A stretch of 64,000 nt of DNA, from contig CAKMIA010000003.1 in assembly GCA_927353735.1 (NCBI GenBank), forward strand, positions 1-64,000, written 5' to 3'. The position numbers were made by a program, and so were the translations under genes. Positions within the stretch are counted from its first letter, which is position 1; every line of letters begins with the position of its first letter. The notes below the pieces were generated by a model that was not told the DNA's origin, made no database searches, and worked only from the letters and a program-made list of their open reading frames with translations. Shown piece by piece: positions 1-64,000 of the stretch. This stretch comes from an uncultured Veillonellaceae bacterium (GTDB lineage Bacteria; Bacillota; Negativicutes; Veillonellales; Dialisteraceae).

Positions 1-57
1 AGCGGTTTTCTGAATTTTATTTTTCAGGACCGCGCCGCCATCTCAGCGACGTAGGTT

Positions 58-86
58 ATCTTACCATGAGTAGTACCTACCGTCAA
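58..86 (-). promoter_or_regulatory. Promoter reading out of the left edge
   Basis: On the minus strand TTGACG (81-86) and TAAGAT (58-63) are separated by 17 bases, a good sigma-A type promoter. Transcription would leave the window at position 1, so the gene it serves is not visible. A short inverted repeat (GTCAA/TTGAC, 82-98) overlaps the -35 box and could be an operator. No convincing coding sequence is seen in 1-258; that stretch also holds an AAAGAGC/GCTCTTT palindrome near 126-143 with no T-run. Confidence 0.5.
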
Positions 87-258
87 GGAAATTTGACAGT
101 TTTCTGCAAAGACAGTCGTCAATATAAAAGAGCGTATGCTCTTTACAGAATTTATATAATAAATGCCATTTCATTGATAAGATTCTGACGAAAGACGCGC
201 CGTGCTTCCCGCTTCCGTTTTTCCCATGAAACGGCAAAGGATATTTTCTTTTATTATG

Positions 259-282
259 AAAAACCGCCCGCATAGTGCGGAC
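259..282 (-). terminator. Intrinsic terminator after aroD
   Basis: Read on the minus strand, the stem GTCCGC/GCGGGC closes a 5-base loop and is followed by GG and a run of T, 17 bases beyond the aroD stop codon. The stem is short, so it may be a modest terminator. Confidence 0.5.
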
Positions 283-298
283 GATCTCTTACATATAT

Positions 299-1054
299 TC
301 ATTTCATACGGTGCAGGACGTCAAGGATCTGACGCAGCGCCCGCGCATCGAGCTGGCCCGGAGCCGAGGCCTGCCCGGCGGTGCCGAAGGTGAGCGCCGA
401 GCCGAAGGTCTCCCCGGCAATGCGGCTCACTGCTCCCAGACCGCCCATGGCCATGGTGATCACCGGCCGTTCCGGACGGGATTCCCGCACCGCTGTGGTA
501 GCTGCCAGGAGCGCTGCCACATCGGAGGCGCTCTGCGGCATCACCGCCAGCTTGGCGATGCATCCATGGGCTCCCATCGCAGTGAGGCGCGCGGTCATTT
601 CCTCCTGCGGCGGCGTTTTCTGAAAATCGTGGGAGCTCATGATGACGGTCAGGCCCGCTGCCTGCGCCTCATCCCGCAGGGCGTCCCGCTCCGCCTCGTC
701 ATGGAAATATTCCAGATCCACCGCATCCAGCTTTCCCGTATGGATCATCCAGCGGACAAAGCGGAAATACTCCGCCTCGTAGAGCGGCATGTCCCCGCCC
801 TCTCCGGCGGTGCGGAAGGTGCCGAGAAGCGGCGCATCGGGCAGGCAGTCCCGCAGGGCCGCCAGCGCGTCTTCTTTCTCCGACAGATCTGCCAGAAAAT
901 CAGCGCGCCATTCAATAAGGTCAAAGGGATAGTCTTTCAGGGCGGCGCATTCCCGGCGCAGCGCCTCCGCCGTTCGTCCCGTGAGAGGGATGCAGATCTT
1001 CGGCATGCCTTCGCCGAGGATCACGCCGCGGATGGTACAGGTCTGATCATTCAT
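299..1054 (-). CDS. aroD: Type I 3-dehydroquinate dehydratase
   Basis: A 251-residue class I dehydroquinase, which converts 3-dehydroquinate to 3-dehydroshikimate in the shikimate pathway through a Schiff-base intermediate. Visible motifs are the catalytic His in SSHDF, the Schiff-base Lys in AKLAV, and the C-terminal block MGGLGAVSR...GSALTFG...APGQ. The ATG at 1054 is chosen because GGAGG lies 8 bases upstream; a longer frame starting at 1075 has no ribosome site. It overlaps the end of the M24 peptidase gene by 8 bases, so the two are probably translationally coupled. Another shikimate gene, a shikimate kinase, lies far away at 38273. Confidence 0.95.
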   Translation of the reverse strand: MNDQTCTIRGVILGEGMPKICIPLTGRTAEALRRECAALKDYPFDLIEWRADFLADLSEKEDALAALRDCLPDAPLLGTFRTAGEGGDMPLYEAEYFRFVRWMIHTGKLDAVDLEYFHDEAERDALRDEAQAAGLTVIMSSHDFQKTPPQEEMTARLTAMGAHGCIAKLAVMPQSASDVAALLAATTAVRESRPERPVITMAMGGLGAVSRIAGETFGSALTFGTAGQASAPGQLDARALRQILDVLHRMK

Positions 1055-2144
1055 GGGCAGTTCCTCCGATGTCATGGATATACGGGCTGTGCGGCAGATG
1101 GTTCAGGCGCTCCGCGCCGGTCTCTGTGACGAGCACCAGATCCTCGATGCGCACGCCAAATTCTCCGGTGAGATAGATGCCGGGTTCGATGGAAAAAATC
1201 ATCCCCGGTTCTGCAATGAGCGGGCTGGAGGCGCTCACCTCCCCCGCCTCATGGTCGGTCTGACCGATGAAATGGCCCAGCCGGTGATAGAACTGCGGTC
1301 CGTAGCCGGCCTTTTCGATCACGGCCCGGGCGGCGCGGTCCAGCTCCGCCAGCGGCACGCCGGGACGGACGAGAGCTTCCGCTGTCTCGCAGGCCTCGCA
1401 CACGATGCGGTGTATCTCTCTGACCTTGTCCGGCACATCGCCGAAGAAATAGGTGCGGGTCATGTCCGAGCAATAACGGTCCTTCTTTCCGCCGATATCG
1501 AGCAGCACCACCGTCCCCTCCGTCAGAACGGCATCGCTCACCGTATGGTGGGGATCGGCGCCGTGCGGGCCGAAGGCCACGATGGGGGCAAAGGACACGT
1601 CCTCACAGCCCTCCTCTTTATATAACTGTCTCAGATGATCCGCTGCCTCCGCCTCGGTGACGCCTGCATGGAGCCACCGTACAAACGCGGCCATGCAGCG
1701 GTCATTGACGGCCGAGCTCTCCCGCATGAGGCGCTGCTCCTCCTCGTCCTTCACGGCCCGCACGCGGTCGATGGCGCCGCTGCCGTTCACATACGTCCGG
1801 GGACACGCCGCCTGCAGGGCCAGCAGAAAGCGGGACGGCCAGCTGCCGTCGACGCCGATGACGCCGGGCATCATATCCTCGGCCACGGTGCGTATCCCGT
1901 CCTCGCCGTCCTGAAAGGACAGCACGGGAATATCCTCGGAAGCAAGCGTGAAGAGAGCGTTCTTCACCCACCGGAGACTGCCGCCGCGGTCGATAATGAG
2001 CACGGTCAGCCGTTCCCCCGGATCGAGCGCCTCCCCTGTGAGATACCACAATGACGCCGGGTCGCTCACGATGAGCTGCTCCATCCCGGCGCGCGCCATT
2101 TCCTCCTGCACCCGTTCGATGCGCTGTACATGAATCTGTTTCAT
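1047..2144 (-). CDS. M24 family metallopeptidase (Xaa-Pro aminopeptidase-like)
   Basis: A 365-residue pita-bread-fold peptidase, close in length to Firmicute YqhT/PepQ-like proteins. The dinuclear metal site is visible in order: Asp in LLDIGG, Asp in CSDMTRT, His in HRLGHFIG, Glu in SIEPGIY and Glu in VRIEDLV. The first ~125 residues form the non-catalytic creatinase N-terminal domain. It is expected to cleave an N-terminal residue preceding proline in cytoplasmic peptides. AAAGGA precedes the ATG at 2144. It is the first gene of a two-gene unit with aroD, a pairing with no obvious pathway logic. Confidence 0.9.
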   Translation of the reverse strand: MKQIHVQRIERVQEEMARAGMEQLIVSDPASLWYLTGEALDPGERLTVLIIDRGGSLRWVKNALFTLASEDIPVLSFQDGEDGIRTVAEDMMPGVIGVDGSWPSRFLLALQAACPRTYVNGSGAIDRVRAVKDEEEQRLMRESSAVNDRCMAAFVRWLHAGVTEAEAADHLRQLYKEEGCEDVSFAPIVAFGPHGADPHHTVSDAVLTEGTVVLLDIGGKKDRYCSDMTRTYFFGDVPDKVREIHRIVCEACETAEALVRPGVPLAELDRAARAVIEKAGYGPQFYHRLGHFIGQTDHEAGEVSASSPLIAEPGMIFSIEPGIYLTGEFGVRIEDLVLVTETGAERLNHLPHSPYIHDIGGTAHE

Positions 2145-2328
2145 TTGTTTTCCTTTCCCGGACCTTAACCCCCTGCGGAACCTCCGCCGGAATGCCGGCG
2201 CTGTCCGCTTCTCTTTATATATGTATAATATGAGGTTCTGCTCTTTCTATATATATACCTTATAACCTGTTCGGTGTCCGACCTTTGTATGGCTCCTATT
2301 GTACGGGATATTTTTTCTGATTGGCAAG

Positions 2329-2362
2329 AAAAATACCTGCAATAACATGGAATTGCAGGTAT
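2329..2362 (-). terminator. Terminator after the DUF805 gene
   Basis: On the minus strand the arms ATACCTGCAAT/ATTGCAGGTAT flank an 8-base loop and are followed by a T-run. The rest of the 2145-2328 gap is AT-rich, should hold the promoter of the M24-aroD unit, and shows no coding sequence. Confidence 0.8.
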
Positions 2363-2390
2363 AAATTTAATTTATTTTATTACTTCAAAA

Positions 2391-2810
2391 CTACATAAGT
2401 GAAATTTTCTTTGTTGGAGGGCATCCATATTTATTTTCCCCCGCGGTTCCCGGATATAACATCACTATTAATTGTATAAGCAGACAAATTACGGAACCTA
2501 TTTCCGATTTCCCGGCTAAAGCACTAAAAATCCAAATAACAATAGCACCAATTCCGGATATACCTAAATCATGAAGTCTTCTCGCTACAAGAGACAAATA
2601 CCTTAAAAGCACCAAAATAAGCATAACTATACTAATTCCAATGGCTATATCACTTTTCTCTTTCAGTCCATAATATAAAAGAGGACCATATACACAGATA
2701 ATCATAAAGGTTAACAAAATCAAATAATTAATAAAAAGGGACAACCGATTCATTCTTCCCTTCCAGGAAAATAATCCCCCTTCTCCAAATCCTATTTTTG
2801 ATAAAATCAT
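2391..2810 (-). CDS. DUF805 family membrane protein
   Basis: A 139-residue small membrane protein of the DUF805 family, function unknown. Family signs are GRMNR near the start, ARRLHDLG in the middle and PGTAGENKYG near the end, with about four hydrophobic segments. GAGGAGG lies 6 bases upstream of the ATG at 2810; an in-frame ATG two codons earlier sits directly on the ribosome site and is less likely. The gene is clearly more AT-rich than its neighbours, and it is single, with terminators on both sides. Acquisition by transfer is possible but not shown. Confidence 0.8.
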   Translation of the reverse strand: MILSKIGFGEGGLFSWKGRMNRLSLFINYLILLTFMIICVYGPLLYYGLKEKSDIAIGISIVMLILVLLRYLSLVARRLHDLGISGIGAIVIWIFSALAGKSEIGSVICLLIQLIVMLYPGTAGENKYGCPPTKKISLM

Positions 2811-2907
2811 GAGCATCCTCCTCAAATATAAAAAGAAAACAATATATCTTAAATTTATTTTATCACCCAATTATTTGAGGAACAATCTGCCACTTAAATT
2901 TATACAT

Positions 2908-2947
2908 AAAAATACAGCTGTTTCCATGACGATAGGAAACAGCTGTA
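2908..2947 (-). terminator. Terminator after the first AGCS symporter
   Basis: The 13-base arms TACAGCTGTTTCC/GGAAACAGCTGTA surround a 9-base loop and are followed on the minus strand by a T-run. It lies 47 bases past the symporter stop codon. Confidence 0.9.
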
Positions 2948-2994
2948 TGGACTACCCGCCTGTGGCGGATAGGGGGGAAACCTTCCCTTGCTTT

Positions 2995-4398
2995 TTACTT
3001 CGCCTTTTCAGATGCGGCTATAGCAGCACCTGCGGGAGCTTCCATATCTGCCGGTTCTTCCCCGGTCTGACGATAGTGAATGAATTTCTTCAGTTCCGAG
3101 GAAACCACACCGGAGAGGCACAGGAGAGCGATCAGGTTCGGGACCGCCATCAGTGCGTTCAGGATATCGGCGAGAGCCCAGATGGCATCCAGTTTCATGA
3201 AGCAGCCCACGAGGGTCATGATCACGAATACGATGCGGTACAGGGGAATCCACTTGGTACCGAAGAGATAAACCAGGCAGCGTTCGCCGTAGTAGTTCCA
3301 GCCGAGGACGGTGGTGAAGGCGAAGAGCACCAGAGAGATAGTGAGGAGCACGCCGCCGAAGGAAGAATATGCAGTGGAGAATGCGGCGTTCGTGAGAGCC
3401 GCGCCGTTCAGGTCGGCAGTCCACTGGCCGGTGACGATGATGGTGAGGCCGGTCAGGGTGAACGCCGCAATCGTATCGATGAAGTGACGGGTAATGGATC
3501 CCGGCCCGTCTGCAGCAGGCCAGCGGGTCTTGGCTGCGGCGGCTACGATAGGAGCCGAGCCGAGGCCGGATTCGTTGGAGAACAGGCCGCGGGCGATGCC
3601 GCTCTGCATGGCCATCATAACGGTTGCGCCGAGGAAGCCGCCGGTCGCTGCGGTGCCGGTGAAGGCATTGTCCAGTACGAGCATGACTGCCGCCGGGACA
3701 TTGTCAGCAAACATAAGAAGAATGGAAACGGTGGTGACCAGATAGATCACTGCCATCGCAGGAACGATCTTGCTGGAGGTCTGCGCGATGGTCTGCAGGC
3801 CGCCGAAGATGATGACCGTGGTGAGTACGAAGAGGATCAGGCCGGTCCAGAGCACATCCACACCGAAAGCGACTTTGACGACTTCAACGATGGAATTGAC
3901 CTGGGTCGTATTCCCGATGCCGAAGATGGCGGCGAACATGCCGAAGAAGGCGAAGAGAGCGCCGAGCCATTTCCATTTCATGCCCATGCCGTTCTTGATG
4001 TAGAACATCGGGCCGCCGGCGATATTGCCTTTGTTGTCCACTTCACGATATTTAACAGCGAGCGTGCCTTCTGCAAATTTGGTGGCCATTCCGAAGAAGG
4101 CTGCGAGCCACATCCAGAAGAGAGCGCCCGGGCCGCCCGCATGGATTGCGGTGGCGACGCCTACGATATTGCCGGTGCCGACCGTTGCAGCCAGTGCCGT
4201 GCACAGAGATTTAAAGCTGGATACATCGCCTGCATCCTGATTCTTCCCGGTGGAGAAAATCAGCTTGAATGCCAGCGGCAGGCGAAGGATCTGTACGAAG
4301 CCCGTACGGATCGTCATAAAAACGCCGGTTCCGACAAGAAGAAGCAGAAGCGGCGGACCCCAGACATAGCCGTCAATCAGATTCAGAAAATCGACCAT
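2995..4398 (-). CDS. Alanine/glycine:cation symporter (AGCS family), copy 1
   Basis: A 467-residue polytopic inner-membrane carrier of the AGCS (DagA/AlsT) family, which takes up small neutral amino acids with Na+ or H+. Family landmarks include GTGNIVGVATAIHAGGPGALFWMW, WNYYGERC and SNESGLGSAPI. The ATG at 4398 follows AAGGGGGG at normal spacing. A glycine-riboswitch aptamer and a terminator hairpin lie upstream, so expression should rise when glycine is abundant and the protein most likely handles glycine or alanine. A close paralogue lies directly upstream under its own riboswitch. Confidence 0.93.
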   Translation of the reverse strand: MVDFLNLIDGYVWGPPLLLLLVGTGVFMTIRTGFVQILRLPLAFKLIFSTGKNQDAGDVSSFKSLCTALAATVGTGNIVGVATAIHAGGPGALFWMWLAAFFGMATKFAEGTLAVKYREVDNKGNIAGGPMFYIKNGMGMKWKWLGALFAFFGMFAAIFGIGNTTQVNSIVEVVKVAFGVDVLWTGLILFVLTTVIIFGGLQTIAQTSSKIVPAMAVIYLVTTVSILLMFADNVPAAVMLVLDNAFTGTAATGGFLGATVMMAMQSGIARGLFSNESGLGSAPIVAAAAKTRWPAADGPGSITRHFIDTIAAFTLTGLTIIVTGQWTADLNGAALTNAAFSTAYSSFGGVLLTISLVLFAFTTVLGWNYYGERCLVYLFGTKWIPLYRIVFVIMTLVGCFMKLDAIWALADILNALMAVPNLIALLCLSGVVSSELKKFIHYRQTGEEPADMEAPAGAAIAASEKAK

Positions 4399-4415
4399 AA
4401 TGCAATTCCCCCCTT

Positions 4416-4462
4416 AAAAAAAACGGCCCCGAAAGGCACTGCACAGCCTGCCTCTGGAGCCG
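4416..4462 (-). terminator. Riboswitch expression platform (terminator) of AGCS copy 1
   Basis: On the minus strand CGGCTCC (4456-4462) pairs with GGGGCCG (4424-4430), with an inner GGCA/TGCC helix, followed by eight T. It lies between the glycine aptamer and the start codon, so glycine binding can decide termination against read-through. Confidence 0.85.
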
Positions 4463-4491
4463 AATTGCAAAAAGATCCGATGTTTCTGAAA

Positions 4492-4593
4492 GCTCTGTCC
4501 TTTTGCCTGAGAGACTGGGCGGGATACGCTGCCGCCCTTGCACCTTCGGCGCTCATTGATTGAGACTCTCCAGAGTTGGTGTTCCCTTACACC
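4492..4593 (-). ncRNA. Glycine riboswitch, single aptamer
   Basis: Read on the minus strand the RNA carries the conserved blocks of a glycine aptamer in order: CTCTGGAGAGTC, GCGCCGAAGG, TCTCAGGCAAAAGGACAGAG. Only one aptamer is present. Just before it is a small hairpin, GGTGT/ACACC (4578-4593), which fits the ghost-aptamer stem known from singlet glycine riboswitches. The leader between the predicted transcription start (about 4608) and the aptamer is too short for a second aptamer. Confidence 0.93.
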
Positions 4594-4614
4594 TGCTGTG
4601 AAATTGATGTTCTT

Positions 4615-4643
4615 ATCTTACATCGAATTCTTTATCTCGTAAA
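4615..4643 (-). promoter_or_regulatory. Promoter of the riboswitch-AGCS copy 1 unit
   Basis: TTTACG (4638-4643) and TAAGAT (4615-4620) are 17 bases apart on the minus strand, just upstream of the glycine aptamer. The bases after the -10 box (AACATCAATTTCA...) closely resemble those at the same place before AGCS copy 2, so the two leaders share ancestry. Confidence 0.65.
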
Positions 4644-4741
4644 AGTGGAAAAACATATGGCTGATATAGTTTGAAACTATACACCCATCATTTTTCGCTA
4701 TTTCTTTCTATATATATTATATAAATATATAGAAAATTTTC

Positions 4742-6130
4742 TCATTTCCCGGATTCTGCAGCCAGCGTCCGGGCTTTTTCTTCCTCTTCCTTTTCTTCCG
4801 CCAGATGGTCAAAATAGAGCTTCGTTTCCGAGACGACCACACCGGAAAGGCCGATGAGGGCGATCAGGTTCGGGATGGCCATGAGGCCGTTCACGATGTC
4901 TGCCAGCACCCAGATGGCCTCCAGCTTCAGGAAAGCGCCGCACGCCACGAGAAGGATAAAGATGATGCGGTACGGACGGATGAGCTTCACGCCGCCCAGA
5001 TATTCCACGCAGCGTTCGCCGTAGTAGTTCCAGCCGAGGATGGTGGTGAAGGCGAAGAGCACGAGGGATACCATGAGGAGTCCGCTCCCGAAGGCGGGGA
5101 AAGCGGAGGTGAAGGCCGCATTGGTGAGCGCTGCGCCGTTGGCGCCGCTCGTCCACTGGCCGCTGACAATGAGGGTCAGGCCTGTCAGGGTGCAGATGAT
5201 GATCGTATCGATGAAGGTGCCGGTCATGGAGATCAGACCCTGTTCTGCCGGCCATTTGGTCTTGGCTGCAGCTGCAGCGATCGGCGCCGAGCCCAGCCCG
5301 GATTCATTGGAAAATACGCCTCTGGCGATGCCGTTTCTCATGGCGGTCATGACCGTGGCGCCCAGGAAGCCCCCTGCCGCTGCGGTGCCGGTGAAGGCCG
5401 ATTCCAGCACAAGGGACACCGCCGCGGGGATGGCATCCCAGAAATAGGCCAGCACGCCGATGGTGGTGATGAAATAAATGACAGCCATGGCCGGAACGAT
5501 CTTTTCCGCCACGCGGGAAATGGACTGGAGCCCGCCGAGGGTGACTGCCGCCACCAGAACGGTGAGCACCGCCGCCGTCGCTTCCACGGGAATGCCCGCG
5601 GTGATGCGGGTGATCTCCACGATGGAATTCACCTGCGCAAAGGTGCCGATGCCGAAGAAGGCGACCAGCACGCCGAAGATGGCAAAGGCCGTGCCCAGAG
5701 GCTTCCATTTCTCACCGAGGCCGTTTTTGATGTAATACATCGGGCCGCCGGAGATATGGCCCTGTGCGTCCACTTCACGGTATTTGACGGCCAGAAGTCC
5801 TTCGGCATATTTGGTGGCCATGCCGAAGAAGGCAGCCATCCACATCCAGAAGAGAGCGCCCGGGCCGCCTGCATGGACGGCGGTGGCGACACCTACGATA
5901 TTGCCGGTGCCGATGGTGGCCGCCAGCGCGGTACAGAGTGCCTTGAAGCTGTTGATATCCCCTTCGCCGGTGTTCTTCGCACTGTAGATGAGGCTGAGCG
6001 CCTTTTTCAGGCGGAACACCTGCAGAAAGCGGAGCCGTACGGAGAGCAGAATCCCCGTGCCCACGAGGAGCACCAGAAGCGGCGGCCCCCAGATAAATCT
6101 GTCAATGGCATTCAGTAGTTCAAGATCCAA
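4742..6130 (-). CDS. Alanine/glycine:cation symporter (AGCS family), copy 2
   Basis: A 462-residue paralogue of the neighbouring AGCS carrier, with the same landmarks (GTGNIVGVATAVHAGGPGALFWMW, SNESGLGSAPI, WNYYGERC) and a charged C-terminal tail. I choose a TTG start at 6130 because AGGGAGG lies 8 bases upstream. The longer frame from an ATG at 6199 would begin inside the riboswitch terminator, so it is unlikely to be used. Expression is controlled by a tandem glycine riboswitch. The AT-rich palindrome near 4705-4735 might end transcription but has no T-run. Confidence 0.92.
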   Translation of the reverse strand: MDLELLNAIDRFIWGPPLLVLLVGTGILLSVRLRFLQVFRLKKALSLIYSAKNTGEGDINSFKALCTALAATIGTGNIVGVATAVHAGGPGALFWMWMAAFFGMATKYAEGLLAVKYREVDAQGHISGGPMYYIKNGLGEKWKPLGTAFAIFGVLVAFFGIGTFAQVNSIVEITRITAGIPVEATAAVLTVLVAAVTLGGLQSISRVAEKIVPAMAVIYFITTIGVLAYFWDAIPAAVSLVLESAFTGTAAAGGFLGATVMTAMRNGIARGVFSNESGLGSAPIAAAAAKTKWPAEQGLISMTGTFIDTIIICTLTGLTLIVSGQWTSGANGAALTNAAFTSAFPAFGSGLLMVSLVLFAFTTILGWNYYGERCVEYLGGVKLIRPYRIIFILLVACGAFLKLEAIWVLADIVNGLMAIPNLIALIGLSGVVVSETKLYFDHLAEEKEEEEKARTLAAESGK

Positions 6131-6178
6131 TTCAGATTCCTCCCTTTCCTGCGGAATCGGAGCGGTGCCCCGGTTCTC

Positions 6179-6222
6179 AAAAAAAATACCGGTCTCCATG
6201 AGACTGGTACTCTGGAGACCGG
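6179..6222 (-). terminator. Riboswitch expression platform (terminator) of AGCS copy 2
   Basis: Arms CCGGTCTCCA/TGGAGACCGG (6213-6222 and 6189-6198) followed on the minus strand by TA and eight T. It sits between the tandem glycine aptamers and the TTG start and is the likely switch element. Confidence 0.92.
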
Positions 6223-6260
6223 AAAATTTTCATCCATCCAAAAGGGAATGGCTGCAAATT

Positions 6261-6412
6261 TCTCTGTCCTTTTGCCTGAGAGATTGAGACATGATTGTCC
6301 GTGCACCTTCGGCGTCCATTACTGGAACTCTCCAGAGTCGTGTCCGCATGCGGTACTGCCTTTCAGCGCCTGAGAGTGTTACTCCTTCGGCAGACGGTTG
6401 TCTTCTCCCGTA
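6261..6412 (-). ncRNA. Glycine riboswitch, tandem aptamers
   Basis: On the minus strand a first aptamer (about 6361-6412; GGGAGA, GCCGAAGGAG, CTCTCAGGCGC) is followed by a second (about 6261-6342; CTCTGGAGAGTT, CGCCGAAGGTG, TCTCAGGCAAAAGGACAGAG). This is the classic two-aptamer arrangement. Glycine binding should favour read-through of the downstream terminator into the AGCS gene. Confidence 0.94.
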
Positions 6413-6446
6413 TACATCATCCACTGCTATGAAATTGATGTATGCC

Positions 6447-6475
6447 ATTATAACGCAAAAACTATACCAGTGCAA
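6447..6475 (-). promoter_or_regulatory. Promoter of the tandem glycine riboswitch
   Basis: TTGCAC (6470-6475), 17-base spacer, perfect TATAAT (6447-6452) on the minus strand, immediately upstream of the first aptamer. Confidence 0.85.
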
Positions 6476-6536
6476 TACCGGAAGTGATACAGGCAGCAGA
6501 AGAAAAAATGACATTCTTCTTTCTCCGCATTTTGTA

Positions 6537-6619
6537 AAAGTTATCAACATATTGTGGATAACTTTGTGAAAAACTCCGGAATCTGCCCTAATACCCGGTG
6601 TTTTTTCCGTTGTGCATAA
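6537..6619. other. Cluster of DnaA-box-like sites
   Basis: A perfect DnaA box in inverted form (TGTGGATAA, 6553-6561) faces TTATCAACA (6541-6549) inside a larger palindrome, AAAGTTATC...GATAACTTT. A third site, TGTGCATAA, lies at 6611-6619. The sites are in the non-coding gap between the glycine-riboswitch promoter and the Sel1 gene, about 13 kb from dnaA. They may bind DnaA for titration, regulation or origin function; the role is inference. Confidence 0.55.
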
Positions 6620-6687
6620 CTTCCGGCAGAAGCGGCTTTTTTGTCATTTCCCGGATGGATTCCGCGGCCCGTATCAAAAATTTCACA

Positions 6688-6713
6688 CAAAAAAAGACGG
6701 ATCGCTCCGTCTT
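6688..6713 (-). terminator. Terminator after the Sel1 gene pair
   Basis: AGACGGA/TCCGTCT with a 4-base loop, followed on the minus strand by seven T. Confidence 0.88.
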
Positions 6714-6719
6714 TCCTTT

Positions 6720-7862
6720 TTATTTTTCCGTGCCTTTCCAGTCGATGCCGAGCTCCTCCTTCAGGAGCTTCACCGCATTTTCATTCTGCTGCGCCGCGGC
6801 CTTTTCCAGCCACTTCCGCGCCTCTTCCCTGTCCTCCTTCGCGCCGATGCCAAAGAGAAAGCACGAGGCGAGCCAGGTCTGGCCGTCGGCATTGCCCATC
6901 TCCGCAGACTGGCGGAAATAGCGCATGGCCAGCTTGTTATGTCCCTTTTCCCGCTGGTAGATGCCGTACTGCACCGCCGCCTCCGCGTGGCCCAGATCCG
7001 CGGCCCGGCGGCACCATTCCTCCGCCTTTGCTTCACTGGGCGCCGTGCCGATGCCCCGCTCATAGCAGACCGCCAGATGGTTCATTCCCGCGGGAGAGCC
7101 CAGCTCGGCAGAGCGCTTCAGCCATTCGAAGGCTTCCTTCTCGTCCTTCTTCACGCCCTTGCCTTCCAGCAGAAAAATGCCCAGAATATTGGCCGCATCC
7201 CGTGCAAAGAGCGCGCCGTGGGCAAAGGCCCGGCGGAGCAGGGATACCGCCCGGGTCAGATTCTTTTTCTTTCCCGCATAGCAGCACATGGCCAGATTGG
7301 CTTCTGCGTCGCCGTAGCCGAGAGCCGCTGCCTTTTCAAAATACGCGGCGGCCTTTTCCTCGTCAGCGGGGACGCCCTCGCCGTAGTAATACATTTCCCC
7401 AAGCTTATTGAGAGGACGCCAGAAGCCGTTGGCGCCGGCCTTCTCGAGCCACTCCACGGCCTTGTCTACGTTCTTTTCCGTGCCGATGCCGTAGTAGTAC
7501 ATATCGGGCAGCTCATTCTGGGCAAAGACGTCCCCCGCCTCCGCCCGGCGGAGGATCTCCGGAAAGACCACCTTCGGGATCGCCTGCCGCCCCGGATCAT
7601 CGCCGGGCAGATTGTACGCCGTATTCAGCTGGGCCAGCACATCGCCGGCGATGGCGCCTTTTTTCCGCCATTCCGCGCCGCGCTTCGTATCCTGCTCCAC
7701 GTGGCCGTAACCCTGGGAATAGTATTCCCCGAGGAAATACATGGCCTCCCCGTCGCCGGCCTGGGCGTATTTCTGGAAAATAGGAAAGGCCCGGTCCAGC
7801 TGGCACCGCAGATAGAGCGCCTTCGCCTCATCCATCTCCCGGTTTCTTTTTTCCTGATCCAT
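6720..7862 (-). CDS. Sel1-like repeat protein A
   Basis: A 380-residue protein built almost entirely of Sel1-type TPR-like helical repeats, recognisable by recurring A..LG.....G..V..D..KA..W..KAA patterns such as YYYGIGTEKNVDKAVEWLEKA. Such alpha-solenoids bind partner proteins. No signal peptide is seen, so it is probably cytoplasmic. The ATG at 7862 follows the stop of a second Sel1 gene by 8 bases, with a GAGGTG ribosome site spanning that stop; the longer frame from 7940 has no ribosome site. The partner is unknown, but the gene lies downstream of the parAB-M23 cluster. Confidence 0.85.
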   Translation of the reverse strand: MDQEKRNREMDEAKALYLRCQLDRAFPIFQKYAQAGDGEAMYFLGEYYSQGYGHVEQDTKRGAEWRKKGAIAGDVLAQLNTAYNLPGDDPGRQAIPKVVFPEILRRAEAGDVFAQNELPDMYYYGIGTEKNVDKAVEWLEKAGANGFWRPLNKLGEMYYYGEGVPADEEKAAAYFEKAAALGYGDAEANLAMCCYAGKKKNLTRAVSLLRRAFAHGALFARDAANILGIFLLEGKGVKKDEKEAFEWLKRSAELGSPAGMNHLAVCYERGIGTAPSEAKAEEWCRRAADLGHAEAAVQYGIYQREKGHNKLAMRYFRQSAEMGNADGQTWLASCFLFGIGAKEDREEARKWLEKAAAQQNENAVKLLKEELGIDWKGTEK

Positions 7863-7870
7863 GAGGCACC

Positions 7871-8959
7871 TCACAGCCCGAACTGCATGAGAAGCTGGCC
7901 CGCTTCCCGGCTTCCGTTCTGAGCAGCCTTCCGGAGCCATACCGCGGCGGCCCGCCGGTCAGCAGAAACGCCCCGCCCCTGCAGGAGGCAGAGCCCCGTG
8001 AGATACTGCGCCGCCGGCATACCCATCTGCGCCGCTTCCATGAAATACCGGAACGCCGTCCCGTCGTCGCCGCTGTTGAAGGCGGTCTCGCCCAGACGGA
8101 CCAGCGCATAGGCGCTGCCGCCCTTTGCGGCTTCCTGATAGAGCGCCGCCGCCTGCCGGGGATTGCGCTTTACCACATCGCCGGCGAGCAGGCAGTCCGC
8201 ATAATGGGCCCTGCCCTCCGCATCGCCCCGGTCTGCGGCCCGCTTGTAGAGCTGACACGCCTTTTTCCGGTCCTGCTTCACATGGACGCCCATTTCGTAG
8301 TACACGCCCAGCTCCACCGCCGCATGGAAGTAGCCATGGCGGAGCGCTTTCTGGTAATAGGCCACGGCAAGGGACGGATTTTTCTCTGTGCCCTCGCCGG
8401 CAAGACAGCAGTAGGCCAGGTGGTATTCCGCCTTGCCGATGCCCTTATCGGCGGCGCGCTTCAGATACATGGCGCCCTTTTCCGCGTTTTTCGGAATGCT
8501 CTGTCCGTTCAGCAGACGGAGCCCCAGCTCCATTTCCGCCTGCCAGAAGCCTGCGTCCGCCGCTCTGGCACAGCACAGCTGCGCCCGGGGCACGTCGGCC
8601 TCGATGACATCCTTCACGCCGGTGGAATACAGCGCAAACAGGCAGAAGAGCGCCTCCGCACTGCCCGCTTCAGCGTCCTTCTCCACGGCGGACACGGCCT
8701 CCGTGAGCGCCTCCCGATCCACCGCTTCCAGACGGAGGAACAGCGCCTCCATCACCCGGGCCATCGGGTCCGACGGTGCGCCCCGGCGGAACCACGCCGC
8801 GGCCTCTGCGGGCTTTTCTCCCGACTCGCCGAGGCCGAACAGATAATACTGCCCGATACAGTACATGGCGCGGCCGGAGCCTTCCTTCGCCTCCCGCTGC
8901 AGCGCCTCCCAGGCCTCCGCGAGGCGGCCTTCCGTATAGAGCATTTCTCCCTGTGTCAT
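7871..8959 (-). CDS. Sel1-like repeat protein B
   Basis: A 362-residue Sel1-repeat solenoid, paralogous in architecture to the following gene but divergent in sequence. It starts MTQGEMLYTEGRLAEAWEAL and carries about eight repeats, for example YYEMGVHVKQDRKKACQLYK. The ATG at 8959 has GGAG 7 bases upstream; a GTG five codons earlier lies inside that ribosome site. No signal peptide or membrane segment is seen. The pair is cotranscribed and separated from the upstream M23 peptidase by a hairpin that may cause only partial termination. Function unknown. Confidence 0.85.
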   Translation of the reverse strand: MTQGEMLYTEGRLAEAWEALQREAKEGSGRAMYCIGQYYLFGLGESGEKPAEAAAWFRRGAPSDPMARVMEALFLRLEAVDREALTEAVSAVEKDAEAGSAEALFCLFALYSTGVKDVIEADVPRAQLCCARAADAGFWQAEMELGLRLLNGQSIPKNAEKGAMYLKRAADKGIGKAEYHLAYCCLAGEGTEKNPSLAVAYYQKALRHGYFHAAVELGVYYEMGVHVKQDRKKACQLYKRAADRGDAEGRAHYADCLLAGDVVKRNPRQAAALYQEAAKGGSAYALVRLGETAFNSGDDGTAFRYFMEAAQMGMPAAQYLTGLCLLQGRGVSADRRAAAVWLRKAAQNGSREAGQLLMQFGL

Positions 8960-8974
8960 ATGTATCTCCTTCAC

Positions 8975-9002
8975 AAAAATAAGACCTGCAAGAGGCCTTA
9001 TT
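8975..9002 (-). terminator. Hairpin terminator between the M23 and Sel1 genes
   Basis: Arms AATAAGGCCT/AGGTCTTATT with one mismatch, loop CTTGC, then TTT on the minus strand. The T-run is short and the Sel1-B ribosome site follows at once, so read-through is plausible. Confidence 0.65.
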
Positions 9003-9008
9003 TCCCGA

Positions 9009-9911
9009 TCATCGTAAAAACAGCATCGGGTCCAGCGCCGTGCCGTTCACCCGTACTTCATAGTGGCTGTGAGGGCCCGTACTGTTTCCCGTACTGCCGG
9101 CGAGGGCCACCGTGTCGCCCTGATGCACCTGCTGGCCTTCATAGACGACGATGGCCGAATTGTGGCCGTAGCGCGTGCTCACGCCGTCGGCGTGCTTCAC
9201 TTCCACCAGATAGCCGTAGCCGTCCACCCAGCCGGTCTTTGTGACCACGCCGTCTGCGGTGACGCGCACGGGCGTATTGTATTCCGTGCAGATGTCCACG
9301 CCCTCATGATAGGTGGAGCCGATGCCGCCGGGGCTCTCCCGCCAGCCGAAGCCGCTGGAGATCTCGCCCGTCACCGGCCACATAGAGGGCATCTCTGACT
9401 GGTAGGCCTGATAGATGGTGCGCGCCGTGTGGCTCCTCGTCACCAGCTCGGAACGGAGACTGATGATGTGCTTCAGCTCCCGGTTCACGATCTCATCGAG
9501 CCGGGCCAGCTGCTGGAGCAGATCACCGGGCGTCTTGATGGCTTCCGGCTCCGCTTCCGATGTTGCTTCCGCCCGGTCCGGCACGGTATTGCCGCCGCCC
9601 ACGCCGCCTGCCGGAGCAGCGTTTTCTGTATGGCCGTTGACCATGGTTTCCAGCTCTTCGCTGATCTTCTCCACGCTTTCCACCTTCTGGGAGAGGCTTT
9701 CCATCTTATCCTCCGCCATTTTGAGCTGATTCCGGTACAGGCTGTTTTCCGCCTGCAGCGAATTCATGGAATAGACCGCATAGACCGAGGCGCCCATGCC
9801 AACCACAAAGGCCGCCGCCAGTACGGCGAGGAGCCCTTTTATTTTCCGGAATTCCTGCCCCGTGAAATGAAACTCCACAGAGCCGGTTTCATGATTTTCC
9901 TTTTTCTCCAT
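9009..9911 (-). CDS. M23 (LytM-type) peptidase with N-terminal membrane anchor
   Basis: A 300-residue bitopic protein. Residues 1-26 are cytoplasmic, about 27-49 form a membrane segment, about 50-95 look coiled-coil, 95-125 are a Gly/Pro/Glu-rich linker, and about 180-300 form a LytM domain. The zinc site is complete: HEGVDI (His, Asp) and HSHYE (HxH), with SSGFGWR at the domain entry. It should either cut peptidoglycan cross-bridges or act as an envelope hydrolase regulator. AGGTG precedes the ATG. The gene follows parA-parB-DUF4446 in the same direction, which suggests a link to division or segregation, though this is inferred only from position. Confidence 0.9.
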   Translation of the reverse strand: MEKKENHETGSVEFHFTGQEFRKIKGLLAVLAAAFVVGMGASVYAVYSMNSLQAENSLYRNQLKMAEDKMESLSQKVESVEKISEELETMVNGHTENAAPAGGVGGGNTVPDRAEATSEAEPEAIKTPGDLLQQLARLDEIVNRELKHIISLRSELVTRSHTARTIYQAYQSEMPSMWPVTGEISSGFGWRESPGGIGSTYHEGVDICTEYNTPVRVTADGVVTKTGWVDGYGYLVEVKHADGVSTRYGHNSAIVVYEGQQVHQGDTVALAGSTGNSTGPHSHYEVRVNGTALDPMLFLR

Positions 9912-9950
9912 TGTTTCACCTGTCTTTCCCGTGAAACTGTACAGCGAATG

Positions 9951-10496
9951 TTATGCCTCTCCGGCGTCTCCGCCTCTGTTTTCTCCCTTTTCCGCCGTGC
10001 TCCGGGGCATTTCAGAAGCGAGCGCCATACTGATGCTTTCCGCTTCCTCGGAGGAAATGGCGTCCCGGCACTGGCCGTTCAGCACCGGCTTCACATAAAT
10101 GCGGGAGGTCTCCCGTCCCACGAGGGAAGAGAGCACAAATCCGTTGTTGGCCCCGTCCAGCAGCGTGAGGGAGAAGCTGAGCTTGTCCCCGCTGTCGTCG
10201 AAGGCATCGTATTTCACCAGTCCGCTCCGCTGGAAGGACTGGATCTGCATATTGGACAGCAGTTCATGCTGATGAAGCATATCCTCTGAGGAACGGGTCA
10301 TTTCCCGGAGCTCCGTCAGCTCTGCCGAGAGCTGGCGTTCCAGACTGCCTCCGTTCTCCCCGGCCATGAAATACTGGTACTTCCGGGTGAGCGCGGATAA
10401 TTTGGACCGGAGCAGAAAGACCTGCACCAGCAAAAACACCACCAGTACGGCCAGTACAGCCAGCACTGCATATGTAATCATACCTTCACCGAGCAT
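9951..10496 (-). CDS. DUF4446 family protein
   Basis: A 181-residue protein with one N-terminal membrane segment (about residues 7-28), a short coiled-coil-like stretch, and the conserved DUF4446 core containing LVKYDAFDDSGDKLSFSLTLLD, FVLSSLVGRE and YVKPV. The family is typically encoded beside parB in Firmicutes, and its function is unknown. The ATG at 10496 follows the parB stop by 2 bases and uses a GAGGA site inside the parB 3' end. Together with parA and parB it forms a tight unit. Confidence 0.88.
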   Translation of the reverse strand: MLGEGMITYAVLAVLAVLVVFLLVQVFLLRSKLSALTRKYQYFMAGENGGSLERQLSAELTELREMTRSSEDMLHQHELLSNMQIQSFQRSGLVKYDAFDDSGDKLSFSLTLLDGANNGFVLSSLVGRETSRIYVKPVLNGQCRDAISSEEAESISMALASEMPRSTAEKGENRGGDAGEA

Positions 10497-10498
10497 TT

Positions 10499-11359
10499 TT
10501 ATTCCTCATTTTTCAGGAAAGCCACGATCCGCTGAAATTCCTCTTCTCCTGTATATTCGATGGCGATGGCGCCGCGGAGACGGTTCTTTCCCTTTCCATT
10601 TCTGATATGCACACCTGTCCCGAGAGACAATTTCAATTCATTTTCAATTTTGCGGAAATAAGACGCCGCCGGGTCCTCCGCTTTTTCCTTCGGCGCGCGC
10701 TTTTCCTTTTTTCCGCGCACCAGCTCTTCCGCCTGACGGGAGGAGAGATTTTCCTTTTCAATGCGCCGGGCCAGCGCGGTCTGTTCCTCCTCCGAGGCGA
10801 GCGCCAGAAGGGGCCGCACCTGTCCCATGGTGAGCTTTCCCTCCTCGAGCCGGGCCAGCACTTCCTCCGGCAGGGCGAGGATGCGGAGCAGATTGGCCAC
10901 ATAGGGCCGGCTCTTGCCGACGATGCCCGCCAGCTTTTCCTGGGTGTAGCCGTAGGTCTCCATAAGGCGGCGGTATGCCCGCCCTTCTTCTACAGGATTC
11001 AGATCCTCCCGCTGGAGATTTTCCACGAGGGCCACCTCGGCGGCGGCCTCCTCATTATAATCGCGGACGATGGCCGGCACGGTGGTGAGGCCTGCCAGCT
11101 TCGACGCGCGGAGACGGCGCTCGCCGGCGATCAGAGTATAGCCGTCGGCATCCCGCCGGACGATGACCGGCTGCACCACGCCGTGGGTGCGGATGGAGGC
11201 GGCCAGCTCCGCCAGCGCCTCTTCGTCGAAATTCCGCCGGGGCTGGTGGGGATTCGGCACGATGCGGTCTATGCGGATCTCTTCCGGCGCTTCCCTTTTC
11301 CGGCTCTCCTCGCCCAGAAGCGCAGAGAGCCCCCGTCCGAGCCGTTTTTCCTTAGACAC
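10499..11359 (-). CDS. parB: Chromosome partitioning protein ParB (Spo0J)
   Basis: A 286-residue ParB. The N-terminal CTPase/ParB domain shows PNPHQPRRNF and the GERRLRASKLAG motif. The central helix-turn-helix region (about residues 115-185) includes YTQEKLAGIVGKSRPYVANLLRIL, and a C-terminal dimerisation segment follows a Lys/Glu-rich linker. It binds parS, spreads as a CTP clamp and loads condensin. Three parS-like sites are in this window, one of them perfect and close to parA. Its start overlaps the end of parA by 8 bases. Confidence 0.96.
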   Translation of the reverse strand: MSKEKRLGRGLSALLGEESRKREAPEEIRIDRIVPNPHQPRRNFDEEALAELAASIRTHGVVQPVIVRRDADGYTLIAGERRLRASKLAGLTTVPAIVRDYNEEAAAEVALVENLQREDLNPVEEGRAYRRLMETYGYTQEKLAGIVGKSRPYVANLLRILALPEEVLARLEEGKLTMGQVRPLLALASEEEQTALARRIEKENLSSRQAEELVRGKKEKRAPKEKAEDPAASYFRKIENELKLSLGTGVHIRNGKGKNRLRGAIAIEYTGEEEFQRIVAFLKNEE

Positions 11360-12113
11360 GCTTCAGCACCTCCTGACAGAGACTTTTATACGCGGCGGCG
11401 CCCTTGGACTTCGGCGCATACCGCACGATGGGCTCCCCGAAGCTCGGCGCTTCCGACAGCTTCACCGCCCGGGGAATCATCGTCTTGAATACCTTTTTCC
11501 CGAAATATTTCTTGACCTCTTCCGAGACCTGTACGGCCAGATTGGTCCGCCCGTCGTACATGGTAACCAGAATGCCCAGGAGCTCCAACTCCGGATTCAG
11601 GCGCTTCTTCACGGCCTGCACGGTCTTCATCAGCTGGGACAGCCCCTCCAGCGCGTAAAATTCCGCCTGAATGGGGATGAGCACCATGTCGGCTGCGGTG
11701 AGCGCATTGACAGTCATCAGCCCGAGCGACGGCGGGCAGTCGATGAGGATGTAGTCATAGCGGTCCCGGAGCGGCGCCAGCACGCGGCGGAGCAGGGTCT
11801 CCCGGTCGGGTATGTCCACCATTTCCACTTCCGCCCCGGCCAGATCGATGGAGGCGGGAAGCAGGCTGAGCTTCTTCACTTCCGTCCGGTAGGCCGCCTC
11901 CTCGGCGGGCACGCCGTCGATCAGCACATCATAGAGCGTCGCATCGAAGCGGGACGTATCCATGGAGAGCCCGCTCGTGGCATTGCCCTGCGCGTCCTCA
12001 TCGACGAGCAGCGTGCGGTGCCCCGAGTCGGCCAGATAGGCCGCCAGATTGACCGCCGTGGTGGTCTTTCCCACGCCGCCCTTCTGATTGATGATGCTGA
12101 TGATTTTTCCCAT
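11352..12113 (-). CDS. parA: Chromosome partitioning ATPase ParA (Soj)
   Basis: A 253-residue ParA/Soj P-loop ATPase beginning MGKIISIINQKGGVGKTTTA, which contains the deviant Walker A motif (KGGVGKTT); the Walker B region is YILIDCPPSLG. It works with ParB-parS in origin segregation and, in relatives, modulates DnaA. AGGAGG lies 7 bases before the ATG at 12113; the 20-codon upstream extension is rejected because it crosses the promoter -10 region. The gene overlaps parB. Confidence 0.96.
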   Translation of the reverse strand: MGKIISIINQKGGVGKTTTAVNLAAYLADSGHRTLLVDEDAQGNATSGLSMDTSRFDATLYDVLIDGVPAEEAAYRTEVKKLSLLPASIDLAGAEVEMVDIPDRETLLRRVLAPLRDRYDYILIDCPPSLGLMTVNALTAADMVLIPIQAEFYALEGLSQLMKTVQAVKKRLNPELELLGILVTMYDGRTNLAVQVSEEVKKYFGKKVFKTMIPRAVKLSEAPSFGEPIVRYAPKSKGAAAYKSLCQEVLKRV

Positions 12114-12140
12114 ACGTTTTCCTCCTGCCGATACAGATTT

Positions 12141-12149
12141 ATTATAACA
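12141..12149 (-). promoter_or_regulatory. Extended -10 promoter of parA-parB
   Basis: TGTTATAAT on the minus strand gives a perfect -10 box with an extended TG element, about 28 bases before the parA start codon. No convincing -35 box is seen. Confidence 0.55.
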
Positions 12150-12223
12150 TACACAGATAAAAATTTTCTGCAAAATCGGCCCGTTCCGGGACCTTCAGCC
12201 GATTTCTCCCGCCCGTTTTCCGG

Positions 12224-12239
12224 TGTTTCACGTGAAACA
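12224..12239. promoter_or_regulatory. parS site 1 (perfect)
   Basis: The 16 bases TGTTTCACGTGAAACA match the bacterial parS consensus exactly, and the palindrome extends one base further on each side. It lies between parA and the divergent sodium:solute symporter, the expected place for a ParB loading site. Confidence 0.95.
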
Positions 12240-12335
12240 CCGCCATGTCTCCTCCGGATGGACACGGGAAACTGCCGGCCGCCGTTTTTTTTCAGATTGC
12301 ACCGCGGGTTTCGCCGAAAAAGGACGGAGCCGTCA

Positions 12336-12344
12336 TGATATAAT
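12336..12344 (+). promoter_or_regulatory. Extended -10 promoter of the sodium:solute symporter
   Basis: TGATATAAT gives a perfect -10 with an extended TG, 26 bases upstream of the start codon. No -35 box is recognisable. Confidence 0.5.
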
Positions 12345-12370
12345 TGAAAAAAACGAAAGAAGGGCTTTCC

Positions 12371-13747
12371 ATGGAACTTTCTCTGTGGCATATCGTCATC
12401 ATGCTCGCCACGGTCTTTGCCGTCATCGGGGCCGGGCTCTGGGCCGCCCGGTCGGTGAATTCCGCCGAAGGGTACAGCCTGAACGGCCGGTCCGCGGGGG
12501 TACCGCTCATCGCGGGCTCCATTGCGGGCTCCATCGTAGGCGGCGGCGCCACGATCGGCACGGCCCAGCTGGCCTATACGTGCGGGCTTTCCGCCTGGTG
12601 GTTCACCCTCGGTGCCGGCATTACATTTGTTATTATGGGTATTTTTTACGCTCGAAAATTACGCGGTACTGGTTTGGCCACTATCCCGGAATTTCTGGCC
12701 GCCCATTACGGCGTGCGCGCCGAGGAAGCGGTCTCGGTCATTTCCTCCATCGGCACTTTTTTCTCCATCATTGCCAGCTCCCTTTCGGGCATCCAGCTGC
12801 TGTCCGCCCTGTTTCACGTGCCCCACGCCGCGGCGGCGGCCATCCTGATCGTCCTCGTGGTGGGTTACACCTTCTTCGGCGGCATGAAGAGCGCCGGCAT
12901 CGGCGGCATCCTGAAGATGGGCGTCCTCTTCCTGTCGCTGGCCATCGCGGGCATTTCCGCCTTTCTTTCTCTTTCAGCCATGCCCGATGCGGAATTTGAT
13001 GCGCTCTTCCCGGCCATGCCCTGGCTGAGCCTCACCGGAAACGGCGCGGAAACCGCGGCGGCGACCTTCCTCTCCATGATGGTGGGCGTCATCTGCACCC
13101 AGACCTATGTACAGGCCATTTTCTCCGCGGCCACGCCCACCACGGCGGCGGCGGGGTGCATCGCCTCGGCGTGCATCGTCATTCCCGTGGGCCTGCCCTT
13201 CATCGCCATCGGCATGTACATGCGCGCCTTCGATCCGTCGGTGCTCCCCATTCTGGTGCTCCCCACCTACCTCGTCGACCATGAAGGCGTGGTCATCGCA
13301 GGCATCGCCCTCGGAGGCATCCTGCTCTCCCTCATCAGCTCCATCGGCGGGCTGGCTCTCGGCATGGGCACCATGATCTCCCACGATATCGCCGGCGTGA
13401 TCTTCCGCATCCGCAATGACCGCCTGCTCCTGCACATCACGAAGTTCTCCGTTCTGGCCATCCTCATCGCGGCCGGCGCCTTCTCCCTGTACCATCTGGA
13501 ATCGCAGGTGCTCTTCTGGAACTACCTGTCCATGGCGCTCCGCGGCGGCGGCATCTTCCTCCCCATGACGCTCGCCATTTTCTGGCCGGGCCATGTCGCG
13601 CCCCGTTGGGGCCTCGCAGCCATCACGGTGAGCACCGCGGCGGCCGTCCTCACCGCCACCGTCTTCCCGCTGCCCATCGATCCTGTTTTCGTGGGGCTTG
13701 CCATCTCGGCGGTGCTGCTCTTCATCGGCTGCCTCCGCCGCGCCTGA
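12371..13747 (+). CDS. Sodium:solute symporter (SSS family)
   Basis: A 458-residue inner-membrane transporter with about 12-13 hydrophobic segments. The SSS family signature is in the first third: SAEGYSLNGRSAGVPLIAGS, IVGGGATIGTAQLAY and TIPEFLAAHYG. The substrate cannot be told from sequence alone; family members carry sugars, proline, pantothenate or carboxylates with Na+. The ATG at 12371 follows an AAGGG site. It is the only + strand gene in 1-22.8 kb, inserted between parA and the ppk2 genes, and a bidirectional terminator ends it. Confidence 0.88.
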   Translation: MELSLWHIVIMLATVFAVIGAGLWAARSVNSAEGYSLNGRSAGVPLIAGSIAGSIVGGGATIGTAQLAYTCGLSAWWFTLGAGITFVIMGIFYARKLRGTGLATIPEFLAAHYGVRAEEAVSVISSIGTFFSIIASSLSGIQLLSALFHVPHAAAAAILIVLVVGYTFFGGMKSAGIGGILKMGVLFLSLAIAGISAFLSLSAMPDAEFDALFPAMPWLSLTGNGAETAAATFLSMMVGVICTQTYVQAIFSAATPTTAAAGCIASACIVIPVGLPFIAIGMYMRAFDPSVLPILVLPTYLVDHEGVVIAGIALGGILLSLISSIGGLALGMGTMISHDIAGVIFRIRNDRLLLHITKFSVLAILIAAGAFSLYHLESQVLFWNYLSMALRGGGIFLPMTLAIFWPGHVAPRWGLAAITVSTAAAVLTATVFPLPIDPVFVGLAISAVLLFIGCLRRA

Positions 13748-13757
13748 ATGAGACAAA

Positions 13758-13795
13758 AATAAAAAGCGTCCTTTTCCGGGACGCTTCTTTTTTAT
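13758..13795. terminator. Bidirectional terminator between the symporter and ppk2-A
   Basis: AAGCGTCC/GGACGCTT with A-rich left and T-rich right flanks (13764-13786). It can stop the + strand symporter transcript and the minus strand ppk2-A transcript; its right edge overlaps the last codons of ppk2-A. Confidence 0.88.
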
Positions 13796-14718
13796 TTCTT
13801 TTCAAAAAACATATCCTGCATTTCGGCGATCATGCCCACATTGCCGCTCTCGATGAGACGGCGGAATTCCTCCAGCTGGTTCTTGACCTCCTTGGACATC
13901 TCCGGGAATTTCGGCGCGATCTTTTTCAGCGTCTGCTCCACGATCTGGGCCACCACGAAGCGGGTGTACCATTTGTTGTCCGCCGGCACCACGTACCACG
14001 GCGCATCCTTCTTCGACGTATTGGAGATCATTTCACTGTACAGGTCCTGATACTTGTCCCAGTACCGGCGCTCGTTGATATCGGACATGGAAAATTTCCA
14101 GTTCTTTTTCTTGTTGAGGATGCGCTCCGCCAGCCGGTCCCGCTGCTCGTTCTTCGACACGTGAAGGAAGATCTTCACCACGGGGAATCCGTTCTCAAAG
14201 AGATATTTCTCCCAGTCATTGATCTGGCGGTATCTCGTTTCCCAGAAATTTTTATCCACCAGATTTTTCGGGATCTTGTCGTCAGCGATGAGGTCATGGA
14301 CGCGGGTGATGATCACGTCCTCATAGTGGGACCGGTTGAAAATGCCGATGTCTCCCCGGCGGGGCAGCGCCTTATTGATGCGCCACATGTAGTCGTGGTC
14401 CTTCTCCTCCACCGAGGGCTGCTTGAAGGACACCACGTGCACGCCGTTCGGATCGAGATGGGAAAAGACGTGGCGGATGGTGCCGTCTTTCCCGGCGGCA
14501 TCCATGGCCTGAAGGACAATGATCAGTCCATACGTGCTCTGGGCGTAGAGCTTCGCCTGCAAGACGGACAGGTCCTCCAGTATCTGCGGAAAATAGACCG
14601 TTTTCACCTTTTCCTTCTCGATGTTCATGTCGCATGACGTGGAAAAATCCCGCAGGTGAATGGTTTTCCCCTGTTCCACCTTGTAGCGGTCCACATTGAT
14701 GTACCCGTCTTTATCCAT
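13792..14718 (-). CDS. Polyphosphate kinase 2 family protein A
   Basis: A 308-residue PPK2 family kinase with a Walker A-like AMDAAGKDGTI and the Walker B-like FNRSHYEDV, plus the lid region around DRLAERILNKKKNWKFS. PPK2 enzymes phosphorylate NMP or NDP with polyphosphate; which nucleotide is used here cannot be read from sequence. GAGGGGGAG precedes the ATG. A paralogue lies directly upstream, separated by a terminator-like hairpin. It is downstream of dciA and recF on the same strand. Confidence 0.92.
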   Translation of the reverse strand: MDKDGYINVDRYKVEQGKTIHLRDFSTSCDMNIEKEKVKTVYFPQILEDLSVLQAKLYAQSTYGLIIVLQAMDAAGKDGTIRHVFSHLDPNGVHVVSFKQPSVEEKDHDYMWRINKALPRRGDIGIFNRSHYEDVIITRVHDLIADDKIPKNLVDKNFWETRYRQINDWEKYLFENGFPVVKIFLHVSKNEQRDRLAERILNKKKNWKFSMSDINERRYWDKYQDLYSEMISNTSKKDAPWYVVPADNKWYTRFVVAQIVEQTLKKIAPKFPEMSKEVKNQLEEFRRLIESGNVGMIAEMQDMFFEKK

Positions 14719-14853
14719 AGTCTCCCCCTCTTTCCGTATGAAATCCTGTATGTTTCCTTCGTCAGTGAAAGGAACCCCTTCTCTGATTTTATTTTAATAT
14801 TTTTCTCCGGATTCTGTCTTGAGAAAACGCTTAAAATTCCTGATTTTTCCACC

Positions 14854-14890
14854 AAAAAGACCGGACCTCTGAAACGGGCCTGGTCTTTTG
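14854..14890 (-). terminator. Terminator between the two ppk2 genes
   Basis: AAAGACCAGG/CCGGTCTTT-type imperfect stem followed by five T on the minus strand, just after ppk2-B. The AT-rich 14780-14850 stretch beyond it could hold a separate promoter for ppk2-A. Confidence 0.7.
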
Positions 14891-14892
14891 CA

Positions 14893-15834
14893 TTATTTTT
14901 TGCGTTCCTCCATGCGGCGGATCTCTTCCAGCGCATCGCCGTCTGTCTGCTGAATGAGGCGCTTGAACTGCTCCAGCTTCTCCGCCGTCTCCGGCGCCAG
15001 CTCGGGATAGTCCGGATGGATCTTTCGGAGAGCCCGGAGCGTGATGAGCGCCACCACATAGCGGATGTACCATTTGTTGTCCGCCGGCACCACGTACCAC
15101 GGCGCGTCGTCCGTGGAGGTCCGCTCTAAAATTTCCTCGTAGATGGACTGGTACTGGTCCCAGTACTGCCGCTCCTCGATATCGGAAAAGGAAAATTTCC
15201 AGTTTTTCTGCTGATGGATGATGCGGTCCTCGAGGCGCTTCCGCTGCTCGTCCTTCGACAGATGGAGAAAAATTTTCACCATGGGGAAGCCGTTCTGGCA
15301 GAGATATTTTTCCCAGTTCCGGATCTGCTCATACCGCTCGTCCCAGATATCCCGGAGAACGCGCTTCGGGCAGTCCTTTTCCTCCAGCTCCTTCTCCAGC
15401 AGGCCGTGCACGCGGGTGACGAGCACATCCTCATAGTGGGACCGGTTGAAAATGCCGATATCGCCCCGGGCGGGCAGGGATTTATTGATGCGCCACATGT
15501 AGTCGTGGTCCTTCTCTTCCACCGAGGGCTGCTTGAAGGATACCACGTGCACGCCGCCCGGATTCAGCCGGGAAAAGACGTGGTTCACCGTGCCGTCCTT
15601 GCCGGCGGCATCCATGGCCTGAAGCACCACGATGAGGCCGCACAGATTTTCCGCGTAGAGCTTTTCCTGCCACTCCTTCATTTCCGCCAGCGCCTTCGGG
15701 AAGAGCACCTCCTTCACCTCCGCCTTTTCCAGCGGGCTGTCGCAGGCCGTAGGCCGGTCCTTCAGATGCACCGTCTCGCCTTTTTTCACACGGTACCGGT
15801 CGATATCCACCTTGTATTCCTTTTCCAGACTCAT
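14893..15834 (-). CDS. Polyphosphate kinase 2 family protein B
   Basis: A 313-residue PPK2 paralogue of the next gene, with the same AMDAAGKDGT and FNRSHYEDV motifs and strong similarity over the whole length. It differs mainly in the N-terminal 40 residues and in an insertion after RVHGLLEKELEEKDCPKR. The ATG overlaps the stop of the DciA-like gene (ATGA), with AAGGAGG in the upstream gene. The two copies may differ in nucleotide preference (AMP against ADP), which is inference. Confidence 0.92.
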   Translation of the reverse strand: MSLEKEYKVDIDRYRVKKGETVHLKDRPTACDSPLEKAEVKEVLFPKALAEMKEWQEKLYAENLCGLIVVLQAMDAAGKDGTVNHVFSRLNPGGVHVVSFKQPSVEEKDHDYMWRINKSLPARGDIGIFNRSHYEDVLVTRVHGLLEKELEEKDCPKRVLRDIWDERYEQIRNWEKYLCQNGFPMVKIFLHLSKDEQRKRLEDRIIHQQKNWKFSFSDIEERQYWDQYQSIYEEILERTSTDDAPWYVVPADNKWYIRYVVALITLRALRKIHPDYPELAPETAEKLEQFKRLIQQTDGDALEEIRRMEERKK

Positions 15835-16727
15835 GAATGGTCCCCCTCCTTCTGTCTGTTTCCATCATAGCGCTTTTTCACCGGAAGAGCCGACAGGATG
15901 TGCGCGGCCTCGCTTTCGGTGATCTGTTCAAAGGGCTTGTGGATGAGCAGGGACAGCAGGCGCCGCCGCTCCTCCTCCGTGCCGCACTGGTTGTAATAAT
16001 TTTCCCGGTAGCGGTGAATGAGCAGGTCCCGCGCCTCCGCAAACTGCCGGTACGTGCAGGGCACCGCGCGGCATACCTCCTCATAGAGCAGCTCCGGCCG
16101 GGCTTTCAGGAGAAGCACCACCCGGTTCCTCGTCCGCCGATCCTGCTCCGCCTGGCACCGGTAGCACAGCCGCTGCCCTTTCGCACAGAGCGTGCCGCAC
16201 CGCGCACAGGGATGGAAGCCTTCTGCCAGCTCCTCTTTCCGACACCCGATGGCGCCGCGCATCATATTGGCGATGAGCTCCCGCAGCTCCTCTTTCCCCA
16301 CATGGGTCTCCGTCCAGTTTTCGATCCACTGCTCTTCCTTTGCCGTCACCGGCGGCAGGGATTTCCTCGTGTCATAGAAGCGGGCCATGTCCGCCAGATG
16401 CCCCGTGGGCCGGACGCGCCGCTGCCGGGGCCCCATCTGGATGCGGAGCTCCTCGAAGCGGGCGCCGTAGGGATCTTCCTGAATGCGCCGGAGCAGCTCC
16501 TCCCGCTGCATCATGAATTCCTGCATCCACACCGAATTGGTCACATAGAGGAAGAGGCGCTTCCCGTCCCGCCGGCCGATGTAGGATTCCTCCGCCAGCA
16601 CGTCGCCGATGATGGACGGCCACCGCTGCTGGAACAGCCAGAACTGGAAGGCATCATTGCCGCGGAGCACGCCCTCCGCTTCCTGAAAGGCTTCCGATAC
16701 CTTTTCCATTTTTCCTGAACGCTTCAT
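15831..16727 (-). CDS. DUF721/DciA-like protein with zinc ribbon
   Basis: A 298-residue protein. The N-terminal ~100 residues match the DUF721 (DciA) pattern: WPSIIGDVLAEESYIGRRDG, LFLYVTNSVWMQEFMMQREELLRRIQ. DciA-type proteins help load the replicative helicase where DnaC/DnaI is absent. The middle has CARCGTLC...CYRC, a likely zinc ribbon, and the C-terminal ~90 residues are Arg-rich and helical. The position directly after recF in the dnaA-dnaN-recF unit supports a replication role. GGAGG lies 6 bases before the ATG. Confidence 0.8.
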   Translation of the reverse strand: MKRSGKMEKVSEAFQEAEGVLRGNDAFQFWLFQQRWPSIIGDVLAEESYIGRRDGKRLFLYVTNSVWMQEFMMQREELLRRIQEDPYGARFEELRIQMGPRQRRVRPTGHLADMARFYDTRKSLPPVTAKEEQWIENWTETHVGKEELRELIANMMRGAIGCRKEELAEGFHPCARCGTLCAKGQRLCYRCQAEQDRRTRNRVVLLLKARPELLYEEVCRAVPCTYRQFAEARDLLIHRYRENYYNQCGTEEERRRLLSLLIHKPFEQITESEAAHILSALPVKKRYDGNRQKEGDHS

Positions 16728-16768
16728 GGCGCGCCTCCTTTCTTTCCTGATTATAGCAGACCTGCGGC

Positions 16769-16784
16769 GGTTTCACGTGAAACA
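16769..16784. promoter_or_regulatory. parS-like site 2
   Basis: GGTTTCACGTGAAACA matches the parS consensus at 15 of 16 positions. It lies between recF and the DciA-like gene and touches the recF terminator. Confidence 0.85.
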
Positions 16785-16813
16785 AAAAAGCGCTCCCCGA
16801 AAGGAACGCTTTC
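16785..16813 (-). terminator. Terminator after recF
   Basis: An AAAGCG/CGCTTT stem with an inner TCC-GGA helix, followed on the minus strand by a T-run that leads straight into the parS site. Confidence 0.75.
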
Positions 16814-17870
16814 ACGGAAGAACGATGCGGCACACATCCTCCCCGTTATATTCCGCCGCCGTCATGAGCGTCTGGATGCGGCACTGCCGGAGGTAACCGC
16901 AGAGCGCCTCCCGCCGCGTCCGGTCCAGCTCGCTCCCGATGTCGTCCAGAAGGAGCACCGGATATTCCCCGGTCTCGCGGCGGATGAATTCCGTTTCCGC
17001 CAGCTTCATGGCGAGGATGGCCGTGCGCTGCTGTCCCTGCGAGCCGAAGCGGGAAATGTCCCGTCCGTTCAGCTCGAACAGCAGGTCATCCCGGTGGGGC
17101 CCCACGGAGGTGCGGCACAGCCGGGCATCCTCGTCCCGCACGGCGGCGAGCTTCTCCAGATACCAGCTCTCGTCGGGCACGCCCTCCCCCTGATTCAGCA
17201 GATACCGGATGGTGAGCGCTTCCTTCTGCCCGGTAAGGGCCGACTCCGTATCGGCGAGGCATTCATTCATGCGCGCCACCGCCTCGGCGCGCTTCTTCAC
17301 CAGATAGGCTGCCCCGCAAGCGATCTGCATATCCCAGATGTCGATATCCGGCACGGTCCCGCGGAGCTGGGCCTGCCGGAGCGCCGCATTCCGCTGGGCC
17401 ACTGCCCGGCTGTACCGGAGGAGTTCCTCATAATAGCGGGGACTCACCTGCGATACCTCCAGATCGAGGAACCGCCGCCGCTCCTGGGGCACTCCCTTGA
17501 TGAGCTGCATCTCATCCGGCGTGAAGAGCACCGTGCGGAAGGTCCCGAGCAGATCCTTCCGACGGAGCTTCGTTTCGTTCATGAAGAACCGCACGCCCTC
17601 CTTCCGGGAAAGGCGCACCTTCAGCTGGTGCACCGTCCCGCGGAGGGTGAAGTCCAGAAGGATCGTCCCCTCATCGGCCTCCCACCGGATCAGATCCTCC
17701 GTCTGGGACGTGCGGAAGGATTTCCCGATGGACGCGAAATAGACCGCCTCGATGAGATTCGTCTTGCCCGCGCCGTTCATCCCGGTGAATACGGTCAGCT
17801 CTTCTCCCGGCCGGTACTCGCCGTCCTCCTGATTGCGGATCTGGATCAGGCGGAAAGAGACGACATTCAT
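16812..17870 (-). CDS. recF: DNA replication/repair protein RecF
   Basis: A 352-residue SMC-like ATPase that helps load RecA at single-strand gaps. Walker A is GMNGAGKTN (about residues 30-38), the ABC signature region is FGSQGQQRT, and Walker B is LLLDDIGSELD. The length is normal. Its ATG overlaps the yaaA stop (ATGA), so dnaN-yaaA-recF are translationally coupled. Confidence 0.96.
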   Translation of the reverse strand: MNVVSFRLIQIRNQEDGEYRPGEELTVFTGMNGAGKTNLIEAVYFASIGKSFRTSQTEDLIRWEADEGTILLDFTLRGTVHQLKVRLSRKEGVRFFMNETKLRRKDLLGTFRTVLFTPDEMQLIKGVPQERRRFLDLEVSQVSPRYYEELLRYSRAVAQRNAALRQAQLRGTVPDIDIWDMQIACGAAYLVKKRAEAVARMNECLADTESALTGQKEALTIRYLLNQGEGVPDESWYLEKLAAVRDEDARLCRTSVGPHRDDLLFELNGRDISRFGSQGQQRTAILAMKLAETEFIRRETGEYPVLLLDDIGSELDRTRREALCGYLRQCRIQTLMTAAEYNGEDVCRIVLP

Positions 17871-18082
17871 GACTCGCGGACGATGCGGTAGGAGTCGCCG
17901 TCCAGAGCGAGCACGTCCCCCTCGCGGAGCTTCTTCCGCTTCTCATGGACGGGCACGCCGTTCAGGGTGACCCTGTGCATTTCCAGATAAGGCGCGATCT
18001 CACCGCCGGTGGAAATGATGCCCTCCTTTTTCAGGGCCTGATCGAGCTGGATATAGTCGGTATGAATGGTGATCGTTTTCAT
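17867..18082 (-). CDS. yaaA: S4-domain RNA-binding protein YaaA
   Basis: A 71-residue S4 domain protein of the YaaA/RlbA type, always found between dnaN and recF in Firmicutes. Visible features are YIQLDQALKKEGIISTGGEIAPYL and LNGVPVHEKRKKLREGD. It probably binds structured RNA; the exact role is not known. The start ATG overlaps the dnaN stop by one base. Confidence 0.92.
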   Translation of the reverse strand: MKTITIHTDYIQLDQALKKEGIISTGGEIAPYLEMHRVTLNGVPVHEKRKKLREGDVLALDGDSYRIVRES

Positions 18083-19191
18083 CAGCGGCCTCTCATCGGC
18101 GTCACCACATACTGATATGTCTTGTCCTCTTCCTGTTCGACCAGCATGGGACCGTTTCTCAGCAGATGGAGAATCACCGTTTCTCCTTTGGAATGCTTCA
18201 GAATGTCTTCCACATAGAAGCAGTTGAAAATGATATGGATGGGATCGCCCGTGAGCTGCGCCGGGATGGAAGCGCGGGAGGAGCCGATGGCCTTATCCTC
18301 TTCATAGATGTCCAGCCGTCCGTCCTCGAAATTGAAATTGATGGTCTTGTAGCTCATATCCCGGGAGATCGGCGAGACCATGGCCACCGCTTCGCGGAAG
18401 GCCTTCAGATCCAGCACGGCCGTGCTGTCGAAGCGGGTCGGGATGACCCGGTGATAGTCCGGATATTCCCCATTGATCAGATTGGAAATGAAATAGGTGC
18501 TGCCGAAGGCAAAGGCCACGTGGCTCTTCGCCCAGGAAATAACCACTTCCGCGTCCTCATCGGAGGGCAGCATCCGCACCACTTCCGTCATGACCGATGC
18601 AGGAACGATCATGCGGCCGGGCTGCTCGGCCGGTACGGAGAGCGTGACCTCCTTCGCGGCGAGACGGTGGGTGTTCGTGGCCGCCATGGCAAAGGAGGAG
18701 CCGCGGATCTCAAAAAGAATGCCCGTAAAGAAAGGCTTCTGCTTGTCCGTGGCAGCGGCATACTGGGTCAGATTGACCATTTCCGCCAGAACGGAAGCCG
18801 CTACGGTGCAGCTTCCCACATTTTCCATGGTCTCCACCATGGGGAAATCGTCGGCGCTGCGGATGGGGAAATGGTATACGGCATTGCCGGCGCTGAATTT
18901 GACGAAGCCTTCTCCTTTATTCTGTTCCATGGTGACCTCTCCTGCAGGAAGGAGGCGGATCATCATCGGAAGCTGGGGAGCTGCCACCACAATATCGCCT
19001 TCCTCTTCGGTAATGGCAGGACAAGTGGTTTTGATGGCGATGGAAAAATCATTGGCCTGAAATTCCACCAGATTGTCCGCAGCATGGATATAAATGCCGT
19101 TGTTTGTATTGGAGGTAATTTTATTCTGAGCTGCGCGCTGTACGAGGTCCAGCGCACGAGCCAGGTCATCTTTCTGGAAAATGATTTTCAT
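18082..19191 (-). CDS. dnaN: DNA polymerase III sliding clamp (beta subunit)
   Basis: A 369-residue beta clamp of normal length with three repeated clamp domains; it tethers the polymerase to DNA. The C-terminus VTPMRGR is typical of the family's MPMR ending. AAAGGAGA precedes the ATG. It follows dnaA across a 206-base gap that carries DnaA boxes. Confidence 0.97.
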   Translation of the reverse strand: MKIIFQKDDLARALDLVQRAAQNKITSNTNNGIYIHAADNLVEFQANDFSIAIKTTCPAITEEEGDIVVAAPQLPMMIRLLPAGEVTMEQNKGEGFVKFSAGNAVYHFPIRSADDFPMVETMENVGSCTVAASVLAEMVNLTQYAAATDKQKPFFTGILFEIRGSSFAMAATNTHRLAAKEVTLSVPAEQPGRMIVPASVMTEVVRMLPSDEDAEVVISWAKSHVAFAFGSTYFISNLINGEYPDYHRVIPTRFDSTAVLDLKAFREAVAMVSPISRDMSYKTINFNFEDGRLDIYEEDKAIGSSRASIPAQLTGDPIHIIFNCFYVEDILKHSKGETVILHLLRNGPMLVEQEEDKTYQYVVTPMRGR

Positions 19192-19251
19192 GGGGTTCTC
19201 CTTTACTGAAACTGGATAATGAATAGAAATAGAAGAAGCAGCAGTAGGCGC

Positions 19252-19343
19252 TGTGAATAAGTGATTAAATCTGTGAATAGTCCGTATTTACCGGCTTTTT
19301 CCCGTGGAATAACTCTGTGAATATCCGGAATTTGTTATTCACG
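19252..19343. other. oriC region, part 2 (dnaA-dnaN gap)
   Basis: Four DnaA-box-like 9-mers lie in the non-coding 19192-19397: TGTGAATAA (19252-19260), TGTGAATAG (19272-19280), TGTGAATAT (19316-19324) and TTATTCACG (19335-19343). Firmicute origins are commonly bipartite, with boxes on both sides of dnaA, and this fits that plan. Confidence 0.65.
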
Positions 19344-19397
19344 GTTTTCACCGGCCGGCGGGGCTTCCGGGATACTCACCGGCTGTTCACCGGAGAT

Positions 19398-21032
19398 TCA
19401 CGGCTTTTTTAACAGCTCGCGGAGAGACTCGATGGTCTTTTTCATGGTGGGATCGGAGTCCAGCTGTTTCTCCACCCGGCGGCAGGCCTGCAGGACGGAG
19501 GTGTGGTCATTCTTGTGGAATACGTCCGCGATGGACTGATAGGGTTCGTTCAGATCGGTCCGGCAGAGGTACATGGCGATCTGCCGGGGAATGACGATAT
19601 TTTTCGGGCGGCTCTTGCCGAGGAGCTTGGATTTCGGCACATTGTACTGACTGCACACGGTGTCGATGATGAGATCCATGGTGAGCTCCCGCGTATCCTG
19701 GATATAATTGTTGCCTTTCAGGGCCTCCTTGACGACGTCCAGCGTGATCTCGCAGTGGCGCAGCTGGCAGTAGGCCTTGATGCTGTTGTAGGCTCCTTCG
19801 AGGATACGGATGTTTTTATGGATGTGCTGGGCGACGAAATTGATCACGTCCTTCGGCATGGCAATGCCGTCGTTCTCGGCGTAGCGCTCGAGGATGGCGC
19901 AGCAGATATCCACGTCCGGCGGGCTGATCTGGACGACGAGGCCGCTGGCGAAGCGGGATTTCAGACGCTCCTCCATGTCCTTGATGTTTTCCGGCGTGGT
20001 ATCGCTGGTGAGGACGATGTTCTTCTGATTTTCAAAGAGGATATTGAAGGTATTGAAAAATTCAAAGGAGGAGGAGTCCCGGCCGCCGAGGAACTGTACA
20101 TCGTCCAGCAGCAGGATATCCACGGTGCGGTATTTCTTGCGGAAATTTTCCTGGGTCTTGCTCTTGATGGCGAGGATCAGCTCATTGAAGAAGGTCTCGC
20201 AGGGCATGAAGACCGCCTTTTTCTTCGACGGACTGGACGCGAGGAAATTCTGGATCGCGTGGAGCAGATGGGTCTTCCCCAGCCCGGAGGGGCCGTAGAG
20301 GAAGAGCGGATTGAAGGACCGGTTGTAGTCGCCGGAGGCCACCTGATTGGCCACGGCCAGCGCCGCCTCGTAGGCCATCCGGTTGCAGTTGCCGAATACG
20401 AAATTATCGAAGGTGTTGTTGTTTTTGACTTCCTGAGGCCGTTCCTCCGCCTCCGGTTCCGCGGTCTGCGGGAACAGGCTCATTTCCGGGCCGGATGATT
20501 TCCGGGATTCGCGGATCTTGTCCGTGATGGAAGGCAGCTCGATTTCGTCGAGGCTTTTCGGACGGAGATTCTTCACGTCGATGGGCATGGACGGCATCGG
20601 GGCCTGTTCCGGTTCTGCCGGCGCGGATTCCGGGAAGGGCGCTGTTTCCTCGGCCATCGTCATCGAGGACGGAGACGCCGGCGCCGCAGGCATGACAGGC
20701 GGCACGGGAGGTTCCGGTGCGGACGGTGCCGGGACAGAGACCGGCTCCGGCACTGCAGGCGCGGGCTGGGCCTGTGCCTCCGGCGGAGAATTGGGGTTCA
20801 GGATGATCTGGACCACTGCGGGGACGCCGGTCGCACCGGCGATGATCGACTCGATCTTCGGCGCGTACAGATTTTTGATCCAGGGGATCAGAAAGGGCTT
20901 GTTCGCCGCGATGGTGAAGACCCCGCCGGCAAAGGAACAGGGCGACAGCTGCGACAGGAACATGTCGTAATACTGGTGGTCATTTTTTTCCACGTAGGAG
21001 AGGATGCGCTCCCAAAGAGAAAACATATCCAT
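19398..21032 (-). CDS. dnaA: Chromosomal replication initiator DnaA
   Basis: A 544-residue DnaA, longer than the usual ~450. Domain I covers about 1-80. A long Pro/Ala/Glu-rich domain II covers about 82-203. The AAA+ domain III starts at NTFDNFVFG (about 206), with Walker A GPSGLGKT (247-254) and Walker B LLLDDVQF (307-314). Domain IV carries the DNA-binding signature FHKNDHTSVLQACR. The extra length is all in domain II, which is the variable linker. AAGGA lies 8 bases before the ATG. Confidence 0.97.
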   Translation of the reverse strand: MDMFSLWERILSYVEKNDHQYYDMFLSQLSPCSFAGGVFTIAANKPFLIPWIKNLYAPKIESIIAGATGVPAVVQIILNPNSPPEAQAQPAPAVPEPVSVPAPSAPEPPVPPVMPAAPASPSSMTMAEETAPFPESAPAEPEQAPMPSMPIDVKNLRPKSLDEIELPSITDKIRESRKSSGPEMSLFPQTAEPEAEERPQEVKNNNTFDNFVFGNCNRMAYEAALAVANQVASGDYNRSFNPLFLYGPSGLGKTHLLHAIQNFLASSPSKKKAVFMPCETFFNELILAIKSKTQENFRKKYRTVDILLLDDVQFLGGRDSSSFEFFNTFNILFENQKNIVLTSDTTPENIKDMEERLKSRFASGLVVQISPPDVDICCAILERYAENDGIAMPKDVINFVAQHIHKNIRILEGAYNSIKAYCQLRHCEITLDVVKEALKGNNYIQDTRELTMDLIIDTVCSQYNVPKSKLLGKSRPKNIVIPRQIAMYLCRTDLNEPYQSIADVFHKNDHTSVLQACRRVEKQLDSDPTMKKTIESLRELLKKP

Positions 21033-21071
21033 AAGGGAATCCTTTCTTCCCGGCGCCGTGTGGGCACCGGG

Positions 21072-21250
21072 TGTGAATAAAGTTGTGAGTAATTGGGGAT
21101 AACCGGTGATTTTCCCGGTTTCGGCCGCTGTGAATATCTTCGATTTTCTCCGATATTATCGAAGATTTTTTCCCTGTGGCCATCTGTGAAAAGATTGTGG
21201 GTTTTTCTGTGAATAACTTTATTTTATCAGAAAAATTCCGGAAATAAAAC
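21072..21250. other. oriC region, part 1 (upstream of dnaA)
   Basis: DnaA-box-like sites TGTGAATAA (21072-21080 and 21208-21216), TGGGGATAA (21094-21102) and TGTGAATAT (21129-21137) precede an AT-rich stretch (21212-21250) that could be the unwinding element. A perfect inverted repeat, ATCTTCGAT/ATCGAAGAT (21136-21144 and 21158-21166), lies in the middle. Confidence 0.65.
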
Positions 21251-21287
21251 CACTGCCGGACGGGGAAAAACACCGGAAAAAAAGCGG

Positions 21288-21321
21288 AAAAAAAGCCTGG
21301 AGAGCAAGGCTCTCAGGCTTT
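21288..21321 (-). terminator. Terminator after tRNA-Arg
   Basis: AGCCTGAGAGC/GCTCTCCAGGCT-type stem (one unpaired base) with a short loop, then seven T on the minus strand, two bases after the tRNA 3' end. Confidence 0.88.
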
Positions 21322-21322
21322 C

Positions 21323-21399
21323 TGGTGCGCCCAATGTGATTCGAACACACGACACACGGTTTAGGAAACCGCTGCTCTATCCAGCTGAGCTATGGACGC
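21323..21399 (-). tRNA. tRNA-Arg (anticodon CCT)
   Basis: A 77-base tRNA on the minus strand. The acceptor arms GCGTCCA and TGGGCGC pair, the anticodon loop is TTCCTAA (anticodon CCT, reading AGG), the T loop contains GTTCGAATC, and CCA is encoded. It stands alone with its own terminator. Confidence 0.96.
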
Positions 21400-21422
21400 A
21401 TAAAGGCGAAATCCGCCCTATC

Positions 21423-21451
21423 AGTATAACACATTCCGGGCGCCGGAGAAA
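21423..21451 (-). promoter_or_regulatory. Possible promoter of tRNA-Arg
   Basis: TATACT (21423-21428) with a weak TTTCTC (21446-21451) 17 bases upstream on the minus strand. The -10 is good and the -35 poor. Confidence 0.4.
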
Positions 21452-21460
21452 CGGCGGTGC

Positions 21461-22633
21461 CTACCGGTCCTTCTTTTTCAGGATGTGGTGGAGCTTCCCC
21501 AGCAGGCCGGAAGGCTTTTTTTCCGCTTTGACCGGCGGCGGAGCGGGCTTCGGTTCCGGCTTTTTCACAGTTTCCGGAGGATGGAAGGGCGGCGGAGCGG
21601 TAAAGGTGGGCAGACGGAGCACGGGCGGCACCGGCGGCGTGACCTTCCGCTGGATGAGGAAGGACGCCGAGGGCTGGCTGTCCGTTTTTTCCGTGTCGTC
21701 CCTCGGGCCGGCCACATAGCGGTAGGCTGTGGACGTCGGGTCCGGCGGATTGCGGTACGGCAGGTATTTCACGTGGCTGAATTCGATGCCGTTCAGCCGT
21801 TCGATGAGAATATCCCCCATCACCTGCGGGGAAAAATAGGAGAAGGGAAGCCGCGGCGCCATGCGGGCGATGGTGGTGAGAAAGGCGGACTTCACGGCCC
21901 GGTCGCTGAGGCCGAGCTCCGTGCGCAGCTGGTTCATGAGGATGATGATGCCCTTCTGGGTGGGAAAGAGCTTGTCGTACTGTACCAGCATGTTCCGGTT
22001 CTCCATGCCGGACATGTCGAGGAAAAAGACGAGGTACAGAAAAGACAGGGAGTCCTCATTGCTGCGGGCGCGGAGATGAAAATTGGAAATGCGGAAATAG
22101 AGATTGCGCAGCTTCGTCCATTCGCCGGCCATGACAAAAAGTGCGCTTTTCTGCTGAAAAGCACATTTCAGGATGTCCGATGCCGTACAGGGAGCTCGTT
22201 TGGCGGTGAGCGTGCGCTGGGCCTCTCCGATCTCCCCTTCGGAAAAGCCGTAGTTGCACCGCGCGTTCAGCACGTAGGCCATATGGTGGGCGATCTCCAG
22301 ATTGCCGTCGGCCGTGGCCACGTACACCTTCGGTACGGCATGAGCGTATTCAGTTTCAGGAATTTCCCGGATGACGCGGCGCACCAGATCGGAGTGGCTG
22401 CCTGATCCGTCCAGCCCGTGGGCGATGAGAAATTTTTCCAGCGCTTTGTCCGGAAGCATATTCACCGTCTCCTGCGGCCGGCTGTGGCGGACCCATCCTT
22501 CCTCGCACAGCTCGCGGATGCGTTCATCCGCGTCTGCGCCGTACAGATCCTGCTGGTATTTCGGCACGGCGGCATGGACCGGTTTTCCGTTGAAATAGTC
22601 CAGAATCAGGATATCCCGAATGGACAGACTCAT
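21461..22633 (-). CDS. Unrecognised protein with SAP-like motif and proline-rich tail
   Basis: A 390-residue protein I do not recognise as a whole. Residues about 60-95 (LPDKALEKFLIAHGLDGSGS...LVRRVIREIP) resemble a SAP helix-extension-helix motif, which in other proteins binds DNA or RNA. The middle is mixed helical without membrane segments. Residues about 320-375 are Pro/Lys-rich (for example KPEPKPAPPPVKAEKKP) and the end is strongly basic (HHILKKKDR). No signal peptide is seen. GAGGA precedes the ATG. It lies directly upstream of tRNA-Arg on the same strand. Proteins of this kind occur both as chromosomal genes and in phage-like contexts, but no other phage genes are near. Confidence 0.7.
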   Translation of the reverse strand: MSLSIRDILILDYFNGKPVHAAVPKYQQDLYGADADERIRELCEEGWVRHSRPQETVNMLPDKALEKFLIAHGLDGSGSHSDLVRRVIREIPETEYAHAVPKVYVATADGNLEIAHHMAYVLNARCNYGFSEGEIGEAQRTLTAKRAPCTASDILKCAFQQKSALFVMAGEWTKLRNLYFRISNFHLRARSNEDSLSFLYLVFFLDMSGMENRNMLVQYDKLFPTQKGIIILMNQLRTELGLSDRAVKSAFLTTIARMAPRLPFSYFSPQVMGDILIERLNGIEFSHVKYLPYRNPPDPTSTAYRYVAGPRDDTEKTDSQPSASFLIQRKVTPPVPPVLRLPTFTAPPPFHPPETVKKPEPKPAPPPVKAEKKPSGLLGKLHHILKKKDR

Positions 22634-22861
22634 ACATTTCCTCTTTCTGAAAAATGGTTCATCTTTTAGTATAGCGTGCAGCGTCTGTTTTGTGTAGGGG
22701 CGCTCCGTTCCGGCGGAGGCGCGGATTTTCCTGTGACAGAATCATTGTCTCTTTCTTTTCTTTTTTTATTTAGTAAAATAAATATAGAGAGATTTATTTT
22801 CTATAATTTCATTGCTGTTTGGCCGGCCGGAGGGCCGGCGGAAATCTTTGAGAGGTCTGTT

Positions 22862-24088
22862 ATGGAATACTGGAAACGGCTCGTGTACATCATTGCCGCC
22901 ATCCAGGTCGGCATGGGGATCACCATCATCGGCGTGGTCTCTTTTATTCCCCTTTTTCTCACGTCCGAGCTGGGCGTGCATGACCCGGGAGAAGCGGCGT
23001 TCTGGTCCGGCCTCATTTCCGGCGTGACGCCCTTCTTTGTGGCCTTTGCTACGCCGATATGGACGATGCAGGCGCAGAAATACGGGGAAAAGGCGGCGAT
23101 GGCGGGGATCCTGTTTCTCCTTTCGATCATCGTCTTTGCCAATACGTTCGTGCGCACGCCTGTGGAATTTCTCATCCTCCGCATCCTGCAGGGGATGACC
23201 GGCGGCTTCGTGGCCATCGGCATGGCGCTGGTGATGAACGTGACGCCCAAGGAAAAGCTGCCCTGGGCGATGGGCGTCTTTCAGGCGTCCATGGTGTCGG
23301 GCATCATGTTCGGCCCGCTCGCCGGCGGCATGATCGCCGACGCCTTCGGGTACCGGATGCCCTTCCTCGTCTTTGCGGGGCTGAGCGTCCTCTGTCTGGT
23401 CATCACCCTGCTGTACATCCCAAAGCGGGCCGGGCCGGAAACACCGAAAAAGCGGGAGCCTTTCCTGAAGCAGCTCTCCCTTTTCATCCATAATCCGGTG
23501 GTGCGCCTCATGATCCTGCTGCAGTTCCTGTGCAATTTCGGCATGACCGGCATAGGACCCATCCTGCCGCTGTATATCCAGCACATGATGGGCGGCGACG
23601 CGGCCATCGTGGCCACCATCGTGGGCATCATCATTTTCGCCTCCGGCGGCACCAGCGTCTGCGCATCTCTTCTGGTGCCGCACTTTACGCGTCATTTCCC
23701 CATGCCGCGGATCATCGCCGTGGCCACGCTGCTCACGGGCGTGAATTTCATTTTCCAGTATCTCATGCCCACGGTGACGACGCTGGGCATCATGCGGGGC
23801 ATCACGGGGATGACGCTGGGCTTCGTCATGCCCATCGCCAATACGATCATCGCCTCGGCGGTCACCTCGGAGCAGCGCGGCATGGTGGTGGGCTTTGCGG
23901 CGAGCTTCTCCATCATGGGCAACGTGGCCGGGCCGGTCGCCTCCGGGGCCATCGCCATGCACTTCGGTTACGCCTCTGTTTTCTGGACCACCGCGGCGTG
24001 CTTCTTCGCAGCGGCATGGCTCATTTACCGCCGCCGCAGACTGATCATGGCGGACCTCGCTCTCGGCCGGGAAAAGAAAACGGCTTGA
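22862..24088 (+). CDS. MFS transporter, multidrug-efflux type
   Basis: A 408-residue major facilitator with about 12 membrane segments. The loop 2-3 pattern AQKYGEKAAMAG and the GPLAGGMIADAFGYRMPF motif of the drug:H+ antiporter group are present. The substrate is unknown. GAGAGG lies 7 bases before the ATG at 22862; the upstream in-frame extension is non-coding in character. The -35 box of the following SAM-riboswitch promoter overlaps the stop codon. Confidence 0.88.
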   Translation: MEYWKRLVYIIAAIQVGMGITIIGVVSFIPLFLTSELGVHDPGEAAFWSGLISGVTPFFVAFATPIWTMQAQKYGEKAAMAGILFLLSIIVFANTFVRTPVEFLILRILQGMTGGFVAIGMALVMNVTPKEKLPWAMGVFQASMVSGIMFGPLAGGMIADAFGYRMPFLVFAGLSVLCLVITLLYIPKRAGPETPKKREPFLKQLSLFIHNPVVRLMILLQFLCNFGMTGIGPILPLYIQHMMGGDAAIVATIVGIIIFASGGTSVCASLLVPHFTRHFPMPRIIAVATLLTGVNFIFQYLMPTVTTLGIMRGITGMTLGFVMPIANTIIASAVTSEQRGMVVGFAASFSIMGNVAGPVASGAIAMHFGYASVFWTTAACFFAAAWLIYRRRRLIMADLALGREKKTA

Positions 24089-24113
24089 CATCGCATTTTG
24101 CTCATGCTATGAT
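24085..24113 (+). promoter_or_regulatory. Promoter of the SAM riboswitch-metQ unit
   Basis: Perfect TTGACA (24085-24090), 17-base spacer, TATGAT (24108-24113). The -35 box overlaps the stop codon of the MFS gene. Confidence 0.9.
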
Positions 24114-24135
24114 GAGTTCATCCAATTTCATAATC

Positions 24136-24230
24136 CATTCATCAAGAGCGTCGGAGGGACTGGCCCAGGGAAGACGCGGCAACCCCATTGGAAGGTGCCA
24201 AATCCAGCGAGATATCTCGAAAGATGAGTC
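24136..24230 (+). ncRNA. SAM-I riboswitch (S-box leader)
   Basis: Conserved S-box blocks appear in order: ATCAAGAGCGTCGGAGGGA, CTGGCCC, GGCAACC, GGTGCCAAATCC, and AAAGATGAG closing the P1 helix. When SAM is scarce the downstream terminator should be relieved and MetQ made. Confidence 0.96.
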
Positions 24231-24243
24231 AAAAGCACATGAT

Positions 24244-24272
24244 TTCCTGTCTTTCGGGCAGGAATTTTTTTT
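24244..24272 (+). terminator. S-box expression platform (terminator)
   Basis: TTCCTGTC/GGCAGGAA stem (one G-T pair) followed by eight T, 14 bases after the SAM aptamer. Confidence 0.92.
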
Positions 24273-24343
24273 ATCCACTGCCCGGACCCATCACGGAAAT
24301 CCAGTTGTCTTGGTGAAGGGGAAAAAACAAGGAGGTCATTGGT

Positions 24344-25171
24344 ATGAAACTGAAAAAACTGTTTATCGCTCTCTGCGCTGCGGCGGCTGTCGTAGGCGCT
24401 GTAGCCGGCTGCGGCGGCGACACCGCAAAGAGCGGCTCCGCGGACAGCGGCAAGAAGGAGATCACCGTCGGCATCAACCCGGGCTACAGTGAAAAGATCC
24501 TCGAAGTGGTCCAGAAAAATGCAGAGAAAAACGGTCTGAAGGTCAATGTGCAGGTCTTCTCCGACTACGTGACGCCTGACCTGGCGCTGGCCAGCGGCGA
24601 CATTGATCTGAATGTCATTCAGCACAAGCCCTTCCTCGATGCATTCAATGAAAAGAACGGCACGAACCTGATCAGCATCGGCAATACCTATCTGGCTCCG
24701 CTCCGCCTCTACTCCTACAAGGTGAAGAGCGTGGATGAGCTGCAGGACGGCGCCACCATCGCCATCCCGAACGATCCCACCAACGGCGCGCGTGCTCTGC
24801 TCCTGCTGGAAAAACAGGGCCTGATCAAGCTGAAGAACGGCGTGGATCCGCTGAAAGCAGTACCGCAGGATATTGGGGAAAATCCGAAGAACTTCAACAT
24901 CATCGAACTGGAAGCACCGCAGCTCCCCCGTTCTCTCGATGACACCGACGCTTCCATCGTCAATGCAGGCTTCGCCAGCGACGCAGGTCTCTCTCAGGAC
25001 TATGCCATCGTCGTGGAAGACGATACCAGCCCCTATGTCAATATCGTTGCTGCCCGTGCAGAAGACAAGGACAATCCGCTGTATCAGCAGTTCGTGAAGG
25101 AATTCCAGACCGACGAGGTCCGTCAGTTCATCATCGACACCTGCAACGGCGCGCTGGTGCCCGGATTCTGA
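24344..25171 (+). CDS. metQ: MetQ-like methionine-binding lipoprotein
   Basis: A 275-residue NLPA/MetQ family substrate-binding lipoprotein. The signal peptide ends in the lipobox AVAGC (Cys about 23), followed by ITVGINPGYSEKILEV and VNVQVFSDYVTPDLALASGDIDLNVIQHKPFLDAF, the usual MetQ block. It should bind methionine for an ABC importer. The SAM riboswitch supports methionine as the ligand. The ATPase (MetN) and permease (MetI) genes are not adjacent, so they must be elsewhere. AGGAGG lies 8 bases before the ATG. Confidence 0.93.
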   Translation: MKLKKLFIALCAAAAVVGAVAGCGGDTAKSGSADSGKKEITVGINPGYSEKILEVVQKNAEKNGLKVNVQVFSDYVTPDLALASGDIDLNVIQHKPFLDAFNEKNGTNLISIGNTYLAPLRLYSYKVKSVDELQDGATIAIPNDPTNGARALLLLEKQGLIKLKNGVDPLKAVPQDIGENPKNFNIIELEAPQLPRSLDDTDASIVNAGFASDAGLSQDYAIVVEDDTSPYVNIVAARAEDKDNPLYQQFVKEFQTDEVRQFIIDTCNGALVPGF

Positions 25172-25189
25172 TCGGAACAGAGAATAAAG

Positions 25190-25217
25190 AAAAGACCGGT
25201 TTTCCGGTCTTTTTTTG
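25190..25217 (+). terminator. Terminator after metQ
   Basis: AGACCGG/CCGGTCT with a TTTT loop, followed by seven T. Confidence 0.93.
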
Positions 25218-25525
25218 TGCGTGAAAACGGAAGCTCCCCTGCCCGTTTTCACTGCGACGCCTCACGGCAGCGGCTGTCCGGGATGCAAAAATCGGCATAC
25301 GCCTCCCCTGTCCCGTTGGCTCCGGCTGTGGAAAAACGGGCGGTACCATTCCTGCGGGATGATATTTTCGGAGCGTTACAGGACTCTCCGGAGGAATGCA
25401 GGGCATACCCGGCAGGCCCCCTGCCCTTACGTCCTCTGCACAGGATGCGGAGATTTCAGCTGACAGTCGGAGACCTCCTCAGTCCGTCATGCCGGCCCGG
25501 CTTATTGCCCTTGCCCAGAGCAATC
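25218..25525. other. Unassigned 308-base GC-rich stretch
   Basis: No convincing gene is seen. A perfect 10-base inverted repeat (GTGAAAACGG/CCGTTTTCAC, 25221-25230 and 25243-25252) lies directly after the metQ terminator without its own T-run. Short open frames exist on both strands but lack ribosome sites and family features. It could be a gene remnant or a structured RNA. Confidence 0.4.
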
Positions 25526-25559
25526 AAAAACCACGGATCTTTCAAGATCCGTGGTTTTT
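25526..25559. terminator. Bidirectional terminator after the PBP1A gene
   Basis: AACCACGGATCTT/AAGATCCGTGGTT with a 2-base centre, flanked by A5 on the left and T5 on the right. It serves the minus strand PBP1A gene. Confidence 0.93.
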
Positions 25560-25568
25560 ATATGTGCG

Positions 25569-27635
25569 TTATTCTTCGCCCTTGACCTTGCCGGAGATGC
25601 GGTCGAGGATCTGGCTGCCGGCCTTCTTGGCCGCTTCCACAGCGTTCTTCTTTTTATCCGCTTCGGCCTTCTTGGCTTCTTCGGCTTTCTTCTTCTCTTC
25701 GGCCTTCCTGGCTTCCGCTGCTGCGGCGGCCATGCGTTCCTGCGCCGCTCTGGAGAGCTTGAACGAGGAGGCCGGCGTATCGACCAGGGCCTGACTCATG
25801 AAGTCCCGCCAGATGGTAGCCGGGAGGGTGCCGCCGGTGTAGCCGGCGTTGCTGGAATTGTCGTCGCCGACCCAGACGGCAGCGACCATATCCGGCGTGT
25901 AGCCGATGAACCAGGCGTCGTGCTCGTCATCGGTGGTGCCCGTTTTGCCCGCCATGGGACGGCCGATGTAGGCTCCGCCGCCGGTGCCCTGCAGTACGGC
26001 ATCCTGCAGAATGCTGTTCAGCTCCTGCACGGCGTCTTCCTTCAGGACCTGCTTGCCGCTGTCCGGCGTTTCATGCTCTTCCAGCACGTTGCCGTCCCGG
26101 TCGAGCACCTTCAGGATGGCCATGGGTTCTACCAGACGGCCGTCGTTGGCAAAGACGCTGTACGCCTTGGCCATATCCCAGAGGGAAACGCCTTTGGTGA
26201 GGCCGCCGATGGAGGCGGCGAGGTTCACGTCGCTGTATTCTCCGCTGTCCACGAGAGTGGAAATGCCGCAGTCCTTAGCGGTCTGGATGATGTCGGCGAT
26301 GCCCACATCGTTGGCCAGATTGATGGTGGGGATATTCAGGGAATCCACCAGCGCATCATGGAGGGTGACCTGCCCGCTGTAGGTGCCGTCGTAGTTCTTC
26401 GGCGTCCAGCCGCCTGCAAAGGTGACCTTCTTATTGTCGATCATCGTGTAGGAATGACGGCCCTTTTCCAGGGCGGTCACATAGGTGAAGGGCTTGAACG
26501 AGGAGCCCGGCTGGCGGATCATCTGTACGGCGCGGTTGAAGTGGTCCTCCCCGCGGCCGCCCACCATGGCGAGGATCTGGCCTGTCTTGGCTTCCAGCGC
26601 GAGTACAGCGCCCTGCGGCTGGGTCAGGCCGTTTTCATCCTTGAAGCCTGCCGGCAGGTCATTCTTCACGGCCTCTTCGGCGGCCTTCTGCATATCCAGA
26701 TCGAGGGTGGTGTATACTTGCAGGCCTTCCTTGTAGATGGATTCAGAGTCGTATTTATCGGAAAGCTCCTGCACGATATAGGAAACGAAATAGGAGGCGA
26801 CGGAGCTGGTGCCGGAGGCATCGGGCTTCGCCAGATGGAGGTCTGCCTGCTTCGCTTCTGCGGCCTGCTCCTGCGTGATGTAGCCGTATTTTGCCATCTG
26901 GTCAAGAACGACAGCCTGACGGGATTTGGCTGCTTCCACACTGCGGAACGGCGAGTAGTAATTCGGGCTGTTCGGGAGGCCGGCGATGAGGGCGCACTGC
27001 GCCAGATCGAGATCCTTCACGTCCTTGCCGAAATAGACCTTCGAGGCGGTCTGGATGCCGTAACAGCCCTGACCGAAGTAGATCTGGTTCATGTACATCT
27101 CAAGGATCTCGTCCTTGGTGTACTTCTGCTCGATCTCCAGCGCGAGCACCGCTTCGAGGAGCTTACGCTTCAGGGTCTGCTCCTGCGTGAGGAAAGCGTT
27201 GCGGGCGAGCTGCTGTGTGATGGTGCTGCCGCCCTGTCCCGTGGCGTCGCCGCTCACGATATTGCTGTATACGGCGCGGAGAATGCCCCGGGGATCGATG
27301 CCGTGGTGTTCATAGAACCGGACGTCCTCTGCCGCGATGAAGGCGTGCTGGAGATTTTCCGGCACCTGAGACAGCGGCACTGGGAGACGGTTTTCCTCGG
27401 CGTGGATGGTGGTGATGAGGCGGCCCTTGCGGTCAAAGACCTGAGAGGACGCGTCGGGCGTCATGGTGCGGCTCACATCAGGCAGCCCGCCCCAGACGGC
27501 GCTCAGAAAGCCTGCGGCGGCTCCGCAGGTGACGATGAGCAGGATGACTGCGAGAAAGATGAAAATTTTCTTCAGCGGCGACGACCGCTTCCGGGGTTTC
27601 TCTCTCGCACTGCGGCGAATATCTGAATCTTTCAT
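25569..27635 (-). CDS. Class A penicillin-binding protein (PBP1A-type)
   Basis: A 688-residue bifunctional peptidoglycan synthase. A basic cytoplasmic tail is followed by one membrane segment, then a GT51 glycosyltransferase domain with the catalytic Glu in EDVRFYEHHGIDPRG and GGSTITQQLARN. The transpeptidase domain follows, with SSFK (nucleophile Ser), SLN and KTGTT. The C-terminal ~55 residues are an Ala/Lys/Glu-rich tail. Start 27635 has AAAGGA 6 bases upstream; an ATG five codons earlier has none. It is the last gene of a minus-strand series after the porin and pilC. Confidence 0.95.
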   Translation of the reverse strand: MKDSDIRRSAREKPRKRSSPLKKIFIFLAVILLIVTCGAAAGFLSAVWGGLPDVSRTMTPDASSQVFDRKGRLITTIHAEENRLPVPLSQVPENLQHAFIAAEDVRFYEHHGIDPRGILRAVYSNIVSGDATGQGGSTITQQLARNAFLTQEQTLKRKLLEAVLALEIEQKYTKDEILEMYMNQIYFGQGCYGIQTASKVYFGKDVKDLDLAQCALIAGLPNSPNYYSPFRSVEAAKSRQAVVLDQMAKYGYITQEQAAEAKQADLHLAKPDASGTSSVASYFVSYIVQELSDKYDSESIYKEGLQVYTTLDLDMQKAAEEAVKNDLPAGFKDENGLTQPQGAVLALEAKTGQILAMVGGRGEDHFNRAVQMIRQPGSSFKPFTYVTALEKGRHSYTMIDNKKVTFAGGWTPKNYDGTYSGQVTLHDALVDSLNIPTINLANDVGIADIIQTAKDCGISTLVDSGEYSDVNLAASIGGLTKGVSLWDMAKAYSVFANDGRLVEPMAILKVLDRDGNVLEEHETPDSGKQVLKEDAVQELNSILQDAVLQGTGGGAYIGRPMAGKTGTTDDEHDAWFIGYTPDMVAAVWVGDDNSSNAGYTGGTLPATIWRDFMSQALVDTPASSFKLSRAAQERMAAAAAEARKAEEKKKAEEAKKAEADKKKNAVEAAKKAGSQILDRISGKVKGEE

Positions 27636-27705
27636 GGAAATTCCTTTCATGGAACAAATGGGATGATATTTGCCTTATTATATCACATCCCGTATGGGAG
27701 AGGAC

Positions 27706-28878
27706 TTACCAGCCCCGGCCCACAGCGGTGAAGACGGGGATCATCACGGTGAAGACCACCGCCGCGGTGAGGCCCCCTACGGCGCAGAGAAGCGCCGGCT
27801 CCAGCACGGCCTTCAGACGGGCGAGCTTCCGCTCCGTTTCTTCTGTGAGGAGGCGGGCCGCTTCCCTCAGAAAGGCCGGGAGCTCGCCGCTCTCCGCGCC
27901 GGCCGCGGCCATGTGGACCACAAGTGGCGGCGCCTGAGCAGCCCGGCGGAGGGATTCCGCCAGACCGGCACCCCGGGCCAGAGCCTCCCGCATGCGGGCA
28001 ATGCGCCGCTTTCCTTCCCCGTTGCCGGCGGTCTCCTCCGCCGCGGCGAGGGCTTCCGAGAGCGGGCTCCCACTCTGGAGCAGCGCCGACAGAGAGGCGC
28101 AGAAGCGGATGAAAAAGAGGCGCCGCACGAAGCGGGACCGGAAAAGAAACCGCTCCCACTGATTTCGTCCGGATTCCGTGCGTTTCCAGACAAAGAGGAT
28201 GAGCACTGCCGTCAGCGGGACCAGCAGAAGAAGAAGACCATAGACGCGGAGGAAGAGCCCCAGCGACAGCGCGCCCCGGGTCAGCGCCGGCAGAGGCAGA
28301 TGGAGCGCATCGAACAGCAGGGAAAAGGACGGGAGGATCACCATGAGAAGCAGCAGAAATACGGCACAGGCAAAGCAGAGGATAAAAACCGGATAGGCCA
28401 GTGCCGCGATCCACTGGCGGCGCATGGCCGCGGCCTTTTCATAATACACGGACAGCCGGGCGAGTTGCTCCGGCAGCGTGCCGCTCCGCTCGCCCACGGT
28501 GATCATGGAGAGAAAAAAGGGCGGAAAGGCGCCGCTTCGGCGGAAAGCATCGCCGAGCATCTGACCGGAAGCGACCGTCCGGGAAATCTCCGTGAGCGTT
28601 TCCCGGAGGGCGCGGTTTCCGTGGGAAGCGATGACCGCCAGCGATTCCGTAAGGGGCAGGCCGGCCGCCAGCAGAGAGGACCATTCCCGGCAGAAAACAG
28701 ACAGCGCCCGTCCAGACAGGGCCTTCCGCCGGAACCGGCGGGGCAGCTCCTGCAGGTGTGCAATGGTGCAGCCCTGCTCATGAAGACGGGCAGCGGCCTC
28801 CTGCGCGGTGTCGGCGGTGATCACACCGGTCTCGGCCGTTCCGTCTTCGCGGAATATCTTGTAGCTGTATCGTTTCAT
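27706..28878 (-). CDS. pilC: PilC/GspF-type inner-membrane platform protein
   Basis: A 390-residue protein with two GspF (T2SSF) domains, each ending in membrane segments, as in type IV pilus PilC and type II secretion GspF. Visible blocks are LSVFCREWSSLLAAGLPLTESL and ITVGERSGTLPEQLARLSVYYE in repeat 1, and RFCASLSALLQSGSPLSEAL and MAAAGAESGELPAFL in repeat 2. It should assemble with the PilB- and PilT-like ATPases encoded at 44381-46535, some 16 kb away. GGAGG lies 5 bases before the ATG. Confidence 0.9.
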   Translation of the reverse strand: MKRYSYKIFREDGTAETGVITADTAQEAAARLHEQGCTIAHLQELPRRFRRKALSGRALSVFCREWSSLLAAGLPLTESLAVIASHGNRALRETLTEISRTVASGQMLGDAFRRSGAFPPFFLSMITVGERSGTLPEQLARLSVYYEKAAAMRRQWIAALAYPVFILCFACAVFLLLLMVILPSFSLLFDALHLPLPALTRGALSLGLFLRVYGLLLLLVPLTAVLILFVWKRTESGRNQWERFLFRSRFVRRLFFIRFCASLSALLQSGSPLSEALAAAEETAGNGEGKRRIARMREALARGAGLAESLRRAAQAPPLVVHMAAAGAESGELPAFLREAARLLTEETERKLARLKAVLEPALLCAVGGLTAAVVFTVMIPVFTAVGRGW

Positions 28879-28968
28879 GGGCGCCTCCGGAAAGAATCGC
28901 AGCGGATGTTCTTTTCTTCATTATAAACCGCGGGCGGGCGCACGGTGGAGTCTCCCGCTTCCGAGCGC

Positions 28969-29000
28969 AAAAAAAAGACCCCCTGAAGGGAGTCTTTTTT
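28969..29000 (-). terminator. Terminator after the SLH porin gene
   Basis: AAGACTCCC/GGGGGTCTT-type stem with a short loop, A-rich on one side and eight T on the minus-strand 3' side. Confidence 0.9.
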
Positions 29001-29009
29001 ACAGTGCTT

Positions 29010-30242
29010 TTAGAATACGTAGTTCAAGCCGATTTCAAAGGCACCGTCAAGATCTTTTTCACCGCTGTGATCTGCATCATAGCCGAATTCATATTCTCCG
29101 TGGAGATATACGTTTTCCATGAGAGCCACATCACCGGTAGCGAGCCAGAAGTTTGCATCCTGCAGGAAGATGTCGCCGTCGATGTCGAGGCCGGACATAT
29201 CTTTATGATACAGGCCCTGTTCTACATCATAGTACGCCACATCGATGTTGAAGGAGCCCGGCTTCTGGAGGTCCATCGCGCCGTAGCCGAGTCCGGCTGC
29301 CCAGATCTGGGGATCGCCCTTGGCATCGGTGTCCTGGTAGTAGTCGCCGAATACGCGGAAATCACCGACCGGAATGAGGAGGTTGACGCCGTAAGTGTTG
29401 GCAGAAGTTTTTGCTCCATTTTCAATAAAGCTGGAAGTGGTGTAGTAGTCTACGCCGAGTTTGGCGAAGCCGAAGTTGCCTTTGGCCTGTGCATAAAAAG
29501 CATCGGCTGCACCAAAGCTGTTATCGCCCGTATTTGCATCTCTGAAATGGCCGAAACCAAATTTCAGGGAATAGTCGTCATTGAAGAGGACCTGTGCTTC
29601 CGCGCCGTCGAAGGCATTGCCGTAGAGCCAGGTGCCCTGGGTGCCCATGTCGACTTCATAGCGGCCGAGGGTCAGGCCGACCTTGTCGCCGAAATCATGG
29701 TGTACATACATGCGGTCCATGGTGACATTGGCATCGCCGGCGCCCTTCAGGTCAACGTTGCCCGTGCTGAAACGGCCATAGACGTAGGTGCTGTCATTGA
29801 CCTGGCCCTTGGCTGCGATACGGATACGGCCGTTCCAGGAATCATCACCCTTGGCGTCTTTGATATAGCGCATACGGGCGTTGCCGCTCCAGGAGATGTT
29901 GCCCACTTTCTTTTCCAGATTGGAAACGCGTACGCCCAGGCTGTCCAGTTCGTCAGCGTATTCCGCAGCGAGCTTGTCGATGGTGGCGCGCTGTTCCGCG
30001 TTGTACTGGTCTTCCTTTGCCATCAGGCGGGCAATGATCTGCGCCATTTCATAACGGGTGATGTTTTTCTGGCCGCCGAAGGTGCCGTCCGGATAGCCTT
30101 CCACGATGCCCTGATCGGAGAGATCAGCCACTGCCTGGTAAGCCCAGTCGGAAGTGGATACATCAGAGAACGGATTGGCTGCATAAGCGGATGCGCCTGC
30201 AGCGAGAGCAGCTACAGCTGCCATTGCGAGAATCTTTTTCAT
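29010..30242 (-). CDS. SLH-domain outer-membrane porin (OmpM type)
   Basis: A 410-residue outer-membrane protein. A signal peptide (cleavage near ASAYA) leads to one SLH domain (FSDVSTSDWAYQAVADL...GYPDGTFGGQKNITRYEMAQIIARL), a coiled-coil spacer, and a beta-barrel of alternating aromatic strands ending in LNYVF with a terminal Phe. In Negativicutes such porins tether the outer membrane to polyamine-modified peptidoglycan through SLH and also conduct small solutes. It has a strong promoter and long leader, expected for an abundant protein. This is the best marker of the organism's diderm nature. Confidence 0.94.
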   Translation of the reverse strand: MKKILAMAAVAALAAGASAYAANPFSDVSTSDWAYQAVADLSDQGIVEGYPDGTFGGQKNITRYEMAQIIARLMAKEDQYNAEQRATIDKLAAEYADELDSLGVRVSNLEKKVGNISWSGNARMRYIKDAKGDDSWNGRIRIAAKGQVNDSTYVYGRFSTGNVDLKGAGDANVTMDRMYVHHDFGDKVGLTLGRYEVDMGTQGTWLYGNAFDGAEAQVLFNDDYSLKFGFGHFRDANTGDNSFGAADAFYAQAKGNFGFAKLGVDYYTTSSFIENGAKTSANTYGVNLLIPVGDFRVFGDYYQDTDAKGDPQIWAAGLGYGAMDLQKPGSFNIDVAYYDVEQGLYHKDMSGLDIDGDIFLQDANFWLATGDVALMENVYLHGEYEFGYDADHSGEKDLDGAFEIGLNYVF

Positions 30243-30408
30243 AGTTTCTTCGCTCCTTTGGAATAATTGTCTTTCTCGGAAGAAAAATATCCGCGGAAGC
30301 GATGGGCAAGAGTGTCCATGTTTCCTCTGCGGGCGTCCGCATCCATTTTCCGGCTTTTACAGGAAAGACGAAACACCGTTTGATTGGTGTTCTGTAAAAA
30401 CTGAACAC

Positions 30409-30438
30409 ATTGTAACAACCTGTATTCGTTTATGTCAA
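30409..30438 (-). promoter_or_regulatory. Strong promoter of the SLH porin
   Basis: Perfect TTGACA (30433-30438), 18-base spacer, TACAAT (30409-30414) on the minus strand. The predicted leader is about 160 bases and begins with an AACACC/GGTGTT hairpin (30372-30391). Confidence 0.88.
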
Positions 30439-30455
30439 GGAAAATCGGGATTTTT

Positions 30456-30474
30456 ATGCATAGATTCTATGCAT
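30456..30474. promoter_or_regulatory. Perfect palindrome upstream of the porin promoter
   Basis: ATGCATAGA and TCTATGCAT flank one base, about 18 bases upstream of the porin -35 box. The placement suits an activator or repressor site; the regulator is unknown. Confidence 0.5.
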
Positions 30475-30540
30475 GGAGGGCATTCCCTGAAGGAAGAAAG
30501 GACAAAATCCCCAGGAAAATACGGCGCTTTTTGAGGCAGT

Positions 30541-30593
30541 AAAAAAGGCGGGCTGAAAGTTTATGCATGGGTACGCATAAGTTTCAGCCCGCC
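30541..30593 (-). terminator. Long-stem terminator after the SLC13-like gene
   Basis: Near-perfect 19-base arms starting GGCGGGCTGAAA, with a one-base bulge and an 8-base loop, then six T on the minus strand, 14 bases past the stop codon. Confidence 0.9.
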
Positions 30594-30606
30594 GAATATC
30601 GGCTGC

Positions 30607-31737
30607 TCAGGTGAGGACGGCCGCCGCCAGAGAGAGGACCGCAAGGAAGGCCAGATTCCACAGGGTGAATACCTTCAGGAAGGCCGCTTTCTTGTAGGGA
30701 TAGACCGCAGAATAGAACTGGAAGGTGATGAGGCTGGCCAGAGAGGCCACCAGCGTACCCAGACCGCCCAGATTGACGCCGGTGAGGAGCGCCGCGTAGT
30801 CCCGGCTGAATCCGGACAGAAGAACGGCTGCGGGGACATTGCTGATGATCTGACTGGCGAGCAGTCCCGTCCAGAGCTCCCGCCCTGCCACCAGCGAGGT
30901 GAGCAGGGCATTTACCTCAGGCAGGCGGCGCACATTGCCCACGAAGATGAAAAAGCAGAGAAAGGTGAGCAGCAGGAAATAATCCACGCCGCGGAAGATC
31001 TTCCGGTCCGTGACGAAGAGCACTGCTGCGGTGACGAGAAAGACCGGCCCGTAGGGCAGCACGTGAAAGACCACGAGGAGCGCCAGCACAAGCAGAAAAA
31101 GATACGGCAGAAGCGCCGGAAAGAGCGGCCGGTCCCCTGTTTCCGTCTGAATGTGGATGGTGCTCGCAAAGACGTGATTTCTGCCGGAGGCGGCCGCCGC
31201 GGCGAGAAGCACAAGGGACAGCGCCGCATAGGGCAGGACGGCGCGGGCGAAATCCGCCATGGACAGGTGCGCGATAGAGCAGAGATAGATATTCTGCGGA
31301 TTGCCGATGGGCGTGGCCATGCTGCCCAGATTGGCGGCAATGGTCTCCAGCACAGCCAGCGTGAGCACCTGATTCCCCTCTCCGATGCGGCGGAAGACGA
31401 GGAGCGTAAACGGGATGAAGGTGATGAGCGTCACGTCATTGGTGATGATCATGCTGCTGAAAAAGCAGAGCAGTACCATCGTCACGGAGAGCTTCCGCAG
31501 GGTGCGCGCCCGCGCGAGGAGGGACTCGCCCAGCAGAAGAAAGACGCCGAGGGAACGGAAGCCCGCCACGATGGCCATGAGACAAAAAAGCAGCGCCAGC
31601 GTGCGGAAATCCGGATAGGTCAGATAGTCCGCATCGGGCGGGACGGCCGCGGCGGAAAGAAGCGCCAGTACGGCAGAGACGCAGAGCACGGTCTGCTTCC
31701 GGAAAAACTGCCGCAGCGCGGCAAGGGACTGATGCAA
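30607..31737 (-). CDS. SLC13/ArsB-NhaD superfamily permease
   Basis: A 376-residue membrane permease with about ten hydrophobic segments. The motif SMATPIGNPQNIYL is the superfamily's conserved ion-site loop, and a related pattern, ISNVPAAVLL, occurs in the second half. Substrates in this group are Na+-coupled dicarboxylates, citrate, arsenite or Na+/H+; the present one cannot be named. A TTG start at 31737 is chosen because AAAGGAGG lies 7 bases upstream, while the 51-codon upstream extension has no membrane or signal character. Confidence 0.8.
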   Translation of the reverse strand: MHQSLAALRQFFRKQTVLCVSAVLALLSAAAVPPDADYLTYPDFRTLALLFCLMAIVAGFRSLGVFLLLGESLLARARTLRKLSVTMVLLCFFSSMIITNDVTLITFIPFTLLVFRRIGEGNQVLTLAVLETIAANLGSMATPIGNPQNIYLCSIAHLSMADFARAVLPYAALSLVLLAAAAASGRNHVFASTIHIQTETGDRPLFPALLPYLFLLVLALLVVFHVLPYGPVFLVTAAVLFVTDRKIFRGVDYFLLLTFLCFFIFVGNVRRLPEVNALLTSLVAGRELWTGLLASQIISNVPAAVLLSGFSRDYAALLTGVNLGGLGTLVASLASLITFQFYSAVYPYKKAAFLKVFTLWNLAFLAVLSLAAAVLT

Positions 31738-31965
31738 GGGACGGCCTCCTTTCAGAGATGATGCCGGATGGATTTCTTCTGACAGTATACTCTGCTGTGC
31801 CGGCGCCGCCAAATGCAAAAATCGTGCCGCCGCAGGCGTTTTTTGATGCGCTGCCGCAGAGGCATCGCTGCCTTTGTATCTGTGCTTCAAAAAACTGGCA
31901 GGCCGCGGCCGCCGCGGCGGTTTTATCCTGCTGTGCCGGCGCCTTTCAGCGGAGTACAGGCAAAA

Positions 31966-31998
31966 GAAAAAAGCCCATGATGATCATGAGCTTTTTTT
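31966..31998 (-). terminator. Terminator after purA
   Basis: AAAGCTCATGA/TCATGGGCTTT imperfect stem with TCA loop, then six T on the minus strand. The remaining 31738-31965 gap has no gene; it carries a 16-base direct repeat (31792-31807 and 31928-31943). Confidence 0.85.
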
Positions 31999-32005
31999 GT
32001 CTGGA

Positions 32006-33349
<1,344 letters not shown>

Positions 33350-33381
33350 TTATAGCACACGAAATCCGTTCTTTTTTCTGA

Positions 33382-34674
33382 TCAGAGGCCGAAGCGGGCG
33401 AAGATCTCATCCACGTGGGAGAGCATGGGCCGGTAGTCGAAGCAGGCCTTGATCTCCTCCGGCGTGAGATACTTGCGCACGTCTTCATCCTTGCAGAGGT
33501 TTTCATAGAAATCCTCGCCCTGGAGCCAGCGCTTCATGGCGTTGCGCTGTACCCAGCGGTAAGCGGTGTCGCGGTATGCGCCCTTCGCGACGAGGGCGAG
33601 GAGCACCCGCGGGCTGTAGATGAGGCCGCCGGTGAGGTTCAGGTCGGCGAGCATCTTTTCCGGATAGACGAGCAGCTTGTCGATGAGGTTCGTCGTTTCG
33701 TTCAGGATGTAGTCGAGGGCCGTGGTGGCATCGGGGAGAATGACCCGTTCCACGGAGGAGTGGGAAATGTCTCTTTCATGCCAGAGCGGTACGTTTTCGA
33801 AAGCCGGGACCACGTAGCCCTGGATGAGGCGGGCCATGCCGCAGATGCGTTCGCTTCTGACGGGGTTTCTCTTGTGAGGCATCGCAGAGGAGCCCTTCTG
33901 CTTCGGGCTGAAATATTCTTCCGCTTCCCGCACTTCGGTGCGCTGGAGATGGCGGACTTCCAGAGCGATCTGGGACAGGGTGGAGGCGATGACGCCGAGG
34001 GTGGCCATGTATTCTGCATGATGGTCGCGCTGTACCACCTGGGTGGCGATGTCTTCGCGCTTCAGGCCCATTTTCTTGCACACGTATTCTTCCACGTAGG
34101 GATCGATGTCCGCATAGGTGCCGACAGCGCCGGAGAGCTTGCCCACGCGCATATTGTCAGCGGCATGCTTCATGCGGTCGATATTGCGCAGCGTTTCGGA
34201 ATACCACAGCAGGAGCTTCAGGCCGAAGGTGGTCGGTTCCGCATGGACGCCGTGGGTGCGGCCGATGGTGGGGGTATGCTTGAATTCCACCGCGCGGCGC
34301 TTCAGTACCTCGGCGAGGCGCTGGAGGTCGTCCAGAATGACGTCGGAGGCCTGGGAGAGCTGTACGCAGAGACCGGTGTCCTTCACGTCGGTGGACGTGA
34401 GGCCCATGTGGATGTATTTGGCTTCGTCGCCTACGTGTTCGCCCACGCAGGTGAGGAAAGCGATGATGTCGTGATTGATTTCCGCGTCGATCTCATGGAT
34501 GCGGTCCACATCGAAATCAGCTTTGGCCTTGATGACTTCCACCGCTTCCTTCGGGATGCGGCCCAGTTCGGCATTGGCTTCGCAGGCGGCGATTTCCACG
34601 TCGAGCATCGTCTGCCATTCATTTCTTTCATTCCAGATTTTTTCCATCACAGGACGGGTATATCTCGGTATCAT
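33382..34674 (-). CDS. purB: Adenylosuccinate lyase
   Basis: A 430-residue fumarase/aspartase-superfamily lyase that splits SAICAR and adenylosuccinate. The signature SSAMPHKRNP is present, as are TSTDVKDT and GRTHGVHAEPTTFG (catalytic His region). The ATG overlaps the stop of the FAD-dependent dehydrogenase gene (ATGA). It is followed 92 bases later by purA. Confidence 0.97.
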   Translation of the reverse strand: MIPRYTRPVMEKIWNERNEWQTMLDVEIAACEANAELGRIPKEAVEVIKAKADFDVDRIHEIDAEINHDIIAFLTCVGEHVGDEAKYIHMGLTSTDVKDTGLCVQLSQASDVILDDLQRLAEVLKRRAVEFKHTPTIGRTHGVHAEPTTFGLKLLLWYSETLRNIDRMKHAADNMRVGKLSGAVGTYADIDPYVEEYVCKKMGLKREDIATQVVQRDHHAEYMATLGVIASTLSQIALEVRHLQRTEVREAEEYFSPKQKGSSAMPHKRNPVRSERICGMARLIQGYVVPAFENVPLWHERDISHSSVERVILPDATTALDYILNETTNLIDKLLVYPEKMLADLNLTGGLIYSPRVLLALVAKGAYRDTAYRWVQRNAMKRWLQGEDFYENLCKDEDVRKYLTPEEIKACFDYRPMLSHVDEIFARFGL

Positions 34675-36071
34675 TCTATATCTCCCTTCGGTTTTCCTTC
34701 ACGGGCGCAGATTTCCCTTCCGACGATCACGCCGGCTGCGGAGGCCTGCGCCAGTCCCCGCGTAATGCCCGCACCGTCGCCGATGGCAAAAAGATTGGGG
34801 ATCTTTGTTTCCAGCTCGTACGACAGGTCCATGCGGGACGAATAAAATTTGACCTCCACGCCATACAGGAGCGTATGGCGGGAATTGGCGCCCGGTGCGA
34901 TCTTATCGAGCGCCTCGAGCATCTCCATGATACTCGTGAGAAAACGGTACGGCAGCACCAGCGACAGGTCGCCCGGCGTGGCGCCGGGCATGGTGGGATG
35001 CACGAGGCCCCGGCGGATCCGCTCCTCCGTGGAGCGGCGGCCGTCCTGCAGGTCGCCCAGGCGCTGCACGATGGGGCCGCCGCCCAGCATATTCGCCAGC
35101 GAAGCGATGTATTTGCCGTAGGCGATGGGCTCCTTGAACGGCTCGGTGAACTGCTTGGACACGAGCACGGCGAAATTGGTATTGGCGCTCTTCTTATGGG
35201 CGTAGCTGTGGCCGTTCACCGTCTGCAGGCCGTCATTGTTTTCCGCGACGACGAATCCGTAGGGATTCATGCAGAAGGTGCGCACCCGGTCGTCGAAGCG
35301 GCGGCTGTAGTAGATGAGCTTCGACTCATAGCAGATGTCCGTGATCGGCTCATACACCTCCGCCGGTGACTCCACCCGGACGCCGATATCCACCGCGTTC
35401 GACGTGGTGCGGAGGCCGAGGCGTTCTGCTTCCTTCAGGAGCCATTCCGCGCCCTCCCGGCCCGGTGCGGCCACCACATAGCGCGAGCGGTAGATGTCCT
35501 TCCCGATGCGGATGCCCGCGGCCTTTCCGTCCTCCACGAGGATCTCATCTACCGCAGTGCGGCAGAGCACACGGACGGAAGCAGGCAGCGCCTCCCGCAT
35601 ATGGGCGAGGATCTGGCTGTTCACGTCCGTGCCCAGATGACGGATGCGGGCGGGAATGAAGGCCAGGTCCGCCGCAGCGGCGCGGCGCTTCAGCTCGTGG
35701 AGCTTTTCCCGGTACTCATCGCCGTAGATCTTCCGGTTAGCTCCGCCGTAGCGGCAGTATACGCGGTCCACGTAGGAAATGAGCCGGGACAGGGCGCCCT
35801 TGCTTATGTAGTCGTCCAGATTGCCGCCGTATTCCGTAGTGAGCGTCAGCTTTCCGTCGGAGAATGCCCCGGCTCCGCCCCAGCCGGAGACCAGATTGGT
35901 CCGGCGGTCCTCCGCAGGAGCGGAGCGGTCCTGATTGAGCGCCGCGCGCTCCCGGATGTCCAGCCCCTTTTCCACGATGAGGACGGACGCGCCGGTATCG
36001 GCCAGCTCCAGCGCGGTGAAAATGCCCGCAGGGCCTGCGCCGATGATGATCACATCATAATTCTGTGCCAA
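34671..36071 (-). CDS. FAD-dependent dehydrogenase (COG2509 type)
   Basis: A 466-residue flavoprotein with an N-terminal Rossmann motif, IIGAGPAGIFTALELADTG, and the family block NLVSGWGGAGAFSDGKL. A second dinucleotide-type region and a C-terminal GDGAGITRGLAQASAAG close the FAD site. The physiological reaction is not known. The start is TTG at 36071 with GGAGG 7 bases upstream. Its stop overlaps the purB start, which couples it to purine synthesis genes for no clear reason. Confidence 0.88.
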   Translation of the reverse strand: MAQNYDVIIIGAGPAGIFTALELADTGASVLIVEKGLDIRERAALNQDRSAPAEDRRTNLVSGWGGAGAFSDGKLTLTTEYGGNLDDYISKGALSRLISYVDRVYCRYGGANRKIYGDEYREKLHELKRRAAAADLAFIPARIRHLGTDVNSQILAHMREALPASVRVLCRTAVDEILVEDGKAAGIRIGKDIYRSRYVVAAPGREGAEWLLKEAERLGLRTTSNAVDIGVRVESPAEVYEPITDICYESKLIYYSRRFDDRVRTFCMNPYGFVVAENNDGLQTVNGHSYAHKKSANTNFAVLVSKQFTEPFKEPIAYGKYIASLANMLGGGPIVQRLGDLQDGRRSTEERIRRGLVHPTMPGATPGDLSLVLPYRFLTSIMEMLEALDKIAPGANSRHTLLYGVEVKFYSSRMDLSYELETKIPNLFAIGDGAGITRGLAQASAAGVIVGREICAREGKPKGDIE

Positions 36072-36103
36072 TGCTCAGCCTCCCGTTTTTGAAATACAAA
36101 AAC

Positions 36104-36129
36104 AAAAAACGCTCCGCAGATGGGGAGCG
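36104..36129 (-). terminator. Terminator after the CorA-family gene
   Basis: CGCTCC/GGAGCG stem with an 8-base loop followed by a T-run on the minus strand, about 90 bases past the stop codon and just before the ribosome site of the flavoprotein gene. Confidence 0.75.
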
Positions 36130-36220
36130 ATGGAGACAGAAAAATTTATTCCCTTTTAATCATACAAAAATATGCAGGGAGTGTCAACGAAAAACGCCGA
36201 ATTTCCCGCATGCCGTCGGC

Positions 36221-37171
36221 TCAGAGCATGTCCTTTTTCCACAGGATGAAGGCCACCACCACGGTGAAGAGCACACCGAAGAGAATGAGGCTCATGAACC
36301 CCATGGGAGAGTCGCCCATGGGCACCGGCACATTGACGCCCCACAGGCTGTACACGAGGGTCGGCACGGCGAGGAGGATCGTCATGGATGTGAGGAATTT
36401 CATGATCTGGGACAGGCGGTTCGAGATGATGGAGGAGAAGGCGTCCATCATGGACATGAGGATGTTCGTATAGATCTCCACCATTTCGAGGGCCTGCTTG
36501 TTTTCGATGATCACGTCTTCCAGCAGGTCCTCGTCCTCCTCGTACATTTTGAGGAGGGAGTTCATGTTGCTCGTGCGCAGGCGGAGCAGGCGCTCCATGA
36601 CGTTTTCATTGGCGTGCAGGGCGAAGTTGAAGTACGTCAGGGATTTCTGCAGCTCCAGCATGCGGAAGAGCTCCTTGTTCTGCATGGATTTCCGCACCTG
36701 ATCCTCGATGAGGTCGGTCTTCTTGTAGATCTGCTGCAGGAAATACAGGAAGGAAGACGAGGCCGTGGACAGGATCTGGAAGAGGAAGCGGGTCTTTTTG
36801 TAGGTATGGAAGGACAGGGCCGTATTGGAAAGAAATTTGCCGAGGACGACGCTTTCCTCCAGGCATACGGTGATGAAGAATTTCCGGGTGATGAAGATGC
36901 CCAGCGGCAGGGCGTCGTATTCATCCTGCTCGAGGACGACAGGGGTATTGACGACCACAAAGATGTATTCATCTTCCAGCTCCACGTGGGACCGTTCTTC
37001 CCGGTCGAGGGCGGTCTGGAGCACATCCACGGGGATGCCGGAAATTTCCATGAGCCGGTGGAGTTCGGCCTCGGTGGGGGCCGAGCAGTTGATCCAGGAG
37101 CCCTTTTCCGCCAGGTCCAGGTCGATTTCGCAGAGCGTGTGATTTTCGTCGTGCTTGAAGGCCTTGAGCAT
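36221..37171 (-). CDS. CorA-family divalent cation channel (GVN variant)
   Basis: A 316-residue CorA-like protein: a long cytoplasmic alpha/beta and helical domain, then two C-terminal membrane segments (about 255-275 and 290-310). The pore-loop motif, usually GMN, reads GVN here (YSLWGVNVPVP). CorA proteins pass Mg2+, Co2+ or Ni2+; variant motifs are linked to altered cation preference, so the ion is uncertain. AAAGGAGG precedes the ATG at 37171. It stands as a single gene. Confidence 0.87.
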   Translation of the reverse strand: MLKAFKHDENHTLCEIDLDLAEKGSWINCSAPTEAELHRLMEISGIPVDVLQTALDREERSHVELEDEYIFVVVNTPVVLEQDEYDALPLGIFITRKFFITVCLEESVVLGKFLSNTALSFHTYKKTRFLFQILSTASSSFLYFLQQIYKKTDLIEDQVRKSMQNKELFRMLELQKSLTYFNFALHANENVMERLLRLRTSNMNSLLKMYEEDEDLLEDVIIENKQALEMVEIYTNILMSMMDAFSSIISNRLSQIMKFLTSMTILLAVPTLVYSLWGVNVPVPMGDSPMGFMSLILFGVLFTVVVAFILWKKDML

Positions 37172-37262
37172 TGCCGTCCTCCTTTCCCGCAAAGAAATGC
37201 AGGAGTCTGTCCTGCATGATTTATAAATGTAATATAAGCAACGGCGGGCGCGCTGTCAAATG

Positions 37263-37288
37263 AAAAAAGGCGCAGAGAAATCTGCGCC
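37263..37288 (-). terminator. Terminator after pfkA
   Basis: GGCGCAGA/TCTGCGCC with a four-base loop followed by six T on the minus strand. It closes the pilus-aroK-pfkA series. Confidence 0.93.
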
Positions 37289-37293
37289 CGGCG

Positions 37294-38271
37294 TCATGGT
37301 CTGATGCAGCACCCCGCGCCGATGCGGAGCGCCAGATCGTAGCCTGCTGTATACAGAGTCCGCGTCTCGCGGAATGCTTCTTCATAGGAAATGAGGCGGG
37401 TGCGACTGTTCACGCATCCTGCAAGGAAGCCGCTCCGGCCCTCTGCCAGTCCGTCCACGGCGGCCGCGCCGAGAATGGCCCCGAGGAGGGCATCCCTTGC
37501 GGTGGGCGGCCCGCCCCGCTGGATGTAGCCGAGGATGGTGGCGCATACGTCGATGCCCGTTTTTTCCCGCAGCCAGGCGGCCAGCTCCTGCCCGTCCGCG
37601 GCGCCTTCCGCACAGATGATGATGCTGTTTGTGCGCCCTTCCTTCTGCATGGCCATGAGGGAATCTGCAATGGCCTCACGGGAAAAGGGGACCTCCGGGA
37701 CGAGGGTGAATTCCGCGCCGCCTGCCAGTCCCGCGGCCAGCGCAATGTGCCCTGCATGGCGGCCCATCACCTCCACCACGGCCGCCCGGTCATGGGAAGC
37801 GGCGGTATCGCGGATGCGGCTCACCGATTCGAGGACCGTATTGACCGCCGTATCGTAGCCGATGGTCTCTTCCGTGCCGTACATGTCATTGTCGATGGTG
37901 GCGGGCACGACGGCAGTGGCGATGCCCAGCTCCTGCAGGGCCGCGGCGCCTGCCATGGAGCCGTCCCCGCCGATGACGATGAGGCCGTCCATGCCGCGGC
38001 TGCGGAGGAGGTCAGCGGCCCGGGCCTGCGCCTCCTTTTCGCGGAAGGCCGGGCAGCGGGCCGTTTTCAGCACCGTGCCGCCGTGATGGACGATGCCGCC
38101 GGCATTTCTCCAGCCAAGGCGGATCAGATCGCCCGCGAGAAGTCCCTCATAGCCGCGGAAAACGCCCCAGGGCTCGATGCCCCGGGAACAGGCGCTCCGG
38201 ATGATGCTGCGGATGGCGGCGTTCATGCCGGGGGCGTCGCCGCCGCTGGTAAGGAAGGCCAGGCGTTTCAT
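37294..38271 (-). CDS. pfkA: 6-phosphofructokinase
   Basis: A 325-residue ATP-type phosphofructokinase that phosphorylates fructose 6-phosphate in glycolysis. Conserved parts are TSGGDAPGMN, IVIGGDGSMAGA, the catalytic PATIDNDMYGTE, EVMGRHAG and GYIQRGGPPTARD. GGAG lies close upstream of the ATG at 38271, within the end of the shikimate kinase gene. It is the last gene of the long minus-strand series that begins with the pilin gene. Confidence 0.95.
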   Translation of the reverse strand: MKRLAFLTSGGDAPGMNAAIRSIIRSACSRGIEPWGVFRGYEGLLAGDLIRLGWRNAGGIVHHGGTVLKTARCPAFREKEAQARAADLLRSRGMDGLIVIGGDGSMAGAAALQELGIATAVVPATIDNDMYGTEETIGYDTAVNTVLESVSRIRDTAASHDRAAVVEVMGRHAGHIALAAGLAGGAEFTLVPEVPFSREAIADSLMAMQKEGRTNSIIICAEGAADGQELAAWLREKTGIDVCATILGYIQRGGPPTARDALLGAILGAAAVDGLAEGRSGFLAGCVNSRTRLISYEEAFRETRTLYTAGYDLALRIGAGCCIRP

Positions 38272-38272
38272 A

Positions 38273-38836
38273 TTATCTCCTCTCGTATCTGTCCCGTTCG
38301 TGACGTTTGATGAATTCGATGTGGTGGCGGTCAATGAACCGCGCAATGAGGAGCGCGGTCTGTGCGGGATGGCGGTTCGTCGTATTGAAGACCGCGTCCG
38401 CCCGGGGTTTCCAGGATTCCCACTGGTTCCGCATGCGCCGTACGAAGCCGTCCACGTTGGAATAATCCATGGTGGGGCGCTTCCCGATGCGCTTCGATAC
38501 GCGCTCGGCCAGGCGGAAGGGCCGGGCCACGAGGAGCACCACCAGCCCGTGCTCGGACAGGAGCCGGAACTTCTCCTCCGTCATGGGGAAATTGCCTCCC
38601 ATGGCGATGACAGCCTCATGGTAATAGCGCACGTGATTGATGATGTCCATTTCTGTTTCGGCAAAGATCTCCGGGCCGGCGTTCCGCCAGTAGTCGGCGA
38701 TCTTTTCTCCCGTCATCCGTTCCATGATGCGGTCCGTGTCCGCCAGCTGCCAGCCGAGGCCGTCAGCGAGTATCCTTGCCGCCCGGCTCTTGCCTGTGCC
38801 CATCGGACCGATCAGTACGATGTTTCTCTTCTTCAT
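38273..38836 (-). CDS. aroK: Shikimate kinase-like protein
   Basis: A 187-residue small P-loop kinase. Walker A is GPMGTGKS, the DTDR block matches the shikimate-binding Asp region, and VIAMGGNFP stands where the family usually has the substrate-binding GGG. GKRPTMDYSNVDGF holds the lid Arg. Shikimate kinase is the best fit; a related kinase is possible because of the GGN change. AGAGG lies 5 bases before the ATG at 38836. Its start lies 74 bases inside the 3' end of the pilO-like gene. Confidence 0.8.
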   Translation of the reverse strand: MKKRNIVLIGPMGTGKSRAARILADGLGWQLADTDRIMERMTGEKIADYWRNAGPEIFAETEMDIINHVRYYHEAVIAMGGNFPMTEEKFRLLSEHGLVVLLVARPFRLAERVSKRIGKRPTMDYSNVDGFVRRMRNQWESWKPRADAVFNTTNRHPAQTALLIARFIDRHHIEFIKRHERDRYERR

Positions 38837-39311
38837 AGGTACCTCTGCTCCGGTACGCGCTGAGCTCCAGCTCGAAGGAGAGCCGGTCCCCGTCCCGTGC
38901 GAGGCGGAGAAGGTCGGCACGCACCCAATGCTTTTTCATATGTATTATATCAAAAAGCGAGAGGACTTGGGGGAAAGTTCCGTGCCCAGCCACTTTCATT
39001 TTCAGGACCTCGCCGGCGGTCATCGGCTCCGGCGGCTCCTCGGAAATTTCCTGCACCGAAGCGCCGCTCTGACGGACCGCATCGCCCAGCGCGAGAAATT
39101 CCCGCGCCGGAAAATACAGCGGCGCCGTCCGGGAGACGGTCGGAGCGGAGGCGAACGCCTCGGCGGCGTCATTCTGCGTGCGGAGGGCAGCGGCTTCCTC
39201 GTCCGCGCTCCGGGCGGTGCTGGCGAGAAGGAAGGCGGCGAGAAACAGCAGCACCGCGAGAAGAAGAAACAGCGCGGGGCTGCGTGCCCGGCGGAGCAGG
39301 AAGTCTCTCAT
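38763..39311 (-). CDS. PilO-like pilus assembly protein
   Basis: A 182-residue bitopic protein: a short basic cytoplasmic tail (MRDFLLRRARSP), a membrane segment (about 13-31), a coiled-coil stretch, and a ferredoxin-like periplasmic part around FPQVLSLFDIIHMKKHWVRADLL. Size, topology and position after the PilM/PilN gene match PilO. The last ~28 residues are highly charged and overlap the shikimate kinase gene out of frame, so the natural C-terminus may once have been nearer to LSAYRSR. It starts with an ATGA overlap to the upstream gene. Confidence 0.7.
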   Translation of the reverse strand: MRDFLLRRARSPALFLLLAVLLFLAAFLLASTARSADEEAAALRTQNDAAEAFASAPTVSRTAPLYFPAREFLALGDAVRQSGASVQEISEEPPEPMTAGEVLKMKVAGHGTFPQVLSLFDIIHMKKHWVRADLLRLARDGDRLSFELELSAYRSRGTYEEEKHRTDRSDGHRQEPGGKDTR

Positions 39312-40564
39312 GAGGACGCTCCTTTCTCCGGTTCGCAGGAGATGGCGAAGCGGTAAAAGGGAAGCGGCGCGTCACGGCGCAGGGACTCTACCCGGCAGGG
39401 CAGCTCCCATGCAGCGGAGAGGCGGCTCTGGAAAACGGATACGGCGCGGCTGTCTGCGGAAGCGCCGGCGAGGCGGATGGCGCCATCCCGGCTGGTGATG
39501 GTCCGGAGGGTCACGCCGGGCGGCAGGAGTTCTGCCAGTGCGACCAGCTTTGTCTCCCAGGCGGGATCCGTGCGGATGAAATCCCGGTTTTCCTGCCGGG
39601 CCGCTTCCTCCACTGCCTGCGCTTTCCGAGCATCGGCCATGGCCTGCCGTTCTCCGGAGAGGGCGGCCCTCCTGTCCGTTTCCGCGGAAAGCGACGCCAG
39701 AGAATCCGCACAGGCGATGCCGCTCCACAGGAGCACTGCAGCGGCACAGAGGCACAGGCCCTGCGCGGCGCGGAGGCGGAGCACTGACCGGGAGAACAGG
39801 GGCAGGCTCCGGTCCTCCGGAAAGGACAGATCGAGCCGGGGCGCTTCACTGAGCCGGAGGGCCAGCGTACAGAGTGCTTCATGGAACGAAGGCAGAGGAA
39901 ATCCCGCATCCGTGAGCGCTTCCCAGTGAGCGGCGGAGCAGTCGGCAGCGGGCACGGGAAAACACAGGAGGTGCCGGTCCGCAAGAAACTGCCGGAAGGA
40001 TGCGCTCTCCTCCGGCGCATAACGCTTTTTTTCCGCCCGGCCGTGGGTGAGACGGAGCAGCAGGAGATCCTTCGGGCGGACAAAGAGGAGGCATTCCTCT
40101 TCCTTTTTGGGGAGGGGCACTGCGGCACAGACGATGCGCCGGCCCGCCTGTCCGGCCGGTTCCGTCCAGCGGCGGAGCTCCTCCTCCGTGCAGGCCGCGG
40201 CCAGAATATCCCAGCGGTCCGGTTCGTGGGCGGTGGCGGTCCAGTCCATGGAAAGCGGCGCATCCGTGCGGAAGATGCGGTCGCTTTCCCAGCGCATGGT
40301 CTCCGCCAGTTCCTCCTTCGTCATGTCGGGGAAGCGGCGGCTTTCCAGCCGCAGTCCCGGGAGGGCAGCGCACAGAAGGATCTGTTTTCCCGCGAATCCC
40401 TGAGAGGCGGCGCGGAGAAAAAGGGCGGAACGGTCCTCTTCCGGCGCAGCAGGGAAAAAGCGGTTCCGGAGCAGTTTCCCGTCTACGGTATCTGTAAAAA
40501 AGAGGCCCTCTGCGCAGGGGATGCACACTGTGGGGCGGGCCCTGTGCCATATGCGGTTCACCAT
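39308..40564 (-). CDS. PilM-PilN fusion-like pilus assembly protein
   Basis: A 418-residue protein. The N-terminal ~250 residues look like a degenerate actin-fold PilM (MTKEELAETMRWESDRIF matches the PilM block), but nucleotide motifs are not obvious. A membrane segment at about 268-288 (LCLCAAAVLLWSGIACADSL) leads to a coiled coil and a PilN-like periplasmic domain (LVALAELLPPGVTLRTITSRDG). It probably replaces two separate proteins of the inner-membrane alignment complex. The assignment is from architecture and neighbours and is moderately sure. Confidence 0.65.
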   Translation of the reverse strand: MVNRIWHRARPTVCIPCAEGLFFTDTVDGKLLRNRFFPAAPEEDRSALFLRAASQGFAGKQILLCAALPGLRLESRRFPDMTKEELAETMRWESDRIFRTDAPLSMDWTATAHEPDRWDILAAACTEEELRRWTEPAGQAGRRIVCAAVPLPKKEEECLLFVRPKDLLLLRLTHGRAEKKRYAPEESASFRQFLADRHLLCFPVPAADCSAAHWEALTDAGFPLPSFHEALCTLALRLSEAPRLDLSFPEDRSLPLFSRSVLRLRAAQGLCLCAAAVLLWSGIACADSLASLSAETDRRAALSGERQAMADARKAQAVEEAARQENRDFIRTDPAWETKLVALAELLPPGVTLRTITSRDGAIRLAGASADSRAVSVFQSRLSAAWELPCRVESLRRDAPLPFYRFAISCEPEKGASS

Positions 40565-40986
40565 TTTTTGTTTTCCACCTCCGTTACTGTCACCGTCCGC
40601 GGATCGTCTCCGGTGACATCCACGGTAAGGATCACATACCGGAGCACACCGGAGGCGGTATCTCCGCCGCGGGCATAGACGACGGCCGTCTGCGGGCTGT
40701 CCGCTGTGTCTTCGTCTGTGTCCGGCGCGAGGCGCACCGCCGTTTCCGTACCCGGGCTGACGGAAAAGACGGTGCTGTATGTCTCCGGCAGCTCATGAGA
40801 TCTCAGATAGAGCAGGCCCCATACGGCACCGCTCTCCGCGGCGTATTCGGCGGCCAGTCCCTGCCGGTACCGTTCGGACGTGCGCGCCGAATGGGAGGCT
40901 GCGGCGGCGAGCCCGGCCAGTACTGCCGCCAGTCCGGCCAGCGCCAGAAGGAGCCACAGCGCGAGCAGTCCGCGGCGCCTATTCAT
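40558..40986 (-). CDS. PilX/GspK-like pilus accessory protein
   Basis: A 142-residue protein beginning MNRRRGLLALWLLLALAGL, a short basic leader and a hydrophobic segment as in pilin-like proteins, followed by AAEYAAESGAVWGLLYLRS, a pattern seen in PilX-like minor pilins. The rest is a small soluble domain. A Glu at the pilin +5 position is not seen. GGGAG lies 6 bases before the ATG at 40986, and the gene overlaps both neighbours by 7-8 bases. Confidence 0.6.
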   Translation of the reverse strand: MNRRRGLLALWLLLALAGLAAVLAGLAAAASHSARTSERYRQGLAAEYAAESGAVWGLLYLRSHELPETYSTVFSVSPGTETAVRLAPDTDEDTADSPQTAVVYARGGDTASGVLRYVILTVDVTGDDPRTVTVTEVENKKW

Positions 40987-41506
40987 AGGGCTCTCCCATG
41001 CGGAAGAAATCCGCCAGCGGCAGTATGGCAGTGCGGATGTCATAGCAGCCTTTTATGCCCTGCGGCTGCATCCGGTAGGCGAGCTGCACCGGTCCGCCCG
41101 GCGTCTGCCGGAAGTAGGGAAGCCCCTCAAAAGGGACCACATCATAATGAATGCCTTCTTCGCCGCCGGTGAGGGGCTGCTTGCGGCCGGTGTACAGCTT
41201 GAGCTTCCAGACTCGATCCTCCACGAGAAACGTGTAGGGGCGGAGTTTTCCGTCCTCTGCGTGCGCGGCGATGATACAGCGGCTGTCGGAAACGGCATCG
41301 GTAGGGGAACGGCGGCGGGACTGCCGGATCTTGTCCGTGATGTAGTCACACGCAAAGAAAGCCGTTTCCGAGGCGTGCAGGCGGCGCTCCCGCTCCGTCA
41401 CGGCGCCGGCGAGTTTCGCTATGGCGGGAAAGGCAGCGGCTGCCAGCGCAGCGGTGAGGCCCAGCGCGAGAAGCGCCTCTGCCAGCAGAAATCCGGGACG
41501 TTTCAT
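40979..41506 (-). CDS. Prepilin-like protein (PulJ/PilW type)
   Basis: A 175-residue minor pseudopilin candidate. The N-terminus MKRPGFLLAEALLALGL has a short basic leader, a Gly cleavage site, Phe at +1 and Glu at +5, the prepilin peptidase signature. The C-terminal domain is soluble with two Cys. It overlaps the previous and next genes by a few bases. Confidence 0.72.
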   Translation of the reverse strand: MKRPGFLLAEALLALGLTAALAAAAFPAIAKLAGAVTERERRLHASETAFFACDYITDKIRQSRRRSPTDAVSDSRCIIAAHAEDGKLRPYTFLVEDRVWKLKLYTGRKQPLTGGEEGIHYDVVPFEGLPYFRQTPGGPVQLAYRMQPQGIKGCYDIRTAILPLADFFRMGEPYE

Positions 41507-41889
41507 GGGCGGCCTCCTTCTCCGGCAGGGGCCGGGCCGGTAAGCGTGCGGAAGGAAAGAGCCGTGCCGCTGTCAGAGCGGACGGTCACGACCGCAGCCG
41601 TGCAGGAAATCCCTGCGGTGTCGGTGATCTCCCGCCTGGTTTCGACGGTGTAGCGGCGGCCGTTCCGTTCCTCCTCTGTGGGAATGACCGGCAGCAGGCC
41701 GGCGGAGGGATCGGATTTCATGAGCTCCATCGCTTCCTCTGCGAGAAGCGTCATGTCTGCGGTCTCCTCGGCATGAAAGGCGGAGCGCTCTGCTGAAGCC
41801 ATGAGGGCCAGCACGCCCCCTAAGAGAAGAAGGAGCGCCGCAGAGGCCATCTGGACCCACAGCAGCAGAAATCCCTTTCGCCGGTTCAT
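41503..41889 (-). CDS. Minor pilin-like protein
   Basis: A 128-residue protein beginning MNRRKGFLLLWVQMASAALL. It has a pilin-type leader (RRKG before Phe) and a hydrophobic helix, but lacks Glu at +5. A small soluble domain follows. AAAGGAGGG precedes the ATG at 41889; the 52-codon upstream extension is rejected because it overlaps the previous gene and has no signal features. Probably a PilV/GspI-like component. Confidence 0.62.
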   Translation of the reverse strand: MNRRKGFLLLWVQMASAALLLLLGGVLALMASAERSAFHAEETADMTLLAEEAMELMKSDPSAGLLPVIPTEEERNGRRYTVETRREITDTAGISCTAAVVTVRSDSGTALSFRTLTGPAPAGEGGRP

Positions 41890-41926
41890 CCGCGGTCCCT
41901 CCTTTCTCTGTGGCATTCGCGCCAAT

Positions 41927-42424
41927 TCACAGCTCGACCGTTTCGACCCGCACCCGGCCGGTATACATGGATACGGTAAGTACACGGGCAGAGGTGCGCC
42001 GCGGCCCATAGAAACGAAAACTGTAATCAGAGCTTCGGCCGGCAAAACTGTTTTTCTGAAATTGAAGTATTACGGAGGCGGGTGATACCGTGATGCCCTC
42101 CGGCAGGTACCCGGCGGGAGGCGTGGACTGAAGTCCTCTCCGGCAGATGTATCGGACTCGTCCGTTTTGCATTTTGAAGGTCAGCTCCTTGTATTCCAGA
42201 CTCGTTCCCGGATAGCGGGCATCGCCATTCCGGGCGTCCGCCTGCACTGTCCGGATAATCGCCGCTGCCTCGGAGGCGGCCATATCGAGGCGCCGTTCCT
42301 CTGTCCAGTCTGACAGCGCCGGAAACAGGAGGCCGGCCATTAATGCGGTGATACCGGCCAGCAGCAGTGCCTCCAGCAGGAGCATTCCCTTCCTACAGCG
42401 CCGCCCAGACCGCAAATGCCGCAT
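41927..42424 (-). CDS. Prepilin-like protein (GspH/FimT type)
   Basis: A 165-residue pseudopilin candidate. The leader ends RRCRKG, followed by MLLLEALLLAG with Glu at +5. The globular part (AASEAAAIIRTVQADARNG) resembles GspH/FimT. The start at 42424 lies inside the 3' end of the prepilin peptidase gene and has no clear ribosome site, so it is probably made by coupled translation; the exact start is uncertain. Confidence 0.68.
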   Translation of the reverse strand: MRHLRSGRRCRKGMLLLEALLLAGITALMAGLLFPALSDWTEERRLDMAASEAAAIIRTVQADARNGDARYPGTSLEYKELTFKMQNGRVRYICRRGLQSTPPAGYLPEGITVSPASVILQFQKNSFAGRSSDYSFRFYGPRRTSARVLTVSMYTGRVRVETVEL

Positions 42425-42911
42425 CGCCGCACGCATAGGAAAACATACCGGCCGCGCAGAGGAACGGTGCGAAAGGGAGCCCGTCGGTGAGGCGCTTCCG
42501 GCCGAGGAGGACGAACGCTGCGCCGATGAGACCGCCCAGTACACAGGCACTCCACAGAAAGATAAGTCCCGCTTCCCACGAAAGCCACAGCGCTGCGGCA
42601 CCGGCCAGCGGGGCGTCGCCCCCGCCCGCCGCATGGCAGCGGCTCAGGGCCAGAAAGAGAAGAAACACACCAGCAGCGGTGCAGAGCGTTCCGGCCGTGC
42701 CGTGCATCACCCAGTGCACCGCGCCGCCGGCCGCAAGGGCTCCGGACCAGAGATCGGAAATATACCCGGTGCGGCTGTCCTCCCACGCGGCGCCGCCGAG
42801 AAGGACCATAAAGAGAAGGCCGCCATACCGGGATGCAGCCAGCAGCAAAAGCAAACAGCCTGCCGCGGCCGCAGGCACCAGCGTCCTTTCCGGGAGCGGC
42901 AGGCCTTTCAT
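42393..42911 (-). CDS. Prepilin peptidase (A24 family), short form
   Basis: A 172-residue membrane aspartyl protease. Both catalytic motifs are present: WEDSRTGYISD and GGGDAPLAG. It lacks the N-terminal methyltransferase domain with CxxC pairs found in full-length PilD, so it may only cleave, leaving methylation to another enzyme or absent. About six hydrophobic segments are seen. Its start overlaps the pilin stop (ATGA). Confidence 0.85.
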   Translation of the reverse strand: MKGLPLPERTLVPAAAAGCLLLLLAASRYGGLLFMVLLGGAAWEDSRTGYISDLWSGALAAGGAVHWVMHGTAGTLCTAAGVFLLFLALSRCHAAGGGDAPLAGAAALWLSWEAGLIFLWSACVLGGLIGAAFVLLGRKRLTDGLPFAPFLCAAGMFSYACGDAAFAVWAAL

Positions 42912-43297
42912 TGTCCGTCTCCCGAGGTCGTGCCGAAGGACGAATAGGTCACGCCATTGAAAGAGCAGGTCACTTCTCCGGTGGCTGTATTGAGGCTGTA
43001 GGTCAGATCATCTGCGGGCGGCTTCGGTTCGGCCCGGAGATACCCGCCGCGGCCGTCAGCCTGCGTGGACACCAGATCGGAAAGGGCGCCGGGATATTCA
43101 CCGTTTTTCGCGTAGTAGATCTCCACGGCCGCGCCGATGGTGGACAAATCGGCCTGAATGCGGGCTGTCCGCGCCTCGTCCGTGGCATCGATGAAGCTCG
43201 GCACGGCGACCGCCGCCAGAATGCCGATGATGGCCACGACGATCATCAGCTCGATCAGGGTGAATCCGCGGCGCTTCTGTTTTTTCATTTTGTTCAT
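42908..43297 (-). CDS. Type IV pilin / GspG-type major pseudopilin
   Basis: A 129-residue pilin. The leader MNKMKKQKRRG is followed by FTLIELMIVVAIIGILAAVA, the classic N-methylation and assembly helix with Glu at +5. The short globular domain includes AAVEIYYAKNGEYPGALSDLVS, as in GspG and small type IV pilins, and has a single Cys. It is the first gene of the minus-strand pilus operon. The ATG at 43297 follows GGAGGGG at slightly long spacing. Confidence 0.92.
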   Translation of the reverse strand: MNKMKKQKRRGFTLIELMIVVAIIGILAAVAVPSFIDATDEARTARIQADLSTIGAAVEIYYAKNGEYPGALSDLVSTQADGRGGYLRAEPKPPADDLTYSLNTATGEVTCSFNGVTYSSFGTTSGDGQ

Positions 43298-43433
43298 AAC
43301 CTGTCCCCTCCATTTCCTTTCGGACTGCAAAAAACTCTCTATATCCAGCATACGCCTTTTATCGGAAAAAACAGGGGATTTTCAGAAAAGGCAGAAATTT
43401 TATTTTTCTAATGAAATGCATCAGCAGGGCAGT

Positions 43434-43461
43434 AAAAAAACAGCCCCGCGTAAGGAGCTGT
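43434..43461 (-). terminator. Terminator after ogt
   Basis: ACAGCTCC/GGGGCTGT stem with a small loop followed by seven T on the minus strand. Confidence 0.85.
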
Positions 43462-43466
43462 TCCAG

Positions 43467-43982
43467 TCAGTTTGTATCCGGCAGAAAAAGGCGGCTCATG
43501 TCAGCTTTCTCCAGCCGGAGGAGGGCTTCCTTTCGCCGGAGGCCGCCGGCATAGCCGGTGAGGCTCCCTGAGGCGCCTACCACACGGTGGCAGGGCACGA
43601 TGAGGGATACCGGATTCCGTCCCACCGCGCCGCCTACGGCCTGCGGCGCCGGCCGCGACCTGCCGTAGTCGTGGGCCAGCTGTGCCGCAAGTGCGCTGTA
43701 TGTCACGGTTTTTCCGTAGGGAATCGTGAGCAGCAGCGCCCAGACGGCCCGCTGAAAGGTTGTGCCGCAGAGGTGGAGCGGCGGTGTGAAGTCCGGCTCC
43801 TGCCCGGAGAAATACAGGGCCAGCCACCGCCGGGCGGCCGTGATGGGAGGTGTCTCTCTTACAGGCTGCTGCGGCAGTTCCGGCGCATAGCGGCTGCCCT
43901 CGAACCAGAGACCGCACAGGCCAGTATCATCGGCGGCGAGCAGCACCGGTCCCAGCGGCGTCTCTTCCTGAAAGTAATTCAT
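43467..43982 (-). CDS. ogt: Methylated-DNA--protein-cysteine methyltransferase
   Basis: A 171-residue O6-alkylguanine repair protein that transfers the alkyl group to its own cysteine. The active site IVPCHRVVG and GGAVGRNP are present, with FQRAVWALLLTIPYGKTVTYSALA before them. AGGAGG precedes the ATG. It lies between the pilin operon and the divergent ATPase genes. Confidence 0.94.
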   Translation of the reverse strand: MNYFQEETPLGPVLLAADDTGLCGLWFEGSRYAPELPQQPVRETPPITAARRWLALYFSGQEPDFTPPLHLCGTTFQRAVWALLLTIPYGKTVTYSALAAQLAHDYGRSRPAPQAVGGAVGRNPVSLIVPCHRVVGASGSLTGYAGGLRRKEALLRLEKADMSRLFLPDTN

Positions 43983-44380
43983 GATGCCTCCTGGTGTTTA
44001 GAAAAATAACGAAAAAGCGGGAGAAAATGTGCGGAAAATCGGCGGAATGGCGCGTCATGCTGTGGCGGCCGGAAAAGGAATACAGGACGGAGATAGACAG
44101 ATGCTGTCATTTCTCTGGCTTTTTTCCATGAGATGTTTGGAAGAAATGGGCCGGTTTCAGCGATTTTTTCTCCGGTTTTGACGCGGCTGATTTATACGGA
44201 TTTTGCAAAAGCGGCGCGGGCCGTATCATTTTTGCATGAGAAATTCGTTGTTTTTGTCATTATGCGCGGTATTTTCCGGAAAATGCAAGGAGCGAAAGAA
44301 AAGAAGCGTACCGCTTGCTGTACGGCGCCGTCCGGAAAGATTTATAATGAGGAAAAAAGAAAAGAGAGGGGGCATGTGCG
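43983..44380. promoter_or_regulatory. Divergent non-coding region between ogt and the pilus ATPase genes
   Basis: About 400 bases with no convincing gene. A perfect TATAAT at 44343-44348, 33 bases before the ATPase start, is the best + strand -10 box, but no good -35 is seen. TTGACG near 44177 lacks a matching -10. This is the point where gene direction changes from mostly minus to all plus. Confidence 0.45.
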
Positions 44381-45523
44381 ATGGAAGAGCTGCTGGCGGC
44401 CTCGGCGGAGACGGCCATGAATGAGATCTGTCGGCGGGCGATCCGGGAAGGGGCCAGTGACATTCACATCGAGCCGGGACGAAACGACGTGCGGGTCCGC
44501 TTCCGCCGGGACGGCCTGCTGGAGGAGCGGTTTCTGCTGCCGAAGCATATGGCGGAAAAGCTGTCCGTGCGGTGTAAGGTGATGGGGCGCATGAATGTGG
44601 CGGAGACGCGGGTTCCGCAGGACGGGAGCACTCTGTTTTCAGACGGGGACGGAGAATATGACCTGCGCCTGTCTGTGCTGCCTTCCATTTACGGTGAGAC
44701 CATCGTGGTGCGCATACTCTCCGGGCAGGTGGACTTTATCGAGCGTCACCAGCTGGGAATGCTGCCCGTGCAGGAATCGCTCTTTCTCCGGTGTCTCGAG
44801 GGGCGGAGCGGCCTGATCCTCACAACGGGGCCCACCGGCTCGGGTAAGACCTCTACGCTGTACACGGCGCTGAAGCTGCTGAACCGGCCGGAGGTGAATA
44901 TCATCTCCGTGGAGGACCCGGTGGAATACCGCATCGGCGGCATCACGCAGGTGGCGGTGAATGAAAAGGCCGGCCTTACCTTTGCCTCGGGGCTGCGGGC
45001 GCTGGTACGGCAGGACCCGGATATCCTCATGATCGGGGAGATCCGCGACAGGGAGACTGCGGAAATGGCGGTCCATGCGGCGCTGACAGGGCATCTGGTG
45101 CTGTCGTCGCTCCATACGAACAATGCCTCGCAGGCGCCGCTCCGGCTGATGGATATGGGCGTCCCGGCCTATCTTTTGGCAGCGGCGCTGTCGCTGGTGA
45201 TCTCCCAGCGGCTGGTGCGCTGCCTCTGCCCGCACTGCCGGAGACAGGAAGGCTCGTATTTTCAGGCGGACGGCTGTGAGTATTGTGATGGTACGGGACG
45301 CCGGGGGCGTACCGGTATTTTCGAGCTGCTGGAGGTGACGGGCGCTGTGCGGGAACAGATCCGGCACACGGCGCCGCCGTCGGAGCTGCACCGCTCCATG
45401 AAAGAATCCGGCCAGCCCGATATGGCGGAAGCGGCCCGGACGGCGGCGGAGGAAGGGCGCATTGCGGCGTCCGATGCGGCGTGGATTGCCGGAGAGGCAG
45501 AGGAGAATGCCGGCGGATCATAA
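44381..45523 (+). CDS. PilB/GspE-type assembly ATPase
   Basis: A 380-residue secretion ATPase that powers pilus or pseudopilus extension. Walker A is TGPTGSGKTST, the Asp box is ISVEDPVEY, Walker B is DILMIGEIRDRET, and the His box is HLVLSSLHTN. A Cys4 zinc site, CPHCRR...CEYCDG, is present as in GspE/PilB. It lacks the long N-terminal PilB domain, starting directly at the N2 domain (SDIHIEPG). GAGGGGG precedes the ATG at longer spacing. Confidence 0.92.
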   Translation: MEELLAASAETAMNEICRRAIREGASDIHIEPGRNDVRVRFRRDGLLEERFLLPKHMAEKLSVRCKVMGRMNVAETRVPQDGSTLFSDGDGEYDLRLSVLPSIYGETIVVRILSGQVDFIERHQLGMLPVQESLFLRCLEGRSGLILTTGPTGSGKTSTLYTALKLLNRPEVNIISVEDPVEYRIGGITQVAVNEKAGLTFASGLRALVRQDPDILMIGEIRDRETAEMAVHAALTGHLVLSSLHTNNASQAPLRLMDMGVPAYLLAAALSLVISQRLVRCLCPHCRRQEGSYFQADGCEYCDGTGRRGRTGIFELLEVTGAVREQIRHTAPPSELHRSMKESGQPDMAEAARTAAEEGRIAASDAAWIAGEAEENAGGS

Positions 45524-45533
45524 GGAGGAAGCC

Positions 45534-46535
45534 ATGAACAGACTGTCAACACTGATCGAAGCCCATCCCCGCGCCACGGATATCCATATCACGGAGGGCG
45601 GTCCCGTTTTTCTCCGGGAACAGGGAGCGCTGTATCGCATGGAACCCATTCCGGAGCTGCTGCCCGAACTGGAAGCGGGACTGACAGCGGAGAAGAAGAC
45701 CATCTGGGAACAGGGCGGGACCATAGACGGTTCTTTCTCCACTGGCGGCGTGCGGTGCCGGCTCCACCTGTACCGGTCTGCCGGACGGAAAGCGGCGGCA
45801 CTCCGTCTGCTGCCGGCGCTGGACCATCTGCCGCCGGACAGGGACGAGCCGTGGATGGTGCGCCTGTCCGCCTGCCGGAGCGGGCTGATCCTCATCACGG
45901 GGCCGGCGGGCTCCGGGAAAAGCACGGCGCTCGCCCGGTTCGTGCAGATTCTGGCAGAGCGGCCGTGCCACATCATTACCATCGAGGACCCGCCGGAATA
46001 TGAATTTTCCTCCGGCCGGGCGCTCATCCATCAGCGGGAGGTCGGCGCGGATACCGCCTCCTTTGCCTTGGGCGTACGGGAGGCGCTCCGGGAGGACCCG
46101 GACGTGCTCATCATCGGGGAAATGCGCGATGCGGAGACCATGGCCGCGGCGCTGACGGCGGCGGAGACCGGCCATCTGGTGCTGGCCACGCTCCATGACG
46201 GCAGTGCTGCCGGGGCGGTGGGCCGTCTCGTTCACGCCTTTCCGGCGGACCGGGAAAGCGAGGTGCGGTCGCTGCTGGCCTCCGTTCTGCGGGCGGCTGC
46301 GGCGCAGAAGCTCTGCCGCACCGGCGGCCGGACCTTTCTCCTCCGGGAGATCCTCACCAATACCCCGGCGGTGGCGCATCTGATCCGGGAGGGAAAGGAC
46401 GAGCAGCTCCTGTCCTATATGGAAATGGGGCAGCCGCCCATGCGCACCATGAAGCAGGCGCTCCGGCAGATCCTGGCGGAGGAGACGCTCTCGCCGGAGG
46501 AGGCGGAGCAGCTCCGGCAGGCAGCGGAAGCGTGA
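45534..46535 (+). CDS. PilT-type ATPase
   Basis: A 333-residue ATPase with TGPAGSGKSTA, ITIEDPPEY, DVLIIGEMRDAETM and HLVLATLHD. The C-terminal AHLIREGKDEQLLSYMEMG matches the PilT AIRNLIRE region, so retraction is the likely role. AAGGAGG lies 5 bases before the ATG, 10 bases after the preceding ATPase stop. The presence of PilT favours a retractile pilus over a pure type II secretion system. Confidence 0.88.
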   Translation: MNRLSTLIEAHPRATDIHITEGGPVFLREQGALYRMEPIPELLPELEAGLTAEKKTIWEQGGTIDGSFSTGGVRCRLHLYRSAGRKAAALRLLPALDHLPPDRDEPWMVRLSACRSGLILITGPAGSGKSTALARFVQILAERPCHIITIEDPPEYEFSSGRALIHQREVGADTASFALGVREALREDPDVLIIGEMRDAETMAAALTAAETGHLVLATLHDGSAAGAVGRLVHAFPADRESEVRSLLASVLRAAAAQKLCRTGGRTFLLREILTNTPAVAHLIREGKDEQLLSYMEMGQPPMRTMKQALRQILAEETLSPEEAEQLRQAAEA

Positions 46536-46565
46536 TGGCAGAGGCCTGTTCCTTCGGCCGGCGGC

Positions 46566-46589
46566 GGCCCGGAGGGACGGGCCTTTTTT
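46566..46589 (+). terminator. Terminator after the pilT-like gene
   Basis: GGCCCG/CGGGCC with a six-base loop followed by six T. Confidence 0.9.
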
Positions 46590-46787
46590 CGTGGGACAGA
46601 GAGGGACAACGGCGGGGAAATTTCTTCCCACAGGCACGATTTCTGTGATAAAATAAACTTTCATAGAGAGCGCACGGCGCATCTATGTTATAATGAAAAA
46701 TATGATTTTTACAGAAGTAAGGGAGAAACCGCCGATGGATGGAAAGTCTGTGGTTTCTATTGTCTTGCTCGAAAGGGGCTGGCGGAA

Positions 46788-47264
46788 ATGGCCGTGTCGG
46801 AAGCGCGGGACGTGATGCTCCGCATTACGAGTCTGCAGCAGGATGAACGGGGACAGACGGAGAAGATTTCTCTGGAAACGCCGGGCCGCTTCGGAATGCG
46901 AAATCAGGTGCCGTTCCTCACCTATGAGGAAACGGAGCTTACGGGCATGAAGGGCACGCGGACTACATTGTTCCTGTATCCGGAATCGGTGGCCCTCATC
47001 CGTACGGGCACCTATATGCAGAAACAGGAATACCGGGAAGGCGAAGAGACCGGGTCTGTATGCGAGACGCCGATGGGCATGCTGGAGCTGAGCGTGAAAA
47101 CGGAGCGCATTGAAAATACAGTGCAGGACGGAGCCGGCCGGCTGGCCATCGCCTATGAGGTGGAGCTCAAGGGGCTCTTCCGGCACCGGAATGAAATTGT
47201 GGTAGATGTATGGGAGGAAAAGGGAGTCCATGGAAGTCAGAGAGGAACTGAAGCAGGTCATTGA
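46788..47264 (+). CDS. DUF1934 (YwiB-like) protein
   Basis: A 158-residue beta-rich protein of the DUF1934 family, small calycin-like cytoplasmic proteins usually encoded just upstream of argS in Firmicutes. Family features are LETPGRFGMRNQVPFLTYEETELTGMKGT, TPMGMLELSV and LAIAYEVEL. Function unknown. A perfect TATAAT at 46689-46694 lies in the leader. Its last 35 bases overlap the argS start. Confidence 0.85.
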   Translation: MAVSEARDVMLRITSLQQDERGQTEKISLETPGRFGMRNQVPFLTYEETELTGMKGTRTTLFLYPESVALIRTGTYMQKQEYREGEETGSVCETPMGMLELSVKTERIENTVQDGAGRLAIAYEVELKGLFRHRNEIVVDVWEEKGVHGSQRGTEAGH

Positions 47265-48894
47265 GGCGGCGAAAGACCGGGCGGTAGAGGCCGGAGACCT
47301 CCCCGCCGGGGAATACGCTCCGGTACAGCGTCTGGAGGTGCCGCCGCAGAAGGAATTCGGCGATTACTCTTCCAATGCGGCCATGCAGTGGGCCCGGACC
47401 GCACACCGCGCGCCGCGGATGATCGCGGAAGCACTGGTGCGCCACATCGATTCCCCGCTGGTGGATCATATGGACATCGCCGGCGCGGGATTCATCAATT
47501 TCTATCTCACGAAAGATACGGTCTACACGGAACTGCGCCGCATTCTGGAAGAAGGCGCATCCTACGGCGATCTGCCCCGCCGGGAAGAGGATACGGTCCT
47601 TGTGGAATATGTATCCGCCAATCCCACGGGACCGCTCCACATCGGCCATGCCCGCGGCGCGGCCTACGGGGATGCCATGGTTCGTCTGTACCGCGCAGCC
47701 GGCTACAATGTGGCTTCGGAATACTACATCAATGACGCGGGCAGCCAGATCCTGCATCTGGCGGAATCCGTGAATGCCCGGTATCTGCAGCTCCTCGGCG
47801 AGGACGCAGAGGTGCCGGAAAACGGTTATCACGGACAGGACATCGTGGAAACGGCGAAGGCCATTCTGGACCGGGACGGCCGGAAATATCTGGATATGTC
47901 CGAGGAGGACCGGCTGGCAGCCTTCAAGACGATCGCTCTGGAAGAAAAGCTGGCGGCGCTGAAGCGGGATCTGGAACGGTTCCACGTCACCTTTGACCGC
48001 TGGTTCAGTGAAAAATCCCTCTATCCGGACAAGGTGGACGGCGTGCTGAAAACACTCCGGGACTGCGGCGAGCTCTATGAAGAGGGCGGCGCCTGGTGGC
48101 TCCGCACGACCGACAACGGAGACGACAAGAACCGCGTGGTCATCCGCGCCAATGGCGAGCCCACCTATTTCTGCTCGGATATCGCCTATGCGAAGGATAA
48201 ATTTGACCGCGGATTCAAGAAGCTGGTCGATATCTGGGGCGCCGATCATCACGGCTACATCGTCCGTCTGAAGACGGCCATCAAATTCCTCGGCTACAAT
48301 CCCGATGACTTCGATGTGGACCTGCTCCAGATGGTGACGCTCCTCCGGAACGGCAAACCCGTGAAAATGTCCAAACGCACCGGGGAAGCCGTCACGCTGG
48401 CCGAACTCATCGACGAAGTCGGCACCGATGCGGCGCGGTATTTCTTCACCAGCCGCACGCTGGACAGCCAGATGGAATTCGATATCGACCTGGCGAAGAA
48501 AGAATCCAGTGAAAACCCTGTGTACTATATCCAGTATGCCAATGCGCGTATTCACAGTCTTCTGGCACAGGCCAGGGAAGCAGGCTGCGTCTGGGGCGGC
48601 GTGGATCAGACCGATTTCACGCTTCTCAAGACCGATGCGGAACTGGACCTCATCAAGAAGATGGATACGTACCATGATCTCATAGCCAATGCCGCCAGAG
48701 AGCGGGCACCGCACCGCATCGCGCGCTATGCCTACGAACTGGCCGGCCTGTTCCATCATTTCTACCGGGAATGCCGCTGCCTCTGCGACCAGCCCGGACT
48801 TACACAGGCGCGGCTCGGGCTGATTCTGGCCGTGCAGTATGTACTCGTTCACGCAATGACCATTTTGGGTGTCTCTGCACCGGAGCACATGTAA
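47230..48894 (+). CDS. argS: Arginyl-tRNA synthetase
   Basis: A 554-residue class I synthetase of normal length. The HIGH motif is in GPLHIGHARG and the KMSKS motif is KMSKRTG; a C-terminal DALR anticodon-binding domain follows. The ATG at 47230 (MEVREELKQVIEAA) fits family N-termini. It lies inside the end of the DUF1934 gene, giving coupled translation. Confidence 0.97.
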   Translation: MEVREELKQVIEAAKDRAVEAGDLPAGEYAPVQRLEVPPQKEFGDYSSNAAMQWARTAHRAPRMIAEALVRHIDSPLVDHMDIAGAGFINFYLTKDTVYTELRRILEEGASYGDLPRREEDTVLVEYVSANPTGPLHIGHARGAAYGDAMVRLYRAAGYNVASEYYINDAGSQILHLAESVNARYLQLLGEDAEVPENGYHGQDIVETAKAILDRDGRKYLDMSEEDRLAAFKTIALEEKLAALKRDLERFHVTFDRWFSEKSLYPDKVDGVLKTLRDCGELYEEGGAWWLRTTDNGDDKNRVVIRANGEPTYFCSDIAYAKDKFDRGFKKLVDIWGADHHGYIVRLKTAIKFLGYNPDDFDVDLLQMVTLLRNGKPVKMSKRTGEAVTLAELIDEVGTDAARYFFTSRTLDSQMEFDIDLAKKESSENPVYYIQYANARIHSLLAQAREAGCVWGGVDQTDFTLLKTDAELDLIKKMDTYHDLIANAARERAPHRIARYAYELAGLFHHFYRECRCLCDQPGLTQARLGLILAVQYVLVHAMTILGVSAPEHM

Positions 48895-48897
48895 TAA

Positions 48898-50529
<1,632 letters not shown>

Positions 50530-50548
50530 AATAAAGCTCATAAGCAAA

Positions 50549-50586
50549 ACAGCGTTTCTCAAAAAAGAAACGCTGTTTTTTCTTGC
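50549..50586 (+). terminator. Terminator after pyrG
   Basis: ACAGCGTTTCT/AGAAACGCTGT with a short A-rich loop, followed by six T. Confidence 0.93.
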
Positions 50587-50618
50587 TCGTCAGAAGAGAA
50601 AACACCGCAAAGCCAAGT

Positions 50619-50634
50619 CGTTTCACGTGAAACA
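50619..50634. promoter_or_regulatory. parS-like site 3
   Basis: CGTTTCACGTGAAACA matches the parS consensus at 15 of 16 positions and lies in the non-coding gap after pyrG, about 38 kb from the perfect site. Confidence 0.82.
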
Positions 50635-50934
50635 GAAGAATGAATAGAACCCGGAGACTCGTTACATTTGCTTAATAGATATTTCATTTGGCCACAGAAA
50701 ATTATAATTCCGAGATTAGTAATGATAATAGATGTGCACTTAAACAAAAAATATACATTATTTATAGAACGACTGAAAAGTGAAAAAATAAAAAAGTATA
50801 CATAATAGGGTAAAGAATTTTTCTATTATGTTTTATATTGGTTTTCTTCTCAAAATAAAGGGTATGTTCTATTCTGTTTTGTAAAAATAAGGTAAAATTG
50901 TAATAGATTTGTAAAATTCCAAGGAGGGATCAGT
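50635..50934 (+). promoter_or_regulatory. AT-rich control region of the ABC importer-araD operon
   Basis: A 300-base, very AT-rich stretch without genes. A perfect 9-base inverted repeat, ACATAATAG/CTATTATGT (50800-50808 and 50823-50831), lies about 100 bases before the first gene and could bind a regulator. Several -10-like boxes exist, such as TAAAAT and TAATAG near 50890-50905, but no single promoter can be chosen. Confidence 0.45.
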
Positions 50935-51981
50935 ATGAAATGGAAAGCATTGGCGGCGGCTGTGCTGGCAGGGACTATGATGCTGGCAGCCGGCTGCGGC
51001 GGAGATTCTTCATCCGGTGCGAAAACAGAAGGCGGAGAACAGAATCTGAAAGGCAAAAAGCTGGTTATGTATGTATCGTTCCATGAAGATACGGCAAAAG
51101 AACTGGCAGATCAGTTCAAAAAGAAGACAGGAGCAGAAGTCAGCTTTATTCGTCTGCCTACCGGTGAAGCACTGGCACGAATCACAGCAGAAAAAGATTC
51201 GCCGAAAGCAGATATCTGGCTGGGCGGCACCTCTGATGCACATGCCAAGGCAAAAGCAGATGGCCTGACAGAAGCCTACAAGTCACCGAATGCAAATATG
51301 ATTCTTCCGGAATATCAGGATAAGGATGGCTACTGGTATGGCACCTACCTGGAAGTCATGTCCATTGGCTATAATGAAAACCGGTTCAAAGAAGAATTTG
51401 AACCGAAAGGCATCAAGGCTCCGGAAACACTTGAAGACCTGCTGAAACCGGAATTCAAAGGGGAGATCATCGCTCCGGACCCGCGGAAATCCGGAACCGG
51501 CCTGACCTTCATCAGCTCCGTGCTCCAGTCCATGGGAGAAGAAAAAGGATGGGAATATCTGAAACAGCTGAAAGGACAGGTGGCACAGTTCACTCCGTCC
51601 GGCTTTGCTCCGGCGCAGAAGACCGGTGCAGGGGAATATCTGATTGCCCTGAATTTCATTTCTGATCAGATGCTGGTCAGCCAGAAGGGACAGAAGATCC
51701 ACAGCACGATTTATAAAGATGCGGGCTGGACGCTCTGCCCGGTATCCATCATTAAGAACAGTGCCGATAAGGAAGTGGCACAGGCATTCGTGGATTACTG
51801 CCTGACCAAGGAAGCCGGGGAGATCCTCGTCCGTACAACGAACGGCGTAGCCTGCAACCCGGATGTAGCTCCGCCGGAAGGCCAGAAGCCGCTGTCTGAA
51901 CTGCCGCTTTTCAAAGAATACAATATGGAAAAAGCCGGCGAGGACAAACAGATGAACTGCGACAAATTCTTTGCTGAATAA
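50935..51981 (+). CDS. ABC importer substrate-binding lipoprotein (Fbp/Afu family)
   Basis: A 348-residue extracellular solute-binding protein of family 1 type. The signal peptide ends in the lipobox LAAGC (Cys 21), a Gly/Ser-rich linker follows, then KKLVMYVSFHEDTAKELADQF and ADIWLGGTSDAHAKAKADGL. Relatives bind Fe3+ (FbpA), 2-aminoethylphosphonate, or hexose phosphates (AfuA). The adjacent Tyr-Tyr pair that binds iron in FbpA is not seen; the corresponding region reads YLIALNFISDQ. With araD at the operon end, a phosphorylated sugar is a reasonable guess. AGGAGG precedes the ATG. Confidence 0.85.
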   Translation: MKWKALAAAVLAGTMMLAAGCGGDSSSGAKTEGGEQNLKGKKLVMYVSFHEDTAKELADQFKKKTGAEVSFIRLPTGEALARITAEKDSPKADIWLGGTSDAHAKAKADGLTEAYKSPNANMILPEYQDKDGYWYGTYLEVMSIGYNENRFKEEFEPKGIKAPETLEDLLKPEFKGEIIAPDPRKSGTGLTFISSVLQSMGEEKGWEYLKQLKGQVAQFTPSGFAPAQKTGAGEYLIALNFISDQMLVSQKGQKIHSTIYKDAGWTLCPVSIIKNSADKEVAQAFVDYCLTKEAGEILVRTTNGVACNPDVAPPEGQKPLSELPLFKEYNMEKAGEDKQMNCDKFFAE

Positions 51982-52002
51982 CAGAGATGATTTCCTGAAT
52001 GG

Positions 52003-52032
52003 ATTTACCCCTGCCGTGAGACAGGGGTAAAT
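52003..52032 (+). other. Intercistronic hairpin
   Basis: Perfect 11-base arms, ATTTACCCCTG/CAGGGGTAAAT, with an 8-base loop 21 bases after the binding-protein stop. No T-run follows, so it more likely protects the upstream message or reduces downstream expression than terminates fully, as is common between binding-protein and permease genes. Confidence 0.7.
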
Positions 52033-52119
52033 GTATTTCTGCTGACCAGTGCTGAAGGCCGGAAAAAGTGGCATGCTTTTTCCGGTACAGGCAGATTGGT
52101 GTCGGAGAAGGGAGTGCAG

Positions 52120-53781
52120 ATGAACGAACAACATACAGGCCATGAGCATACCGGGTGGCAGGCGGAAATGAAAGTGCTTCTCAGAGAACCGCCGCTGCTT
52201 ATATCTATAACCGTACTGTTCCTTCTTTTTGGCCTTTTTATCATTTATCCTTTTATTAAGATCCTGATGGTGCCGGATGCGGAACACTGGATGCGTGCAT
52301 TGACGGCCAAGGAATTTCTTGAGGTTTTCAGCCACACGCTGTTTTCTTCTCTGGTGGCAACGACGACAGCCATTATTTTTGGTTTTATTTTTGCCTATGC
52401 AGTGAATTATACGAATATGCCGGGGAAACGTTTTTTCCAGATCGTTGCGCTTCTGCCGACCATGGCACCGTCCGTTGTGACCGGGCTGGCCTTTATCATG
52501 CTGTTTGGCCGGCGTGGTTTCATTACCTGGCATGTGCTTCATTTACAGACGGATCTGTATGGGCCGGTCGGACTCTGGGTCGCTCAGACCATTGCTTTTT
52601 TCCCGCTGGCATACATTACGATTTCCGGTGTATTGAAATCCATTAGTCCGAATCTGGAGCTGGCCGCTCAGAATCTGGGAGCCAGAGGATGGTATCTTTT
52701 CCGGACGGTGACGTTGCGTCTGGCTACGCCGGGACTGGCCAGCGCATTCCTTCTCGTTGGCATTAACAGTCTGGCGGATTTCGGCAATCCGATGCTGGTA
52801 GGCGGCAATTATCATGTGCTTGCCACGGAAGCCTATACACAGGTTACCGGTGCCTGGGATCTGCCGATGGGGGCGGTATTGTCCGTATTCCTCGTTATTC
52901 CGACGCTGCTGGTATTTTTTGTGCAGCGGTATTATCTGGAAAAAAATTCCTATGTCACCGTTACCGGGAAGCCTGTGGCAGGTCTGATCCGCGTCACGGC
53001 CGGTCCTGTTGCGACATGGTGCTTCTTTGCCTTTTGCGCTGTGCTTTGTGCAGCGATCCTCATGATCATCGGCGTGGTGTTCCTGTTTGCCTTTACGGTG
53101 GCTTTCGGGGCAGATTATACGTTTACACTCCAGTACTTCCGTGAAGGCGTCGTACAGTCTAAGGTGCTGCTGCACAGCTGGTCTGCATCGATGATCACGG
53201 CTGCGACGACGACGATCCTCGGCATTGCACTGGCGTTTCTGACGATCCGCAAGCATTTCCCCGGCCGGACTGTTATGGATTTTCTGGCCATGCTTCCGGT
53301 ATCGCTCCCTGGCACCTTCATCGGTCTGGCGCTGATTCTGGCATTCAATGAAGCGCCGCTGGAACTGACGGGAACGATGGCCATTATCATTCTTGGTATG
53401 ACACTTCGCCAGCTCCCGGTAGGATACCGGCAGGCCGTGGCGGGATTGAAGCAGATCGATGCCTCTATGGAACAGGCTTCGGCCAATCTGGGGGCCAACA
53501 GCTTTACCACGTTTCGTTCCATCATTCTGCCCATGCTGAAAAATTCTCTTTCGGTCAGCTTCGTTTATGCGTTCATGCGCTCTATGAATACACTGAGCAC
53601 AGTTATTTTCCTTGTTTCGCCGGAATGGAATCTGGCATCCATTAATATTATGAGTCTGGCGGATCAGGGATTCCTTCCTACGGCCAGTGCTACGGCTGTC
53701 GGGATGATGCTGACGATATATCTGACCTTCGGCATTGTGAAACTCATACTTCGGGATAAGATTAATATTTTTGATCTTTGA
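52120..53781 (+). CDS. ABC importer permease, two fused domains (FbpB/AfuB type)
   Basis: A 553-residue inner-membrane permease with about 12 membrane segments and two binding-protein-dependent transport domains in one chain, as in FbpB and AfuB. Two EAA-like loops are visible: ELAAQNLGARGWYLFRTVTLR and SMEQASANLGANSFTTFRSII. AAGGGAG lies 5 bases before the ATG at 52120. It is followed by the ATPase gene. Confidence 0.92.
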   Translation: MNEQHTGHEHTGWQAEMKVLLREPPLLISITVLFLLFGLFIIYPFIKILMVPDAEHWMRALTAKEFLEVFSHTLFSSLVATTTAIIFGFIFAYAVNYTNMPGKRFFQIVALLPTMAPSVVTGLAFIMLFGRRGFITWHVLHLQTDLYGPVGLWVAQTIAFFPLAYITISGVLKSISPNLELAAQNLGARGWYLFRTVTLRLATPGLASAFLLVGINSLADFGNPMLVGGNYHVLATEAYTQVTGAWDLPMGAVLSVFLVIPTLLVFFVQRYYLEKNSYVTVTGKPVAGLIRVTAGPVATWCFFAFCAVLCAAILMIIGVVFLFAFTVAFGADYTFTLQYFREGVVQSKVLLHSWSASMITAATTTILGIALAFLTIRKHFPGRTVMDFLAMLPVSLPGTFIGLALILAFNEAPLELTGTMAIIILGMTLRQLPVGYRQAVAGLKQIDASMEQASANLGANSFTTFRSIILPMLKNSLSVSFVYAFMRSMNTLSTVIFLVSPEWNLASINIMSLADQGFLPTASATAVGMMLTIYLTFGIVKLILRDKINIFDL

Positions 53782-53816
53782 GTTTCAGTCAGTGGAAAAG
53801 AACAGGAGAAAATATT

Positions 53817-54875
53817 ATGGCGGAATGTGTATTACAGCTTAAGGGAATCAATAAATATTTCGGAAAAAATCACGTTATTAAAAATGTTGACCTTTCCATT
53901 GAAAAGGGCGAATTTGTGACATTTCTCGGACCGTCCGGCTGCGGGAAAACCACGCTTTTGCGTATGGTTGCCGGATTTTATGAACCGGATGAAGGCGAGA
54001 TCCTGCTGAACGGGAAACGAATCGAAAAAATTCCTCCGTATGGAAGAAACACGGCTATGGTTTTTCAGGAATACGCATTGTTTCCCCATATGTCCGTGTT
54101 TGACAATATTGCCTATGGTCTGCGTGTCAAGAAAACACCTGCAGCAGAAATGGAGAAAAAAGTGGCGGCAGCATTGGAACTGATGCAGCTTCGCGGCATG
54201 GAAAAACGGTTCCCCAATCAGCTTTCCGGCGGGCAGCAGCAGCGTGTTGCCGTAGCCAGAGCACTGGTGATGGACCCGGAAGTGCTGCTGCTGGATGAAC
54301 CGCTGTCCAATCTGGATGCCAAGCTTCGGGAAAGCGTTCGCGTGGAGCTCCGGGAGATCCAGCAGAGGATGGGGCTGTCCACCATCTATGTCACGCATGA
54401 TCAGTCGGAAGCACTGTCTATGTCGGATAAGATCGTTGTACTGAAAGACGGCATCATCCATCAGGTGGGAACGGCGCAGGAAATTTATTTTGAACCGAAA
54501 ACACCGTTTGTGGCGGATTTCATCGGCACCACGAATCTTTTGAAGCTCACCGGCAGCGGAGACGGAGAGGTCCGGTATGGAAATATCCGGATCCCGGTGT
54601 CCAGATCTGTGTCGGCAGGCGTCGTGTATCATGCGAGCATCCGTCCGGAATGCATCAAACTGGCGGAAAAGCCGGTAGAAGGTATGGTACATGTGCCGGT
54701 CCATATTGAAAATCGGATGTTCCTTGGAGAAAAGGTCCGGTATTTTGTACGGGACAATAACGGGAAATCCTGGATCGTGGATATGTTTGACCCCGGGCGG
54801 GATCTTCTGGAAGGAGACGTGTACACTGTATTCCCGGCAGCCAAGGTCTGGATCATCGGTGAAGCAGAAGAATAA
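53817..54875 (+). CDS. ABC importer ATP-binding protein (FbpC/AfuC type)
   Basis: A 352-residue ABC ATPase: Walker A GPSGCGKTT, Q-loop FQEYALF, signature LSGGQQQR, Walker B VLLLDEPLSNLD, and the switch His in YVTHDQ. The C-terminal ~110 residues form a TOBE-like regulatory domain, typical of sugar, polyamine and ferric-type importers. AGGAG lies 8 bases before the ATG at 53817. It couples the permease to ATP hydrolysis. Confidence 0.94.
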   Translation: MAECVLQLKGINKYFGKNHVIKNVDLSIEKGEFVTFLGPSGCGKTTLLRMVAGFYEPDEGEILLNGKRIEKIPPYGRNTAMVFQEYALFPHMSVFDNIAYGLRVKKTPAAEMEKKVAAALELMQLRGMEKRFPNQLSGGQQQRVAVARALVMDPEVLLLDEPLSNLDAKLRESVRVELREIQQRMGLSTIYVTHDQSEALSMSDKIVVLKDGIIHQVGTAQEIYFEPKTPFVADFIGTTNLLKLTGSGDGEVRYGNIRIPVSRSVSAGVVYHASIRPECIKLAEKPVEGMVHVPVHIENRMFLGEKVRYFVRDNNGKSWIVDMFDPGRDLLEGDVYTVFPAAKVWIIGEAEE

Positions 54876-54887
54876 TGGAGGCCCGTC

Positions 54888-55583
54888 ATGCTGGATGCAT
54901 TGAAAAAAGCCGTTTGTGATGCCAATCTTGAGCTGGCAGCCAGTGGTGTCGTGATTTATACCTGGGGCAATGTAAGCGGCATTGATCGGGACTCCGGACA
55001 AATGGTCATTAAGCCGTCCGGGATTCCGTATCAGGGAATGACGCCGGATGATATGGTCGTTGTCGATGTGGAGACAGGCCGGAGGACAGAGGGAAAATGG
55101 AAACCGTCATCCGATACGCCGACACATCTGGCACTGTACCGGGCTTTTCCCGAGATCGGCGGCATCACTCATACCCATTCCGTTCATGCAGTGGCTTTTG
55201 CACAGGCCGGGATGGATATTCCGGCACTGGGGACGACCCATGCAGACTATTTTCACGGGCCTGTGCCGTGTACGCGAAGCCTCAGCCGGGAAGAAGTGGA
55301 AGGACCTTATGAGGAAAATACCGGGCGTGTGATCATTGAAACGGTGCAGGCGCGGGGACAGGAGGTCCTTGCAGTGCCCGGTGTCATTGTGAGAAATCAC
55401 GGACCCTTTGCCTGGGGATGTGATGCGGCAGAATCCGTTTATCATGCGGTTGTTCTGGAAACCGTGGCGGAAATGGCATGGAAAACGCTGTGGCTGAATC
55501 CGGAGAGTCAGCTGCCGGATTATATACTGGACCGGCATTATTTTCGGAAGCATGGCGCCAATGCCTATTACGGACAAAAATAA
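54888..55583 (+). CDS. araD: L-ribulose-5-phosphate 4-epimerase
   Basis: A 231-residue class II aldolase-fold enzyme, nearly co-linear with E. coli AraD/UlaF. It shows [28 protein letters not shown], the zinc ligands in [14 protein letters not shown] (catalytic Asp), NHGPFAWG (third His) and the C-terminal HGANAYYGQ (catalytic Tyr). It converts L-ribulose 5-phosphate to D-xylulose 5-phosphate. GGAGG lies 6 bases before the ATG, 12 bases after the ABC ATPase gene, so it is cotranscribed. No araA, araB or ascorbate genes are near. Confidence 0.93.
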
Positions 55584-55586
55584 AGA

Positions 55587-55615
55587 GGCCGCTCCCTTTA
55601 TGGGGGCGGTTTTTG
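55587..55615 (+). terminator. Terminator after araD
   Basis: GCCGCTCCC/GGGGGCGGT stem (G-T pairs) with TTTAT loop followed by five T. Confidence 0.88.
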
Positions 55616-55749
55616 TTGTCTTAAATTCGGGATATCAAAGGCGAAGTGAAAAGAGCGCGGTATAACGGAAAGGTGGAATTCTTTTATATTGAACGGCAGA
55701 GCTGACGGTCGGGAATTTGCTGTGCTGGTGAAATGGGCGCGGGATTTCA

Positions 55750-55758
55750 TGGTATAAT
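55750..55758 (+). promoter_or_regulatory. Extended -10 promoter of rubredoxin
   Basis: TGGTATAAT gives a perfect -10 with an extended TG, about 50 bases before the rubredoxin start. The -35 is poor. The rest of the 55616-55809 gap holds no gene. Confidence 0.6.
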
Positions 55759-55809
55759 GAGACAGTAACTGAACCGGCTGTGGCCTGTTCTGAATAAGGA
55801 GGAATGACC

Positions 55810-55974
55810 ATGAAGAAATATGTATGCACGATCTGCGGCTATATCTATGATGAAGAGAAGGGCGATCCGGACGGCGGCATCGCTCCGGGCACGAAGTTTG
55901 AAGATATTCCAGACGACTGGGTATGCCCGCTCTGCGGCGCTTCTAAAGCAGCTTTTGAACCTCAGGAAGACTGA
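55810..55974 (+). CDS. Rubredoxin
   Basis: A 54-residue one-iron electron carrier. Both cysteine knuckles are present, [19 protein letters not shown] and [17 protein letters not shown], with the usual Gly-Ile-Pro-Gly-like turn [12 protein letters not shown]. It passes single electrons in anaerobic detoxification of oxygen or in redox metabolism. AGGAGG precedes the ATG at 7-base spacing. It is a single-gene unit between two terminators. Confidence 0.96.
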
Positions 55975-55980
55975 GGAAGG

Positions 55981-56014
55981 ATGCCGGTTCCCTTCGGGGA
56001 GGCCGGCATTTTTC
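55981..56014 (+). terminator. Terminator after rubredoxin
   Basis: ATGCCGG/CCGGCAT with an inner CCC/GGG helix, followed by five T. Confidence 0.9.
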
Positions 56015-56052
56015 TTTGCCCTTTTTACGGGCCGGATGTAAAGGAATTTTGC

Positions 56053-56081
56053 TTGACAGTCCATGCTCTTTCTTATATAAT
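56053..56081 (+). promoter_or_regulatory. Near-consensus promoter of the ylxM-ffh operon
   Basis: Perfect TTGACA (56053-56058), 17-base spacer, perfect TATAAT (56076-56081), about 20 bases before the ylxM start. Confidence 0.95.
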
Positions 56082-56100
56082 AAGACCCGTTGGTGATCGC

Positions 56101-56424
56101 ATGTCTCTTGAGAATATCGTACGGAAGGGCGATCTGCTCGACTGCTACGGAGCGCTTCTCACAGCGCGGCAGCGGGAGTGCCTGGATCTGTACTACAATG
56201 AGAATCTGTCGCTCGGAGAGATTGCCGAGCATTTTCATATTTCCCGTCAGGCGGTGCACGACGCGATGCGCCACGGGGAGGAGCAGCTGATGGCCTATGA
56301 GTCAGCGCTCCACATGGAGGAGTCGCGGACGGCACGCAAGGCGGCAGCGGAGGCGCTGGCCCGTCTGGTAAAGCCGGAACGCGCAGCGGAAGCCGAAAAA
56401 TGGCTCCGGATTTTGTGCGAATGA
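56101..56424 (+). CDS. ylxM: YlxM/p13 family helix-turn-helix protein
   Basis: A 107-residue protein that resembles sigma-factor region 4: ARQRECLDLYYNENLSLGEIAEHFHISRQAVHDAMRHGE. YlxM is encoded before ffh in Firmicutes and is linked to the signal recognition particle. The C-terminal half is Ala/Glu/Arg-rich. The ribosome site before the ATG at 56101 is weak, and the message leader is only about 12 bases. Confidence 0.9.
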   Translation: MSLENIVRKGDLLDCYGALLTARQRECLDLYYNENLSLGEIAEHFHISRQAVHDAMRHGEEQLMAYESALHMEESRTARKAAAEALARLVKPERAAEAEKWLRILCE

Positions 56425-56434
56425 AGGTGATGGG

Positions 56435-57793
56435 ATGCCCTTTGAAAGTTTAGGAGACAAGCTCCAGAATGCGTTCAAGGATCTGCGCGGCCGGGGCAAG
56501 CTGTCGGAAAGCGATATCGACAGCGCGCTCCGCGAGGTGCGCCGGGCGCTGCTGGAAGCGGACGTCAATTTCAAGGTCGCAAAGGACTTCATTGCACACG
56601 TGCGGGAAAAGGCCGTGGGCGAAGAGGTCTTCGGCAGCCTGAAGCCGGACCAGACGGTCATCAAGATCGTTCGCGATGAACTGACGGAGCTCCTCGGCGG
56701 GACGCAGAGCAAAATCACCATGTCGCCTTCGGGCATGACGGTGATCATGCTGGTGGGCCTGCAGGGCGCCGGTAAGACGACCACTGCCGGCAAGCTGGCG
56801 CTGATGCTGAAGAAGCGCGGCAAGCATCCCATGCTCGTCGCCTGCGACGTGTACCGTCCGGCCGCTATCCGCCAGCTGGAAGTGCTGGGCGAACAGGTGG
56901 AGGTGCCGGTCTACCGGATGCCGCAGAATGTGGACCCTGTCCGCATCGCCCGGTCGGCTGTGGACACGGCGCGGGCCTACAATAAGGACGTGCTGATCCT
57001 CGATACCGCAGGACGACTCACCATCGATGAAAAGCTGATGGAAGAGCTGCGGAACATCAAGGCAGCGGTCCATCCCCACGAGATCCTCCTCGTGCTCGAC
57101 TCCATGACAGGGCAGGACGCCGTCACCACGGCGAAGGCCTTCGACACGGACCTGGGCATCGACGGCACGATTCTCACCAAGATGGACGGCGATGCCCGCG
57201 GTGGCGCGGCGCTCTCCATCAAATCCGTCACCGGCAAGCCCATCAAAATGATCGGCGTGTCCGAAAAGCTCGACGGCGGGCTGGAGGATTTCCATCCGGA
57301 CCGCATGGCGGGACGCATCCTCGATCTGGGGGATCTGCAGTCGCTCTTTGAGCAGGCCCAGCGGAACCTCGATCAGGACAGCATGAAGGACGCCGTCACG
57401 AAGATGAAGAAAGGCGACTTCACGCTGGATGATTTCCTGAAGCAGATGCGTCAGGTGAAGAAGCTGGGGTCCATGCAGAGCCTTCTCGGAATGATCCCGG
57501 GGATGGGCAAGTACAAGGAACAGCTGAAGGACATCGACTTCGACGGCAAGGAAATGAAGCACCTCGAAGCGATCATCCTGTCCATGACGCCCGCGGAGCG
57601 GCGCAATCCGGATATCCTGAACGGGAGCCGGCGCAAGCGCATCGCGATGGGGTCCGGGACGCACATCCAGGAAGTGAACCGCATCATCAAGCAGTTCAAG
57701 GAAATGAAAAAACAGATGAAGAAGATGAAAGGGAAGAATATGAAGATCCCGAAGGGCTTCAAATTCCCCGGCGGCATGCTGCCGAAGCTCTGA
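56435..57793 (+). CDS. ffh: Signal recognition particle GTPase Ffh
   Basis: A 452-residue SRP54 protein: N domain, then G domain with GLQGAGKTTTAGKLA, DTAGRL and TKMDGDARGG, then the Met-rich M domain binding signal peptides and SRP RNA (MKKQMKKMKGKNMKIPKGFKFP). It targets membrane proteins to the translocon. It begins 10 bases after ylxM. Confidence 0.97.
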   Translation: MPFESLGDKLQNAFKDLRGRGKLSESDIDSALREVRRALLEADVNFKVAKDFIAHVREKAVGEEVFGSLKPDQTVIKIVRDELTELLGGTQSKITMSPSGMTVIMLVGLQGAGKTTTAGKLALMLKKRGKHPMLVACDVYRPAAIRQLEVLGEQVEVPVYRMPQNVDPVRIARSAVDTARAYNKDVLILDTAGRLTIDEKLMEELRNIKAAVHPHEILLVLDSMTGQDAVTTAKAFDTDLGIDGTILTKMDGDARGGAALSIKSVTGKPIKMIGVSEKLDGGLEDFHPDRMAGRILDLGDLQSLFEQAQRNLDQDSMKDAVTKMKKGDFTLDDFLKQMRQVKKLGSMQSLLGMIPGMGKYKEQLKDIDFDGKEMKHLEAIILSMTPAERRNPDILNGSRRKRIAMGSGTHIQEVNRIIKQFKEMKKQMKKMKGKNMKIPKGFKFPGGMLPKL

Positions 57794-57880
57794 TTCTGTT
57801 TGACTGTATAGAGAGGCATGGGAAGGGAAGTGCATTTCTTCCCATGGCCAAAGCATCATCAAGTCAAGGAGGTGAAACAC

Positions 57881-58144
57881 ATGTTAAAGATTCGTCTGAC
57901 CCGCATGGGTGCAAAGAAGGTTCCCTTCTACCGCATCGTTGTCATCGACGCACGGGCTGCCCGCAGCGCTGCTCCGGTAGCTACCGTAGGCTGGTATGAT
58001 CCCGTCAAGAAAGACGCTCCTGTCAAGCTGGATGAAGAAGCAATTCTCCACTGGATGGAACAGGGCGCACAGCCGACTGATACCGTCCGCTCCATTCTGA
58101 AGAAGAACGGCGTCATGGCTAAGTTCGCTGAGTCCAAGAAATAA
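57881..58144 (+). CDS. rpsP: 30S ribosomal protein S16
   Basis: An 87-residue ribosomal protein beginning MLKIRLTRMGAKKVPFYRIV, typical of bS16. AAGGAGGTG, close to the full anti-Shine-Dalgarno complement, lies 6-8 bases before the ATG at 57881. It follows ffh by 87 bases. Confidence 0.97.
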   Translation: MLKIRLTRMGAKKVPFYRIVVIDARAARSAAPVATVGWYDPVKKDAPVKLDEEAILHWMEQGAQPTDTVRSILKKNGVMAKFAESKK

Positions 58145-58156
58145 GAGGGCAAAGCT

Positions 58157-58384
58157 ATGAAGGAACTGGTTGAATGGATCGTGCGGTCTCTGGTGAAAAA
58201 TCCGGAGGCTGTCACGGTGACCGTGGTCCGGAAGGGCGGCATGGAGATCTATCAGGTGCATGTCGCTCCGGAGGACATGGGAAAAGTCATCGGCCGTCAG
58301 GGCCGGATCGCCAATGCAATCCGCACTGTGGTCAAGGCAGGCGCGCTGAAGCAGAATCTCCGGGTGGCTGTCGATATTATCTGA
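58157..58384 (+). CDS. khpA: KH-domain RNA-binding protein KhpA
   Basis: A 75-residue single KH domain with the GxxG-type loop in GKVIGRQGRIANAIRTVV. KhpA acts with KhpB/Jag as an RNA-binding regulator of cell growth and division in Firmicutes. It lies 12 bases after rpsP. Confidence 0.94.
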   Translation: MKELVEWIVRSLVKNPEAVTVTVVRKGGMEIYQVHVAPEDMGKVIGRQGRIANAIRTVVKAGALKQNLRVAVDII

Positions 58385-58394
58385 GAGGTGTCTT

Positions 58395-58802
58395 ATGGAC
58401 GAAATGACGATTCTTGTGCCGGTCATGCTGAAGTCGAAACTGACGGAAGCGCTGAAAACAAGACTGCTCGGCGAGCTTGAGCAGAACATCAGCCGCGTTG
58501 AGCATGATATCGCACAGCTGGAATTCGAAGGCAATGCCCGTCTGAACGAGCAGGCAAAGATCAATGTACAGGCGGTCGCTCCGCTCCGTGCACAGATCGA
58601 AGCGCAGAAAGCGCAGATGCTCCAGGCCAAGAAGAAACTCATGGATGACAAGGAACATCTGGAAAAACTCGCCCTCGGTGCAGAACTGCCCCGCGGCCCG
58701 GTGAACCGGATCGTTACGCTTCATGTCGGCGACGATATGAATGCCGTAAGAGGCGGGGAGATCCTCGTAGAAGACGGAAAGGTCATTGCTTTCCGTGAAT
58801 AA
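58395..58802 (+). CDS. ylqD: YlqD family protein
   Basis: A 135-residue protein with a central coiled coil (KTRLLGELEQNISRVEHDIAQLE...) and a C-terminal beta part (GDDMNAVRGGEILVEDGKVIAFRE). The family is conserved at this place in the rpsP-rimM operon and its function is unknown. Its end overlaps the rimM start by 17 bases. Confidence 0.87.
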   Translation: MDEMTILVPVMLKSKLTEALKTRLLGELEQNISRVEHDIAQLEFEGNARLNEQAKINVQAVAPLRAQIEAQKAQMLQAKKKLMDDKEHLEKLALGAELPRGPVNRIVTLHVGDDMNAVRGGEILVEDGKVIAFRE

Positions 58803-59301
58803 TGCATCCGAAACGCTGATTGCCGTCGGAAAAATCGTTGCCCCGCATGGTGTGCGGGGTGATTTGCGTATTCTGCCGGATACGGACTGGCCGGAGCGCT
58901 TCCGCTCCCTGAAGCATATCCGCCTCGGAGGGAAGCTCTACCGGCTCCTTTCGGCCCGTCCGCATAAAAATATATACATCCTTCACCTGGAGGGCGTGGA
59001 TGACCGGAACACGGCAGAGACCCTGATCGGGAAGACCGCAGAGGTGCCGGCTTCTGAAATGCCCGAACGGCCGGAGGGGCTCTATTATGATTTCCAGATC
59101 GCCGGCCTGACCGCGTTCGATGAGGCGGGGGAAAAAGTCGGCGTCATTACGGAGATCATCCATACCGGCGCCAATGACGTATACGTCATCCATCCGGAGA
59201 AGGGCGCAGACATCCTGCTCCCGGCCATCCCGGACTGCGTGCTGGCGGTGGATGTGGCGGAAGGCCGGATGACCGTGCGCCTCCAGGAATGGGAAGACTG
59301 A
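58786..59301 (+). CDS. rimM: Ribosome maturation factor RimM
   Basis: A 171-residue 30S assembly factor. The N-terminal domain has VGKIVAPHGVRGDLRI; the C-terminal PRC-barrel includes GVITEIIHTGANDVYVI and LLPAIPDCVLAVDV. The start is uncertain: TTG at 58786 with GGAAAGG close by, or GTG at 58795. Either start lies inside ylqD. Confidence 0.94.
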   Translation: MLSVNNASETLIAVGKIVAPHGVRGDLRILPDTDWPERFRSLKHIRLGGKLYRLLSARPHKNIYILHLEGVDDRNTAETLIGKTAEVPASEMPERPEGLYYDFQIAGLTAFDEAGEKVGVITEIIHTGANDVYVIHPEKGADILLPAIPDCVLAVDVAEGRMTVRLQEWED

Positions 59302-59304
59302 ATC

Positions 59305-60069
59305 ATGAAGATCGATATTCTGTCTCTGTTTCCTGAATTTGTGGAAGCCTTTTTTCATCAGAGCATCATCAAGCGGGCGATCGAAGCCGGCCTCATCGAT
59401 ATGGCCGTGACGAATCCCCGCGATTTCGCGCACAATAAACACCGTCAGGTGGACGACACCATCTGCGGCGGCGGCGCGGGCATGCTCATGATGTGCGGGC
59501 CTCTCTTCGAGGCGTGCGAATCGGTCCTGCCGGAGAAGACGCCCCGGAGCCGGGTCATTTTCCTCTCTCCTGCGGGAAAGCCGTTCACGCAGGACAGGGC
59601 GAAGGAGCTGTACCGGGACTACGACCATCTGGTGCTCATCTGCGGGCACTATGAAGGCGTCGACCACCGGGTGGAGGAGCACCTGGCCGACGAGCTCATT
59701 TCCATCGGCGACTATGTCCTCACCGGGGGCGAGCTGGGCGCCATGGTCATCGCCGACGCAGTGGCCCGCATGGTGCCCGGTGTGCTGGGCGATGCAGGCA
59801 GCGCCGCCACGGATTCCTTTTACGAGCCGATCCTCGAATACCCCCAGTATACGAAGCCGGCGGAATACCGCGGCTGGCGCGTGCCGGAGGTGCTTCTCTC
59901 CGGGCATCACGCCAATATCGCGCGGTGGCGGCGGAAGGAAGCGCTCCGCCGCACCATGAAATGCCGTCCCGACCTGATGGAGAAGCTCACCCTCTCCAGA
60001 GAGGACAGGAAACTCATCGAAGAAATCAGAAAAGAGGAAGGAACATGGCTCCCTGTTACATCGGACTGA
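59305..60069 (+). CDS. trmD: tRNA (guanine-N1)-methyltransferase TrmD
   Basis: A 254-residue SPOUT methyltransferase that makes m1G37 in tRNA. DDTICGGGAGMLM, the knot segments LICGHYEGVDHRVEEH and SIGDYVLTGGELGAMVIADAVARM, and the C-terminal PPQYTKP-like EYPQYTKPAEYRGWRVPEVLLSG are visible. It starts 3 bases after rimM and overlaps the next methyltransferase gene by 25 bases. Confidence 0.97.
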   Translation: MKIDILSLFPEFVEAFFHQSIIKRAIEAGLIDMAVTNPRDFAHNKHRQVDDTICGGGAGMLMMCGPLFEACESVLPEKTPRSRVIFLSPAGKPFTQDRAKELYRDYDHLVLICGHYEGVDHRVEEHLADELISIGDYVLTGGELGAMVIADAVARMVPGVLGDAGSAATDSFYEPILEYPQYTKPAEYRGWRVPEVLLSGHHANIARWRRKEALRRTMKCRPDLMEKLTLSREDRKLIEEIRKEEGTWLPVTSD

Positions 60070-60629
60070 TCCATTATCCGATCTACAATAAGCACATGGA
60101 AGTCATCACCACGGCGCTCACGAATTATGATCTGCATGATATCGCGCGCACGGCGAGGACCTACGATGTGCGTACCTATTTCATCATTCATCCCGTGGAA
60201 GCGCAGCGCCGCATGGCCTCCCTCATCATGGACCACTGGAAGACCGGCGCCGGCAGCCGGTACAATCCGAACCGCCGGGAAGCCTTCGAGGAGACGGCTC
60301 TCGTGCCGGATCTGGCTTCCGCCATTGCGCAGATCGAAAAAGACTGCGGCCAGAAGCCGGCCGTGGTCACCACGGACGCCCGCGTCTATCCCAATACCGT
60401 TTCCTACCGCTTCATGCGGAAGGAGATCCATGAAGGCACCCGTCCGGTGCTTATCCTTTTCGGTACAGGATATGGCATGACCCGCGAAATGATGAAAGAA
60501 TTCGACTACATACTGGAACCGATTTACGGATGCGGCAGCTACAATCACCTCTGCGTGAGAAGCGCCGCCGCGATCATCCTGGACCGCCTGCTCGGAGAAG
60601 CCTGGTGGGAAGGGAAAAAGGAGGAATAA
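60045..60629 (+). CDS. SPOUT-like RNA methyltransferase (COG4752 type)
   Basis: A 194-residue protein of a small family encoded next to trmD. It starts MAPCYIGLIHYPIYNKHMEV and carries a SPOUT-type knot ending: ILFGTGYGMTREMMKEFDYILEPIYG and YNHLCVRSAAAIILDRLLGE. It is predicted to methylate RNA; the target is unknown. GGAAGGA lies just before the ATG at 60045 inside the trmD 3' end. Confidence 0.86.
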   Translation: MAPCYIGLIHYPIYNKHMEVITTALTNYDLHDIARTARTYDVRTYFIIHPVEAQRRMASLIMDHWKTGAGSRYNPNRREAFEETALVPDLASAIAQIEKDCGQKPAVVTTDARVYPNTVSYRFMRKEIHEGTRPVLILFGTGYGMTREMMKEFDYILEPIYGCGSYNHLCVRSAAAIILDRLLGEAWWEGKKEE

Positions 60630-60630
60630 T

Positions 60631-61368
60631 ATGTCCGGACATTCTAAATGGGAAAATATCAAGCGGAAGAAGGGCAAGACAGACGCGATCCGCGCGAAAA
60701 TCACCACGAAAATTTCCAAGGAAATCACCATCGCAGCCCGCATGGGCGGCGGTGACCCCGTCGGCAATATGCGCCTGAAGCTCGCTCTCACGAAGGCGAA
60801 GCAGAACAACGTGCCGAAGGAAAATATCCAGAGAGCCATCGCCAAGGGCGTGGGCGCTGCCGGCGGCGTCGGCTTCGACGAAGTGACCTACGAAGGCTAC
60901 GGCCCGGGCGGCGCAGCGGTCATTGCAGAATGCAACACCGACAACCGCAACCGCATGGCCGCAGATATCCGCCACGCTTTCACCCATCACGGCGGCAGCC
61001 TCGGCGCTACGGGATGCGTGGCCTGGATGTTCAAGAAGAAGGGCTCCATCATCGTGGACAAGGAAGCCACCGATGAAGACACCATCATGATGATCGCTCT
61101 CGATGCAGGCGCGGAAGACGTGGCTGTCACCGAGGATTCCTACGAGATCTCCACGTCTCCGGAGGACTTCATGACGGTTTCCGACGCCCTCGATAAGGAA
61201 GGCATCGCCGTTTCCGCTTCCGAAGTGGCCATGGTCCCTGACACCACGGTCAAGCTCGAAGGCGATGCGGCCAAGACCATGCAGCACCTCATCGACGAGC
61301 TGGAAGACATGGACGACGTACAGGAAGTCTACACGAACGCAGAGCTTCCCGAAACGGACGAAGAATAA
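60631..61368 (+). CDS. YebC/PmpR family protein
   Basis: A 245-residue YebC-type protein (MSGHSKWENIKRKKGKTDA) with the three-domain length of the family. Members have been described as transcription regulators and, more recently, as factors that help translation of proline stretches. It begins 2 bases after the methyltransferase gene and ends the operon. Confidence 0.94.
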   Translation: MSGHSKWENIKRKKGKTDAIRAKITTKISKEITIAARMGGGDPVGNMRLKLALTKAKQNNVPKENIQRAIAKGVGAAGGVGFDEVTYEGYGPGGAAVIAECNTDNRNRMAADIRHAFTHHGGSLGATGCVAWMFKKKGSIIVDKEATDEDTIMMIALDAGAEDVAVTEDSYEISTSPEDFMTVSDALDKEGIAVSASEVAMVPDTTVKLEGDAAKTMQHLIDELEDMDDVQEVYTNAELPETDEE

Positions 61369-61378
61369 AACGGAAAGG

Positions 61379-61401
61379 CACCGGGCGACCGGTGTTTTTT
61401 T
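61379..61401 (+). terminator. Terminator after yebC
   Basis: CACCGG/CCGGTG with a GCGA loop followed by seven T. It ends the ylxM-yebC operon. Confidence 0.93.
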
Positions 61402-61683
61402 GTGCGCTTTTTTCACGGGGAGGAGAAATTTTCCGGCTCCGCGGGGCGCTTTCCGCGCCTGTGCCGGCAGCAGGCGATGTGCTACAATAAAGGCTGGATA
61501 TAAGGAAAGGAGGACCGGCGCCAGTGATGGCCGCCGCAGGAAAGAGGGCGTCTTTCCACAGAATTTAGTTAGAAAATTGAGGATCATGGCCGTGATCGGG
61601 ACGGCGGCGCCGTCATTGTACAGGCCGGAATTGACCCATCGGGAGATGCTGCTCCGGATGGCATGAGAAAGGAATTTAGAAGA
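61402..61683 (+). other. Leader region of the McrB-like gene
   Basis: About 280 bases. TACAAT near 61481 may be a -10 box. A strong AAAGGAGG near 61506-61513 is followed, at long spacing, only by a 12-codon frame at 61527 (MAAAGKRASFHRI). A 26-codon frame starting MAVIGTAAPSLYRPELTHRE ends at 61666 after a TGAGG site. Neither is recognised; one could be a leader peptide. Confidence 0.35.
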
Positions 61684-63915
61684 ATGGCATTTAATAATGG
61701 ATATAATTCATATTCGTCGTTTCGCCAGGAGGACGGCAAGGTCATCGGCCGCATCCGCACCGGCGTGAAAACGGCATCCCCGGCGGCGGGCGAACTGGAC
61801 TACCGTTTTTTTGTGGAACCGCTGTCCCCGCTGCCCCGGGGCTATGAGGAGGCCCGGCGGCTGGGCTTCACGGGCTTCATGAGCCGCGTGGGCTACGACT
61901 GCAATTTCTTCCCCCAGGACAAGGATGCCTGGAAGGCGCTGGAATCGGACTGGGCCCAGAGTCTGGTGCTCTTCACCCCGGCGCTGCGGAACAATAAATA
62001 TTTCGTCATCGACGACGTGCAGAAGGAAGCGGAGCCGCTCACCATGGAGGACGGCGTATCCTTCATTCCCGTGCCGGTCTTTGACGTGGACGGCGATCCC
62101 GCCTTCGACGGGGACCTGAATAAATTCTGCTGGCACATGATGGAGGGCAAGCCCCTTCCGGGCCTGTCCCGGAAATACTGGGACCGCAATCAGCGGCCGG
62201 TCTTTGTGGCGGCGTCCTTCCGCCAGCCCGATTCCCGGCGGAAGCAGTTCGTATTCTTCTCGCCCATGCAGGAGGACGCCTTCCAGAACGTGGTCATCAG
62301 CGAGGGCGGGGCGTACTTCGGCGCGGACCATCAGGATCTGGGATGGCGCGTGGTGGACCTCAATGAGCCGGACATCCATTCCCGGATCGTGCTCTGCCGC
62401 ACGGCGCCGCTGTGCTTCCTGCCGGAGACGCTCATCCCCTTCCTGAAGGAAGGCCGGATGCCCGTGCCGGAGGACGGCAATCTGCTCCGCCTCATCAACG
62501 GACGGAAGAACGGGAATCGCGCGACCGGACGGACTAACGGGGACAAATCGGCCCGGACGGAGGCGGCTGCCGAGGCGGACGGACAGGAGCCGGTGAAAAA
62601 GCAGGGAGAAAAGAATCAGGAAAAGGGCAGGAAATCGGCGGAAAAGGCGGCCCAGAAGAAGGACGACAGCCGCAAGCAGGCCGCCGAGGCAAAGGCCAGG
62701 GAAGAAAAGACGGAGAAGCCGGAAAAAGCCGAGAAGGCGGAAAAGACGAAAAAGACAGAGAAGCAGGACCGGCAGGAAAAGCCGGAAGCTGCTGCCGCAC
62801 CGGCGGAAAAGGCGGCCCCCGTGCCGGAGATTCTTACGGAAAAGGCTTTCCTGAAACGGCTCGAACGGGCTGCCCGGAATAAGGGCCTCCTCTATTCCTC
62901 CCGGGACCTCATCAATTTCCACGTGGCGCTGAAGGTGTCCTGTCTCGTCATCCTCGCCGGGATGAGCGGCACCGGCAAATCCGGCCTCGTGCGCCTCTAT
63001 GCGGACGCCATGGGCCTGCCGAAGGAACAGGCAGTGATGATCCCCGTCCGTCCCTCCTGGATGGATGACAGCGATCTGCTGGGCTATCTGGATATGAAAA
63101 ACATGATCTACCGCCCGGCCGATACGGGACTGGCGGAGCTCCTCGTGGATGCGGCGCGCCATCCGGAAAAAATGTACATCGTCTGCTTCGACGAAATGAA
63201 CCTCGCCCGGGCAGAGCACTATTTCGCCCAGTTCATTTCCGTCCTCGAGCAGGAGGAGCACCGGGTGATCCGCCTCTACAATCCGTCGCTCATGCCGCGC
63301 ATCTACAACAGCGCGTCCTATCCGGCGGAGATCCCCGTCGGGAGAAACGTGATCTTCACCGGCACGGTGAACGTGGATGAATCGACCTATCATTTCTCGG
63401 ACAAGATCCTTGACCGGGCGAACGTGATCACCCTCCATCAGGGGAAATTCCGCGACCTGGCGAAGCTGGAACGGACGGAGGCGGAGAACTGGCCCGAGGT
63501 GTCCGCCTCGGAATGGGAAGCCTTCCGCCGCACTTCCGATACGGTGGCGCTCACGGAGACCGAGCTGGACTTCCTGGACGCCCTCAATGAAGCGCTGCAG
63601 CAGGGCGGCCTGCAGGGAGGCATCGGGTACCGCGTGGCCCGCCAGATGGGGCGGTATCTCCTGAATATCCCCGAGGGAACGGAATTCACCCGCGCGGACG
63701 GCCTCGACTGCCAGACCGTGCAGCGGATATTCACGAAGCTCCGCGGCTCCGGCGAACAGCTCCAGTCGCTGGCCGCAGCGGACGAAAAGGGACGCCTCAC
63801 CGGCGACGCCGCAGCGGTGCTGGACCGCTTCTCCCGCCTCTCGTCCTTCACGGAATCCAGAAAGGTCCTTCTCCGGAAGGCGCGGGAGCTGAAACTCTAT
63901 GACTACACCTTCTGA
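61684..63915 (+). CDS. McrB-like AAA+ ATPase/GTPase with N-terminal unknown domain
   Basis: A 743-residue protein in three parts. Residues 1-270 form a soluble domain I do not recognise (RFFVEPLSPLPRGYEEARRLGF, RPVFVAASFRQPDSRRKQFVFF). Residues 273-385 are a Lys/Glu/Ala-rich low-complexity linker (EKAEKAEKTKKTEKQ). Residues 388-743 form an McrB/MoxR-type AAA+ module: Walker A GMSGTGKS (426-433), Walker B IVCFDEMN (499-506) and the sensor region TGTVNVDEST...SDKILDRANVI (559-582). The ATG at 61684 has AAGGA 10 bases upstream. The next gene starts inside its 3' end, so the two are coupled, as in McrB/McrC pairs. A role in DNA restriction or defence is inferred. Confidence 0.82.
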   Translation: MAFNNGYNSYSSFRQEDGKVIGRIRTGVKTASPAAGELDYRFFVEPLSPLPRGYEEARRLGFTGFMSRVGYDCNFFPQDKDAWKALESDWAQSLVLFTPALRNNKYFVIDDVQKEAEPLTMEDGVSFIPVPVFDVDGDPAFDGDLNKFCWHMMEGKPLPGLSRKYWDRNQRPVFVAASFRQPDSRRKQFVFFSPMQEDAFQNVVISEGGAYFGADHQDLGWRVVDLNEPDIHSRIVLCRTAPLCFLPETLIPFLKEGRMPVPEDGNLLRLINGRKNGNRATGRTNGDKSARTEAAAEADGQEPVKKQGEKNQEKGRKSAEKAAQKKDDSRKQAAEAKAREEKTEKPEKAEKAEKTKKTEKQDRQEKPEAAAAPAEKAAPVPEILTEKAFLKRLERAARNKGLLYSSRDLINFHVALKVSCLVILAGMSGTGKSGLVRLYADAMGLPKEQAVMIPVRPSWMDDSDLLGYLDMKNMIYRPADTGLAELLVDAARHPEKMYIVCFDEMNLARAEHYFAQFISVLEQEEHRVIRLYNPSLMPRIYNSASYPAEIPVGRNVIFTGTVNVDESTYHFSDKILDRANVITLHQGKFRDLAKLERTEAENWPEVSASEWEAFRRTSDTVALTETELDFLDALNEALQQGGLQGGIGYRVARQMGRYLLNIPEGTEFTRADGLDCQTVQRIFTKLRGSGEQLQSLAAADEKGRLTGDAAAVLDRFSRLSSFTESRKVLLRKARELKLYDYTF

Positions 63916-64000
63916 GCGGCTCCCCTTTGAGGTGTGCTTCCGCACGAAGGAGGGCGAGCGCCCGCTGCTCCGGTTCACCGAGGACAGCGCCGCGGAGAAT
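63899..64000 (+). CDS. Partner of the McrB-like protein, 5' part only
   Basis: An open frame starts at 63899 (MTTPSERLPFEVCFRTKEGE) and runs 34 codons to the window edge without a stop. It overlaps the McrB-like gene by 17 bases. Proteins encoded after this type of AAA+ are often DUF2357/PD-(D/E)XK nuclease-like partners, but the visible part is too short to identify. It is a real start by position and coupling. Confidence 0.6.
   Translation, partial: MTTPSERLPFEVCFRTKEGERPLLRFTEDSAAEN

Follow-up and report, generated by a model that had tools for sequence, protein, structure and literature searches.

A cnuB/cnuC-like gene pair without detectable CnuA in the family of Dialister and Allisonella

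A coupled cnuB- and cnuC-like gene pair

Two plus-strand genes at the right-hand end of the window, the 64,000-nucleotide stretch analyzed here (positions 1–64000 of contig 3 of a 1.77-Mb draft genome), encode a McrB-family AAA+ GTPase and a partner of the McrC family. The first, a cnuB-like gene (61684–63915), encodes a 743-aa NxD GTPase and was recognized from its open reading frame, conserved start, AAA_5 and PADLOC matches and place in a GTPase-domain tree. The 743-aa form begins MAFNNGYNSY, with AAAGGAAT upstream of the 61684 start. The earliest in-frame ATG, at 61663, is an alternative start that would give 750 aa, but comparison with homologues supports 61684, the start assumed in an earlier note on this DNA, as the one conserved among relatives. 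The product matches AAA_5 in Pfam (E = 9e-7), and its best PADLOC profile, as for its Bacilli relatives, is PDC-M26A (E = 7e-40), with the best stretch of the match spanning part of the GTPase domain. In the PDB, the only sequence matches of this domain were to E. coli McrB, with weak E-values. A 756-aa frame is also open antisense to cnuB (61708–63978, minus strand); with a GC3 of 0.82–0.88, it was treated not as a gene but as what it most likely is, a by-product of high GC3.

The AAA+/GTPase domain (62836–63915), placed by motif positions and invariant columns, contains the Walker A motif GMSGTGKS (62959–62982, residue 426 of the 743-aa form), the Walker B motif CFDEMN and the sequence TVNVDE (63364–63381, residue 561). 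In our alignment, all three are kept across the family, with TVN(V/M)DE in 11 of 11 complete CnuB sequences and NxDE in every aligned Bacilli relative. The earlier note had picked out these motifs correctly and had taken NVDES to stand in place of the NT.D pattern of classical McrB; the motif is real, but it is no arbitrary replacement, since McrB motifs of this NxD form, shorter by one residue, are already known. They mark a branch described in a census of McrBC systems (Bell et al., 2024; PMC11090510), the CoCoNuTs and their relatives, in which NxD takes the place of NxxD and the next residue is usually E or D. With its NVDE motif and an adjacent DUF2357-containing McrC homologue, the pair falls within this branch.

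N-terminal to the GTPase lie two regions of very different character. Residues about 1–276 (61684–62511) form a beta-rich domain, delimited using AlphaFold2, Foldseek and alignment with Bacilli homologues. The AlphaFold2 model (mean pLDDT 86.6) has weak OB-fold-like matches: nearly all of its top Foldseek matches in the PDB are OB folds (best E = 0.1, none at E ≤ 0.001). No YTH-like part could be made out in the model, a profile search of the domain against the PDB returned nothing significant, and Pfam gave no match to DUF3578/ADAM in the cnuB product. The domain is likely a sensor, and its modeled OB-like fold would point to RNA or single-stranded DNA as the cue. Its proposed novelty as a specificity domain did not hold up: the alignment places the same domain in homologues from Peribacillus, Paenibacillus, Neobacillus and other Negativicutes, so that we rejected the idea that it is unique to this pair, and the architecture corresponds to that of published Type I-B CoCoNuTs.

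Residues 277–384 (62512–62835) form a charged, low-complexity linker, identified by its dN/dS, indels, composition and repeats. Estimated earlier at some 110 residues, it spans about 108, is rich in Ala, Lys and Glu (22 A, 21 K and 18 E) and contains a degenerate 9-bp tandem repeat (62704–62787). Linker length differs widely among species, and large indels separate congeners. The linker is enlarged in one 862-aa CnuB (G005, L051:11047-13635), where low-complexity sequence rich in Lys, Glu and Ala extends over some 200 residues.

The cnuC-like gene starts with an ATG at 63899, 17 bp inside the 3′ end of cnuB, and runs off the window (63899–64000, plus strand) to contig position 65638. An identical 17-bp overlap was found in 14 of 14 pairs checked, which chance cannot explain. 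From this overlap the earlier note had proposed a McrB/McrC-type coupled pair and had suggested reading to the right of 64000 in search of a DUF2357 or PD-(D/E)XK fold. Completed from the genome beyond the window, the gene (L002:2900-4639) encodes 579 aa and contains both, as predicted, each above its Pfam cut-off: DUF2357 (PF09823) at residues 119–292 (E = 5.4e-7) and PDDEXK_7 (PF04411) at residues 377–539 (E = 3.6e-7). Since the catalytic set P462-D463...D481-x-K483 is invariant in 31 sequences, we rejected the possibility that the nuclease is degenerate, as it is in many CoCoNuTs. The top Foldseek matches of the CnuC model (pLDDT 78.9) are Ig domains, all weak (best E = 0.046), and a profile search against the PDB yielded Filamin-A at E = 0.14 and nothing significant.

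In the window, the pair follows an ffh-rpsP-rimM-trmD-yebC cluster and lies behind a terminator-like hairpin after yebC (61370–61403, plus strand; two terminator-like sites versus a mean of 0.4 in shuffled sequences). The hairpin suggests that the two genes form their own transcription unit. An Rfam search of the region gave no match.

Distribution, inheritance and surroundings

CnuC is present as a single copy in 12 of 12 genomes of the family that contains Dialister, Allisonella and their allies, a sample of four genera in which two genomes are only 75% complete; with 12 genomes, rare absences could be missed. Carriers include Dialister succinatiphilus, D. micraerophilus and Allisonella histaminiformans, and genomes as small as 1.3 Mb. 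Among 252 genomes of the class, only two distant carriers of CnuC were found outside the family, and none of the genomes searched from sister families in the order had it. The closest relatives beyond the family are mainly from Bacilli (Peribacillus, Paenibacillus, Neobacillus, Cohnella and others). Occurrence is patchy in the Peribacillus kribbensis family, where 2 of 43 genomes encode CnuC. The Bacilli also provide examples of decay, which was not seen in the Dialister family: cnuB appears split in Caenibacillus caldisaponilyticus (L084:6085-8011), and Bacillus sp. OV166 has what looks like a truncated pair (L090:6478-8891).

Trees of CnuB and CnuC agree with that of IleS, recovering the same genus groups and, where supported, the same order within Dialister. 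In the GTPase-domain tree, the family forms one clade (100/100), which adjoins a sequence from a Phascolarctobacterium MAG (95/79) and lies within a 100/99 clade together with I-B-like sequences from Bacilli that have the I-B gene order. The GC content of the pair genes tracks that of each host genome, from 33% to 67%. Since the trees match IleS, GC follows the host and the sequences are monophyletic, the pair is inherited vertically within the family. Selection differs along the proteins, with dN/dS of 0.10–0.20 for the GTPase domain and the nuclease, 0.05–0.34 for the CnuB N-terminal domain and 0.37–1.02 for the linker. Branch lengths indicate an evolutionary rate several-fold higher for the pair than for IleS.

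The chromosomal location of the pair has changed between genera, and its neighbors, which are mostly metabolic or housekeeping genes, differ among them. One copy adjoins an ISL3 transposase, and transposases lie near some copies. A clear defense gene adjoins the pair in only one of about ten family neighborhoods, that of Veillonellaceae bacterium DNF00626 (G007), where a GajA/OLD-like AAA-TOPRIM gene is directly downstream (L053:12738-14357). According to the earlier note, the finding that the genes are universal, single-copy core genes outside defense islands would refute its reading; this description fits the pair within the family, where it is in all 12 genomes and has mostly housekeeping neighbors, but not outside it. 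About 81 kb from the pair, the same contig encodes HsdS, a Type I RM specificity subunit with two Methylase_S repeats (G000:C3:146195-147310). We also compared the pair with Type I RM (PF01420), taken as an example of patchy occurrence, but the contrast is weak, since Type I RM occurs in 9 of the 12 family genomes.

CnuA and the possible function of the pair

Type I-B CoCoNuTs usually contain CnuA, a separate coiled-coil protein with a receiver-like (REC-like) C-terminal domain (Bell et al., 2024; PMC11090510). In the Bacilli relatives, a gene for a 300–390-aa coiled-coil protein with a small C-terminal domain directly precedes cnuB. A profile built on the C-terminal domain of CnuA gave no match in any of the 12 family genomes at E ≤ 1 but recovered five of six positive-control genomes, including that of L087, which had not contributed to the profile. 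CnuA has likely been lost from the family. Because the control that was missed, the Phascolarctobacterium MAG (G023), has a diverged coiled-coil gene upstream, it is also possible that a highly diverged CnuA has been relocated elsewhere in the family genomes. The idea that the linker replaces the CnuA coiled coil is not supported, since neither its length nor its sequence is conserved.

Among the Bacilli, Metalysinibacillus jejuensis encodes an 870-aa CnuB (L089:5399-8011), no separate coiled-coil gene was seen upstream on the same strand, and the protein is perhaps a CnuA-CnuB fusion. Near the Type I-B-like operon of Peribacillus kribbensis is a gene for an Hsp70-family protein with an inserted PIN nuclease domain (L069:10867-13212; HSP70 E = 2e-70, PIN_4 E = 9e-21), possibly an associated effector or chaperone.

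If CnuA is gone, what does the pair do? We favor, with a probability of about 0.6, the view that it is a Type I-B-like CoCoNuT lacking CnuA, which entered the Dialister/Allisonella lineage once, before the family radiated, and has since been inherited vertically, with phage defense as the preferred output. The pair probably still acts as a nucleic-acid-triggered nuclease defense, a judgment drawn from its relatives and not from its genomic context in the family. By analogy with E. coli McrBC (PMC11090510), CnuB would assemble into a GTP-hydrolyzing ring, and its N-terminal, probably OB-fold-like domain, held on the flexible charged linker, would bind a nucleic-acid cue, which could be modified or unusual RNA or single-stranded DNA. 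If CnuC behaves as expected from E. coli McrBC and from the CoCoNuT census, its DUF2357 stalk would dock in the CnuB ring and stimulate hydrolysis via the NxD motif. The docked CnuC would then bring its PD-(D/E)XK nuclease onto nucleic acid, resulting in cleavage, and this activity might be directed against phage.

Fixation across a family is unusual for defense systems. The defense reading is weakened both by this family-wide fixation and by surroundings in which the neighbors are mostly housekeeping or metabolic genes and only one of about ten neighborhoods has a clear defense gene. The main rival is that, after losing CnuA, presumed to be its death or signaling subunit, a former immune CoCoNuT was domesticated as a core module that is no longer mainly anti-phage, a constitutive RNA/DNA-triggered nuclease serving housekeeping or stress functions such as RNA/DNA quality control or a response to overcrowding or stress. 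Such domestication would fit the single-copy presence in 12 of 12 genomes, down to those of 1.3 Mb, as well as the agreement with the IleS tree, purifying selection, host-like GC, the mostly non-defense neighborhoods and the loss of CnuA itself; it would also be in line with the stress response proposed for CnuA-less relatives (PMC11090510). However, the several-fold faster evolution than IleS, the relocation between genera and the intact nuclease would all be expected of a retained defense system too, and we regard domestication as rather unlikely, though worth serious consideration.

It is improbable that the pair carries out classical Type IV modification-dependent DNA restriction in the manner of E. 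coli McrBC and that its N-terminal domain recognizes methylated DNA. The two-gene logic is the same, the partner combines DUF2357 with PD-(D/E)XK, and E. coli McrB is the only PDB sequence match of the GTPase; however, the motif is NxD rather than NxxD, DUF3578/ADAM was not matched, and the N-terminal domain is without a PDB profile match and resembles, weakly, OB folds and not ADAM. Finally, a recently mobile defense-island module, its presence in all genomes being an accident of sampling only 12, would accommodate the differing locations and the transposases near some copies but is very improbable, recent acquisition being rejected on host-matched GC, agreement with the IleS tree and monophyly (100/100), to which the absence from the sister families of the order may be added.

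Comparison with known systems

The pair shares with E. coli K-12 McrBC its organization as a two-gene operon, in which an AAA+ GTPase is joined by a DUF2357/PD-(D/E)xK partner. It differs in having NxD where McrBC has NxxD, in the absence of the ADAM/DUF3578 specificity domain and in an N-terminal domain unrelated by sequence. PDC-M26A, the best PADLOC profile for the McrB-like protein, is a phage-defense candidate model only, and our literature search found no paper naming it. The one paper found to contain both "Dialister" and "McrBC" uses McrB as a laboratory reagent and does not appear to describe such a system.

In Pseudo-Type I-B CoCoNuTs, CnuA has been lost and only CnuB and CnuC are present, as in the family pair. 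These systems, for which a response to overcrowding or stress was proposed, come from Bacillus islands that also contain a quorum-sensing synthase, a mechanosensitive channel, transporters and stress genes (PMC11090510). The family pair differs in belonging to a monophyletic group in Negativicutes and in its mostly housekeeping surroundings; compared by eye with the published list (quorum-sensing synthase, mechanosensitive channel, transporters), the family neighborhoods do not correspond to these islands.

The closest correspondence is to Type I-B CoCoNuTs, in which CnuB has a CSD-like OB N terminus, often a YTH-like domain, and an NxD GTPase without a fused coiled coil, and CnuC consists of an Ig-like N terminus, DUF2357 and PD-(D/E)xK (PMC11090510). 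The pair resembles them in its NxD motif, in a GTPase without a fused long coiled coil and in a CnuC with DUF2357 and PD-(D/E)xK, and it may also share the OB-like character of the N-terminal beta domain of CnuB and the N-terminal beta-sandwich of CnuC. The match is strengthened by the Bacilli relatives, which share the N-terminal domain and also have the upstream coiled-coil gene. In contrast to Type I-B systems, the family pair has no adjacent CnuA, has a long, variable, charged linker and is fixed family-wide. The modeled OB-like and Ig-like folds are hints that agree with the Type I-B description, without being proof, as none of the structure matches reaches significance (every E ≥ 0.046), and likeness to Type I-B was judged from the published description and from the clade shared with Bacilli sequences of I-B gene order rather than from the authors' reference sequences.

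As of 2024, no NxD-type McrB GTPase had been characterized (PMC11090510). This minimal two-gene NxD system, found in all the genomes examined from a family of human-associated anaerobes, should provide a tractable test of what the branch does and should be useful for asking if such systems can do without CnuA and if core functions can arise from restriction-like systems. Both the branch and the N-terminal domain are known from earlier systems; what is new is a gene pair that is CnuA-less, vertically inherited and family-wide.
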